From contig CALVVS010000008.1 of NCBI GenBank assembly GCA_944363925.1, positions 1 through 37,303 on the forward strand: a DNA stretch of 37,303 nt, read 5' to 3'. How positions within the stretch are numbered: position 1 is the stretch's first letter; every line of letters starts with the position of its first letter. Both the position numbers and the translations under genes were made by a program. Source of the stretch: an uncultured Bacilli bacterium (GTDB lineage: Bacteria; Bacillota_I; Bacilli_A; RF39; UBA660). Below, in pieces: positions 1 through 37,303 of the stretch. The notes below the pieces were generated by a model. It was not told the DNA's origin. It ran no database searches and saw only the letters and a list, made by a program, of their open reading frames with translations.

Positions 1-149
1 GATGTAAGACCACTTTCTGTATTATCGTACGTTACATCATTAGAAGGAAAATATGTTTCTGCATAAACTATTACCACACCAGCGGATACTACTCCTAGTA
101 TAAAACCTATCAAATATTTCTTTAAAAATTCTTTTGTTTTTTCTTTCAT
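1..149 (-). CDS. TYFPSN-family secreted/anchored surface protein (5' part only)
   Basis: The gene runs off the left edge, so only its first 49 codons are seen. The product begins with a Lys/Glu-rich stretch and a hydrophobic segment (about residues 13-29) ending in VIVYA, a possible signal-peptidase site. It continues ETYFPSNDVTYDNTESGLTS. The same layout (basic start, one hydrophobic helix, YA-x-TYFPSN-x-VTY-N) occurs in the genes at 18292-18831 and 26506-27207, so this is a third member of a local family. In the other two the module continues to VQGAIDELYNTC and then repeats; here that part lies outside the window. It faces the XRE gene at 258-482 across a promoter with repeated palindromes. 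Function is unknown; a cell-surface role is inferred. Confidence 0.8.
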   Translation of the reverse strand, partial: MKEKTKEFLKKYLIGFILGVVSAGVVIVYAETYFPSNDVTYDNTESGLT

Positions 150-165
150 CACTATTCCTCGCTTT

Positions 166-245
166 CACTATTAGTGGTAGTTTCAAACAAATTATATCTT
201 ATAAAATGTACAATGTCAATACTATTAGTGGTAGCACTTTTAGTG
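166..245. promoter_or_regulatory. Three operator-like palindromes in a divergent intergenic region
   Basis: The 11-mer CACTATTAGTG (166-176, arms CACTA/TAGTG) is repeated as TACTATTAGTG (220-230) and CACTTTTAGTG (235-245). The first two are followed by GTAG, giving a longer direct repeat. An outer inverted repeat, CTTTCACT (162-169) and AGTGAAAG (242-249), brackets the region. The copies lie just downstream of the -10 and just upstream of the -35 of the leftward promoter, and immediately ahead of the ribosome site of the XRE gene. They are the obvious candidate binding sites for that regulator. Confidence 0.7.
191..219 (-). promoter_or_regulatory. Consensus sigma-A promoter for the leftward surface-protein gene
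   Basis: On the minus strand TTGACA (214-219) and TATAAT (191-196) are separated by exactly 17 bases, a perfect match to the vegetative consensus. Such a strong promoter flanked by operator-like palindromes suggests that the gene is normally held by a repressor. Confidence 0.85.
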
Positions 246-257
246 AAAGGAGATTGT

Positions 258-482
258 ATGAAAGCAGATATTACTAATATGGCACCGCAAGATATTGCCT
301 TACTTATTAGAGAGTGGTCGGAGGAATCACAAGCACAATTTGCAATATCAGTTAATAAAAGTTATTCATCTATTACCAAAATTGAAACTGGTGAGCGTAA
401 TTTATATTTACATACTTTTTTACAGTGGTGCCGAAATAAGGGAATAAAGGTTACAATGGAAAAAACACGAAAAAAAAGTTAG
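258..482 (+). CDS. Small XRE-family HTH regulator
   Basis: The product is 74 aa. I start it at the ATG at 258 because AAAGGAG lies 5 bases upstream; an in-frame ATG at 174 would put 28 hydrophobic residues encoded by the operator region in front. Residues 10-60 read as a Cro/C1-type helix-turn-helix: SQAQFAISVNKSYSSITKIE covers the two helices, followed by TGERNLYLHTFLQWC. There is no ligand or oligomerisation domain, only a basic tail ending KTRKKS. It is divergent from the TYFPSN gene at 1-149 and is the probable regulator of that gene and of itself. Two similar pairings occur at 18292-19229 and 26506-27749. The identification as XRE is firm; the target is inferred from position. Confidence 0.82.
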   Translation: MKADITNMAPQDIALLIREWSEESQAQFAISVNKSYSSITKIETGERNLYLHTFLQWCRNKGIKVTMEKTRKKS

Positions 483-498
483 AGTTTTCTAACTTTTT
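471..498. terminator. Bidirectional rho-independent terminator
   Basis: The 10-bp arms AAAAAGTTAG (473-482) and CTAACTTTTT (489-498) enclose a 6-base loop. A-rich and T-rich flanks let it serve both the XRE gene (stop at 480-482) and the converging gene that ends at 489. Confidence 0.85.
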
Positions 499-1811
499 CG
501 ATATTTGAATTTATATGTTACTTCTAATTTGTAGTTTTCGTTTGAAGCAAATTCGGGAATAGACATTTTTACTTTTTCTTCAAATTCATTGCGGGTTAAT
601 GGTTTACTTAAAACTTTTAATGATACTGTTTCATATTGAACTCTAAATCTTGTCATGATTTTTCTCTCTTCTAGTCTATATTCTTGGTTAGAAGTATCTA
701 CTTTACTTTCGGCACTCCAAGATGTTGGGTTGCCTAATGTTTCAGTTTCGCGATCTTTATAAGGTCTATTTCTAGGGGCATCTGAACTATAACTACTATA
801 TCTACGTTTTGTACCGTTATACCAGCGCCATTGTTTATCGCGATAACGGTATAAAGTGGCTGTTTCTTCATCTCTTTTATTATATTTTTCGGTATTAACG
901 TCTTCTTTAGCACTATATTTTCCACTATTATAATATATTTTTTTACCAGCATCATTTAAGTAATAATATTTATAACCGGTTGTTTGCTGTATTGTTCGAT
1001 AATCTTTTTCTGCTGGGTAATCTAAGGAGTATTCACTCCACTCTGTATATATTGAACTTCCTTCATCTTTATTGGCAAATCCAGCTGGTTGTTCTGATGA
1101 AAATCCAGAATAATCACCTTCTATATCATACCATTTCCAACTACGGTCACGGTAACGATAATAATATATACTTTCACTTTCTATATTTACGGTATTGGCA
1201 TCTTCTGGTATTTTTGGAAGTTTTTCTAAGTCCATAGGTAGTTTGATGCCATATTCAGATATTTCATCTTGAAGTTCCTCGTCATCGAAATAATCTGACC
1301 ATTTTGTAGTACTTACTTGACGTTCATAATAATTATAATAAGGTACTACATCGACAATTGCTTTGCCCTTTGGATAGGAAGTTTGTTCGGCACTCCACGA
1401 ACCATATTTTAAATTAACCGAACATTTTCCACAGTTTCTAACATCTATTGTATAAACGTAATCTTCTTTATATTTTGTGATTTTGACACTACCAGAACAA
1501 AGACTATTATTGGTTCTAGTACTACTTAAATAACCATCATCATACATTTCATTTAATCTTACAGTTACGCTTTCTCCTTCTAGAGTTGGAACAGTTCCAG
1601 CATCTTTAGCATAATTTAAACTGGCTGTTTTTAAATAGTTATATATTTTTAGGCAACTATTATTTTGAACGGCAGCAACTATAATAAAAATTATGATTAC
1701 TATAGGTAAAATGGTTCCAAAGATGAAGAAAAAATTTAGCAATGGCCTTTTATTTTCTAAGGATCTATTAATTGTATTTCCTTCTTCATCAACATAGGTT
1801 TGTCGTTTCAT
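489..1811 (-). CDS. Membrane-anchored Tyr/Trp-rich protein with internal duplication, unknown function
   Basis: The 440-aa product has a charged N-terminus, one strong membrane helix (about residues 25-47) and a long polar, probably extracellular region. The segment after the helix (KIYNYLKTASLNYAKDAGTV, then SVTVRLNEMYDDGYLSS, then a pair of cysteines) resembles the C-terminal part of some pilin-like proteins, but I cannot confirm that. A longer unit occurs twice: YYYRYRDRSWKWYDIEGDYS and, roughly 110 residues later, LYRYRDKQWRWYNGTKRRYS, each followed by a Ser-rich turn and a Trp-Ser motif. Trp-Ser recurs four times in all (YGSWSAEQ, TTKWSDY, YTEWSEY, PTSWSAE). It shares a terminator with the XRE gene at 258-482 and has its own promoter. 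A surface structural or adhesive role is only a guess. Confidence 0.75.
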   Translation of the reverse strand: MKRQTYVDEEGNTINRSLENKRPLLNFFFIFGTILPIVIIIFIIVAAVQNNSCLKIYNYLKTASLNYAKDAGTVPTLEGESVTVRLNEMYDDGYLSSTRTNNSLCSGSVKITKYKEDYVYTIDVRNCGKCSVNLKYGSWSAEQTSYPKGKAIVDVVPYYNYYERQVSTTKWSDYFDDEELQDEISEYGIKLPMDLEKLPKIPEDANTVNIESESIYYYRYRDRSWKWYDIEGDYSGFSSEQPAGFANKDEGSSIYTEWSEYSLDYPAEKDYRTIQQTTGYKYYYLNDAGKKIYYNSGKYSAKEDVNTEKYNKRDEETATLYRYRDKQWRWYNGTKRRYSSYSSDAPRNRPYKDRETETLGNPTSWSAESKVDTSNQEYRLEERKIMTRFRVQYETVSLKVLSKPLTRNEFEEKVKMSIPEFASNENYKLEVTYKFKYRKS

Positions 1812-1834
1812 AGCATCACCCCTCGTATAATATC

Positions 1835-1862
1835 ATTTTAGCACATCTAAGATAATTTTCAA
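1835..1862 (-). promoter_or_regulatory. Promoter of the 489-1811 gene
   Basis: On the minus strand TTGAAA (1857-1862) is 16 bases from TAAAAT (1835-1840), and TGC immediately before the -10 gives an extended -10. GAGGGGTGAT ahead of the ATG is the ribosome site. Confidence 0.6.
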
Positions 1863-1874
1863 AGGATAAAATAG

Positions 1875-1897
1875 AAAAAAAGTCATAATGACTTTTT
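1875..1897 (-). terminator. Terminator of the LppM-like lipoprotein gene
   Basis: AAAAAGTC (1877-1884) pairs with GACTTTTT (1890-1897) around a 5-base loop. Read leftward it ends in a run of T. The stem overlaps the stop codon of the gene ending at 1896. Confidence 0.85.
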
Positions 1898-3131
1898 AGT
1901 TTATGTTAGTATTATTATTTAATGAATTATTAGGTTGGTTTGGCGTTGATGAAATATCTAATGTTTCAATTTCTGGAGATGGCTGACTTTCGGTTGGTGC
2001 TGGAGCAGAAGGTGCTGGTACAGGGTTTTGATTTACTTGTATTTGCGGGTTATCAATTGTTTGGGTTTGAACAGTGGCTTGATTATTTTGAGTTTGAGGC
2101 TGAACAATTGGTTCGGTATTTTGAACAGTCATTTGATTTATAGTTTGATTTGAAGTCACATTTGGAGTTATATTTTCTTGAATATTAGTTTGTGGCATAT
2201 TAGTTATTGGTGTTACTGGAGCTTGGTTTGGTACCACATTATTTACTGGTGTATTTTCTACAGGAACTGGAGTTCCTAATGGTGCTTTAGGTTTTCTTTT
2301 ACTCATTATTATAATTACAATAATAAGTATGATGAGGATAACAGCAAGACCTACAGTTAAATAAATGTTATTCATATTATATAATTCAAAAGTAAATTCT
2401 ATATCATCTTGAGTATTTACTAAATTCCAAACTAAGGTTTTACCGTCATTTTCAGTAGATGTCGCATTACTGCTGATGGCTTTATATGGCAAGGTTACAT
2501 TAAACTTCATATCAAGTGTAGATGAAAGCATAGACATATCCATATTGCTTGAAAAATCAAAGGAACTATCAGTTTGAGTATCTGTATCATCTTGAACATT
2601 GGTATCAGTTTGAGTATCGTTACTACCTTGAATAGTAGTATCATCTTCAATATTCATTTGATTATCATCAGTAGTAGTTGTTTGGTCAGCGTTTTCGATT
2701 TGGCTTTGTAATTCATCAGTGGCATTATTTTTTACTTTGGCAGTATAAGTGTTTTTAAAGAAACCTTTTTTTACGGTGAAAACATTATTTGGTGTTTCTT
2801 CATCGGCGAGAGCATTTAAGTCAAGAGTTGTTTCTTTTTCGCTACTAAGGTCATCAATATTGGCAAAGCTTTTAGTAAATTTATAGCCAGTCATGGAATC
2901 ATCTGAATATTTTTCTGTTTTAAAGCCTTTTTCTTCAAACTCTTTTATTTCTTCATTTTCTAAGAGGTCATCTTCACCACTTTGCTCTAAGAAGCTACTA
3001 TCAATGGCGGCTATCAGTGATAAGTTCATACTTTTATCTTTGGTTATCTCCATATTAACATGTGATTTTACACATCCGGTCATTAAAAAGACAACTAACA
3101 TAATGTTTAATAATTTTAAACTTTTTTTCAT
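1896..3131 (-). CDS. LppM-like lipoprotein with C-terminal membrane helix and Pro/Gln/Asn-rich tail
   Basis: The 411-aa product starts with a lipoprotein signal: a basic start, a hydrophobic stretch, then lipobox MTGC with Cys20. The following VKSHVNMEITKDKSMNLSL and the alternating beta-rich sequence fit the LppM domain found in many Firmicute lipoproteins. An acidic Thr/Asp/Gln linker (about 150-190) follows. Then comes a membrane helix (about 258-278, IYLTVGLAVILIILIIVIII), a basic stop-transfer SKRKPK, and about 130 residues rich in Pro, Gln, Asn and Thr. With a lipid anchor outside and a helix near the middle, the tail should lie in the cytoplasm. GGGGAG precedes the ATG, and the gene has its own promoter and terminator. 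Function is unknown. Confidence 0.8.
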   Translation of the reverse strand: MKKSLKLLNIMLVVFLMTGCVKSHVNMEITKDKSMNLSLIAAIDSSFLEQSGEDDLLENEEIKEFEEKGFKTEKYSDDSMTGYKFTKSFANIDDLSSEKETTLDLNALADEETPNNVFTVKKGFFKNTYTAKVKNNATDELQSQIENADQTTTTDDNQMNIEDDTTIQGSNDTQTDTNVQDDTDTQTDSSFDFSSNMDMSMLSSTLDMKFNVTLPYKAISSNATSTENDGKTLVWNLVNTQDDIEFTFELYNMNNIYLTVGLAVILIILIIVIIIMSKRKPKAPLGTPVPVENTPVNNVVPNQAPVTPITNMPQTNIQENITPNVTSNQTINQMTVQNTEPIVQPQTQNNQATVQTQTIDNPQIQVNQNPVPAPSAPAPTESQPSPEIETLDISSTPNQPNNSLNNNTNIN

Positions 3132-3153
3132 TTTCTCCCCTACCTTCTTTCTT

Positions 3154-3182
3154 AGAATAACAAACTAGATTGCTTTTGTCAA
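3154..3182 (-). promoter_or_regulatory. Promoter of the LppM-like lipoprotein gene
   Basis: On the minus strand TTGACA (3177-3182), a 17-base spacer and TATTCT (3154-3159) form a good sigma-A promoter. Confidence 0.8.
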
Positions 3183-3190
3183 TATTTGAC

Positions 3191-3220
3191 GAAAAAAGAA
3201 AATAGGTTTAACTATTTTCT
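3191..3220 (-). terminator. Terminator of the nrdD-nrdG operon
   Basis: AGAAAATAG (3197-3205) pairs with CTATTTTCT (3212-3220) around GTTTAA. Reading leftward it is followed by TTTTTTC. It lies about 55 bases past the nrdG stop. Confidence 0.85.
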
Positions 3221-3274
3221 AGTTTTAAGGTTAACTACACAAATTAAATATACGAAGTTTTATGATAGTTTTCC

Positions 3275-3826
3275 TTATATATATACATGTTTTTTTCTAG
3301 GAACTTCAATTTTATGAGTACGCTCATGCATATATTTATCAATTAGAACAACTTTATTTTCTTTGAGGCTTTTTTGAACATCAATTATTTTTTGATTTCT
3401 AGAACCTCTGAAGTCTAAGTTTAAGCTAAATTCAGCAATTTCAAATTTTCCATCGACTAAGACATCAATATATTTTAAAAATTCAGCTTGTTTTTTATTT
3501 TTTAAAACTTGTTCATAGGTAAAGCCGGTATAGCACCAAACATTTAGACCTTTTTCTTTGGCGTGTTTAGCAATTTCGGTACAGGCTTCGGCCTGAAACA
3601 TGGGATCACCACCAGAAAAAGTTATTCCTTGCTGGCCCATAAGGGTATTTAATTTTTTTATTACTTCTTCGGTTGTGACAGAAAAGCCGCCTTTAAAATC
3701 ATGGGTAGTCGGATTTTGGCATCCTTTACAATTATGACTACATCCCTGAGTCCAAATGACGGTTCTTATTCCTGGTCCATCGACTATACTATCTGGCTGC
3801 AAGTCACTGGCTAAACGAATTTTCAT
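3275..3826 (-). CDS. nrdG: Anaerobic ribonucleoside-triphosphate reductase activating protein
   Basis: A radical SAM enzyme of 183 aa that binds a [4Fe-4S] cluster and cleaves S-adenosylmethionine to install the glycyl radical on class III ribonucleotide reductase. The cluster motif CSHNCKGCQNP (CxxxCxxC) lies near residues 30-37, preceded by DGPGIRTVIWTQG. GITFSGGDPMFQ (about 68-79) is the GGDP-type SAM-binding strand. Length is normal for NrdG. Its ATG directly abuts the stop of the small glycyl-radical ORF (TAAATG), and no clear ribosome site precedes it, so translation is probably coupled. Here its likely substrate is the separate 55-aa glycyl-radical polypeptide encoded just upstream rather than the C-terminus of the large subunit. 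Confidence 0.95.
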   Translation of the reverse strand: MKIRLASDLQPDSIVDGPGIRTVIWTQGCSHNCKGCQNPTTHDFKGGFSVTTEEVIKKLNTLMGQQGITFSGGDPMFQAEACTEIAKHAKEKGLNVWCYTGFTYEQVLKNKKQAEFLKYIDVLVDGKFEIAEFSLNLDFRGSRNQKIIDVQKSLKENKVVLIDKYMHERTHKIEVPRKKHVYI

Positions 3827-3994
3827 TTATTTAGCAGCTTTCATAAGACCAGCAGTACTATGTTTTACACGGTCGTGTTCTTCGGCTCTTTTAGCATTAT
3901 TGAAACGGTCTGTTGTTCCAACTAAATATCCTGTAATTCTTCTAATTCTTTCGAATTTAACGCCTTCTCCTACTTTTTTTTCGTCTGCTTTCAT
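3827..3994 (-). CDS. Stand-alone glycyl-radical domain of class III ribonucleotide reductase (split NrdD C-terminus)
   Basis: This 55-aa ORF contains GVKFERIRRITGYLVGTTDR and then FNNAKRAEEHDRVKH, the motif that normally forms the extreme C-terminus of NrdD. The radical glycine would be Gly22 in RITGY. The large nrdD ORF stops at 4007 without an equivalent. AGGAGG overlaps that stop codon and lies 8 bases before this ATG, a very good ribosome site, so this looks like a gene in its own right. It is in the same frame as nrdD (TAG then four codons then ATG), so readthrough of TAG would also give a fused protein. Its beginning (VGEGVKFERI) resembles the end of the large ORF (EGEGVPMERI), as if the junction had been duplicated. 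A 10-residue tail (STAGLMKAAK) follows the usual end. The domain identity is clear; assembly in trans is inferred, by analogy with YfiD/GrcA and pyruvate formate-lyase. Confidence 0.9.
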   Translation of the reverse strand: MKADEKKVGEGVKFERIRRITGYLVGTTDRFNNAKRAEEHDRVKHSTAGLMKAAK

Positions 3995-4006
3995 TTTATT
4001 TTCCTC

Positions 4007-6304
4007 CTATCTTCCACCGCAAGTATTTAAACTTGCATTTTTAATTCTTTCCATTGGAACTCCTTCGCCTTCCTTACGGCCGCAACCTGGACAGAAGTCA
4101 CCAATGACACCAGTATATCCACAAACTGGGTCTCTATCTACTGGGTGGTTAATAGCTCCATAACCAATACCGTTATCATGCATGGTTCTGATGATTTGTT
4201 CAAAGGCATCGACGTTCATAGCAGTATCACCATCTAATTCTACATAAGTGATATGGCCACCATTTGTTAGGGCGTGGTAAGGGGCTTCTATTTGAATTTT
4301 TTTTGCAGCTGAAATATTATAATATACTGGTACATGGAAGGAATTTGTATAATATTCTTTATCAGTTATACCTTTTATTTTTCCATATACGGCTTTATCG
4401 ATATTGGTAAATCTACCAGATAAACCTTCAGCTGGTGTGGCTATTAATGAGAAATTTAGATTATATTCTTTAGAATATTCATCCATTTTCTTACGCATAA
4501 AGCCAATTATTTTTAAACCAAGTTTTTGGGCTTCTTCGCTTTCGCCATGATGTTTACCAATTAAGGCTTTTAAACATTCGGCTAGGCCAATAAAGCCAAC
4601 GGTTAAGGTTCCATGTTTTAAAATTTTTCTTAATCTATCGTTTGGTTTTAGTTTTTCACTATCCATCCAAACGCCTTGACCTAATAAAAATGGGAAATTA
4701 TATATTCTTTTTGAACACTGAATTTCAAATCTTTCTAGTAATTGGTCTTTGACTAGTTCTATTAGTTCTTCAAGTTCTTTGAAGAAACCATCTAAATCAG
4801 TTTCACCGCTAACGATACCATGTTTGATACCTAGTCTAGGCAAGTTAATCGAAGTAAATGAAAGGTTTCCTCTACCCGGAGTGATTGGATGGTCTGAAGT
4901 AATATCAGCTAAGACTCTGGTTCGGCAGCCCATATATCCTACTTCTGTCTCATAATCATTTGGGTCATAATATTCTAGGTTAAATGGGGCATCAATAAAC
5001 GAGAAGTTTGGAAATAGTCTTTTGGCTGATACTTCACAAGCTAGTTTGAACAAATCATAGTTAGGGTCTTCTTTATTATAATTGACACCTTCTTTAACTT
5101 TGAAAATAGAAATTGGGAATATTGGAGTTTCATGATTTCCTAAACCAGCATCAGTGGCAAGTAGATAATTTTTCATGACCATGCGGCCTTCTGGTGAGGT
5201 ATCAGTTCCAAAGTTGATTGATGAAAATGGAACTTGAGCACCGGCTCTTGAGTGCATGGTATTTAAGTTATGAATAAAGGCTTCCATTGCTTGATAAGTC
5301 TGTCTATCGGTTTTTTCATAAGCTTTTTCATAGGCTTTTTTAAATAAACGTTTTACTTGCTTTGATTCTTTAGTAAATGGGTCAAACATACTAAGGTCAA
5401 TATCGATTGTTTTAAGTTTATCAATTTCTTTAGCAACTCTATCCATATTTATATAATATTCTAAATCGGTTAAGTCTAAGTAATCATAAATGGCTTGTTT
5501 TAGTTGCTTTTTGAAAGTGGCTAGAACACCTGGTGCCATGTAGTAATCAAAGGCTGGGATGGCCTGTCCACCGTGCTGGTCATTTTGGTTAGCCTGTATG
5601 GCGATGGCTGCTAAGGCGGTATAACTAACTATATCTTTGGGCTGTCTTAAATAACCATGACCGGTTGAGAAACCATTTTTAAATAATTTATTGATATCGA
5701 TTTGGCAGCAAGTTGTGGTTCCCATTGGTAAGAAGTCCATATCGTGGATATGAATATCACCGTTATCATGGGCTTCAGCAAATTTTGGTTTCATTAGATA
5801 AGCTTTAGCAAATTCTTTAGATACTGTTGAGCCATACTGAAGCATGGTTCCCATTGCGGTATCGCCATCGACGTTGGCATTTTCTCTTTTATCATTTACT
5901 TCAGAAGCTGATTTTAAACCTAAACTTTCTAGAGCTTTTAAAAATTTATGTTGTTTTTTTTCGCCAAAGAAGATTTGTCTTGAGATGTTTCTTCTTTCTC
6001 TATAATCAGCAAATTCTTTATAAACATCAGGATAGCCTTGTTTTTGGAGTTCGGCTTCGATTAAATCTTGGATGGCTTCTATTTTAATTTTTTCTTCATT
6101 TTTATATTCTTTTTCGATGCGTTTAATAACTGAATTATAAACTTTATTAACGTCTTTTTCTGAATAATGAGCTTCTTCGTCTTTTTCTAGACTATCGAAA
6201 GCCTTTTTTATAGCTAGGGCAATTTTTGTGCCGTTCCAAGCTACTTTTTTTCCACTTCTTTTAACGACTGTTAAGTAGTCTAATTTTTCTTCTTCAATTG
6301 TCAT
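4007..6304 (-). CDS. nrdD: Anaerobic ribonucleoside-triphosphate reductase large subunit, lacking its glycyl-radical end
   Basis: The 765-aa product is class III ribonucleotide reductase, which makes dNTPs from NTPs without oxygen. Residues about 11-105 form an ATP-cone allosteric domain (VVKRSGKKVAWNGTKIALAI). The rest is the ten-stranded barrel, with the thiyl-radical cysteine at Cys460 in YMGCRTRV and the substrate-loop region NTMHSRAGAQVPFSSINFGT. Near the C-terminus Cys728, Cys738 and Cys741 (VCGY...CPGCG) belong to the zinc site. After ERI the protein diverges to KNASLNTCGGR and stops, so the RxxGY radical motif is absent and is supplied by the ORF at 3827-3994. Cys762 in the new tail could act as a metal ligand. 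The start is an ATG with TAGGAGGTAC upstream and a strong promoter. The identification is certain; how the split enzyme is assembled is unknown. Confidence 0.96.
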   Translation of the reverse strand: MTIEEEKLDYLTVVKRSGKKVAWNGTKIALAIKKAFDSLEKDEEAHYSEKDVNKVYNSVIKRIEKEYKNEEKIKIEAIQDLIEAELQKQGYPDVYKEFADYRERRNISRQIFFGEKKQHKFLKALESLGLKSASEVNDKRENANVDGDTAMGTMLQYGSTVSKEFAKAYLMKPKFAEAHDNGDIHIHDMDFLPMGTTTCCQIDINKLFKNGFSTGHGYLRQPKDIVSYTALAAIAIQANQNDQHGGQAIPAFDYYMAPGVLATFKKQLKQAIYDYLDLTDLEYYINMDRVAKEIDKLKTIDIDLSMFDPFTKESKQVKRLFKKAYEKAYEKTDRQTYQAMEAFIHNLNTMHSRAGAQVPFSSINFGTDTSPEGRMVMKNYLLATDAGLGNHETPIFPISIFKVKEGVNYNKEDPNYDLFKLACEVSAKRLFPNFSFIDAPFNLEYYDPNDYETEVGYMGCRTRVLADITSDHPITPGRGNLSFTSINLPRLGIKHGIVSGETDLDGFFKELEELIELVKDQLLERFEIQCSKRIYNFPFLLGQGVWMDSEKLKPNDRLRKILKHGTLTVGFIGLAECLKALIGKHHGESEEAQKLGLKIIGFMRKKMDEYSKEYNLNFSLIATPAEGLSGRFTNIDKAVYGKIKGITDKEYYTNSFHVPVYYNISAAKKIQIEAPYHALTNGGHITYVELDGDTAMNVDAFEQIIRTMHDNGIGYGAINHPVDRDPVCGYTGVIGDFCPGCGRKEGEGVPMERIKNASLNTCGGR

Positions 6305-6328
6305 AAGTACCTCCTATATTCTAAATTG

Positions 6329-6357
6329 ATTATATACCCCTAGCGAGGTTCAGTCAA
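6329..6357 (-). promoter_or_regulatory. Promoter of the nrdD operon
   Basis: On the minus strand TTGACT (6352-6357), 17 bases and TATAAT (6329-6334) make a near-consensus promoter. I could not recognise a convincing NrdR box beside it. Confidence 0.85.
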
Positions 6358-6360
6358 TAG

Positions 6361-6723
6361 AAAATGTTCGCTTTTTTGAAGTTTTTTTGTCCTTATATTT
6401 TTTTGCTTTATTTTTGGTGTTTTTTCGATTTTTCTATTTACGTAAATTTTTCGTTTTTTGATTTTTGTGATTTTTACGTTATTGTTTATTTTGCTTCATT
6501 TTGGATATTTACATTTATTTTAAAGGGTTTGTCTGTTTTTTTGATGTTTTTTTGAATTAAAAAGATTTTTGGCTTTTTTGATTTTTTGTTATTTTAATTT
6601 TATTGGTTTTGTGTTTTTTTAACATTTTTGTTTTTTGTTTATTTTACTTTTTCAAAGGTAGTATGTTCGCTTTTTGGTATGTTTATAGCAAACAAAACAT
6701 ATATTTATTTTAAGGTGGTTTGG
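6361..6723. other. Extremely T-rich intergenic region upstream of the deacetylase gene
   Basis: This 363-base stretch has a strong T bias on the plus strand, with many TTTTTG and GATTTTT runs. ORFs through it encode only Phe-rich junk. The 13-mer ATGTTCGCTTTTT occurs at both ends (6364-6376 and 6663-6675). Near the gene TATGTTT (6678-6684) and AAACATA (6695-6701) form an inverted repeat that could be an operator. I see no RNA gene in it. Confidence 0.5.
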
Positions 6724-7941
6724 ATGAAGAAATTATTTTTAATTTTGATGATTATTTTTTTGGTTAGTGGGTGTACAAGGGACAAAAGGACAGAGAGTTA
6801 TATAAGTAAGGATGATGGTTATGTATCTATTAATTATCCTATTACAAATATTAATGTTTTAGATGATGAAATTAGCAGTTATATTAATAAAACATATTAC
6901 AATTTTAAAAATATGAATTCTAAGGAAATTCCTGAGTTAAATATTTCTTACACTTATAAGGAAATTAACGATGATATTATTAATGTCAGTCTGCAGACAG
7001 AGATTAGGACTAATAGGACGATTAATAAAATTAAAACTTTTACTTACAACAAGTCTAACGACAAGTTTTTAACAATGGAAGATTTAGTAGATGATTTAGA
7101 GGGACTTGATTTTGAAATAAAAAAAGAGTTACTGGAAAAATATCAAGATGCGGATATGGATTATTTAAGTAATATCAGCTATGATTATTTTACAATTGAC
7201 GATGAGAATTTAACTATTTATCTTAATCCGGCAGAGATAAAAAGCAAGCATGATAATCTTATTTATTTAGATATTCCTTTGGATAGTTTAAAATTATTAG
7301 TGGACATTAATGTTAGTCAAAAGCCTGATACTTATTTATCTATTAAAAAGAAAAATGTTTCACTGGATGATAAGGTGGTGGCTTTGACTTTTGATGATGG
7401 CCCTAGTAAAAATACGGATGAAATTTTGGATGTTTTAAAGAAATATAAAGCATGTGCGACTTTCTTTTTAATTGGAAACAAGGTAGAGTTTTATGGTGAT
7501 GTTTTAAGGCGGATGCTGGATGAAGGTAGTGAGATTGGCAATCACTCTTACGACCACAAGTTACTTACGAGATTATCTAAGGCGGAGTTTCAAGAGGAAA
7601 TTAGTAAGACGCAAGAGGCAATAAAAAAAGTGACGGGGTTTACGCCGACTTTATTTAGACCGACTTATGGTGGCTATACAAATGCACTTAAGAGTTATAC
7701 TGATTTAAAGTTTGTTTTATGGGATGTTGATTCTAGAGATTGGCAGGTGAAAACGAAAAATAGAATTTTAAACAATGTCTTACCTAATGTAAAAAGTGGT
7801 AGTATTGTTTTGATGCATGATATTAAAGATTATTCACTTAAGGCGTTAGAAGAGATGCTTGAGAGTTTAAAGGATGATGGATATAAGTTTGTAACAGTGA
7901 GTGAGCTTTTAGAACTTAAAAAATTAAGGGAAAGTGAATGA
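6724..7941 (+). CDS. PdaC-like polysaccharide deacetylase lipoprotein
   Basis: I start at the ATG at 6724, behind AAGGTGG, because it gives a clean lipoprotein signal with lipobox LVSGC (Cys16); an upstream in-frame ATG would add 32 residues from the T-rich spacer. The product is then 405 aa. Residues about 25-200 are beta-rich and look like the DUF4163/DUF3298 (RsiV-like) region found ahead of the catalytic domain in B. subtilis PdaC. The NodB-type domain (about 215-390) has TFDDGP (Asp224/Asp225), HSYDH (His274/His278), RPTYGGY, DVDSRDW and LMHDI, all five usual motifs. It should be an outside-facing, lipid-anchored enzyme that removes acetyl groups from cell-wall glycan. The next gene overlaps its stop by 4 bases. 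Confidence 0.9.
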   Translation: MKKLFLILMIIFLVSGCTRDKRTESYISKDDGYVSINYPITNINVLDDEISSYINKTYYNFKNMNSKEIPELNISYTYKEINDDIINVSLQTEIRTNRTINKIKTFTYNKSNDKFLTMEDLVDDLEGLDFEIKKELLEKYQDADMDYLSNISYDYFTIDDENLTIYLNPAEIKSKHDNLIYLDIPLDSLKLLVDINVSQKPDTYLSIKKKNVSLDDKVVALTFDDGPSKNTDEILDVLKKYKACATFFLIGNKVEFYGDVLRRMLDEGSEIGNHSYDHKLLTRLSKAEFQEEISKTQEAIKKVTGFTPTLFRPTYGGYTNALKSYTDLKFVLWDVDSRDWQVKTKNRILNNVLPNVKSGSIVLMHDIKDYSLKALEEMLESLKDDGYKFVTVSELLELKKLRESE

Positions 7942-8321
7942 CTAATTACAATTTAGAAGAAGCAGAACTGATTAAAATTCAGATTGTTTTATCGTTTGTT
8001 TTACTTTTTACAACGGTTATATCTATTTTTCTATCTTACAATTTTTTGTTAGAGCTTGAAGAGAAAGAAACTATTTACAGTGAGAAGGAGAGCTTTGACA
8101 TTTTGATTTTTAACCGGACAGTTATGTTTATAGTAGCTTTGATTTTTATTTATATTAATATAAGAGATAAAAAAGTTAAGAAAAAATACAGTTTAGAGGA
8201 TGAGTTTGCAGATTTACAGATATGGGCGAGTGTTTTTAGTTTTATCTCAGCTTTGATTGTGCTTTATGTAGGGCTTGGTTCTGGCAGCAATATTATGGCT
8301 TATGAAAATCCTACTATTTAA
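7938..8321 (+). CDS. Small membrane protein, unknown function
   Basis: The 127-aa product has three hydrophobic segments (about 11-33, 53-68 and 92-115), separated by a Glu/Lys-rich loop and by KKVKKKYSLEDEF. Its ATG overlaps the stop of the deacetylase gene (ATGA), so the two are translated together. That suggests a role in wall modification or as a partner of the lipoprotein. I do not recognise a family. Confidence 0.7.
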   Translation: MTNYNLEEAELIKIQIVLSFVLLFTTVISIFLSYNFLLELEEKETIYSEKESFDILIFNRTVMFIVALIFIYINIRDKKVKKKYSLEDEFADLQIWASVFSFISALIVLYVGLGSGSNIMAYENPTI

Positions 8322-8328
8322 GTAATTT

Positions 8329-8364
8329 TCTCCAAAGATTTTTATAGTTCGACAATGTGTAAAG
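8329..8364 (+). repeat. Intergenic bipartite motif, copy 1
   Basis: TCTCCAAAGA (8329-8338), 12 unrelated bases, then GACAATGTGTAAAG (8351-8364). The same two blocks with the same 12-base gap occur at 16140-16175. A partial third copy, TTTTCCAAAGACTTACAA, lies nearby at about 8426-8443. This copy lies between two converging genes. Confidence 0.6.
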
Positions 8365-8455
8365 TATACGTGTTACTATTTTAAAATAATATTTTGAAGG
8401 TTTATTTTATTTAGGTATTTGTCAGATTTTCCAAAGACTTACAAATTTTTTCATG

Positions 8456-8481
8456 AAAAAAGAAGCTTTATTTAGCTTCTT
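8456..8481 (-). terminator. Terminator of rny
   Basis: AAGAAGC (8460-8466) pairs with GCTTCTT (8475-8481) around 8 bases. Read leftward it runs into TTTTTT. It overlaps the last codons of rny. Confidence 0.85.
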
Positions 8482-10021
8482 CGGTTACTCTAGTTTCTCT
8501 TATAACGACAACTTTAATAGTACCTGGATATTGCAAGGTTTCTTCAATTTTATTTTTTACTTCTCTAGCTATTTTATGACTTTCTAGGTCATCAACGTCT
8601 TCTGGTTTAACAATAACTCTAAGTTCTCTACCAGCTCCGACGGCATAGGTTTTTTCGACGCCTTCGATGTCATTACCAATTTGTTCTAATTCGGTTAATC
8701 TTTTGATGTAGTTTTCTAAGGAGTCGTTTCTAGCACCTGGCCTTGATGCGGATATGGTATCAGCAATAGCTACAATGGTACTAATGATATTTGTTGGTTC
8801 TTTATCGCCATGATGTGATTCAATGGCGTTTATGATTATATCATTTTCACCATATTTTTTGGCAAGGTTAGCGCCTAATTCAACATGACTACCTTCAACT
8901 TCATGGTCAATGGCTTTACCGATATCATGAAGTAAGCCTGCTCTTTTAGCTAAGGTAATATTTTCACCTAGTTCACCGGCTAGAAGACCAGCTAAATTAG
9001 CGACTTCTAAGGAGTGTTTTAAGGCGTTTTGACCATAACTGGTTCGGAATTTTAATTTTCCAATTATTTCAACTAATTCTGGTTCCATTTTAGTTATGCC
9101 AAGTTCAAATAGAGCGTTATTACCAATTTCAATTAAATTAGCCTGCATTTCTTTAACGGTTTTGTCGTATACTTCTTCGATACGGCTAGGATGAATTCGA
9201 CCATCTTTTATTAAAGTTTCTAAGGTGATACGGGCTATTTCCCTACGGTAAGGGTCAAAGCTTGATAAGACTAAGGCTTCTGGGGTATCATCGATTATTA
9301 AATCAACACCAGTTACAGCTTCGATGGTCCTGATGTTTCGGCCTTCTCTACCGATTATTCTTCCTTTCATTTCATCGTTTGGTAAGGTAACTACAGTAAC
9401 GGTTTGTTCGCTAGCTATATCAGCCGCATATCTTTGCATAGTAGAGACTAGCATTTCTTTTGAGCTTTTATCGGCTTGAAGTTTGGCTTCGGCTTCACGG
9501 TCTTTAATGTATGAAGTTATTTCTAGGTTCATCATGTCTTCAACCTTTTTCATTATAAGGTCGCGAGCTTCTTTTTTGGAATAGCCAGCAATTTTTTCTA
9601 ATAACTTAATTTGCTGCTGTTTTGTTTCTTCTAACTCCATTTGCTTTTCTTGAATTTCTTTTTGCTTTAGTATCAAATTATTTTCTTTATCTTCTAGCAT
9701 TTGTTCACGATTTTGGAGAGTTTGGTCACGGCGATCCATACTTTCTTCTCTGGCTAAAAGACGTTCTTCGGAGTCTTTAATTTCTTGTTTTTTTTCTTTT
9801 GTTTCTTTATCTAATTCAACTTTTAATCTATGATTTTCTTCTTTTGCTTCTAAAATACTATCACGTTTTAATTTATCAGCTTCTTTTTTAGCATTATCAA
9901 GTAAACTTTGTACTTTTTTGGAAGCGTTCATTAATTTAATAGAGTTTAAAATTATCATAAAGATAATACCAACAAAAAGACCAATTAAGATTAGCAATAT
10001 GGAGAAAACAATATCATTCAT
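8468..10021 (-). CDS. rny: Ribonuclease Y
   Basis: The 517-aa membrane-bound endoribonuclease starts bulk mRNA decay in Firmicutes. An N-terminal membrane helix (about 5-28) is followed by a long Glu/Lys/Gln coiled coil (about 30-190). A KH RNA-binding domain follows ([20 protein letters not shown]). Then comes an HD phosphohydrolase domain with the metal-binding pair His365-Asp366 in [17 protein letters not shown]. Length matches B. subtilis RNase Y (about 520). The ATG has GGAGG upstream. A promoter precedes it, and the 5' leader contains a small GGGAA/TTCCC hairpin (10037-10050). It follows greA but has its own promoter and terminator. Confidence 0.97.
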
Positions 10022-10057
10022 ATTTTACCTCCATATGGGAACTCTTTCCCTAGTTCT

Positions 10058-10086
10058 ATTGTAAAGGTAATATAGCGATAAGTCAA
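10058..10086 (-). promoter_or_regulatory. Promoter of rny
   Basis: On the minus strand TTGACT (10081-10086), 17 bases and TACAAT (10058-10063). Confidence 0.8.
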
Positions 10087-10125
10087 GCAAAATAATTTTT
10101 GTTTTTTTGGTGGGAGTTTTAATGA

Positions 10126-10150
10126 AGAAAAAAAGGACTTAAAGGTCCTT
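10126..10150 (-). terminator. Terminator of greA
   Basis: AAGGAC (10133-10138) pairs with GTCCTT (10145-10150) around TTAAAG, followed leftward by TTTTTTT. It overlaps the greA stop codon. Confidence 0.85.
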
Positions 10151-10619
10151 AACTGATTGCGATAATTTTAACTTGATATTCACCATTTGGGCTAGCAACA
10201 GTAGCAATGTCACCAACTTTGGCACCGATTATGGCTTTGGCAATTGGTGATTCATTAGAAATTTTATTGGCAAATGGGTCAGCTTCTTTGACACCAACTA
10301 TTGTATAGGTATCAGTGTCATTTTCACCAACATATTCTAATTCAACAGTGTTTCCAACTGAAACTTTATCGGTTTTAACATTTTTTATAATAATAGCTTT
10401 TTCAATTTGCTTTTCAAGGATGGCTATACGATTTTCAGTTTCTGATTGCTCATTTCTAGCTGCATCGTATTCGGCATTTTCACTTAAATCGCCTAAGGCT
10501 CTAGCTTCTTTTAAAGCTTCAATAACTGCCGGTCTTTTTTCCATTTTTAAGTATTCTAATTCTTTTTTCATGTCTTCTAAACCTTGTTCAGTTACATAAA
10601 CTTCATCTGTGTTTGTCAT
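10149..10619 (-). CDS. greA: Transcription elongation factor GreA
   Basis: The 156-aa factor restarts backtracked RNA polymerase by stimulating transcript cleavage. The N-terminal coiled coil carries the acidic tip ARALGDLSENAEYDAARNEQ. The C-terminal FKBP-like domain includes SPIAKAIIGAKVGDIATV. I place the start at the ATG at 10619, 6 bases after GAGGTG; the GTG at 10628 is part of that ribosome site. Its promoter overlaps the stop codon of trhP2, so it can be expressed separately from the genes upstream. Confidence 0.96.
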   Translation of the reverse strand: MTNTDEVYVTEQGLEDMKKELEYLKMEKRPAVIEALKEARALGDLSENAEYDAARNEQSETENRIAILEKQIEKAIIIKNVKTDKVSVGNTVELEYVGENDTDTYTIVGVKEADPFANKISNESPIAKAIIGAKVGDIATVASPNGEYQVKIIAIS

Positions 10620-10653
10620 TATTTTCACCTCAGTTCTCTATTTACTCCATAAA

Positions 10654-10682
10654 ATATTACTACATATTTTATGCTTTGTCAA
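10654..10682 (-). promoter_or_regulatory. Promoter of greA inside the end of trhP2
   Basis: On the minus strand TTGACA (10677-10682) contains the trhP2 stop codon TGA. Seventeen bases later is TAATAT (10654-10659). Confidence 0.65.
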
Positions 10683-11860
10683 CACATTTTCATCATATCG
10701 TTTACACTTACTTTTTGAGGAATTTCTAGGTAAACTATTTGTCTTGGATGTCTAACTATTTCAAGGGGATTTTTTTCTTCGTCGTACAGGTTTTTTATGG
10801 TAAATTGGAAGTTTTTATCTGGACCGAATATTTCGACTTTATCACCTTTTTTGAAGTAGTTGCGTTGCTCGATTTTAGCTAAATGGGTATTTTCGTCATA
10901 GTCTAAAACTAGGCCTAAAAAGTCTTGGTTGGTTATTTCTTGTCTTCCATTATAATACTGAACTTCTTTGCCAAAGTTACCATCAAAAAATTGGGTTACG
11001 GAGTCTCTATTAGCTACCCTTCTTAATATGTCCTCATATTTTAAATTATATTCATATTTTTCTGGATTGTGACAATATTCATCGATAATTTGGCGATATA
11101 CTTTGACAATAGTAGCAATATAATAAATACTACGCATACGGCCTTCTATTTTTAGGCTATCTATTTGCATGTCTATAAGCTTTGGAATATGTTTAGCCAT
11201 AGACAAATCTTTAGTACAAAAGGTAAATGGTTTCTCGCCTTTTAGATGTTTTTTTCCATCGTATAAATCAAAATCCCAGCGGCATATTTGACTACAGCCA
11301 CCTCTATTGGAGTCACGGTTTGTTAGAAAGTTTGAGAGGACACACCTACCGCTATAAGAGGCGCACATGGCACCATGAATAAAAACTTCTAATTCAATAC
11401 CTATGTTATTTTTAATATCGGTGATATCTTCTTTTTGACACTCTCTAGCTAAGACAATTCTAGAGACACCTTCTTTTTTCCAAAAGTCAGCAGCTTCTTT
11501 ATTTAAGGTAGAGGCTTGGGTTGATAGATGAATTTGTAAGTTTGTGTCTTTAGCTAGTTTTATGATGGCGGGGTCGCTTATGATAATGGCATCGACACCT
11601 ATATTATCTAGGTTTTTAAGGTAATTAGCTATTTTTTCATATTCTTTGTTATGCATAGCGATATTGACGGTGACATAGACTTTTTTATTTAATTTATGGG
11701 CATAATCAGTTCCTTTTTTTATGTCATCTAAGCTAAAGTTATCGGCATTGGCTCTTAGGTTAAAGGCACCACCGATATAAACGGCATCGGCGCCATACAA
11801 TAATGCGATTTTTAATCTTTCTAAATCCCCTGCGGGAGCTAATAATTCTGGTTTTTTCAT
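10679..11860 (-). CDS. trhP2: U32-family tRNA hydroxylation protein TrhP2 (YrrO-like)
   Basis: The 393-aa peptidase U32 family protein starts PELLAPAGDLERLKIALLYG, the family signature. The middle carries the cysteines CASYSGRC...GGCSQIC that bind an iron-sulfur cluster in characterised relatives, and KIEGRMRS follows. In B. subtilis YrrN and YrrO (TrhP1-TrhP2) act with prephenate to form 5-hydroxyuridine at tRNA position 34. The downstream methyl transfer is by YrrM (TrmR). Both partners lie just upstream here, so the tRNA role is better supported than the old protease label. It starts one base after the trhP1 stop, with AAGGTGA as ribosome site. Confidence 0.9.
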   Translation of the reverse strand: MKKPELLAPAGDLERLKIALLYGADAVYIGGAFNLRANADNFSLDDIKKGTDYAHKLNKKVYVTVNIAMHNKEYEKIANYLKNLDNIGVDAIIISDPAIIKLAKDTNLQIHLSTQASTLNKEAADFWKKEGVSRIVLARECQKEDITDIKNNIGIELEVFIHGAMCASYSGRCVLSNFLTNRDSNRGGCSQICRWDFDLYDGKKHLKGEKPFTFCTKDLSMAKHIPKLIDMQIDSLKIEGRMRSIYYIATIVKVYRQIIDEYCHNPEKYEYNLKYEDILRRVANRDSVTQFFDGNFGKEVQYYNGRQEITNQDFLGLVLDYDENTHLAKIEQRNYFKKGDKVEIFGPDKNFQFTIKNLYDEEKNPLEIVRHPRQIVYLEIPQKVSVNDMMKMC

Positions 11861-11861
11861 A

Positions 11862-12665
11862 TTACTTCACCTTATATATTGTTTCTTTATAAAGAAAGCC
11901 TGTTTCTTTGGGAAATTTATTTTGTTTATTTTCTTTATAGTTTTTTAAGACTTCTAAAAAGTCATTTTCATCTATAAATATACTACTGAAGACTAGGTAA
12001 TCGATGTTACTAAAGTCTATATCAGTGGCGTTTAAAATATAGTTTGAATAGACGACCGTTCCGTTATTGGTATCATTTATTTTATAATCTTTTTCTTCTT
12101 TGTTTATTGTTTGAATATTATTTTGGGCGTTAAGATTAAAGGTGTCTAGATAATTTTGAACAAGATGTCTTCTTGAGGTGAACATTGGAAGGTAGCCAAA
12201 GATATTTACAAAGAGTTTAGCTTTGGTATTGTTTTTTATTTCGTCTATTTCTCTTTTGGTTAGTTCTGATGAAAGATAGGCATATTTAACGCCTTTTTCA
12301 TACCAATAATTGACGGTTCCATAGTTAGTGGCTAGATGTTCTTGGTTCCAAACTAGTTTAGTTTTTAATTTTAGTTTTTGGCTGATGTTTACTATGGATA
12401 TATCATAGAAGATAATACCATCTATATTTAATGTTTCAATTTGTTTTAAAAGGTTTTCTAGGCTGGTTAATTCGTTATTATGGATATTTTTATTTATGAT
12501 GACAAATACTTGTTTTTTTAAGTTTTTTATGGTTTTGATTTCTTCTAGTTTAAAAGTATTTGGATAATTGATACTAAAATCTTTTATCGGTACAAGGTAA
12601 GCATCTATATAATCTTTTATATTTTGGGCTTGCTTTATATTATTTATAGTTGATGCGATAAACAT
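11862..12665 (-). CDS. trhP1: U32-family tRNA hydroxylation protein TrhP1 (YrrN-like)
   Basis: The 267-aa short U32 paralogue lacks the cluster cysteines of TrhP2: in their place is FGYLPMFTSRRHLVQNYL. The barrel-like start (MFIASTINNIKQAQNIKDYI) and KLVWNQEHLATNYGTVNYW match the YrrN type. It probably forms the partner subunit of TrhP2 in 5-hydroxyuridine formation at wobble U34. It abuts trhP2 and begins after GGAGGT. The unrelated DUF975 gene and a terminator separate it from trmR. Confidence 0.83.
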   Translation of the reverse strand: MFIASTINNIKQAQNIKDYIDAYLVPIKDFSINYPNTFKLEEIKTIKNLKKQVFVIINKNIHNNELTSLENLLKQIETLNIDGIIFYDISIVNISQKLKLKTKLVWNQEHLATNYGTVNYWYEKGVKYAYLSSELTKREIDEIKNNTKAKLFVNIFGYLPMFTSRRHLVQNYLDTFNLNAQNNIQTINKEEKDYKINDTNNGTVVYSNYILNATDIDFSNIDYLVFSSIFIDENDFLEVLKNYKENKQNKFPKETGFLYKETIYKVK

Positions 12666-12696
12666 ATTTTACCTCCAATCAGTTTCTTAGTATACC

Positions 12697-12723
12697 AAAA
12701 AAAGTGATTTTTGACCACTTTTT
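12697..12723 (-). terminator. Terminator of the DUF975 gene
   Basis: AAAAAGTG (12699-12706) pairs with CACTTTTT (12716-12723). A leftward T run follows. It touches the stop codon at 12722. Confidence 0.8.
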
Positions 12724-13447
12724 AATTTTCTATTTTAACATCTTTTTTTATTTTATCATAGAAGTTAACCATAGCTACGTTCATATATGGGATAATCCAT
12801 AGCCATATTATACCTAATGTGAATATGCCTAATATGAACCAACCGATAAAGGTTAGGCATAATAGGATATAGTCTAATTTATGACCATCCATCATATCCA
12901 TACTTAGTCTAAAGATGTCTCCTAAAGGCATATCTTCATTATCATACAAAATATAATAACTTTGAGATAAGCAAAGAATTAGGAAAATCCAGAAAATGGC
13001 AATGGCGAAGCTTAGGATAATGCCAACGACTATCATAAAAGAAGACAAGGCTATATTTATATCTGCTTGATAGGTTATGAAGACGAACAATGAACTTATG
13101 GCGGTATATTCTAAAAGAGCAAATATGGCGTTTATAGCTAAGAATACGATAGTGATAGCCGCACATCTAAAGAAGGCATCGGTTCTTTGAAATAGTTCAT
13201 TAATGGTTACGTTTTTATTACGAGCGATTTTAATCATTATTTGAAGTAGTCCTATATAAAATAGGCTTGTTATGATTAAACTTAAAAATATAAACATAGC
13301 TGGTTCTTTGATGAACATGGCTGTAGCATAGCACATAAACTGCATAATTATATAAAATAATGTTGCAAGGACTGGTGTTTTATATTTTCCGTTTAAATTT
13401 TTTCTTGCTTTTGATTTTATTTTGGTAATATCAACACTTTCGTTCAT
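12722..13447 (-). CDS. DUF975-family integral membrane protein
   Basis: The 241-aa product starts with ITKIKSKARKNLNGKYKTPV, the typical DUF975 opening (Lys/Arg-Ala-Arg-x-x-Leu-x-Gly), followed by about five or six membrane helices. The helices cover roughly 27-50, 53-75, 95-120, 130-160 and 190-225. The loop YYILYDNEDMPLGDIFRLSMDMMDGHKLDY is also typical. Function of the family is unknown. It interrupts an otherwise conserved tRNA-modification gene group yet has its own extended -10 promoter and terminator, so it looks inserted as an independent unit. Confidence 0.87.
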   Translation of the reverse strand: MNESVDITKIKSKARKNLNGKYKTPVLATLFYIIMQFMCYATAMFIKEPAMFIFLSLIITSLFYIGLLQIMIKIARNKNVTINELFQRTDAFFRCAAITIVFLAINAIFALLEYTAISSLFVFITYQADINIALSSFMIVVGIILSFAIAIFWIFLILCLSQSYYILYDNEDMPLGDIFRLSMDMMDGHKLDYILLCLTFIGWFILGIFTLGIIWLWIIPYMNVAMVNFYDKIKKDVKIEN

Positions 13448-13474
13448 TTTTTATACCCCTTTTCTACTATTACA

Positions 13475-13483
13475 ATTATATCA
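13475..13483 (-). promoter_or_regulatory. Extended -10 promoter of the DUF975 gene
   Basis: On the minus strand TGATATAAT gives a perfect -10 with the extended TGn element. No good -35 is visible at 17 bases. Confidence 0.6.
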
Positions 13484-13512
13484 TACTGCGGACAAATTTT
13501 TACAAAAAAATT

Positions 13513-13537
13513 AAAAAATGGAATTTAGTCCATTTTT
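13513..13537 (-). terminator. Terminator of trmR
   Basis: AAAAATGGA (13514-13522) pairs with TCCATTTTT (13529-13537) around ATTTAG. It overlaps the trmR stop at 13525. Confidence 0.85.
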
Positions 13538-14109
13538 CGTTTACTAACAGATATGCCATCACCGATTTGGTGGAACTTTGTTTCAAATTCTTGATTTGTT
13601 TGTAAAAATTCTTTATAGTTGTTGATTTTTTTAACTAAAGCTCTTAAGTTCTTACTTTGAATTTCTTCGGGATGTTTGGTTAGGCCATGAAAATTCAAGT
13701 TATCGGTAATGATGACGCCGTTTTGGGTTAAATTGTTTTTGAATTTTTCAAAGAATTTAATATATTGAGCTTTAGCGGCATCAATGAAAATTAAATCATA
13801 TTTACCGGTAACATTGACATTTAAAGCATCATTTAAGATTAAAGTTATTCTTTTTTCTAGGCCAAATTTTCTGATGTTTTTGCGGGCTATGGCATACATG
13901 TTTTCATTTCTTTCGATGGTGGTGACTTTGATGTCTTCATTAGTTTGAGCCATGTTTATAGCTGAATAACCAATAGCGGTACCTATTTCAAGGATGTTTT
14001 TGATGTTATATTTTTTTATATAGTCTATAATGAATTCTAACCCATCTTTTCTAATGATTGGAACGTTATTTTCTTTTGCGTATGTTTCTAGCTTTATTAT
14101 GCTGCCCAT
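13525..14109 (-). CDS. trmR: tRNA 5-hydroxyuridine methyltransferase TrmR (YrrM-like)
   Basis: The 194-aa class I SAM methyltransferase is of the O-methyltransferase 3 type. Motif I is ILEIGTAIGYSAINMAQ (about 40-56), the acidic residue after strand 2 is in VTTIERNENM, and LIFIDAAKAQYIKFFE holds the metal-binding region. VIITDNLNFHG follows. In B. subtilis YrrM methylates 5-hydroxyuridine-34 to 5-methoxyuridine, and the makers of that substrate (trhP1/trhP2) are encoded two genes downstream. Its start overlaps the end of mltG by 13 bases, so the two are translationally coupled. Confidence 0.9.
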   Translation of the reverse strand: MGSIIKLETYAKENNVPIIRKDGLEFIIDYIKKYNIKNILEIGTAIGYSAINMAQTNEDIKVTTIERNENMYAIARKNIRKFGLEKRITLILNDALNVNVTGKYDLIFIDAAKAQYIKFFEKFKNNLTQNGVIITDNLNFHGLTKHPEEIQSKNLRALVKKINNYKEFLQTNQEFETKFHQIGDGISVSKRKMD

Positions 14110-15179
14110 ACGCCTTCATCCTTTAATTTGGCAATTATTCTATCATGTTCTTTAGCATTTTTAGTGAAATAGACTTTTTTATTGGTATCAGCTACAAAGT
14201 AATAATAGTCATTATCGTTTGGTTCTAAGGCGGCTTTAATTGAGCTAATACTTGGGTTATCAATTGGACCGACTGGAAGACCAATCATAGATGTACATCT
14301 AGTATTATAACCATTACAAGCGGTTAAATCGCTTTGGGTAAGTCTTTCGGTCATAGGTTTTTTGGCGGCATAATAAGTTGTGGCATCACAGCCTAGTGAC
14401 CAATTTTCATTTAGTCTATTATACAAAACGCCAGCTACGGTAGCCCTATCGGAATCACTTACGGCTTCTAATTCAACGATTGAAGCTAAGGTAAGTATTT
14501 GATGGACTGTATATGTTCCATTTTGCAAGGTGTTTTTATATGGTTCTAGTTTTGCTTCAGTATTGTCTAATATTTTTCTTATGATGGTATCGGTATCTAA
14601 TTCATTTGGTTCAAAATGATAGGTATCTGGATACAGATATCCTTCTAACGGATAGTATATTTCGCTATTATATATTTCATCGCTTAAAAACCAATAATCG
14701 TTTTGGAGTTGTTTTAGGTATGTTTGGTCAGATATTTCTTTGATGAAGTCATCTGCTTTTATGCCGGCTTTTTCTTCGACAATTTTTGCCATTTGACTAA
14801 TATTTAAGCCTTCTCTAAAGGTTAGTTTTATGGTATTTGATTTAGAGCTATCTTTATCGCTTAATACTTTAACGATATCACTGACGCTCATGGCTTCATT
14901 TAATTCATAGTCACCATTGAGTAGTGAGGTTGGTCTGGCAAATTTCAGATATATTTTATAAAATGTTTCTGACCTAATTAAGTTTTGCTTTTTTAATTTA
15001 CTAGCAATCGTGAAGTAGTTATCTCCGGCATCAACGGTTATAATTTTAGGGTCGGTATTATTACTAACGGGACTTGTCTCATATTTATATATACCGATTA
15101 TGATTAAGATTAAAACGATGATGAGGAGCAATAAAAAGAGTAAGAATTTACCCACTTTAAATTTACGAACTTTTTTCAA
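14097..15179 (-). CDS. mltG: Endolytic peptidoglycan transglycosylase MltG (YrrL-like)
   Basis: The 360-aa protein has a basic start and one membrane helix (about 11-30). A LysM-like region (ITVDAGDNYFTIASKLKKQN) follows. The YceG catalytic domain has the catalytic glutamate in LTLASIVELEA and the C-terminal block YYYFVADTNKKVYFTK. It cleaves nascent glycan strands at the membrane and works with class A PBPs such as the one at 20213. The start appears to be a TTG at 15179 with a weak AGTAGG site; no ATG lies near the helix, so this start is less certain than the identity. It overlaps trmR. Confidence 0.93.
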   Translation of the reverse strand: MKKVRKFKVGKFLLFLLLLIIVLILIIIGIYKYETSPVSNNTDPKIITVDAGDNYFTIASKLKKQNLIRSETFYKIYLKFARPTSLLNGDYELNEAMSVSDIVKVLSDKDSSKSNTIKLTFREGLNISQMAKIVEEKAGIKADDFIKEISDQTYLKQLQNDYWFLSDEIYNSEIYYPLEGYLYPDTYHFEPNELDTDTIIRKILDNTEAKLEPYKNTLQNGTYTVHQILTLASIVELEAVSDSDRATVAGVLYNRLNENWSLGCDATTYYAAKKPMTERLTQSDLTACNGYNTRCTSMIGLPVGPIDNPSISSIKAALEPNDNDYYYFVADTNKKVYFTKNAKEHDRIIAKLKDEGVWAA

Positions 15180-15197
15180 GGTAAAGACCTACTCTGC

Positions 15198-15530
15198 TTA
15201 TGCGTTTTGCTGTGAGGTGCCATTGCTAGCAGATTCTATTTGTGATTGCATTTCATTTAAGATTGTTTCGATGATTTTCCATTCTTTTTCCGTTTCGATT
15301 GGTTTTAGTGGTAAAGCGGCGAATTCGTTATTTTCATCTGATTTTAAGTCTTTTGGATCATAAATTGAAGCATATACTTTAGTATTTCCTTCGTTATCAA
15401 TTGAATGGTCAGTATAAACTATATAGTTCTTTTTAGTTTCTGGAGATTCGAATAAAAATAGTGCTTCGCAATCTAATTGTCTTCCTTCTTCATCAATGGC
15501 TTTAAATTTGATTTCATTTGTTTCTTGCAT
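15198..15530 (-). CDS. DUF1292 family protein (YrzB-like)
   Basis: The 110-aa acidic protein has the DUF1292 pattern: IKFKAIDEEGRQLDCEALFL, then KKNYIVYTDHSIDNEGNTKV and YASIYDPKD. A TTG at 15539 precedes the ATG at 15530, but only the ATG has AAAGGA at a sensible distance. B. subtilis YrzB sits in the same place between yrrK and yrrL. Function is unknown. Confidence 0.87.
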   Translation of the reverse strand: MQETNEIKFKAIDEEGRQLDCEALFLFESPETKKNYIVYTDHSIDNEGNTKVYASIYDPKDLKSDENNEFAALPLKPIETEKEWKIIETILNEMQSQIESASNGTSQQNA

Positions 15531-15535
15531 ATTTT

Positions 15536-15955
15536 TCAATCCTTTCTTTTATCTAAATATGTCTGTAAAATGATATTAGCTGCAAGGGCGTCTATTTTTT
15601 GTTTTCTTTTTTTTCTAGACATATCAGCTTTTATCATATAACCACTGGCTTCTTTTGTCGACAACCTTTCATCTTGCACATCTACAGGAATTTTAAAGGT
15701 TTCTTCTAATTTTTTTTTAAATTCTAATGTTACTAAAGCCCGGGGACCTACTGAACCGTTCATGTTTTTAGGAAGACCTAAAACAATTTTTTCAATAGGT
15801 TCTTTTTCCACAATAGTTGATAGTTTACTTATGGCCTGGTCATAATTTTCATCTTCAAAGTGAACCGTTCCATAAGCGGTTGCAATTGTTTTTGTCATAT
15901 CAGAGATAGAAACACCGAGAGTACGGGTTCCTAAGTCTAGACCTAAGTATTTCAA
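15536..15955 (-). CDS. ruvX: RuvX/YqgF family nuclease (YrrK-like)
   Basis: The RNase H-fold protein begins LKYLGLDLGTRTLGVSISD and has EKIVLGLPKNMNGSVGP, VDVQDERLSTKEA and KIDALAANIILQTYL, the full YqgF signature with the catalytic acids in GLDLG, DERLST and DALAA. I prefer the TTG at 15955 (139 aa), 9 bases after GAGG; a GTG at 15964 overlaps that site. YqgF proteins are implicated in pre-16S rRNA 5'-end maturation and are also annotated as putative Holliday junction resolvases. It heads the operon running to trmR. Confidence 0.92.
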   Translation of the reverse strand: MKYLGLDLGTRTLGVSISDMTKTIATAYGTVHFEDENYDQAISKLSTIVEKEPIEKIVLGLPKNMNGSVGPRALVTLEFKKKLEETFKIPVDVQDERLSTKEASGYMIKADMSRKKRKQKIDALAANIILQTYLDKRKD

Positions 15956-15985
15956 GATAACCACCCTCTATTTATGTACATTTTA

Positions 15986-16014
15986 ATTGTACCATTTATT
16001 TTTTATTTTGTATA
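15986..16014 (-). promoter_or_regulatory. Promoter of the ruvX-mltG-trmR operon
   Basis: On the minus strand TATACA (16009-16014), 17 bases and TACAAT (15986-15991). Confidence 0.6.
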
Positions 16015-16139
16015 GATAAATTATGAAAAAAGGGATTTTGTAAATGAAATGTAAATTTACATTTTGGGGGAGGTGATTTTTTTATTTTATTATCTTATCT
16101 TACTTAAATGTTACTATTATATATTAATATAAGTTAGAT

Positions 16140-16175
16140 TCTCCAAAGACCCTCAAAATATGACAAGGTGTAAAG
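16140..16175 (+). repeat. Intergenic bipartite motif, copy 2
   Basis: TCTCCAAAGA (16140-16149), 12 bases, then GACAAGGTGTAAAG (16162-16175), matching 8329-8364 in both blocks and in spacing. Preceding bases also agree in part (AAGT then TT). It lies in the divergent region between ruvX and the first vanY gene, about 65 bases before the vanY start. Confidence 0.6.
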
Positions 16176-16241
16176 AGGAAAATTAAGATTTTCTTAATAG
16201 TATATTTTATAGAAAAATGATATAATTAAGTTGGTGATAAT

Positions 16242-17189
16242 ATGTATTATAAAAGACGTGTTAAAAAAGGACCTATTATTGCGATAGTGGTGATTATTTT
16301 AGTTATTATTTTAGTAATATGTGGCATAAACTTATATAAGTATTATACTAGTGATGAGTATTTGCTTGGCGAGGCTGGATATAGTGAAAAGGAAATTAAA
16401 GAGATTTTAAAGTTTGATGAAAAGTATATTACTTATGCTATAGAAAATAAATATGAGGATGATTTTATTCCTTTGATCAAGGAAAAATATTTCCTTTGGA
16501 AGAACTATGACAATTATATTAAGTATATTGATGATGTTTATGGGGATAAAAAGGTTGATTATTCTAAGGTTATTTCTTTAGTTAATGTTGGAGCGAATTT
16601 TGAACCTTATACGCATACTAAAAAGACAGATATGGACAAAGGAAATGCGATTTTAGTTAATAAGTATACTTCACTTCCTGAGAAGTATGCACCTTCAGAT
16701 GTGGTGGAGATGAGTAATTGGTATTCTTATCCAGGTAATAGTATTAGAAAAGAAGTATATGATGCTTTTAGGGAAATGTTTAATGCGGCTAAGGAAGAGA
16801 ATTTGACTTTGATTGTTAATTCTTCTTACAGAACTTATGAGGTTCAAAAGGAAATATATGATGATTATGAAAGTAATCGCGGCAAAGAATATGCGGACAA
16901 ATATGCGGCTCGTCCAGATTTTTCGGAACATCAAACGGGACTTTCGGTAGATATTTTTTCACCGGGTTCAAATATGAGTACGTTTGAGGGAACTGACGAG
17001 TTTAAGTGGCTTAGTGAAAACAGCTACAAATATGGTTTTATATTAAGATATCCTAAGGGTAAAGAGGATATTACAGGATACAGTTATGAAGCATGGCACT
17101 ACAGATATGTTGGCAAAGATTTAGCTAAAAAGGTTTATGATAGTGGTTTAACTTATGATGAGTATTATGCTTACTATTTAGATAATTAA
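16242..17189 (+). CDS. VanY-type D-alanyl-D-alanine carboxypeptidase (copy 1)
   Basis: The 315-aa protein has an N-terminal membrane helix (about 10-30), a helical region (about 40-110) and a C-terminal M15B zinc peptidase domain. The metal ligands are in SEHQTGLSVD (His230, Asp237) and the catalytic Glu283 and ligand His286 in EAWHYRYVG. SSYRTYEVQ and KYAARPDFSEHQ are also typical. It should trim terminal D-Ala from wall peptides outside the membrane. TATAAT at 16221-16226 is a likely -10. The second copy follows after 10 bases, so the pair is an operon from tandem duplication. Confidence 0.92.
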   Translation: MYYKRRVKKGPIIAIVVIILVIILVICGINLYKYYTSDEYLLGEAGYSEKEIKEILKFDEKYITYAIENKYEDDFIPLIKEKYFLWKNYDNYIKYIDDVYGDKKVDYSKVISLVNVGANFEPYTHTKKTDMDKGNAILVNKYTSLPEKYAPSDVVEMSNWYSYPGNSIRKEVYDAFREMFNAAKEENLTLIVNSSYRTYEVQKEIYDDYESNRGKEYADKYAARPDFSEHQTGLSVDIFSPGSNMSTFEGTDEFKWLSENSYKYGFILRYPKGKEDITGYSYEAWHYRYVGKDLAKKVYDSGLTYDEYYAYYLDN

Positions 17190-17199
17190 GGGTGAGAAT

Positions 17200-18279
17200 A
17201 TGAGAAAGAAAGTATTAATAATTATAGTAATTTTACTTTTGGCGACTACTCTATTTTCACTTTTTTTCTTTTTAAATAAGGAAGATGATAAGAGTATTAG
17301 TGATTTATTAATGGAGGAAGGATATTCTGATAATGAGGTTTCGCTTATTTTAGATAAAGTTGCTGAAGAAGATTACGAAGATGTTTTAAATCTCGGATAT
17401 GATAAGAGTTTACTTGGGATATTATCAGCTTCGGGTTATGATGAAAGTAAATTTAATAATTACATAGAATATTATGTGAAGAATAAAGATGCGAATATTA
17501 ACGATATTATTACGATTATAAATTCGAGATATGATTTGGATAATTATCCGGCGAGTGCTTTACTAGCTGATTTAGTTAAGGAAAAATATTATATCAATGA
17601 CAATGTGGCCCGTTATTTAGATTATGGAAATAGTCATGATATAGGTGCGAAAAAAATAATTAGTTTGGTTAATTCGAAAGCTGATTTAGGTTTTTATAGT
17701 GAAAGTTATGATAGTGTTTTGGATGATAATAATTTAATTTTAGTAAACAAGTTTTATCATTTAAAAGAAGATTATATGCCTTCTGATTTAGTTAGTTTAG
17801 GTGGTCAATACAATCGAGGGGCAAACAGTAGGATGCGAAAGGATGCGGCAGAGGCTTTTATGAAAATGGTTGATGCGGCGAAATTAGATAATATTATTCT
17901 TTATAATATGTCGGCTTTTAGAAGTTATGATTATCAAGATAATTTATATAATAGATATATTAAGAGGGATGGCAAAGAAGCGGCTGATAAGTATTCAGCA
18001 AGACCGGGATATTCTGAACATCAAACGGGACTTTGCTCTGATTTGAACGTGATTGATGACTCTTTTGATGGAACTGATGAGGCAAACTGGCTTCGTGACA
18101 ATGCTTATAAGTACGGGTTTATATTACGTTTTCCAAAAGGCAAAGAGGATATTACAGGTTATAAATATGAAGCTTGGCATTATAGATATGTTGGAATTGA
18201 GGCAGCTAAGATTATTTATGAAGACGATATTACTTTAGAAGAGTATTATGCTTATTATATAGAAAAAATCTCAGATTAG
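17200..18279 (+). CDS. VanY-type D-alanyl-D-alanine carboxypeptidase (copy 2)
   Basis: The 359-aa paralogue of the preceding gene has the same ligands: SEHQTGLCSD (His274, Asp281) and EAWHYRYVG (Glu324, His327). The segment GFILRFPKGKEDITGYKYEA is almost unchanged between copies. The N-terminal helical region is longer (about 35-170) and contains repeated short units of the type GYSDNEVSLIL / GYDKSLLGIL / GYDESKFNNYI, so the copies differ mainly in their probable spacer or wall-binding part. GGGTGAG precedes the ATG. It ends in a bidirectional terminator. Confidence 0.92.
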   Translation: MRKKVLIIIVILLLATTLFSLFFFLNKEDDKSISDLLMEEGYSDNEVSLILDKVAEEDYEDVLNLGYDKSLLGILSASGYDESKFNNYIEYYVKNKDANINDIITIINSRYDLDNYPASALLADLVKEKYYINDNVARYLDYGNSHDIGAKKIISLVNSKADLGFYSESYDSVLDDNNLILVNKFYHLKEDYMPSDLVSLGGQYNRGANSRMRKDAAEAFMKMVDAAKLDNIILYNMSAFRSYDYQDNLYNRYIKRDGKEAADKYSARPGYSEHQTGLCSDLNVIDDSFDGTDEANWLRDNAYKYGFILRFPKGKEDITGYKYEAWHYRYVGIEAAKIIYEDDITLEEYYAYYIEKISD

Positions 18280-18293
18280 GTTCTGAGATTTTT
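18264..18293. terminator. Bidirectional terminator between vanY copy 2 and the surface-protein gene
   Basis: A perfect 12-bp stem, AAAAATCTCAGA (18264-18275) with TCTGAGATTTTT (18282-18293), encloses a 6-base loop that contains the vanY stop codon. Confidence 0.9.
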
Positions 18294-18831
18294 AGTATAT
18301 TCTATTAATGGCTCTTCCATCAAAAGTCATACTATATATTCCATCATTGGTTGAAAAATATATATAACTATCAATTGAAGTTAATGCATTGGCAGCATAA
18401 GAAGTTATTTTCTTAACGCCTCCATTTCCATTTTGTGCTATTCTATATATTCCATCATTGGTTGAAAAATATATATAACTACCGGTTGAAGTTAATGCAT
18501 TGGCAGCATAAGAAGTTATTTTCTTAACGCCTCCATTTCCATTTTGTGCTATTCTATATATTCCATCATTGGTTGAAAAATACACATAGCCGGCTATTGT
18601 TAACGCTTTAAAATTATTACTCCCCGATGCTGCACTTTTACAGGTATTATATAGTTCATCAATAGCTCCTTGTACATCAGTTGAGTTAAGTTTACTAGAT
18701 GTATTGTTATAAGTTACTTGATTACTTGGAAAGTATGTTACGGCATACACACAAGTGGTGCCACCAATAAAGACGCCTAATATTAATAAAAGTATTTTGT
18801 TTTGAAAAAATTTTTTTATTTTATTTTTCAT
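18292..18831 (-). CDS. TYFPSN-family surface protein with propeller-like repeats
   Basis: The 179-aa product has a basic start, a hydrophobic helix (about 13-30) ending CVYA, then VTYFPSNQVTYNNTSSKLNS and VQGAIDELYNTC (to about residue 64). The rest is a tandem array of 37-residue units: YIYFSTNDGIYRIAQNGNGG, then VKKITSYAANALTS, with two near-identical units and partial ones at either end. The YIYFS...GIYRI...G pattern resembles DUF5050/propeller repeats that display hydrophobic strands. Three units are too few for a closed propeller, so oligomerisation or length variation is likely. GGGAG precedes the ATG. It faces the XRE gene at 18951. Function is unknown; secretion or surface anchoring is inferred from the signal. 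Confidence 0.82.
   Translation of the reverse strand: MKNKIKKFFQNKILLLILGVFIGGTTCVYAVTYFPSNQVTYNNTSSKLNSTDVQGAIDELYNTCKSAASGSNNFKALTIAGYVYFSTNDGIYRIAQNGNGGVKKITSYAANALTSTGSYIYFSTNDGIYRIAQNGNGGVKKITSYAANALTSIDSYIYFSTNDGIYSMTFDGRAINRIY
18332..18588 (-). repeat. Tandem 111-bp coding repeat
   Basis: The 11-mer CTATATATTCC recurs at 18332, 18443 and 18554, exactly 111 bases apart. The first two units differ at only a few positions (ATCAATTG against ACCGGTTG). The third copy diverges after about 35 bases. The unit length equals 37 codons, so gain or loss keeps the frame. Confidence 0.9.
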
Positions 18832-18857
18832 GGTTATTCTCCCTATTTTCTAATAAG

Positions 18858-18886
18858 AGGATATCATATATTTTTTATTTTGTCAA
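18858..18886 (-). promoter_or_regulatory. Promoter of the 18292-18831 surface-protein gene
   Basis: On the minus strand TTGACA (18881-18886), 17 bases and TATCCT (18858-18863). The layout matches the promoter at 191-219. Confidence 0.7.
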
Positions 18887-18893
18887 TTTCAAG

Positions 18894-18906
18894 TATCATT
18901 ATGATA
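18894..18906. promoter_or_regulatory. Operator-like palindrome between surface-protein and XRE genes
   Basis: TATCATTATGATA is a perfect 13-base palindrome, 7 bases upstream of the leftward -35. TATCATATA (18862-18870) and its inverse TATATGATA (18948-18956) lie at the two edges of the region, and another TATCAT half-site is at 18913-18918. This is a likely binding site of the XRE protein. Confidence 0.6.
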
Positions 18907-18926
18907 ATGCAATATCATTTTGTGAA

Positions 18927-18935
18927 TGCTACTAT
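18927..18935 (+). promoter_or_regulatory. Extended -10 of the XRE gene at 18951
   Basis: TGCTACTAT is an extended -10 about 15 bases before the ATG. No strong -35 is seen, and TATCAT half-sites overlap where it would lie. Confidence 0.45.
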
Positions 18936-18950
18936 TTTATTGGTGATTAT

Positions 18951-19229
18951 ATGATAGCAAATAAAATTAAAATATTAAGGGAAAATAAAGGGTTATCACA
19001 AAAAGCTTTAGCTGATAATCTTGGCATTACAAGGTCTAGTGTTAATGCTTGGGAACAAGGCATTTCGGTTCCATCGACCCAATATATTGTGGAACTAGCT
19101 AATTTATTTGAGGTGTCAACAGATTATTTGTTAAATTTTAAAAATGATAAGGCTATCAATATAGATGGTTTAAATGAAAAAGAAATTAAGATTATTTTAG
19201 AATTAATAGAATATTTTAAACAAAAATAA
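18951..19229 (+). CDS. XRE-family HTH regulator
   Basis: The 92-aa product has a textbook Cro/C1 HTH at residues 4-60: KIKILRENKGLSQKALADNL, then GITRSSVNAWEQGISVPSTQ and YIVELANLFEVSTDYLL. A short acidic tail (NEKEIKIILELIEYFKQK) may dimerise. GGTGAT lies ahead of the ATG. It is divergent from the surface-protein gene at 18292-18831, whose control region holds a perfect palindrome, so it probably represses that gene and itself. A terminator follows immediately. Confidence 0.92.
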   Translation: MIANKIKILRENKGLSQKALADNLGITRSSVNAWEQGISVPSTQYIVELANLFEVSTDYLLNFKNDKAINIDGLNEKEIKIILELIEYFKQK

Positions 19230-19252
19230 AACTCCGTTACTTTGGAGTTTTT
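19228..19252 (+). terminator. Terminator of the XRE gene
   Basis: AAACTCC (19229-19235) pairs with GGAGTTT (19244-19250) and leads into TTTTT. Confidence 0.8.
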
Positions 19253-19399
19253 GTCGTTTATAGATTGTAGATATGGTTAAGTTTATGCTTATGGTTGTTT
19301 AAAACTTATGTTTCTTATACCATCTATCTAGTATAGGAAATTTTAAACGTTCCTACTTTTTTAAATAATTTTACACTACTATTTTCTTTTTGACAATTA

Positions 19400-19498
19400 T
19401 TATTTTTTATTACTAGTAATTACCATAGATTTTAATTTAAGATATTTGACATCTTCTTTTATTTCGTTAAATATTTCATTGATTTTATCTATATCCAT
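19400..19498 (-). CDS. Possible 32-aa peptide, unknown
   Basis: In the 19253-19640 gap one short minus-strand ORF has GGTGAACAAT ahead of its ATG. The product starts MDIDKINEIFNEIKEDVKYL, an amphipathic helix with heptad-like spacing, and ends in a basic tail. I recognise no family and see no conservation evidence. The rest of the gap holds AT-rich sequence with no gene, plus the recU promoter at its right end. Confidence 0.35.
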   Translation of the reverse strand: MDIDKINEIFNEIKEDVKYLKLKSMVITSNKK

Positions 19499-19596
19499 AT
19501 TGTTCACCGGCTTTATGATATCATTTTAATTTTATGGTTTCTATGGTTTCGACAATAGTAGCTATATTTAGAACTTTTTATTCTTTTGTCAAGAAG

Positions 19597-19625
19597 TTGG
19601 CAAATTTTTGTAAATATAGTATAAT
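19597..19625 (+). promoter_or_regulatory. Promoter of recU-ponA
   Basis: TTGGCA (19597-19602), 17 bases and TATAAT (19620-19625), about 15 bases before the recU start codon. Confidence 0.85.
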
Positions 19626-19640
19626 TATAGTGGTGTTATT

Positions 19641-20216
19641 ATGACAAAAATTATAGGGGCAAGAACTAGTTTTAAAAATGTAAATACATACGCTAACAGG
19701 GGGATGACGTTAGAGGCTGATTTAAAGGCTAGTAATGATTATTATCTTGTTAACGATAAAGCTATAATATATAAAAAGCCGACGCCAATTACGATATCGA
19801 AGGTTAATTATCCATCGAGGTCTGAGGCGGTTATTAAGGAAGGCTATTTTAAAACCCCATCAACGACTGATTATAATGGAATATATAAAGGAAAGTATAT
19901 TGATTTTGAAGCTAAGGAAACAAAGTTAAAGACATCTTTTCCTTTGTATAATATTCATCCACACCAAATTGAACATTTGGCTCACATATATAGGCATGGT
20001 GGTATTGGTTTTTTAATTGTAAGATTTACGGTTATTAATAAGACTTTTTTATTACCTATAGAGACTTTACTTAATTTTTTGAAGGAGACATCACGTAAAT
20101 CAATTCCACTTTCATATTTTGAAAAAAATGGATATATAATTAAAGATAAATATAATCCAAGAGTTGATTACTTATCTATCTTGGACGAGTTATATTTTAA
20201 CGGAGGTAATATATGA
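19641..20216 (+). CDS. recU: Holliday junction resolvase RecU
   Basis: The 191-aa nuclease resolves four-way junctions in Gram-positive bacteria. Seen are ANRGMTLEADLKASNDYYL near the start, then AIIYKKPTPITISKVNYPSR, the catalytic region STTDYNGIYKGKYIDFEAKE and HPHQIEHLAHIYRHGGIGF. The Asp/Glu/Lys metal-binding residues lie in TTDYNG and DFEAKET. Its stop overlaps the ponA start by 4 bases, the recU-ponA arrangement known from B. subtilis. Confidence 0.96.
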   Translation: MTKIIGARTSFKNVNTYANRGMTLEADLKASNDYYLVNDKAIIYKKPTPITISKVNYPSRSEAVIKEGYFKTPSTTDYNGIYKGKYIDFEAKETKLKTSFPLYNIHPHQIEHLAHIYRHGGIGFLIVRFTVINKTFLLPIETLLNFLKETSRKSIPLSYFEKNGYIIKDKYNPRVDYLSILDELYFNGGNI

Positions 20217-23200
20217 AAGATTTAGTGGCTTTTTTTAAGAAAGACAAGTTTAATTTATTAGTCCTTATTTTATCGATTGTGATTTTTATTATTGGAATTT
20301 TTGTGGTTGGTTTTTTAATTTCCTTTCTCGTGTTTATTGTTATTAACTTATTTTGGGTTATTCCGTTTTTTAAATGGAAAAAGAAGTTAGATGATCGTAA
20401 AAAGGTACGGAAGAAAAATAAAGAGGAAATTTTAGAAGAAGAGGCCGATAAGATTAGTGTGGCCTTAGAGGAAAGAAGTGAAAAGATGGCTAAAAAAGGA
20501 CAAGGTAAAGTTAAGAAAAAAGGAAAGACGAAGTTAAGCAAGAAAATATTACTTGGATTTTTGATTTTCTTCTTGATATGTATTATTTTGGGTATTGTTT
20601 TCTTTATATATATTGCAGTAACAGCTGGAAAGTTCGATCCTGACAAACTTTATTCTAAGGAAGCTAGTACTTTACTTGATAGAGATGGTGAGGTATTTGC
20701 GAAATTAGGAACGCAGATGAGACAAAAGATTGAGTATGAAGATATGAGTGAAGAGTTAGTTAATGCGATTGTGGCTACTGAAGATTCTCGTTTCTTTGAA
20801 CATAATGGTTTTGATTTACCTCGTTTTATGAAAGCTTCTTTTGGACAGCTTTTAGGTCAAAATGCAGGTGGAGCGTCTACTTTGACGATGCAGGTTTCTA
20901 AGAACCAGTATACTTCGGCGGTTTCTAGTGGTTTGCCGGGAATTAAGCGTAAGTTTACTGATATATATATTTCTATGTTCCAAATTGAGCCTAATTATTC
21001 GAAAGAGGAAATTTTAGAGTTTTATGCGAATTCATATTATTTAGGTAGTGGAGCATATGGTGTTGAACAAGCGGCGGAAACTTATTTTAACAAGGAAGCT
21101 AAAGATTTGAATATATCTGAAGCGGCTATGATTGCGGGATTATTCCAATCACCGGTTTCTTATGATCCAAATATTAATCCAGAGAAAACGGAGTCTAGGC
21201 GTTTAGTGGTTTTAAGTTTGATGAAGAGACACGGATATATTACTGATGAGGAATATAAGATTGCTAAAAAGATGACGGTTGATAAGATTGTTATTAAAGG
21301 CCGAAGTGCTCACCAAAGTAATGCGAAGTATCAATCATTTATTGACAGGGTGGCCGCAGAGGTTGCTGAAAAAACTGAATATGACCCTTATTCTTATTCG
21401 ATGAAAATATATACAACAATGGATAGAGAACAACAGGATAAGATTTCAGCGATTATGGATGGCTCTAGTTACAAATGGGAAAACGATAAAGTCCAAGCTG
21501 GTATAATTGCAATGGAAACTAAAACTGGTGAGATTGTGGCGATTGGTGGAGGACGTAATAAAACTGATGCTAAGTCTTTCAACAATGCAACGGATACGTA
21601 TAGACAAATAGGTTCTACGGCTAAGCCTTTATATGATTATGGACCAGCAATTGAATACTTGAACTGGAATACTGATCATCCAATTATCGACGATAAAACA
21701 ACTTATAGTGATGGTACAGAGATTAATAACTGGGATGGTAGATATAAGGGTATTATTACGATTAGACAAGCTTTAGTGGAATCACGTAATATTCCAGCTT
21801 TGAAAACATTTAAAAGCGTGCCTAATTCAAATATTAAAGAATTTGTAACTAATTTAGGATTATCTCCGGAGATTGCTAGCAATGGTATGCTTCATGAGGC
21901 GCACTCTATTGGTGGTTATGGCAATCCAAAAGATAAGACTGGTGAGTCGCCAATGACGGTAGCAGCGGCTTATGCGGCATTTGGTAATGATGGTGTATAT
22001 AATGAACCACATACATTTACGAAAGTCGTATTTGATGAAAGTGGTGAAACTTTTGAAAATGATTATAAGCAAACTAAGGTTATGAGTCCGGAAACGGCTT
22101 ATATGGTTACGGATATGCTTGTTGATACTGGTCAAAATGCTTTAGGTAAATATAATAATATTAATGGAGCTGAGTTTGCGGCTAAGACTGGTACGACTAA
22201 CTTTGATGAGAAAACGATGGAAGCAGCTCATTTACCAAGTAATGCAGTTAATGACTTATGGGTAGCTGGATATAATTCTGAGTATTCTATTGCTGTTTGG
22301 TACGGATACGAGAACAGAAATGATGGATATAACAGGTTTGGTTCAAGTCAAAATTCGAGATTATTCCAAACGGTAGCAAAGAATTTCTTTAGCAAGGATG
22401 CGAAGTTTGAAAAACCTGATGGAGTTGTTGAAGTTACGGTTGAAAGAAATACTGGTTATTCAATGCTTCCTAGTGAAAATACACCTAGTGATATGAAAAC
22501 TACAGAACTATTTAAAGAAGATAGTAAACCGACTGAGGTATCTGCTAGATTTAATACTTTATCTAATGTGACTGATTTAAAAGCAACAGTTAATGGCAAT
22601 AAGGCTACTTTGAGTTGGAAAGGAATTGCAACACCAGATGCTTTAAATAGAGATTACTGGAGTCCGTTAGTGGCGAAAGCGTTTGCTCTTTCTAAGGATC
22701 AAAGCACTTATTTATCTTATATTATGTCTTATAATAGTGGTAGACTTGGAAATGTTGTTTATAATGTTTATAGTAAAGATTCTAGCGGTTTAAAATTACT
22801 TACAACGGTAAGTGGAACATCGGCTACAGTTAAGCTTCCTAATACTTCATCACCTACTTTAGTGGTTAAAGCTAGTTATTCTAATTTTAATGGTGCTGAG
22901 AGTTCTGGAGTGGAAACTAAGGTTGATTACAAAGGAATTGATGTTAATAGTGTAGATATTGAAATAACTGGTGGTGATGAAGTTACACATCATATTGGTT
23001 CTACCTATATAGAGCCAGAAAATCCAGTAAAAATTACACTTGATGGTGAAGATATTACTGATGATTTTGATATTAAAATTGCATCTGTGGTTGATGTAAC
23101 TAATGGTAAAAATAAAGATATAACTAATAACTATGATACTGTTATTAATTCGACATGTGGAACTTACAAGTTTACTTATCAAATTACTTATCAAGGAATT

Positions 23201-23242
23201 ATGGTGGATACTGTAACTAAAACTGTCGTGGTTGAGGAATAG
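20213..23242 (+). CDS. ponA: Class A penicillin-binding protein 1 (PBP1A/1B type)
   Basis: The 1009-aa bifunctional wall synthase polymerises glycan and cross-links peptides. The order is: an N-terminal hydrophobic hairpin (about 14-53), a Lys/Glu linker, and the usual signal-anchor helix (about 108-133). The GT51 domain follows, with catalytic Glu190 in ATEDSRFFEHNGFD and GGASTLTMQVSKNQ. The transpeptidase has STAK (Ser468, Lys471), SRN (524-526) and KTGTT (658-662). Past about 790 come an FN3-like domain (VTDLKATVNGNKATLSW) and a final Ig-like domain ending TVVVEE. The extra N-terminal hairpin is unusual; most PBP1 proteins have one helix. It is cotranscribed with recU and ends in a strong terminator. 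Confidence 0.96.
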   Translation: MKDLVAFFKKDKFNLLVLILSIVIFIIGIFVVGFLISFLVFIVINLFWVIPFFKWKKKLDDRKKVRKKNKEEILEEEADKISVALEERSEKMAKKGQGKVKKKGKTKLSKKILLGFLIFFLICIILGIVFFIYIAVTAGKFDPDKLYSKEASTLLDRDGEVFAKLGTQMRQKIEYEDMSEELVNAIVATEDSRFFEHNGFDLPRFMKASFGQLLGQNAGGASTLTMQVSKNQYTSAVSSGLPGIKRKFTDIYISMFQIEPNYSKEEILEFYANSYYLGSGAYGVEQAAETYFNKEAKDLNISEAAMIAGLFQSPVSYDPNINPEKTESRRLVVLSLMKRHGYITDEEYKIAKKMTVDKIVIKGRSAHQSNAKYQSFIDRVAAEVAEKTEYDPYSYSMKIYTTMDREQQDKISAIMDGSSYKWENDKVQAGIIAMETKTGEIVAIGGGRNKTDAKSFNNATDTYRQIGSTAKPLYDYGPAIEYLNWNTDHPIIDDKTTYSDGTEINNWDGRYKGIITIRQALVESRNIPALKTFKSVPNSNIKEFVTNLGLSPEIASNGMLHEAHSIGGYGNPKDKTGESPMTVAAAYAAFGNDGVYNEPHTFTKVVFDESGETFENDYKQTKVMSPETAYMVTDMLVDTGQNALGKYNNINGAEFAAKTGTTNFDEKTMEAAHLPSNAVNDLWVAGYNSEYSIAVWYGYENRNDGYNRFGSSQNSRLFQTVAKNFFSKDAKFEKPDGVVEVTVERNTGYSMLPSENTPSDMKTTELFKEDSKPTEVSARFNTLSNVTDLKATVNGNKATLSWKGIATPDALNRDYWSPLVAKAFALSKDQSTYLSYIMSYNSGRLGNVVYNVYSKDSSGLKLLTTVSGTSATVKLPNTSSPTLVVKASYSNFNGAESSGVETKVDYKGIDVNSVDIEITGGDEVTHHIGSTYIEPENPVKITLDGEDITDDFDIKIASVVDVTNGKNKDITNNYDTVINSTCGTYKFTYQITYQGIMVDTVTKTVVVEE

Positions 23243-23262
23243 GTTTGGTCTATTCCTTTTTT
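23235..23262 (+). terminator. Terminator of recU-ponA
   Basis: AGGAATAG (23235-23242) pairs with CTATTCCT (23250-23257), followed by TTTTT. Confidence 0.9.
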
Positions 23263-23269
23263 GGTATTT

Positions 23270-23294
23270 TAAAAATGGCTTTTAGGCCATTTTA
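23270..23294 (-). terminator. Terminator of dnaD-nth
   Basis: AAAATGGC (23272-23279) pairs with GCCATTTT (23286-23293) around TTTTAG. It overlaps the nth stop codon. Confidence 0.8.
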
Positions 23295-23921
23295 TTTGTT
23301 TTTATAGTATTTACATATTTCTTTTAATTTGCACTCTTCACATTTAGGATTTCTAGCTAGGCAATGATATCTACCAAATAAAACCATTTGATGGTGTCTT
23401 TTACAAAGGTCTTCTTGTTTAAATATTTTATTTAGCTTTTTTTCTATTTGAATTGGTTCATCCTTTTCTTTAGCAAGGTTTAATCTTTTACTAACTCTCG
23501 ATACATGAGTATCAACAGCTATACATGGAACATTAAAAACATTACTTAAGACAACGTTTGCGGTTTTTCTCCCGACACCTGGCAGACTTTCTAAGTATTC
23601 TCTATTATTTGGCAGCTTACCATTAAAATCATTATCTAGTTTTTGAGCTATTTCAATTAAGTTTTGTGATTTTTTATGAAATGTACCGATAGATCTAATT
23701 ATATTTTGAATATCTTTGATATCGGCTTTGGCTAAAGATTTTACTGTGGGATATTTTTTGAACAATATTTCGGTAACGGAGTTAACTCTTTTATCGGTTG
23801 TTTGGGCACTTAACATGGTGGCTAATAATAATTCATAGTCTTTTGTATAATTTAGTTCACATTTAGGATTGGGAAATAATTCATCAAGATAATTTTCAAT
23901 CATTTTCGTTGAGCCAGTCAT
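23292..23921 (-). CDS. nth: Endonuclease III
   Basis: This DNA glycosylase/AP lyase removes oxidised pyrimidines. It has SAQTTDKRVN, the helix-hairpin-helix LPGVGRKTANVV with the catalytic lysine, the catalytic aspartate in AVDTHVSR, and the four [4Fe-4S] cysteines near the C-terminus (C-x6-C-x2-C-x5-C, Cys187/194/197/203 in a 209-aa product). The start is uncertain: ATG at 23921 has a weak GAAGTG site and gives the usual length, ATG at 23903 overlaps the dnaD stop, and a TTG lies at 23927. It overlaps dnaD, as in Bacillus dnaD-nth. Confidence 0.95.
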   Translation of the reverse strand: MTGSTKMIENYLDELFPNPKCELNYTKDYELLLATMLSAQTTDKRVNSVTEILFKKYPTVKSLAKADIKDIQNIIRSIGTFHKKSQNLIEIAQKLDNDFNGKLPNNREYLESLPGVGRKTANVVLSNVFNVPCIAVDTHVSRVSKRLNLAKEKDEPIQIEKKLNKIFKQEDLCKRHHQMVLFGRYHCLARNPKCEECKLKEICKYYKNK

Positions 23922-24525
23922 ATTCAAACACTTCTTTCTTTGGTTTTTGTTTTTGATGTTTTTCTCTAGCTATTTTTATATCATTTTCTGTTTTAATGCC
24001 TTTTTTATGCCACTCAGATAAGATTTTATCAATATATCGCAAGTTGGATACACCATTATAGACGGCTTCTTTTAAAGCTAAGTTGATTAATTCTTCGGTA
24101 TAGTTACCATCTAGCCAAGCACCAATTATTTCATATTCCATAGGGCTTAAGGTGCGGCCAAATTCTTTTTCAAATTTATCATAGATTGTTGTTTTAGGCG
24201 TTTCTTTTTTATCATTTATAATACTCATAACAAGTTTTTTATACATTTCATCTAAGTTGATGTATTCTTCACAAACTTTGCCAGATTTAACTGATATTTT
24301 AAGCATATCTTTATTTGTTAGATTATCAATTAATTTTAGGACGTCTTCAAGTTTAATACTTAAATCTTTTGATATTTTTTCTGGGTCAAATTCATTTGAG
24401 CCTAGTAAATAAATTAAAATAATTAATTCTTTATCAGTTAATTTTAATTTTTTATAATTTTGAAGTAAGGCCATTGGAACTATAATGTGGCCACTTTTCA
24501 TAAGTTCTAATATTTTTTCTGTCAT
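23896..24525 (-). CDS. dnaD: DNA replication initiation protein DnaD
   Basis: The 209-aa primosome protein helps load the replicative helicase with DnaB and DnaI. Residues about 1-100 form the winged-helix oligomerisation domain (IVPMALLQNYKKLKLTDKEL). Residues about 125-185 are the DnaB_2/DnaD C-terminal domain: EFGRTLSPMEYEIIGAWLDG and the DNA-binding YIDKILSEW (Tyr164-Trp172). A basic tail follows. AAGGTGG precedes the ATG and a promoter with TATAAT lies upstream. Confidence 0.94.
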   Translation of the reverse strand: MTEKILELMKSGHIIVPMALLQNYKKLKLTDKELIILIYLLGSNEFDPEKISKDLSIKLEDVLKLIDNLTNKDMLKISVKSGKVCEEYINLDEMYKKLVMSIINDKKETPKTTIYDKFEKEFGRTLSPMEYEIIGAWLDGNYTEELINLALKEAVYNGVSNLRYIDKILSEWHKKGIKTENDIKIAREKHQKQKPKKEVFEYDWLNEND

Positions 24526-24543
24526 AAAACCACCTTGTATTTT

Positions 24544-24573
24544 ATTATAACTTAAATGGCAGCTTTATTACAA
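24544..24573 (-). promoter_or_regulatory. Promoter of dnaD-nth
   Basis: On the minus strand TTGTAA (24568-24573), 18 bases and TATAAT (24544-24549). Confidence 0.7.
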
Positions 24574-24583
24574 TATGGCATAC

Positions 24584-24607
24584 GAAAAAAAGTCTATTTT
24601 TAGACTT
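24584..24607 (-). terminator. Terminator of the first HEFIH protein gene
   Basis: AAGTCTA (24590-24596) pairs with TAGACTT (24601-24607) around TTTT. Read leftward it enters TTTTTTT. Confidence 0.85.
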
Positions 24608-24610
24608 AAG

Positions 24611-26281
24611 TTACTTAGTTTTTGTTTGATTTTTAATTAATGATTGATTTGTTTCATAGGTAACAATTATATTATGTTTGCCTTCTTCATAACCTTTTTC
24701 GATGGGATAAACTTCTTTGACGGTTATGTTATCGTATTCTAGATTTGGTTCAATTATTAATGGGGTTTCATATGTTTTATTAATATCGGCAGGAACATAT
24801 ATATAATACCAATATTTACATTCGATAAGTCCTAGTTTTTGAGCGGTTTGGATATCATAGTTCTCGCCGGTAGATGTATTATAGACGTAATCTTCTAGCT
24901 TTGATGCTTCATTTAACTGTGAGATTATTTCATATTTATTATCTAATATATTATATTCGGTAAAGATAGGGATATCTTGTTTTTTTAAGTTATCGACTTC
25001 TGATTTTTCAATATATTTTTTTTGAGCTATTGATATTTTGACAATGTTTTTTTCAAGAGCTTCTTCGAGAGGTATAATTTTAGAGAATTTAAGTGAAAAG
25101 TCATTATTTTTATTATTGAAATAGTTTTTATCAATATTATATGTATCAAAGATGATCTTTGTTTCATTATAGAGATAGCTTAATTCAGTTTCTTCATTTG
25201 TTAAGGTGTTATAGATTTGGTACAGATATTTATCAATTTTATTATTAAGAGTTTTTTGATTTTCTTCGGATAGATATGCGGGATTTTCCTGAAATAGTTT
25301 TAATAGTTCATTAGCATCTTCTTTTGGTAAAATGTCGTATATTTTGTTTTCGAAATCAGTAGTAGTGCCACTAAAGTTTAAGTTCCATATAGTTTCTTCC
25401 CCTATTAGTTCCATTAGGAATTGTAATCTAGATACAGCTTCGGTGTAGGTTATATTTGGAACATTATAGTATTCAGAGCTGATTAAAGAGGCACTGGCTT
25501 CTTTGATATATGAATATTCATTAAATGATTGCATTAGATGGATAAATTCATGTATTTTAGTATTATTATCTTCTTCATTAGCAAGATGAATTATATTCGG
25601 ATATAAATCAGAATACCAGCCTAGCATGTTTTCGTTATTTGGGTCATTTATTCCGACAGCAATGGTTATATCGGTCATTTTTTCTTCTAAGGATGAGTAT
25701 CTATCTTCGGTTACCGGATTTTGGGTTAGGTCTTCAAAAAAGTTTTCATTTATTAAAAGTTTTTTATCTTGTTCTGATAGATTTTTAGAATTAATAATAT
25801 ATTGTTTTAAATCAGAACTGGTCAGTTTTATTTCATTTGATTTTTTCAACTGATTATTTGTATAGTTAATATTTTGGTTAGTTATGAAAACTTGGTTTAC
25901 GGAACTAGTAAGCGATAATAATAGAGTTATGTTTAGACATATAATGCATCCTTTTATGGCATAGGTTTTTATATTATCTTTTTGAGCATTATTTATACAC
26001 AAAACGGCATTTTGACCATTTTCTTTAAAGAATTTTTCATAATTTTCTTGATTATTTTGATAAAAATGTTTATATCCTGTTTCTTCATCTAAATACACTT
26101 CATAAATATCTTTGTATAAAAATTTGGGCTTATGACAAGTTGTAAGTTCTTTAATTAAAGATGAAAAGTAATTATTGGTAGTGATTTTTTTATTAAATGT
26201 TTTGTAATAATTTATAATGTTACCGTTTTCATAGTCTACATATATTGTTTGGTTATTAATTTTTATTATTCCTAAATGCAT
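24611..26281 (-). CDS. Membrane-anchored putative zinc metallopeptidase (HEFIH family, copy 1)
   Basis: The 556-aa protein has no signal peptide at its start. A polar N-terminal domain (1-105; MHLGIIKINNQTIYVDYENG, TCHKPKFLYKDIYEVYLDEE, KENGQNAV) is followed by one membrane helix (about 112-133) and a large C-terminal region, probably outside. That region has IHEFIHLMQ (His244-Glu245-x-x-His248), then EYSYIKEASASLISSEYY with Glu261 as a possible third ligand: an HExxH-x12-E zinc-site pattern. Near the end is DIQTAQKLGLIECKYWYY. The paralogue at 27751-29484 keeps all these features. I recognise no named peptidase family, and activity is inferred from the motif alone. GGAG precedes the ATG. Confidence 0.8.
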   Translation of the reverse strand: MHLGIIKINNQTIYVDYENGNIINYYKTFNKKITTNNYFSSLIKELTTCHKPKFLYKDIYEVYLDEETGYKHFYQNNQENYEKFFKENGQNAVLCINNAQKDNIKTYAIKGCIICLNITLLLSLTSSVNQVFITNQNINYTNNQLKKSNEIKLTSSDLKQYIINSKNLSEQDKKLLINENFFEDLTQNPVTEDRYSSLEEKMTDITIAVGINDPNNENMLGWYSDLYPNIIHLANEEDNNTKIHEFIHLMQSFNEYSYIKEASASLISSEYYNVPNITYTEAVSRLQFLMELIGEETIWNLNFSGTTTDFENKIYDILPKEDANELLKLFQENPAYLSEENQKTLNNKIDKYLYQIYNTLTNEETELSYLYNETKIIFDTYNIDKNYFNNKNNDFSLKFSKIIPLEEALEKNIVKISIAQKKYIEKSEVDNLKKQDIPIFTEYNILDNKYEIISQLNEASKLEDYVYNTSTGENYDIQTAQKLGLIECKYWYYIYVPADINKTYETPLIIEPNLEYDNITVKEVYPIEKGYEEGKHNIIVTYETNQSLIKNQTKTK

Positions 26282-26354
26282 AATTTACTCCTTTTGTTTT
26301 TACTTTATCTATTATTTATTATAACTTATATATTAATTTATGTACAATATTATA

Positions 26355-26397
26355 GAAGAAAAAAGTTCATAATTTTTGACTAGTATTATGAACTTTT
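26355..26397 (-). terminator. Long-stem terminator downstream of the third surface-protein gene
   Basis: A perfect 13-bp stem, AAAAGTTCATAAT (26361-26373) with ATTATGAACTTTT (26385-26397), is followed leftward by TTTTTTC. It lies about 110 bases past the stop at 26506. Nothing else was seen in 26398-26505. Confidence 0.85.
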
Positions 26398-26505
26398 ATA
26401 TTAGTTTTTGATGTTTTTTATATAAAATTAAAATCCTATATGAATTTGCTTTCTTTGCCTTTTATTAATTAGTGTTTGCTTAAAAATGAATATATCAATA
26501 TGTTT

Positions 26506-27207
26506 TTATTTTATAAATATACTATCGATAGCTGGTGTCCCAAAACCTAATTGATAGGTTAATAAGGTCTGTTGGTTTTGGCCATTTAAGTCTGCTCTAA
26601 TAAGATAGGCAGTTTGCGTACGGGTTGAACCAGAAGCTGATTCTCTATTGTATGAATAATATATATAATTATTTGTCACATATATATCACTGATAACGGG
26701 ATACCCATTACCTACGTTATATGTTAATAAGGTCTGTTGATTTTGGCCATTTAAATCTGTTCTAATTAGCCACGCTGATTTTGTACTAGTGCTACCTCCG
26801 CTTTCTTTATGATAAGAATAATATATATAATTATTTGTTACGTATATACTATCCATAATTGGATAATATGAGCCTTGGGAAATTTCTATTAATTTTTTTT
26901 GGTTTTGTCCATTTAAGTCTGCCCTAATAAGATAGGCAGTTTTCGTACTGGATGAACCAGAAGGTGATTCATAATGATATACATAATATATATTATCTCC
27001 TGATTTTATTGATGATGAACATGTATTATAAAGTTCATCTATTGCCCCTTGTACATTTGTAGAATTTAATTTACTAGAACTATTATCATAGGTTACTTGA
27101 TTAGAAGGAAAATAAGTTATTGCATATACACTTACCGTACTAAATAATAACCCTCCAAAAATAAAAATAAATATTTTACTGTTAAAAATTTTTTTTAATT
27201 TTTTCAT
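26506..27207 (-). CDS. TYFPSN-family surface protein with 54-residue propeller-like repeats
   Basis: The 233-aa product has a basic start, a hydrophobic helix ending SVYA, then ITYFPSNQVTYDNSSSKLNS and VQGAIDELYNTC (to about residue 66). Three units of 54 residues follow. Each unit reads NYIYYSYHKESGGSTSTKSA then WLIRTDLNGQNQQTLLTY, with NVGNGYPVISDIYVTN after it. The units are 162 bp apart in the DNA and have diverged more than the 111-bp units of the gene at 18292. The YIYY...LIRADLNGQN pattern resembles DUF5050-like propeller blades. AGGAGG precedes the ATG. It is divergent from a double-HTH regulator and lies between two HEFIH proteins. Function is unknown. Confidence 0.82.
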   Translation of the reverse strand: MKKLKKIFNSKIFIFIFGGLLFSTVSVYAITYFPSNQVTYDNSSSKLNSTNVQGAIDELYNTCSSSIKSGDNIYYVYHYESPSGSSSTKTAYLIRADLNGQNQKKLIEISQGSYYPIMDSIYVTNNYIYYSYHKESGGSTSTKSAWLIRTDLNGQNQQTLLTYNVGNGYPVISDIYVTNNYIYYSYNRESASGSTRTQTAYLIRADLNGQNQQTLLTYQLGFGTPAIDSIFIK

Positions 27208-27314
27208 TACTCTACCTCCTATGTTATTTATAGTATATCATATTTTTGTCGTATAGAATAGCGTTTTTTATTAAATTTTTATTTTGTAGTTACAATTTTT
27301 ATAGGTGATACAAT

Positions 27315-27749
27315 ATGGAATTTAAAAGAATTAAGGCTATTAGAGAGGACAATGATTTAACGCAAACTGAAATAGCACGTATACTTGGAGTTAATAGAGG
27401 GGCTTATTCTTTATGGGAGCTTGGCATAAATACAATTCCTTTAAGTTACTTAAATGTTTTTTGTAATAAGTTTGAATTAAGTTTAGATTATATTTTAGGG
27501 ATAACTAATGTTAAAAATTATACTTTGGTTAATAATGATATTGATATTAATGTTTTGGGTAAAAGATTAAAGTTTATTAGAAAAAAAGAAAAGAGAACAC
27601 AAGAAAATATTGCGTCTCTTTTAAATACAACGCACTCTACTTGGAGTGCTTATGAAAATTGCAAGGTTTTAATTCCAACGGTATTTATTTGGAAATTTGC
27701 GACTGAGTATAAGTGTTCTGTAGATTGGTTATGTGGTAAAATTAATTAA
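27315..27749 (+). CDS. XRE regulator with two tandem HTH domains
   Basis: The 144-aa product has two Cro/C1-type domains in a row. The first (2-60) includes RIKAIREDNDLTQTEIARIL, then GVNRGAYSLWELG. The second (about 78-140) includes LKFIRKKEKRTQENIASLLN, then TTHSTWSAYENC and FIWKFATEYKCSVDWLCG. GGTGAT precedes the ATG. Two DNA-binding domains in one chain could read two half-sites without a dimer, consistent with the absence of an obvious perfect palindrome in 27208-27314. It is divergent from the surface-protein gene at 26506-27207 and converges on the HEFIH gene ending at 27751. Confidence 0.9.
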   Translation: MEFKRIKAIREDNDLTQTEIARILGVNRGAYSLWELGINTIPLSYLNVFCNKFELSLDYILGITNVKNYTLVNNDIDINVLGKRLKFIRKKEKRTQENIASLLNTTHSTWSAYENCKVLIPTVFIWKFATEYKCSVDWLCGKIN

Positions 27750-27750
27750 T

Positions 27751-29484
27751 TTATTTTGTTTTAGAAGTTTGATTTTGATACAGGTATTGATTTGGCACAT
27801 AATTTATTATTATATTATTTAAAGGATATATTTCATTAGTAGATGCACTTATATTTTCGATATTATTGTAAGGATCTAATAATTTTATTTCTGGTATATT
27901 TATAGTTATATTAGGAATATTTTCATATTTTTTTATTTCATCATATTGTATATTATAGAAAAATTTATATTGATAGTATTTTGTTTCTATGAGTCCAAGA
28001 CTTTGAGCTTCGGCTACTGTATATTGTTCGCCGGTATTATAATTTATAAAATATTGATTACCATTTTCATCAAATATTAATTCACTTATATTTTTATTTA
28101 AAATTATATATTCCTCATGTATTATATCATCGTTACTGATTTGTGATGGATCATTGGGATTGATGTAATTTTTTTGAGTTAATGTATACGATATATCTAT
28201 CATATTTTGGTTTAAAGCAATGTCAAGAGGAATAGAAAATTTATATTCAAAAGGGTTTATGGCATTTTCTTTATTTTTTTCATTGAAATAGTTACGGTTT
28301 AATAAATATCCTTTACTTGCTAGATGATTTGTACTGGAAATATCGGTTAAAAATTCTAGGGTTTCTGTATTTTCAGGAGCTAAAGATTTATACATTTGCA
28401 ATAAATAGTTATCTATTTTTTGGTTAATTTCATAGTTTTTTGATTGACTAAGCATACCTATACTAGAGGTAAATAATTCTAACAATTCTTCGGCATCTTT
28501 TTCAGGCAATAGGCTTTTGATGGCTATTTCAAATTCCCTAGTACTACCACTAAAGTTTAAATCCCATATGATGTCTGGTCCTATTATTTCCATTAAAAAC
28601 TGTGTTCTAATTATAGCATCGTTGTAGGCAGTTTGGTTACTATTATAATATTCATTACTAATTAAAGTTGCACAGGCTTCTCTAATATATTGATATTGAT
28701 TATCATCTTGCAGTAAATGGATAAATTCATGGATAGTGGTTTGATTATCATTTTCATTAACTACATGAATCTGATTAGAAATCATTGGATTATACCAACC
28801 AAGCACACCGTCAGCAGGTTTACCTTCTTGACCATATACGATATCTATATTAGTCATTTTAACTTCTAGAGAAAAGATTCTGTCACTAGTCATGAGGGTT
28901 GTAGACAGATCATTAAATAGGTCATTATTAATTAATAGTTGTTTTTCTTGTTCATTTAAGTTGGGAGAGGTATTGATAAAGTTTTCGAAAAAGTCGGCGT
29001 CTACTTTTTCATCTGGTATACTATATTCGATATTATTAGTTATATCAATTTGAGTATTTGTTTTAGTCGTTTCAATTGTATATATTGCGGATACGGCTGA
29101 AATAAAAGTTATAGATGATATGAAAATAATAAATATTTCGGTTCCTTTAATGATAAAGCTTTTTGAATTATATTTATTTTCATTTGATGCTTTATTTAAC
29201 ATGATAGCATTTTGACCATTTTCATAGAAAAATTTTAAATAGTCTTCTTTTCCATTTTTATAGAAGTGTTTAAAGTTGGTTTTTTCATCTAAATATACTT
29301 CATATTCATTTTGATACAAATATTTTGGTTTATGACAAGTTATAATATATTTGATTAGATTAATAAATATTTCATTTGGGATGATTATTTTTTTATCTTT
29401 GGTTTGTTTATAGCAACAAAGCTCTTTATTTTTAATATCAATGTATATTATATTATCTTTTATTCTAATTGTTCCTAAATGCAT
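27751..29484 (-). CDS. Membrane-anchored putative zinc metallopeptidase (HEFIH family, copy 2)
   Basis: The 577-aa paralogue of the gene at 24611 has the same plan: MHLGTIRIKDNIIYIDIKNK, TCHKPKYLYQNEYEVYLDEK and YENGQNA in the N-terminal domain, then a membrane helix (about 112-137). The C-terminal region has IHEFIHLLQ (His252, Glu253, His256), then QYQYIREACATLISNEYY with Glu269. TVAEAQSLGLIETKYYQYKF near the end matches copy 1. AAAAGGTGAAATT precedes the ATG, and the gene starts 11 bases after the cca stop, so it may be transcribed from the cca promoter. Its substrate is unknown; the neighbouring surface protein is the nearest candidate. Confidence 0.8.
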   Translation of the reverse strand: MHLGTIRIKDNIIYIDIKNKELCCYKQTKDKKIIIPNEIFINLIKYIITCHKPKYLYQNEYEVYLDEKTNFKHFYKNGKEDYLKFFYENGQNAIMLNKASNENKYNSKSFIIKGTEIFIIFISSITFISAVSAIYTIETTKTNTQIDITNNIEYSIPDEKVDADFFENFINTSPNLNEQEKQLLINNDLFNDLSTTLMTSDRIFSLEVKMTNIDIVYGQEGKPADGVLGWYNPMISNQIHVVNENDNQTTIHEFIHLLQDDNQYQYIREACATLISNEYYNSNQTAYNDAIIRTQFLMEIIGPDIIWDLNFSGSTREFEIAIKSLLPEKDAEELLELFTSSIGMLSQSKNYEINQKIDNYLLQMYKSLAPENTETLEFLTDISSTNHLASKGYLLNRNYFNEKNKENAINPFEYKFSIPLDIALNQNMIDISYTLTQKNYINPNDPSQISNDDIIHEEYIILNKNISELIFDENGNQYFINYNTGEQYTVAEAQSLGLIETKYYQYKFFYNIQYDEIKKYENIPNITINIPEIKLLDPYNNIENISASTNEIYPLNNIIINYVPNQYLYQNQTSKTK

Positions 29485-29495
29485 AATTTCACCTT

Positions 29496-30590
29496 TTAAT
29501 TTTGATAATTTTCTATGATATAGTTAATTAATTCTTCTTTATCATTATTTAATTTACCATCTAATAATTGATTTTCCAAATCAGATAGGATTGTTTTTAA
29601 AAATGAGCCAGCCTTTTTATTTAACAAATCACATATTTCCATTGGTGTTATGGCTATATCTAATCTACTTTTTATTGGAATTTTAGCATATTTTTCATTT
29701 AACAATTTTTTATCAACGCCGTTTAATTCAGCAGCCATTGTACAAGTATAAAGGCCATAATTATATAAAGTATGATTATCTAAAAGCTCTTTATCTTTTA
29801 CTTCATTTATTTTTCTAATACTTTCTTTTTCGATTGTATTAAAATTATATTTATCTAAGGCATCTAGTTGGGCCCAAGTAACAATCATCGAAGGAGTAAT
29901 TTTAGCCTTTTTTAGATTTGGTATTTCGAGGTGCTCAGTTAATTTAAGGTCAATTAAAAGTTCAATACCATAAGCTTTATTAGGGCTCGAGAAAATTAGA
30001 TCTAGTTCATCTTTTTTACGATCTTTAGATATCTTTTTTAACAGGTATCCATATTTTTTTATGTATGTTTTTAGTTTTGGTTCAATAGTGAAATTTAAAG
30101 TGGCGGCAAAGCGAATAGCTCTTAAAATACGTAGAGCATCTTCTTTTAGGCTCTGTTTGGGATTTCCAACGGTTCTAATTATTTTATTATCTAAGTCTTG
30201 TTTGGCACCAATTAGATCAATTTGTTTACCATCTTTATCAATACACAAGGTGTTTATGGTAAAGTCTCTTCTTTTAATGTCTTCTTCTAGGGTATCGACA
30301 TATTCTATTTTTTCAGGTCTGCGATGATCTTTATATTTGAATTCTTTTCTAAAAGTAGTTATTTCAAATTTAATTTTTTCAAAAACGACAGTGACTGAGC
30401 CATATTCGGAATTAGTGGTTACTACTTCAGAAAATATTTGATGCAATTCCATTGGGGTAGCGTCAGTACAAATATCAATATCGGTAAATGTTCTTTTTAA
30501 GTATAAATCTCGAGGATAGCCACCAACCATATAAGCGACGTATCCATAGTTACTTATTTTTTCTAATAGTCTAAGTGCGGTTTCGTACAT
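29496..30590 (-). CDS. cca: CCA-adding enzyme / tRNA nucleotidyltransferase
   Basis: The 364-aa class II nucleotidyltransferase adds or repairs the 3' CCA of tRNA. Catalytic motif: VGGYPRDLYL then TDIDIC (Asp37, Asp39). Following motifs are RRDFTINTLCID, DLIGAKQDLDNKIIRTVGNP and EDALRILRAIRFAATLNF. Poly(A) polymerase I is the main alternative, but the size and the Firmicute context fit a CCA enzyme. GGAGATGA precedes the ATG. A membrane metallopeptidase gene follows within 11 bases. Confidence 0.93.
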   Translation of the reverse strand: MYETALRLLEKISNYGYVAYMVGGYPRDLYLKRTFTDIDICTDATPMELHQIFSEVVTTNSEYGSVTVVFEKIKFEITTFRKEFKYKDHRRPEKIEYVDTLEEDIKRRDFTINTLCIDKDGKQIDLIGAKQDLDNKIIRTVGNPKQSLKEDALRILRAIRFAATLNFTIEPKLKTYIKKYGYLLKKISKDRKKDELDLIFSSPNKAYGIELLIDLKLTEHLEIPNLKKAKITPSMIVTWAQLDALDKYNFNTIEKESIRKINEVKDKELLDNHTLYNYGLYTCTMAAELNGVDKKLLNEKYAKIPIKSRLDIAITPMEICDLLNKKAGSFLKTILSDLENQLLDGKLNNDKEELINYIIENYQN

Positions 30591-30613
30591 TAATTCATCT
30601 CCATTTTTCTATA

Positions 30614-30636
30614 TTAAAAAAAGGCATCAAAGCCTT
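30614..30636 (-). terminator. Terminator of hup
   Basis: AAGGC (30621-30625) pairs with GCCTT (30632-30636) around ATCAAA, leading leftward into TTTTTTT. Confidence 0.8.
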
Positions 30637-30907
30637 AATTTAATGCATCTTTTAATTTTGCGCCAGCTTTGATAGAAACAGCTGTTCTTGCAGGAATAGT
30701 TACGGCCTCACCAGTTCTTGGGTTACGACCTTGTCTAGCTTCTTTATGTTGAGTAGCAAATGTGCAGAAACCAGTTAATGTAACTTTTCCTTCATTTTTT
30801 AATCCTTCAACGATTCCATTTAATACAGCATCTAATGCTCTAGTAGCATCTGCTTTAGTCATTCCTGTTTCTTCGGCAATATAGTTTACTAAATTTTGTT
30901 TTGTCAT
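30635..30907 (-). CDS. hup: HU family DNA-binding protein
   Basis: The 90-aa nucleoid protein starts MTKQNLVNYIAEETGMTKAD and has VTLTGFCTFATQHKEARQGR, NPRTGEAVTIPARTAVSIKA and the final GAKLKDALN. The arm tip RNPRTGE contains the intercalating proline. GGGAGG lies 9 bases before the ATG, and the gene is monocistronic with its own promoter and terminator. Confidence 0.97.
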   Translation of the reverse strand: MTKQNLVNYIAEETGMTKADATRALDAVLNGIVEGLKNEGKVTLTGFCTFATQHKEARQGRNPRTGEAVTIPARTAVSIKAGAKLKDALN

Positions 30908-30955
30908 TTTAAATTTACCTCCCTTGTATTGTTAAGCTATCTTGCTTACATTTAC

Positions 30956-30984
30956 ATACTATCATGTTTGGCCATAAAAATCAA
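30956..30984 (-). promoter_or_regulatory. Promoter of hup
   Basis: On the minus strand TTGATT (30979-30984), 17 bases and TAGTAT (30956-30961). Confidence 0.6.
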
Positions 30985-31114
30985 CATATTTTTCACTTTT
31001 TTACGGTTTTTTAAACACATGGATAGGGAGTTTTTATTTGTTTATGAGTGATTTGTTTTTGTATTTTTTTAAAATGTTTTATTAAGTTTAGATGAATAGT
31101 AATATTTTTGAATA

Positions 31115-32590
31115 TTAAATAACAATAGCAAATAAATTCCCTGAGCCTTTATTAACAAGTTTAGATAATGTTTGTCTTAGTTTAAATCTAACCGTTTCAG
31201 GCATTAATGAGAGTTTGGCTTGTATTCCTTCTTGGACAATTACATCTAAACTGCGACCAAATATTTCACTTTTCCAGATGTTTTCACTACCAGCTTCTTT
31301 ATCTTTCATTAAATAGTTAATAAGTTCTTTACTTTGAATTTCTGATCCTATAATTGGTTCAAAGGTGCTTTCAACATCAACTCTAATCATATGAATTGAA
31401 GGGGCAACAGCTTTTAATTTAATACCATAGCGACTACCTTGTTTTATTATTTCTGGAGTGTCTAAGGTCATATCAGACAAAGTTGGCGAAGCAACTCCAT
31501 AACCTGTTTGTTTAACCATTTTTAAGGCGTCTTTAACTTGATCATATTCTCTTTTGGCTTCACCTAAGTCTTGAAATAAGCTAAGAAGTTGTGATCTACT
31601 GGTTATGTCAACACCAATGATTTCTTTTAATACTTCATTATATAAGTTAGCTGGTGTTTTTAAGGTTACCCTGACATTACCGGTTGCAGTATCGACTTCA
31701 GATAAATAGGCTTTTTCAATATATTCACACTCTTCTAATTTATTTGTTATTTGTTCGATATCTCTTAATTTATCTATTTCGTGAATACTATTTCTAATAG
31801 CATCAATATATGATTTTTTTAACCAATTATTAGGGTCTAGACAAGCAACCCAATCGGCCATTTCAACGTCTATACATACGACAGGAAATTCATACAAGGC
31901 TTCTCTTAAAATATTATAAGCATCTCTTTCACTCATGTTATCAATATTTATCGGTATAACTGGAGCATTATATTTTTCTTTAAGGTCTTCAGCTAATTTT
32001 TCTGTTTCTGGAAGCATTGGATGAGTAGAATTAACGACTACGATGAAGGGTTTTCCTATTTGCGTTAATTCTTCGGCTATTCTACTTTCCGCTTCGACAT
32101 AGTCACTTCTTTCAAATTCACCTATTGAGCCATCTGTGGTTACTAAGATACCGATGCTTGAGTGGTCTTTTATAACTTTTTCAGTACCTATTTCAGCGGC
32201 TTCAACAAATGGAATAGATTCTTCATACCATGGGGTATGAACCATACGCGGACCATTTTCATCTTCATAACCTTTTGCGCCATTTATGACATAGCCTACA
32301 CAATCAACTAATCTAACATTAGCTGAAAAGTCATCAATTTTAATAGTTGTAGCATTACTTGGAACAAATTTTGGTTCGGTTGTCATTATTGTTTTACCTT
32401 GTGCGGATTGTGGAATTTCATCTAATGTTCTTTTTCTTTCATACTCATCTTCGATGTTTGGAACAACTAAGTTTTCAATAAATCTTTTAATAAAGGTTGA
32501 TTTTCCTGTTCTTACTGCGCCTACTACGCCTAAATAAATATCTCCACCAGTTCTTTCGGTGATATTTTTAATAATATCTATTTTTTCCAT
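31115..32590 (-). CDS. spoIVA: Stage IV sporulation protein A
   Basis: This 491-aa ATPase polymerises on the forespore outer surface as the base of the spore coat. It has the Walker A GAVRTGKST (Lys30), VRLVDCVGYVINGAKGY as the switch/Walker B region, GPRMVHTPW, TTDGSIGEFERSDYVEAE and ADWVACLDPNNWLKKSYI. The C-terminus (LSKLVNKGSGNLFAIVI) matches the membrane-targeting end of the family. Length equals that of B. subtilis SpoIVA (492). A sigma-E-like promoter lies about 24 bases upstream. This is the best evidence that the organism makes spores. Confidence 0.98.
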   Translation of the reverse strand: MEKIDIIKNITERTGGDIYLGVVGAVRTGKSTFIKRFIENLVVPNIEDEYERKRTLDEIPQSAQGKTIMTTEPKFVPSNATTIKIDDFSANVRLVDCVGYVINGAKGYEDENGPRMVHTPWYEESIPFVEAAEIGTEKVIKDHSSIGILVTTDGSIGEFERSDYVEAESRIAEELTQIGKPFIVVVNSTHPMLPETEKLAEDLKEKYNAPVIPINIDNMSERDAYNILREALYEFPVVCIDVEMADWVACLDPNNWLKKSYIDAIRNSIHEIDKLRDIEQITNKLEECEYIEKAYLSEVDTATGNVRVTLKTPANLYNEVLKEIIGVDITSRSQLLSLFQDLGEAKREYDQVKDALKMVKQTGYGVASPTLSDMTLDTPEIIKQGSRYGIKLKAVAPSIHMIRVDVESTFEPIIGSEIQSKELINYLMKDKEAGSENIWKSEIFGRSLDVIVQEGIQAKLSLMPETVRFKLRQTLSKLVNKGSGNLFAIVI

Positions 32591-32613
32591 ATTATCCCTA
32601 CTTTCTTCACTTA

Positions 32614-32641
32614 AATATATGAAGATATTTTTAAAATATGA
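32614..32641 (-). promoter_or_regulatory. Sigma-E-like promoter of spoIVA
   Basis: On the minus strand TCATATT (32635-32641), 13 bases and CATATATT (32614-32621) fit the mother-cell sigma-E pattern (CATATT, then CATA at 13-15 bases). spoIVA is a sigma-E gene in B. subtilis. Confidence 0.6.
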
Positions 32642-32696
32642 AAAATAATATGATTATATTTAAAATTATCTGGCTTATTTTTAGAAAATTTAGGCT

Positions 32697-32739
32697 ATTA
32701 ATAAAAGACACTGATTAAATCATTTTATCAATGTCTTTT
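32697..32739 (-). terminator. Terminator of spoVIF
   Basis: AAAAGACA (32703-32710) pairs with TGTCTTTT (32732-32739), and inner TGAT/ATCA arms extend the stem past a mismatch. The leftward T run is short. Confidence 0.55.
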
Positions 32740-32957
32740 GGTATATTATCATTGACAACAGCGTCAATAATCTTTTGTTTATTCTCTTCAGAGACTGTTT
32801 TGCCAGTCATTTTACTTAGTTCACTGATGACTTCTCTTAAGGTCCCTTCATCTTTTAGGTTTCCTTCTTGAAGTTTTTTTGCAAGATCTAAGATGGTTTC
32901 TTTATTTACATTTGTTTTTTGCTCTACACGTTTGAAAAAGCTGTCGGAAAATGCCAT
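32715..32957 (-). CDS. spoVIF: Stage VI sporulation protein F (YjcC/SpoVIF-like)
   Basis: The 80-aa product, MAFSDSFFKRVEQKTNVNKE then TILDLAKKLQEGNLKDEGTL, fits the short SpoVIF family (FFKKVEKKTGVNKDDI type start, LKDE middle, SxENKQKIIDAVVNDNIP end). The family supports coat assembly late in sporulation. The gene sits next to spoIVA. AGGAGG precedes the ATG but lies in the arm of a hairpin shared with the end of der. Confidence 0.85.
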   Translation of the reverse strand: MAFSDSFFKRVEQKTNVNKETILDLAKKLQEGNLKDEGTLREVISELSKMTGKTVSEENKQKIIDAVVNDNIPKDIDKMI

Positions 32958-32960
32958 TTT

Positions 32961-32994
32961 AAAACCTCCTACATTAATATATGCTGGAGGTTTT
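32961..32994 (-). promoter_or_regulatory. Hairpin between der and spoVIF that buries the spoVIF ribosome site
   Basis: On the minus strand AAAACCTCC (32986-32994) and GGAGGTTTT (32961-32969) form a perfect 9-bp stem with a 16-base loop. The second arm contains the spoVIF AGGAGG and its T-rich end resembles a terminator for der. The loop contains CATATATTA (32975-32983), which fits the sigma-K -10 pattern CATAnnnTA. Confidence 0.55.
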
Positions 32995-33000
32995 TTCTGG

Positions 33001-34314
33001 CTACTGCTCTCCTTTATTTTTAAAGTTTAAAACTATAGGTGTACCGGTGAAGTCAAAGTTTTCTCTTATTTTATTTTCTAGATATCTTTCATATGAAAAA
33101 TGAATAAGGCCTTTACTATTGACTCTAATGTTAAATGTTGGGGGACATATTCTACTTTGATTTGAAAAATATATTTTTAATTTTTTACCTTTATATGATG
33201 GTGGAAGATTTAAGGAATAAGCATCAGTGATGACTTTATTTAAACTACTTGTTGAAATTTGTCTATGGGCGTTTTCATTTGCTTTGATTATTTCGGGCAT
33301 TAGGGTATGAAGACGTTTTTTAGTTAAAGCTGATAGAAAGACAATTTTAGCGTATGGCATGAAGTTAAATTGATATTTTATTTCTTCTTTCCAATTTTTC
33401 ATGGCTTTATCTTTATCTTCAACAGTATCCCACTTATTAACAGCGATTACAATAGCTTTACCAGCTTCTATGGCATATCCAGCTATATGTTTATCGTGTT
33501 CAATAATTCCTTCTTCAGCGTTAATAACTAGAACGCAGACATCTGATCTATCGATGGCTTTTAATGAACGAAGCAAACTATATTTTTCAACGGTTTCATA
33601 TATTTTTCCTCGTTTACGCATACCAGCAGTATCAATGACGACAAAGTCTTGTTCGTGATATTTAAAAGGTGTATCAATAGCATCCCTAGTTGTACCAGCT
33701 ATGGGACTGACGATAACTCTTTCTTCATTTAAAATAGCGTTGACAAGGCTACTTTTACCGACGTTTGGTCTACCGATAATGGAAAATTTAATAACGTCTT
33801 CATCATAGTCTTCTTTTATTTCTTTAAAGTTTTTGGTTATTTCATCTAAAAGGCTAGCTATACCGTTATTATGTTCAGCGGATATTTCAATATAGTTATC
33901 GAAGGCTAGATCATAAAAATCGTATTGATGTTCTTTATAGGCTTTAGCATCGGTTTTATTGATTGCGACGATAACTGGTTTGCCACTTTTTTTTAGGATA
34001 TCTCTAACGGTATAATCATTAGCAGTTAGTCCTTCTTTACCGTCAACGACAAAAATTATGATATCAGCTTCATCTATGGCCAATTCAGCTTGTCCTTTTA
34101 TTTCGGTGTTGAAGTTTCCAACGTTCATGTCAATACCACCGGTATCTATAAGGTGGAAACTATAGTCTAAATAATTTACAGTACCATAAAGTCTATCTCT
34201 AGTTACACCTGGTATATCGTTTGTAATGGCGATTTTACTACCGACTAAGCGATTAAAGATTGTGGATTTTCCAACGTTTGGTCTACCGACTAGAGCTACT
34301 ATTTGTTTGCGCAT
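33001..34314 (-). CDS. der: Ribosome-assembly GTPase Der (EngA)
   Basis: The 437-aa protein has two GTPase domains followed by a KH-like domain. It is needed for 50S subunit assembly. G1 motifs are GRPNVGKST (10-18) and GRPNVGKSS near residue 183; DTGG and DTAGM are the two G3 motifs, and NKTD and NKWD the G4 motifs. The C-terminal part contains LPPSYKGKKLKIYFSNQ and ICPPTFNIRVN. I start at the ATG at 34314 behind GGTGAT; a GTG three codons earlier overlaps that site. It follows the orphan ORF at 34324 and ysxC. Confidence 0.97.
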   Translation of the reverse strand: MRKQIVALVGRPNVGKSTIFNRLVGSKIAITNDIPGVTRDRLYGTVNYLDYSFHLIDTGGIDMNVGNFNTEIKGQAELAIDEADIIIFVVDGKEGLTANDYTVRDILKKSGKPVIVAINKTDAKAYKEHQYDFYDLAFDNYIEISAEHNNGIASLLDEITKNFKEIKEDYDEDVIKFSIIGRPNVGKSSLVNAILNEERVIVSPIAGTTRDAIDTPFKYHEQDFVVIDTAGMRKRGKIYETVEKYSLLRSLKAIDRSDVCVLVINAEEGIIEHDKHIAGYAIEAGKAIVIAVNKWDTVEDKDKAMKNWKEEIKYQFNFMPYAKIVFLSALTKKRLHTLMPEIIKANENAHRQISTSSLNKVITDAYSLNLPPSYKGKKLKIYFSNQSRICPPTFNIRVNSKGLIHFSYERYLENKIRENFDFTGTPIVLNFKNKGEQ

Positions 34315-34323
34315 AATTATCAC

Positions 34324-34797
34324 CTACTTTGTTATGATTTTACTGTCTTTTTTGATTTTTTTGGCTTTTTTACCATATATTATTTTACTATTTTCAAGAA
34401 GTATTCCAAGTTTTATGGGATTTATTTTTTCTTTTGTTTCTAAGTAAAAATGATAGTTTTTCTTATAAATAGTAAAATTTATTAAGATATCTTTATTTAT
34501 GTTTAAGATATCTTCTATTTCATATAAAAAAGAGTCTTCGATGATTTCTATATTTAGTTCTACTTGGTTATTAAAGTAATCTAAATATTCGAGGTCTTCT
34601 TTTTGCATATCAATAATTAATCCATAGTTTTTGTCATGATATATAAAAACATTATAGTATCCGTTTATATCAACGGAATATTTATTTAATAATTTTAATA
34701 AATTTTTTTCAATGTTATTATAATCTTTTAGATCATAGTTTTTGAGATAAAAATTACCTAAAAATATTACTATATTGTTATCTATGATAAGTTTCAT
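34324..34797 (-). CDS. Conserved-looking hypothetical protein between ysxC and der
   Basis: The 157-aa, Asn/Ile/Lys/Tyr-rich soluble protein reads MKLIIDNNIVIFLGNFYLKN, then alternating short strands and helices. A basic end (YGKKAKKIKKDSKIITK) could touch nucleic acid. There is no signal, membrane helix or recognisable motif. GGTGATAAA precedes the ATG, and its stop lies directly before the der start, so it is cotranscribed with two ribosome-assembly GTPases. A role in ribosome biogenesis is a guess from context only. Confidence 0.7.
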   Translation of the reverse strand: MKLIIDNNIVIFLGNFYLKNYDLKDYNNIEKNLLKLLNKYSVDINGYYNVFIYHDKNYGLIIDMQKEDLEYLDYFNNQVELNIEIIEDSFLYEIEDILNINKDILINFTIYKKNYHFYLETKEKINPIKLGILLENSKIIYGKKAKKIKKDSKIITK

Positions 34798-34844
34798 TTT
34801 ATCACCTAAACTATTTTATGAAACTTAAGTGCAGATGTTATTGC

Positions 34845-35426
34845 CTACATTGTTCTTTCTATTTTTTTATGGATTTCTTCTTTGCCATCTTTGGTTATAC
34901 TTGAAAAGGTGACAAATTCATCTCCAACTACTAAATCTAGGTCATTTAAGATCATATTACGTTGTTTTTGTCTAGAAGTTATGCCTATTTTATCAACTTT
35001 AGTGGCAACGATGGTGACTGGTATTTTATAGTATTTTAAAAAGTTATACATTAGTATATCGTCATTAGTTGGGCGATGACGAAAATCGATTAATAAAAAG
35101 ACACATCTTAGGTTTTTACGGTTTATTATATAGTCTTCGATCATTAGACCGAATTTTTTCCTTTTGGTTTTACTAACTTGGGCAAACCCATAGCCAGGCG
35201 CATCAACTAAATAAAATTCATCATTGACGTTATAAAAGTTGATGGTTTGCGTTTTTCCCGGCCGGCTAGAAGTTCTAGCAAAATTTTTTCTATTTATTAT
35301 TGTGTTGATAAAGCTACTTTTGCCAACGTTAGACCTACCAACTAACATATATTCAGGTTTATTGTCGGTTGGGTACTGGCTTCTACGGATGGCTGAAACT
35401 AGCAAATCTACGGATTTAATTTTCAT
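34845..35426 (-). CDS. ysxC: Ribosome-assembly GTPase YsxC (EngB/YihA)
   Basis: The 193-aa GTPase is needed for 50S assembly. G1 is GRSNVGKSS (30-38), G2 follows in TSSRPGKTQTINFY, G3 is DAPGYGFA, G4 is TKVDK and G5 is FSSITKDG. I start at the ATG at 35426, preceded by AAGGTGATTAAA; a TTG 12 codons earlier lies at the promoter. It heads the ysxC-orf-der transcript. Confidence 0.96.
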   Translation of the reverse strand: MKIKSVDLLVSAIRRSQYPTDNKPEYMLVGRSNVGKSSFINTIINRKNFARTSSRPGKTQTINFYNVNDEFYLVDAPGYGFAQVSKTKRKKFGLMIEDYIINRKNLRCVFLLIDFRHRPTNDDILMYNFLKYYKIPVTIVATKVDKIGITSRQKQRNMILNDLDLVVGDEFVTFSSITKDGKEEIHKKIERTM

Positions 35427-35452
35427 TTTAATCACCTTAACTATACCTTTAA

Positions 35453-35481
35453 AGTATAACAAAATTAAAGCGAAAAGTAAA
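35453..35481 (-). promoter_or_regulatory. Promoter of the ysxC-orf-der operon
   Basis: On the minus strand TTTACT (35476-35481), 17 bases and TATACT (35453-35458). Confidence 0.6.
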
Positions 35482-35780
35482 GTTTTAAGGCTATTTTGCT
35501 GTTATACGATTAAATATATAATTAGATTTTTTAAGTCATACATTTTTAGTTGATATTACTAAATGGTGGCTTTTTTATGATGATTTTTAACTCTTTATAA
35601 TTTAGCTAGCTTTAATAGATACGAGTTGGTAATTAGGAAAAAGTATCTTAGTATTTTGCACGCAAAAATGTTATTAAAGAAGTAATGTTTTTAAGTTTTT
35701 TGAAAAAATTATTATTTTTTGAAGGAAATTTAATTTCTACGTCGTATGTTTATTTATGAAGGGGCTTAGAAAGGAGTTAT
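35482..35780. other. AT-rich divergent intergenic region, no gene seen
   Basis: Between ysxC and the 35781 gene I find no supportable ORF or RNA. TATAAT at 35596-35601 is the best -10 for the rightward gene but lacks a good -35. AAAGGAG just before 35781 is that gene's ribosome site. Confidence 0.4.
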
Positions 35781-36923
35781 ATGAAAAAATTTCTATTAAT
35801 TGTATTTATGTTATTATTGGTGGTTCCAGTTAAGGGTTTAGAGAACGATAATATAAAATACAAGTATTATCGCCTCAACAAGGTGATGGGACCTTTGGTA
35901 TTTAAGGGTGAGACTAATGAAGAGTTTCCATTTATCTATGAGGAAAATCCAATTAAATCTGAACTTAGTGAATTTTTAGGCGAAAGGCCTTTAGAAAAGG
36001 AAGGACGAGAAATTTATGAATATGATGGATATCATTATTTAAAGATTCCTAAAATTGATTCCATTGAAATTTTAATGGGACCTAATTATACTATTTCTGA
36101 TGTGGACATTATGACGGTAAATGGAAATACTGAATTTAAAAGTGATAATGATGGTTATTTATCTAATGGAGACAGAGGAAATTTTTATCTAAATGAAGGG
36201 GTTAATCTTGAAGATTTAATTATGCATGTAACTACTGGTAAAGATGGAGATTTCCACAGTTTTGCAGTTTATTTTAAAAGTGAGGGGAACATTGTTAGTG
36301 AGCTTTCAGTCTCTGTGATTTCCAATTTCACTACTAATATTTATGGTACTCAAAGTGTATTAGATACAAGCCGATTAGAAAGTGTTTATTTTCCTTCGAA
36401 GCAAGATGATGTTAATCTGATGTACAAAGGGGAGTGCATGATATATCAGTTTTTTGATTACAAATATCAATCATACAAATTAGAAAGGGAATATTATCCA
36501 GAATATTTAAGTGCGCCTATTGGAGAATATATTTACCGTGATGATAATGATTATATTATTGAAACTCCTACACAATCTGAGAGTACTTTGGAAGATAGTA
36601 ATGAAAGTTTAAATAATTTGGAGAATACTGATAATGTGCATACTTTAATTAAAAATTTTAGTGAGGCTAAGAGCGTAAAAAAGAAAACAGAAAATGAAGT
36701 TTCAAATGAAAATAAGAAATCTACTTTTAAAGATGAAGTTTCTAGCGAAAAGAAGTCTATTAAACCAAAACAATACCAAAGTGTTTTAAAACTGAATAAT
36801 AACAAAGCTATTTCTAATAATAAGACTAATAAAACGTATATATATTTTATGATTGTTATATTAATTATATTATTGTTATTAATGCTTAGAATTAGAAACA
36901 AATTAAAAAATGAATATAGGTAA
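35781..36923 (+). CDS. Secreted single-pass membrane protein, unknown function
   Basis: The 380-aa product has a cleavable-type signal (MKKFLLIVFMLLLVVPVKGL), a beta-rich ectodomain of about 250 residues, a low-complexity Ser/Asn/Lys/Glu stalk (about 265-350), one membrane helix (about 352-369, YFMIVILIILLLLML) and a short basic tail (RIRNKLKNEYR). That is a type I surface protein held by its C-terminus. The ectodomain (KIDSIEILMGPNYTISDVDI, GDRGNFYLNEGVNLEDL) matches no family I recognise. AAAGGAG precedes the ATG, and a terminator follows directly. Confidence 0.75.
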   Translation: MKKFLLIVFMLLLVVPVKGLENDNIKYKYYRLNKVMGPLVFKGETNEEFPFIYEENPIKSELSEFLGERPLEKEGREIYEYDGYHYLKIPKIDSIEILMGPNYTISDVDIMTVNGNTEFKSDNDGYLSNGDRGNFYLNEGVNLEDLIMHVTTGKDGDFHSFAVYFKSEGNIVSELSVSVISNFTTNIYGTQSVLDTSRLESVYFPSKQDDVNLMYKGECMIYQFFDYKYQSYKLEREYYPEYLSAPIGEYIYRDDNDYIIETPTQSESTLEDSNESLNNLENTDNVHTLIKNFSEAKSVKKKTENEVSNENKKSTFKDEVSSEKKSIKPKQYQSVLKLNNNKAISNNKTNKTYIYFMIVILIILLLLMLRIRNKLKNEYR

Positions 36924-36954
36924 TAAGTTTTATAAAAATTTATTACCTTTTTTT
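36919..36954 (+). terminator. Terminator of the 35781-36923 gene
   Basis: GGTAATAA (36919-36926) pairs with TTATTACC (36940-36947), followed by TTTTTTT. Confidence 0.9.
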
Positions 36955-36965
36955 ATATAAAAGCA

Positions 36966-36995
36966 TTGACTTTTTAAGGGGTTTAATGTTATACT
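36966..36995 (+). promoter_or_regulatory. Promoter of tRNA-Ala
   Basis: TTGACT (36966-36971), 18 bases and TATACT (36990-36995), 19 bases before the mature tRNA. Confidence 0.8.
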
Positions 36996-37014
36996 TTATG
37001 AGTAACTTGTGATT

Positions 37015-37091
37015 GGGGAATTAGCTCAGTTGGCTAGAGCACCTGCTTTGCACGCAGGGGGTCAAGGGTTCGAGTCCCTTATTCTCCACCA
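37015..37091 (+). tRNA. tRNA-Ala (anticodon TGC), CCA encoded
   Basis: The acceptor GGGGAAT pairs with ATTCTCC (one G-T), the D-arm is AGCTCAGTTGGCTAGAGC, the anticodon arm CCTGCTTTGCACGCAGG shows anticodon TGC, and the T-arm is AAGGGTTCGAGTCCCTT. Discriminator A (37088) and CCA (37089-37091) are encoded. U34 in this anticodon is a possible target of the TrhP/TrmR wobble modification encoded in the same window. Confidence 0.97.
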
Positions 37092-37232
37092 TTGGAAGAT
37101 AAAGCGAACTTTATCTATTATGTAGGTGGGTTTGCTGTTTATATAAAATTATAATGCTTAAAGCATTATCTGTTGTAACTAGCTCTATAAGAGCGTAATA
37201 CTAGCCAGTCCTTTTAAAAGGGTTGGTTCAGG
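37092..37232 (+). other. Hairpin-rich sequence after tRNA-Ala, possible structured RNA
   Basis: Consecutive inverted repeats are AGATAAAG/CTTTATCT with a CGAA tetraloop (37097-37116), AATGCTTAAAGCATT (about 37151-37165), GCTCTATAAGAGC (about 37181-37193) and CCAGTCC...GGGTTGG (about 37205-37226). No ORF is apparent. It resembles no RNA family I know and may be the trailer of the tRNA transcript. Confidence 0.4.
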
Positions 37233-37266
37233 CTGTTGACAAAGTAAAAATGTCAACAGTCTTTTC
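37233..37266 (+). terminator. Probable terminator of the tRNA-Ala transcript
   Basis: CTGTTGACA (37233-37241) pairs perfectly with TGTCAACAG (37251-37259), followed by TCTTTTC. Confidence 0.75.
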
Positions 37267-37290
37267 ATAAGAAGAAAAATATGATATACT
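37262..37290 (+). promoter_or_regulatory. Promoter leading out of the window
   Basis: TTTTCA (37262-37267), 17 bases and TATACT (37285-37290) suggest that the next rightward transcript begins near the window end. Confidence 0.45.
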
Positions 37291-37303
37291 TAATGTGTAA
37301 GAA

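Follow-up and report, generated by a model that had tools for sequence, protein, structure and literature searches.

A leader-sharing protein family of an RF39 bacterium with in-frame blade repeats and, probably, heads exchanged at fixed sites

The window, i.e., the whole stretch of 37,303 nucleotides that was analysed, belongs to the genome assembly of an uncultured Bacilli bacterium (RF39; UBA660). This genome, called the own genome below, comprises 1,439,722 bases in 111 contigs and is 76% complete. Close to the middle of the window a short gene with tandem repeats is flanked by two VanY-type genes and by a divergent helix-turn-helix gene. A second gene of the same kind is located at 26506-27207. 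The features are as follows:

6-149, (-): gene of the leader family, truncated where the window's contig ends (leader search)
16242-18279, (+): two VanY-type genes, one flank of the site (Pfam VanY for 17200-18279; 16242-17189 by similarity to 17200-18279)
18292-18831, (-): gene with the repeats, 179 aa, leader plus predicted three-blade head (open frame; blades from the fold model)
18637-18831, (-): leader, residues 1-65, a hydrophobic segment plus the conserved TYFPSN..VTY.N..VQGAIDELY common to the family
18478-18588, (-), along the gene 18588 to 18478: unit 1, 37 codons (base-by-base unit comparison)
18367-18477, (-), along the gene 18477 to 18367: unit 2, 37 codons (base-by-base unit comparison)
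18292-18366, (-), first base 18366, last base that of the stop at 18292: unit 3, equal to unit 2 for 35 bases and divergent from there on
18951-19229, (+): divergent helix-turn-helix gene (HTH_3, Pfam), marker of the site
19641-23242, (+): recU and a PBP1-type gene, farther synteny flank (RecU by Pfam, PBP1 by eye; both aligned in relatives)
26506-27207, (-): second gene with leader and blades, 233 aa, three units
27315-27749, (+): divergent helix-turn-helix gene at the second site (Pfam; aligned in G002 and G012)

The 179-aa protein starts with a hydrophobic N-terminus which is followed by a conserved stretch (TYFPSNQVTYNN...VQGAIDELYNTC) and the repeats. The hydrophobic segment, read by eye, is the one feature that may point to export or surface exposure; the small protein would be N-terminally anchored or secreted, and its head would be outside the cell. 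At 18332-18582 Tandem Repeats Finder reports a period of 111 bases (2.3 copies, 97% matches) with a score of 481, which tops the 14 rows that it lists for the window. Units 1 and 2 are identical in 106 of 111 bases. The 5 differences are all close to the unit edges, two toward the left and three toward the right edge. The longest exact repeat in the gene has 97 bases at a lag of 111, compared with a maximum of 19 and a mean of 9.5 in 200 codon shuffles of the same gene; a repeat by chance is thus ruled out. Tandem, near-identical units with a length that is a multiple of three, as expected for in-frame variable-number repeats, are present, here with 111 bases. Unit 3 equals unit 2 up to base 35; over the 40 bases that follow, 26 differ. 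At the two left-edge difference sites unit 2 carries the bases of unit 3; elsewhere it is unit 1-like up to the right edge. This combination of the left-edge bases of unit 3 with the body of unit 1 is the trace expected from an unequal exchange in an older two-unit gene. We infer that such a gene may have undergone unequal exchange within the shared stretch, and that three right-edge changes came later.

AlphaFold2, run on the single sequence of the 179-aa protein, returned five models, three of which are poor (mean pLDDT 34 to 38). The best one has a mean pLDDT of 66.3, with ten-residue means of 82 to 93 from residue 101 onward and a badly modelled leader. It contains 12 strands in residues 75-177, arranged as three four-stranded antiparallel blades, versus 2.3 repeat copies in the DNA. 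In a Foldseek search against the PDB, LDL-receptor-type propellers are on top (E 4.7e-6), and 29 hits have an E of 0.001 or better. VIA-align matches the model with the propellers of LRP6 (116 residues, rmsd 2.0) and LRP4 (113 residues, rmsd 2.5), both at Z 14.8, with the seven-bladed PDB 3s25 (Z 12.8, 106 residues, 24% identity) and with PDB 6r5z (Z 12.2, 102 residues), a nine-bladed propeller from three three-bladed fragments. The identity of the Foldseek and VIA-align matches as propellers was judged from entry titles. As shown by the model, the 111-bp units encode beta-propeller blades of a C-terminal head. The repeated four-stranded antiparallel blades of a beta-propeller are present in the predicted structure; a ring closed by at least four blades is absent, the chain having three. 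Searches with the 179-aa sequence brought no curated family over its cut-off. The best Pfam match is PorZ_N_b_propeller with 15.4 bits under a cut-off of 27; in NCBIfam a fibrinogen-like domain ranks first, with 26.4 bits where the cut-off is 30, and points in a non-propeller direction; and a sequence search of solved structures had an E of 0.33 at best.

The initial annotation had described near-identical 111-bp in-frame units, two of them complete and a third partial, in a propeller-like protein with too few units for closure. The near-identity stands, with 5 differences in 111 bases and the 97-base exact repeat in frame within 18292-18831. The propeller likeness with too few blades to close within one chain agrees with the three blades of the model and with propellers as the best structure matches. 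The description as two units and a partial third needs a correction: the model has three four-stranded blades, and both the third unit and what precedes unit 1 belong to full blades as degenerate parts.

The leader recurs in the own genome: 51 matches were found, with the best similarity in the N-terminal part, and 22 columns are invariant across 11 chosen members. Blade heads are attached to six of the 51 (L001, L003, L004, L005, L006, L011). DUF6273-like heads were assigned to 43 of the 51, some of them broken or cut, by a motif which falsely caught the blade gene L005. As for the remaining matches, L050 is cut by a contig end ahead of its head and L041 is unclassified. The Pfam cut-off for DUF6273 was passed by two of the three first-scanned DUF6273-like heads of the own genome. 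In the own genome DUF6273 is matched 41 times, and it was found in 41 of 44 genus genomes, 39 of them over cut-off. Seven genomes have a large leader family, namely the own genome (51), G026 (45), G012 (40), G004 (39), G002 (32), G065 (29) and G018 (23). Any leader-family match at all was found in 9 of 59 genomes of genus and class, a set to which G065 does not belong, and three of these have just one. The loci of relatives, 79 of which were kept from the best 80 of 183 matches, stem from GTDB genomes, that is, metagenome bins designated uncultured Bacilli bacterium. A scan of genome contigs with the whole 179-aa protein confirmed no relative, and an Rfam search brought a tRNA as its only find. 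A divergent helix-turn-helix neighbour is present, as counted by a crude regular expression, in 16 of 31 blade-class versus 10 of 51 DUF6273-class genes; this count takes the unrelated L096 into the blade class and misses the tblastn-found neighbours of L075 and L089.

Further forms of the family were observed. The window's contig starts inside the leader-family gene at 6-149, like several other contigs of the own genome. L163:3412-3621(+) and alike open reading frames in L095, L097 and L098 are leader-only, with about 65-70 aa. In G002 leader-only frames adjoin or directly precede full-length family members, and similar tandem leader matches exist in G004 and G065. L096, from 667 on in the (-) strand of contig C4 of G002, encodes a leader protein of 773 aa whose internal domains are of other kinds and whose end is DUF6273-like by eye; this makes three architectures behind the leader.

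At the site of the 179-aa gene the order is VanY1-VanY2, gene, HTH, recU, PBP1. The site was located in relatives through its HTH gene, which is present in 8 of 44 genus genomes including the own one (E 1e-20), and one genome was compared per species. G002 encodes 192 aa at this position; the leader is 86% identical over 65 residues and the head consists of three units, each of 39 aa and different in sequence from those of the window; 136 bases are repeated exactly. In G065 the protein has 115 aa and one unit of the G002 type; the contig begins at the HTH gene, thus recU is located elsewhere. G012 has 197 aa with three diverged units, and in G026 the array is split over two contigs with 75 bases in common. 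G018 combines the same leader with a DUF6273-like head in a protein of 334 aa. Pfam at E 1 gave no DUF6273 for the G018 protein and left it unconfirmed for L140 and L141; the assignment of the G018 head, and of L140, is based on a DUF6273 protein that shows 56% identity across 307 columns. In G004 the start of the head is DUF6273-like by eye and is cut by the contig end. The DUF6273-like gene of G031 has a different N-terminus and 14.6 bits, below the cut-off of 23.5. The assignments of L141 and L142 (14.6 bits under 23.5) were made by eye. Beyond gain or loss of units, to which the initial annotation was limited, the whole head is often replaced in one large leader-sharing family.

The second blade gene of the window, at 26506-27207, gives a model similar to that of the 179-aa protein, with one Foldseek hit under 0.001. 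No curated family is over its cut-off for this protein; Ldl_recept_b, the LDL-receptor class B repeat, is short by 0.2 with 20.8 bits under 21. The order at this second site is dnaD, gene, HTH. The three blades of the own genome are here represented in G012 by a DUF6273 gene (L147:10045-10983; 26.6 bits, over 23.5), and in G002 by a leader frame followed by a separate DUF6273-like frame (L146:9941-10588; 17.5 bits, below 23.5). The one-blade L117 was rejected as a syntenic partner of the three-blade gene at 26506-27207: the genes are alike, yet the compared stretches have no common flanking open reading frame. On either side of the second blade gene, at 24611-26281(-) and 27751-29484(-), related proteins are encoded which have no Pfam family and each carry a HEFIH motif, seen by eye, as in zinc peptidases. 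Further along, at 31115-32590(-), this genome of about 1.4 Mb has a gene which by eye looks like the spore-coat ATPase SpoIVA.

Unit number was compared at syntenic sites. Within the same head type at the VanY-HTH site, three units (G002, 192 aa) are opposed to one (G065, 115 aa), and the difference of 77 corresponds to about two 39-aa units. Another site has two units in L063 and one in L124, with a unit of 47 aa and flanking frames 73-90% identical. A third site, with common flanks and a helix-turn-helix gene, has one blade in G002 and in G012, two in G065, and three in G004 and in G026. The flanks of G002 and G004 are 93.4% (2711 columns) and 98.7% (1884 columns) identical in DNA, and the proteins are 67.5% identical over 114 residues including the leader. 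By blastn no head alignment past the leader was obtained for this pair; since the upstream alignment stops at the end of the leader, the head has been replaced or has diverged beyond the reach of blastn. A fourth site has retained three diverged blades in each of three genomes, the proteins being 70-94% identical, a constancy that counts against free variation.

Among the 28 leader-bearing blade genes that are uncut in the head, 15 have three blades, two have two, 11 have one and none has more than three. Blades were counted with a home-made profile and by eye, disregarding weak profile hits within the leader; L004, L011, L056, L066 and L116, cut in the head by contig ends, and frames under 105 aa were left out, and the genes sampled from relatives are mainly open frames under 280 aa plus best-matching loci. 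L119 has three units by eye with one weak profile hit past the leader, and the first blade of L073 scores -1.4 bits. L068 starts behind a stop, and L085, at a contig edge, is without a start. A profile search of 44 genomes, which also overlooked short blade genes such as L003, L058, L073 and L119, yielded no longer leader-bearing blade gene and a single longer frame, of 885 aa, in G007.

In five blade genes of the genus a contig end falls within the head. The cut ends of L056, L011 and L066 recur (75, 77 and 89 bases) close to the start of another contig; that of L116 recurs in its own contig (115 bases, lag 141), and that of L004 over 24 bases only. The contig end of L004 is absent from contig C15 of G000, which fits L011. 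As cut ends recur as exact repeats, short reads fail at such arrays and the counts there are not reliable. The array of the window was assembled through, with distinguishable units. The expectation that unit number is not fixed is borne out between species, with three versus one (G002/G065) and two versus one (L063/L124) at syntenic sites, and the accompanying concern about a faulty assembly is justified for the relatives, in which four of the five cut ends recur at 75-115 bases; a collapse is less likely for the array of the window. The cases are a warning of the breakage of short-read assemblies at these genes.

A different kind of variation is found in DUF6273-bearing sister genes. The own genome has two loci of diversity-generating retroelements with a reverse transcriptase and Avd, one of them also with a MutS-I-like gene: L081:4206-7506(-) and L080:3877-8735, in contigs C2 and C13. 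Template and variable region of L081 differ at 17 of 35 A sites and at 0 of 69 other sites (p 3e-10), those of L080 at 13 of 30 A sites and 2 of 71 other sites (p 1e-6). The L081 protein thus has a template match with changes at template A, and genes for RT, Avd and a MutS-I-like protein adjoin. The variable proteins of both retroelements are leader-family members. L046 is a likely second target of the L080 template, judged from changes at 8 of 17 A sites and 0 of 40 others over 57 bases. L034 and L036 are closely agreeing paralogs up to a C-terminal stretch in which they differ at AAC-derived codons; both partly match the L081 template, over 51 bases, and are likely targets as well, although a full template for the two was not found. 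The gene at 18292-18831 was rejected as a target: it is absent from the 14 best matches to either template and has no DUF6273 match. A literature search on diversity-generating retroelements in RF39 or Mollicutes had no result. Two related observations are an insertion-type transposase gene, recognised by eye, inside the L080 locus, and a third reverse-transcriptase-like gene, L082:2673-4409(+) in contig C31, with 578 aa and a family match over a part only.

We consider it rather probable that these genes, a multigene family within a single genus of uncultured Bacilli, encode blade heads on a shared leader, in which units vary in frame, heads are exchanged at fixed sites, and the products face the outside, perhaps as homo-oligomers. 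Blades would be gained or lost in frame through unequal exchange between near-identical blades. Whole heads would be replaced at set positions of the chromosome, with recombination via the shared leader and the flank as the probable route; recombination presumably is the agent of unit change and head change alike. A head of at most three blades, anchored or secreted, may then form a homo-oligomeric propeller, e.g., from two chains of three. Three blades cannot close in one chain, hence closure would need self-association. Laboratory precedents exist for such oligomeric closure, which for the heads described here we consider a tentative proposal, less likely than not. The head, held outside the cell, would be a variable binding or decoy surface, and variable recognition or evasion outside the cell as its purpose appears to us a possibility somewhat short of an even chance.

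Other readings have to be considered. The gene may be a remnant of a longer propeller gene which lost blades and makes no working protein, with the near-identical units as a transient by-product of slippage. The blades are indeed too few for a closed ring per chain, and broken family members exist, such as L068 behind its stop and the split L038 and L051. Nevertheless, open frames are retained in several genomes, three is the commonest number of blades (15 of 28), and the 44-genome profile search, which overlooked some short blade genes, produced no longer leader-bearing one; we regard a remnant as unlikely. Somewhat more unlikely still is an assembly artefact, i.e., that the array of the window is really longer and has collapsed, so that its count means little. 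Contig ends inside the heads of five blade genes, four of them recurring exactly, would be in line with such an artefact, yet the units of the window can be told apart in an array that was assembled through, and over-repetitive arrays seem to break contigs, not to collapse silently. Least probable is a non-propeller structure, in which three repeats close within one chain, with the beta-prism and the trefoil as examples of such three-fold folds. Three as the maximum and commonest blade number would suit such a fold, and beta-prisms, according to a passage in PMC6805158, also contain the propeller-type four-stranded meander. The top Foldseek and VIA-align rows, however, are propellers by their titles, and relatives with one and two blades occupy the same sites.

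We thus prefer blade heads that vary in number and kind on a common leader. Chains of one, two and three blades which occur naturally at the same sites of related species would allow half-built propellers to be tested as oligomers and as steps toward complete ones. The arrangement also suggests how a genome of about 1.4 Mb may maintain a large and changing set of exported proteins. A far-reaching extension, speculative and clearly less likely than not, is a combinatorial outside-facing repertoire in which a single leader is joined to two folds of head and variation arises along three routes (blade number, head exchange and DUF6273 heads rewritten by the two retroelements); heads with one to three blades would then be homo-oligomeric propellers of natural origin that are still being amplified.

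In bacterial surface loci of the repeat-number (contingency) type the unit length is a multiple of three, and unit number varies without a frameshift. The genes described here differ from these: the units are predicted fold elements of 37-60 codons, whole heads are swapped, and the differences are seen between species. Retroelement targets with DUF6273-type heads (PMC10743442) resemble the sister members of the leader family, whereas the gene at 18292-18831 is without a DUF6273 or template match; dispersed paralogs of retroelement targets are known from cyanobacteria, as stated in a section of PMC7517822. The seven blades per chain of the propeller-like PDB 3s25 (EUBREC_1955 of Eubacterium rectale) compare with three here. 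Recently amplified beta-propellers (PMC9218822) are alike in having near-identical blades per gene, in-frame amplification, and independent amplification in related proteins; what differs here is that a chain has three blades or fewer behind a leader common to the family, and that whole heads are replaced at fixed sites. Word searches in the text of this survey gave no mention of DUF5050 or 'three blades'. Alike too are the homo-oligomeric fragment propellers of PMC6805158. There, three-blade WD40 constructs self-assemble, from one parent to a nine-blade trimer and from another to a dimer thought to be six-bladed, and chains of one to six blades form rings (PDB 6r5z, 2yms). The likeness is that 6r5z matches our model; the difference is that those propellers were made in the laboratory, while here a predicted head is at hand. 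If the far-reaching extension is true, these genes would represent, in nature, the homo-oligomeric stage which in PMC6805158 is reached only by laboratory constructs.

Follow-up and report, generated by a model that had tools for sequence, protein, structure and literature searches.

The 37,303-nucleotide stretch of DNA analysed here (the window), which belongs to a 1.44-Mb draft genome (76% complete) of an uncultured Bacilli bacterium, carries two paralogous genes, A and B, whose products are probably active, membrane-anchored zinc ectopeptidases of the gluzincin type, members of an uncatalogued family that act alone as accessory genes. The two proteins align end to end with 42% identity (E 2e-121), share the motifs TCHKPK-[FY]-LY and ENGQNA, and contain HEFIHL followed 12 residues later by a Glu, the residues concerned being H244, E245, H248, and E261 in A and H252, E253, H256, and E269 in B; they account for both matches to the family in their genome. 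The open reading frames, the shared motifs, the single membrane helix, the HExxH-x12-Glu arrangement, and the bracketing of a TYFPSN surface-protein gene and an XRE gene had been described in a first-pass annotation of the region, and all were found as stated (Table 1). Observations on motif conservation, predicted layout, charge bias, phylogeny, and synteny underlie our reading, and from them we infer zinc binding, catalysis, and substrate. Few surface enzymes are recognised in small-genome, uncultured, gut-type Bacilli, to which a recurring, uncatalogued peptidase family adds a testable outward-facing activity.

Table 1. Window coordinates of the peptidase genes, their predicted parts, and the features lying between them.
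Feature	Position	Strand	Basis or remark
Peptidase A gene	24611..26281	-	intact ORF, 556 aa; predicted layout from the N-terminus: domain in the cytosol, single membrane helix, outer gluzincin-like domain, beta-rich C-terminal domain
HExxH motif in A (H244-H248)	25538..25552	-	sequence; invariant in 42 homologues
Predicted third zinc ligand in A, Glu261	25499..25501	-	alignment
Promoter-like TGTACA-17-TATAAT	26318..26346	-	directly upstream of A; consensus match
Terminator-like hairpin	26361..26397 (approximate ends)	-	13-bp perfect stem, then T run; between TYFPSN gene and A
TYFPSN surface protein gene	26506..27207	-	between A and B; judged outside the peptidase system
XRE-type two-HTH regulator gene	27315..27749	+	between A and B; judged outside the peptidase system
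Peptidase B gene	27751..29484	-	intact ORF, 577 aa
C-terminal beta-rich domain of B (aa 386-577)	27754..28329	-	structure model
Catalytic domain of B (aa 161-385)	28330..29004	-	pLDDT 92 folded alone
Predicted third zinc ligand in B, Glu269	28678..28680	-	on next helix (aa 265-280)
HExxH motif in B (H252-H256)	28717..28731	-	invariant in 42 homologues
Transmembrane helix of B (aa 117-137)	29074..29136	-	hydrophobicity and charge bias
N-terminal cytosolic domain of B (aa 1-100)	29185..29484	-	predicted alpha/beta

All 45 homologues whose length takes in the HExxH motif retain it, and the frequent loss of the motif in close homologues, which the first-pass annotation had named as evidence against a peptidase, was not seen. 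In an alignment of 42 homologues, many of which are only about 20% identical and most about 20-30%, no column is invariant apart from H252, E253, H256, E278, Y287, and G302 (numbering of B). HExxH is thus conserved beyond what chance would give and is under selection. Position 269 is occupied by Glu in 41 of these sequences and by Asp in the remaining one (L040); the spacing between the second His and this residue is 12 in 25 homologues and 11-15 in 38, with an overall range of 11-23. Glu269 is thus the likely third zinc ligand, in agreement with the earlier proposal of a ligand Glu 12 residues past the motif, and it is placed near the start of the following helix. The invariant E278 was considered for the same role and judged less likely, since it lies nine residues further on in the helix and should face the opposite way, and since PepN has a matching Glu that is not a ligand.

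The AlphaFold model of B, built from the 42-sequence alignment, reached a pLDDT of 84 and a pTM of 0.80, while the catalytic domain folded alone gave a pLDDT of 91.9 and a pTM of 0.88. In the domain model, HExxH lies on helix 92-103, which is followed by a short loop and by helix 110-125 with the Glu near its start; in the secondary structure predicted for full-length B, E269 likewise sits near the start of the helix spanning aa 265-280. A Foldseek search of the PDB with the full model and the catalytic domain returned no significant row, with all E-values above 0.1, and its own top ranks were unrelated PPAR domains. When 1000 Foldseek candidates were realigned with VIA-align, the best 50 rows were nearly all zincin-fold metallopeptidases, among which M1 leads (Z 6.3, 5.0 A, 167 residues), followed by M9 (Z 5.5), M4 (5.2), M61 (3.7), and M34/PPEP (3-4), with M78 also present. 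The best Z of 6.3 is modest, all values lying below 8, and does not prove the fold alone; the one-sided structural list and the motif together make a zincin fold of the catalytic domain likely. In a comparison of profiles with E. coli PepN, whose probability is low (3.4%, E 0.013), the two HExxH motifs are aligned with each other, as are the third-ligand Glu and the Glu of KEG, and E278 and the PepN Glu nine residues on. The first-pass annotation would have doubted a peptidase had the HExxH residues been modelled apart or buried in a non-peptidase fold; the model instead shows a peptidase-like fold in which HExxH and the Glu occupy consecutive helices. Its proposal of membrane metallopeptidases gains from the invariant motif, the confident catalytic-domain model, and the zincin-dominated structural matches alike.

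Scans of A and B with Pfam, NCBIfam, PHROGs, and PADLOC gave nothing significant, and neither did a sequence search of the PDB, whose matches were all coiled-coil-like apart from a weak one to 4l7a; the earlier statement that no peptidase family could be assigned is thereby borne out for Pfam and NCBIfam. Sub-threshold matches to SprT-like, M78, DUF6782, and MXAN_6640_HExxH occurred in single homologues and were left unused, and a search with PF13485 is uninformative, as it matched nowhere, control genomes included. No description of the family was found in the literature covered, from which subscription journals were mostly absent.

Among the closest known peptidases is the catalytic domain of M1 aminopeptidases (E. 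coli PepN, LTA4 hydrolase, and ERAP2), which gives the best structural rows and in which HExxH is likewise followed by a helix that opens with the Glu of an E-[AG]-x-[AT] stretch; a further Glu nine residues on is shared with PepN. However, the spacing from the second His to the Glu is 12 here versus 18 in M1, the family alignments lack the GxMEN exopeptidase motif before HExxH, there is neither an M1 beta domain nor a Pfam match, M1 is absent from the profiles listed, and the proteins are membrane-anchored with a cytosolic domain. The M34 and Pro-Pro endopeptidases (PPEP-1/Zmp1) are small secreted gluzincins of Firmicutes that appear among the structural rows at Z 3-4, but they show no sequence match to the A/B family. 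PPEPs are secreted and are not known to carry an N-terminal domain and membrane helix of the A/B type. The peptidase domains of M4 (thermolysin and aureolysin) and of M9 collagenases share the likely zincin architecture at Z about 5, whereas both groups are secreted and differ in motif spacing, and no match to either family was obtained. The range of 11-23 residues in the present family also fits the pattern HEXXHX(8,28)E published for M60-like (PF13402) mucin peptidases (PMC3267712), but no match to PF13402 or PF03272 is among those listed for any member.

A single hydrophobic segment exceeds the threshold in each protein, at aa 117 in B and aa 108 in A, and the net charge is higher on the N-terminal side of the membrane helix in 38 of 42 homologues. 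This bias points to an N-terminus inside and a peptidase domain outside, as the first-pass annotation had predicted for the N-terminal domain. The N-terminal cytosolic domain is a new sequence family. Short relatives keep the catalytic domain and have a signal-like helix in place of this N-terminal domain. Of the folded parts, the C-terminal beta-rich domain shows the lowest conservation between the paralogues (36%), which would fit a part that helps choose the substrate, probably its role. In the mechanism that we propose, the N-terminal ~100 residues would remain in the cytosol and the single helix would span the membrane, and the outward domain would bind one zinc through His252, His256, and Glu269; Glu253 would serve as the general base, so that peptide bonds are cut at or near the cell surface, with the C-terminal domain probably aiding substrate choice.

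Within the genus, the family is present in five of 44 genomes, namely that of the window (A and B), G026 and G012 (B), and G014 and G029 (A). A profile search of the same bacterial family recovered it from 46 of 386 sampled genomes and 28 of 150 genera, often as one copy per genome, with tandem pairs in G267, G332, and G795; in a class-wide sample, matches were obtained in that bacterial family together with one marginal match elsewhere (E 4e-4), and the peptidase family is thus essentially confined to it. A scan of genome contigs found one relative. The genus sequences form two strongly supported sister clades, in which A groups with the G014 and G029 proteins at 100/100 support and B with those of G026 and G012; the simplest reading is a tandem duplication within the genus followed by the loss of one copy in some lineages. 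The peptidases evolve fast, since their orthologues are about 51-60% identical, as against 81-94% for the flanking CCA, DnaD, and PBP1A proteins.

The arrangement in the window had suggested a combined cassette, in which the TYFPSN protein would be a target of A and B, be released by them, or face competition from them, under control of the XRE regulator. The genes are adjacent, and B-type genes occur only in three genomes, all of them TYFPSN-rich; these three are close sisters, however, and the association therefore amounts to roughly a single event. The site itself is a gene-exchange hotspot bounded by the CCA-adding-enzyme gene and dnaD: among 30 genus loci, 10 are empty, five hold peptidase genes, four hold XRE-TYFPSN without a peptidase remnant, and 11 hold other genes, some of which are surface-protein-like. 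The four species with XRE-TYFPSN (G065, G004, G002, and G018), in which 19-78 bp separate the end of XRE from the CCA gene, have no detectable remnant of B in the slot, and conversely A directly follows the CCA gene in G014 (90% complete) and G029, with no TYFPSN match anywhere in either genome. The co-occurrence check proposed with the cassette therefore went against it, each module being found in the same slot without the other. TYFPSN leaders number 51 in the genome of the window, 23-44 in six sister species, and one each in two others, the remaining 35 having none; nine of 25 copies examined in the window's genome have a divergent XRE gene, and eight of these nine pairs, among them a second one in the window at 18292-19229, are not beside a peptidase.

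The layout within the slot argues the same way. The XRE gene points away from the TYFPSN gene and converges on B, 1 bp apart, and B itself begins 11 bp past the end of the CCA-adding-enzyme gene and has a good ribosome-binding-site-like AGGTG. The hairpin 5' of A folds with a z of -4.1, and none of 200 shuffles was as good; a promoter ahead of A is only suggestive, because promoter-like sites in the region number 45 versus 42.8 in shuffles and are thus not above chance. The peptidase genes look, from this layout, like transcription units separate from XRE-TYFPSN. Since each fills the slot without the other and the hairpin and the convergent layout separate them, XRE-TYFPSN and the peptidases appear to be separate, independent modules that share one exchange slot, and the combined cassette is very unlikely. 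The proposed history of the peptidase genes would be that of tandem duplicates within the genus, sharing the slot with unrelated surface-protein modules, and the synteny control illustrates how easily co-residence in such a slot is mistaken for a functional cassette.

A patchy distribution and an insertion slot would also suit a phage-borne or defence gene. This origin is scarcely credible, as neither 50,697 phage records nor plasmid sequences contain a match, viral contigs searched with an alignment of close relatives yielded no confirmed relative, and no PADLOC or PHROG family was matched. Zincin folds without peptidase activity are known, and one homologue has Asp in place of the third-ligand Glu, so that A and B might be adhesins or binding proteins that merely retain the fold, but binding would not require the His, Glu, and His of the motif to stay invariant in 42 sequences that are mostly about 20-30% identical, and such a loss of activity is highly improbable. 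A different role for the active enzyme would be that of a transmembrane regulator, in which the cytosolic domain relays what the outer peptidase is doing, or signalling runs the opposite way, and the main role is sensing or regulated cleavage, not degradation. The N-terminal domain is conserved across genera, with N89 invariant and D66, E80, and G90 above 90%, and within the genus its conservation roughly equals that of the catalytic domain; yet it matches no regulatory family, short relatives manage without it, and no partner gene was seen to travel with it, because the neighbourhoods of homologues in other genera vary from locus to locus. We regard such a regulator as unlikely, and about as improbable is a new kind of transmembrane protease-sensor, whose cytosolic domain and outer gluzincin would be coupled by the one helix such that surface proteolysis and a cytosolic event control each other. 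For the preferred reading of peptidases acting alone, the conserved and dedicated cytosolic domain is nonetheless the most interesting part of the family: in a search of 243 genomes, its confident matches fall only on these peptidases, with one further weak match to a 219-aa frame.

The TYFPSN proteins, surface proteins that share a leader composed of a signal peptide followed by TYFPSNQVTYDN...NVQGAIDELY, form a dispersed family confined to one clade, in which the leader is fixed and the C-terminus is variable. The leader occurs 51 times in the 1.44-Mb genome from which the window derives and 23–44 times in each of six sister species, while the remaining 37 genus genomes carry it at most once each.

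A divergent XRE gene lies 34–140 bp upstream of 9 of the 25 TYFPSN genes sampled, and the XRE proteins of these pairs differ in length, which suggests that each TYFPSN–XRE pair has its own regulator. No peptidase gene is present near the second such pair of the window (18292–19229).

Features of the window and loci cited for TYFPSN–XRE pairing
Feature	Position	Strand	Remark
Gene-exchange hotspot	24525-29496		dnaD to CCA-adding-enzyme gene; compared across 30 genus loci
TYFPSN gene	26506-27207	-	leader example
Second TYFPSN gene	18292-18831	-	leader example; divergent XRE partner
Single-HTH XRE gene	18951-19229	+	divergent pair; 120 bp from second TYFPSN gene
Loci cited for TYFPSN–XRE pairing			L152, L153, L154, L156, L157, L162, L166

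The slot between dnaD and the CCA-adding-enzyme gene holds content of various kinds, or is empty, in the genus loci compared. In two peptidase homologues the match spans stop codons or two frames; L027 (genome G207) looks like a broken gene, and L020 (G303) may be merely short. Near the slot of G014, directly upstream of the CCA gene, lies a TnpB/IS200-type transposase-like ORF (L010:8245-9189), named by eye from its sequence.
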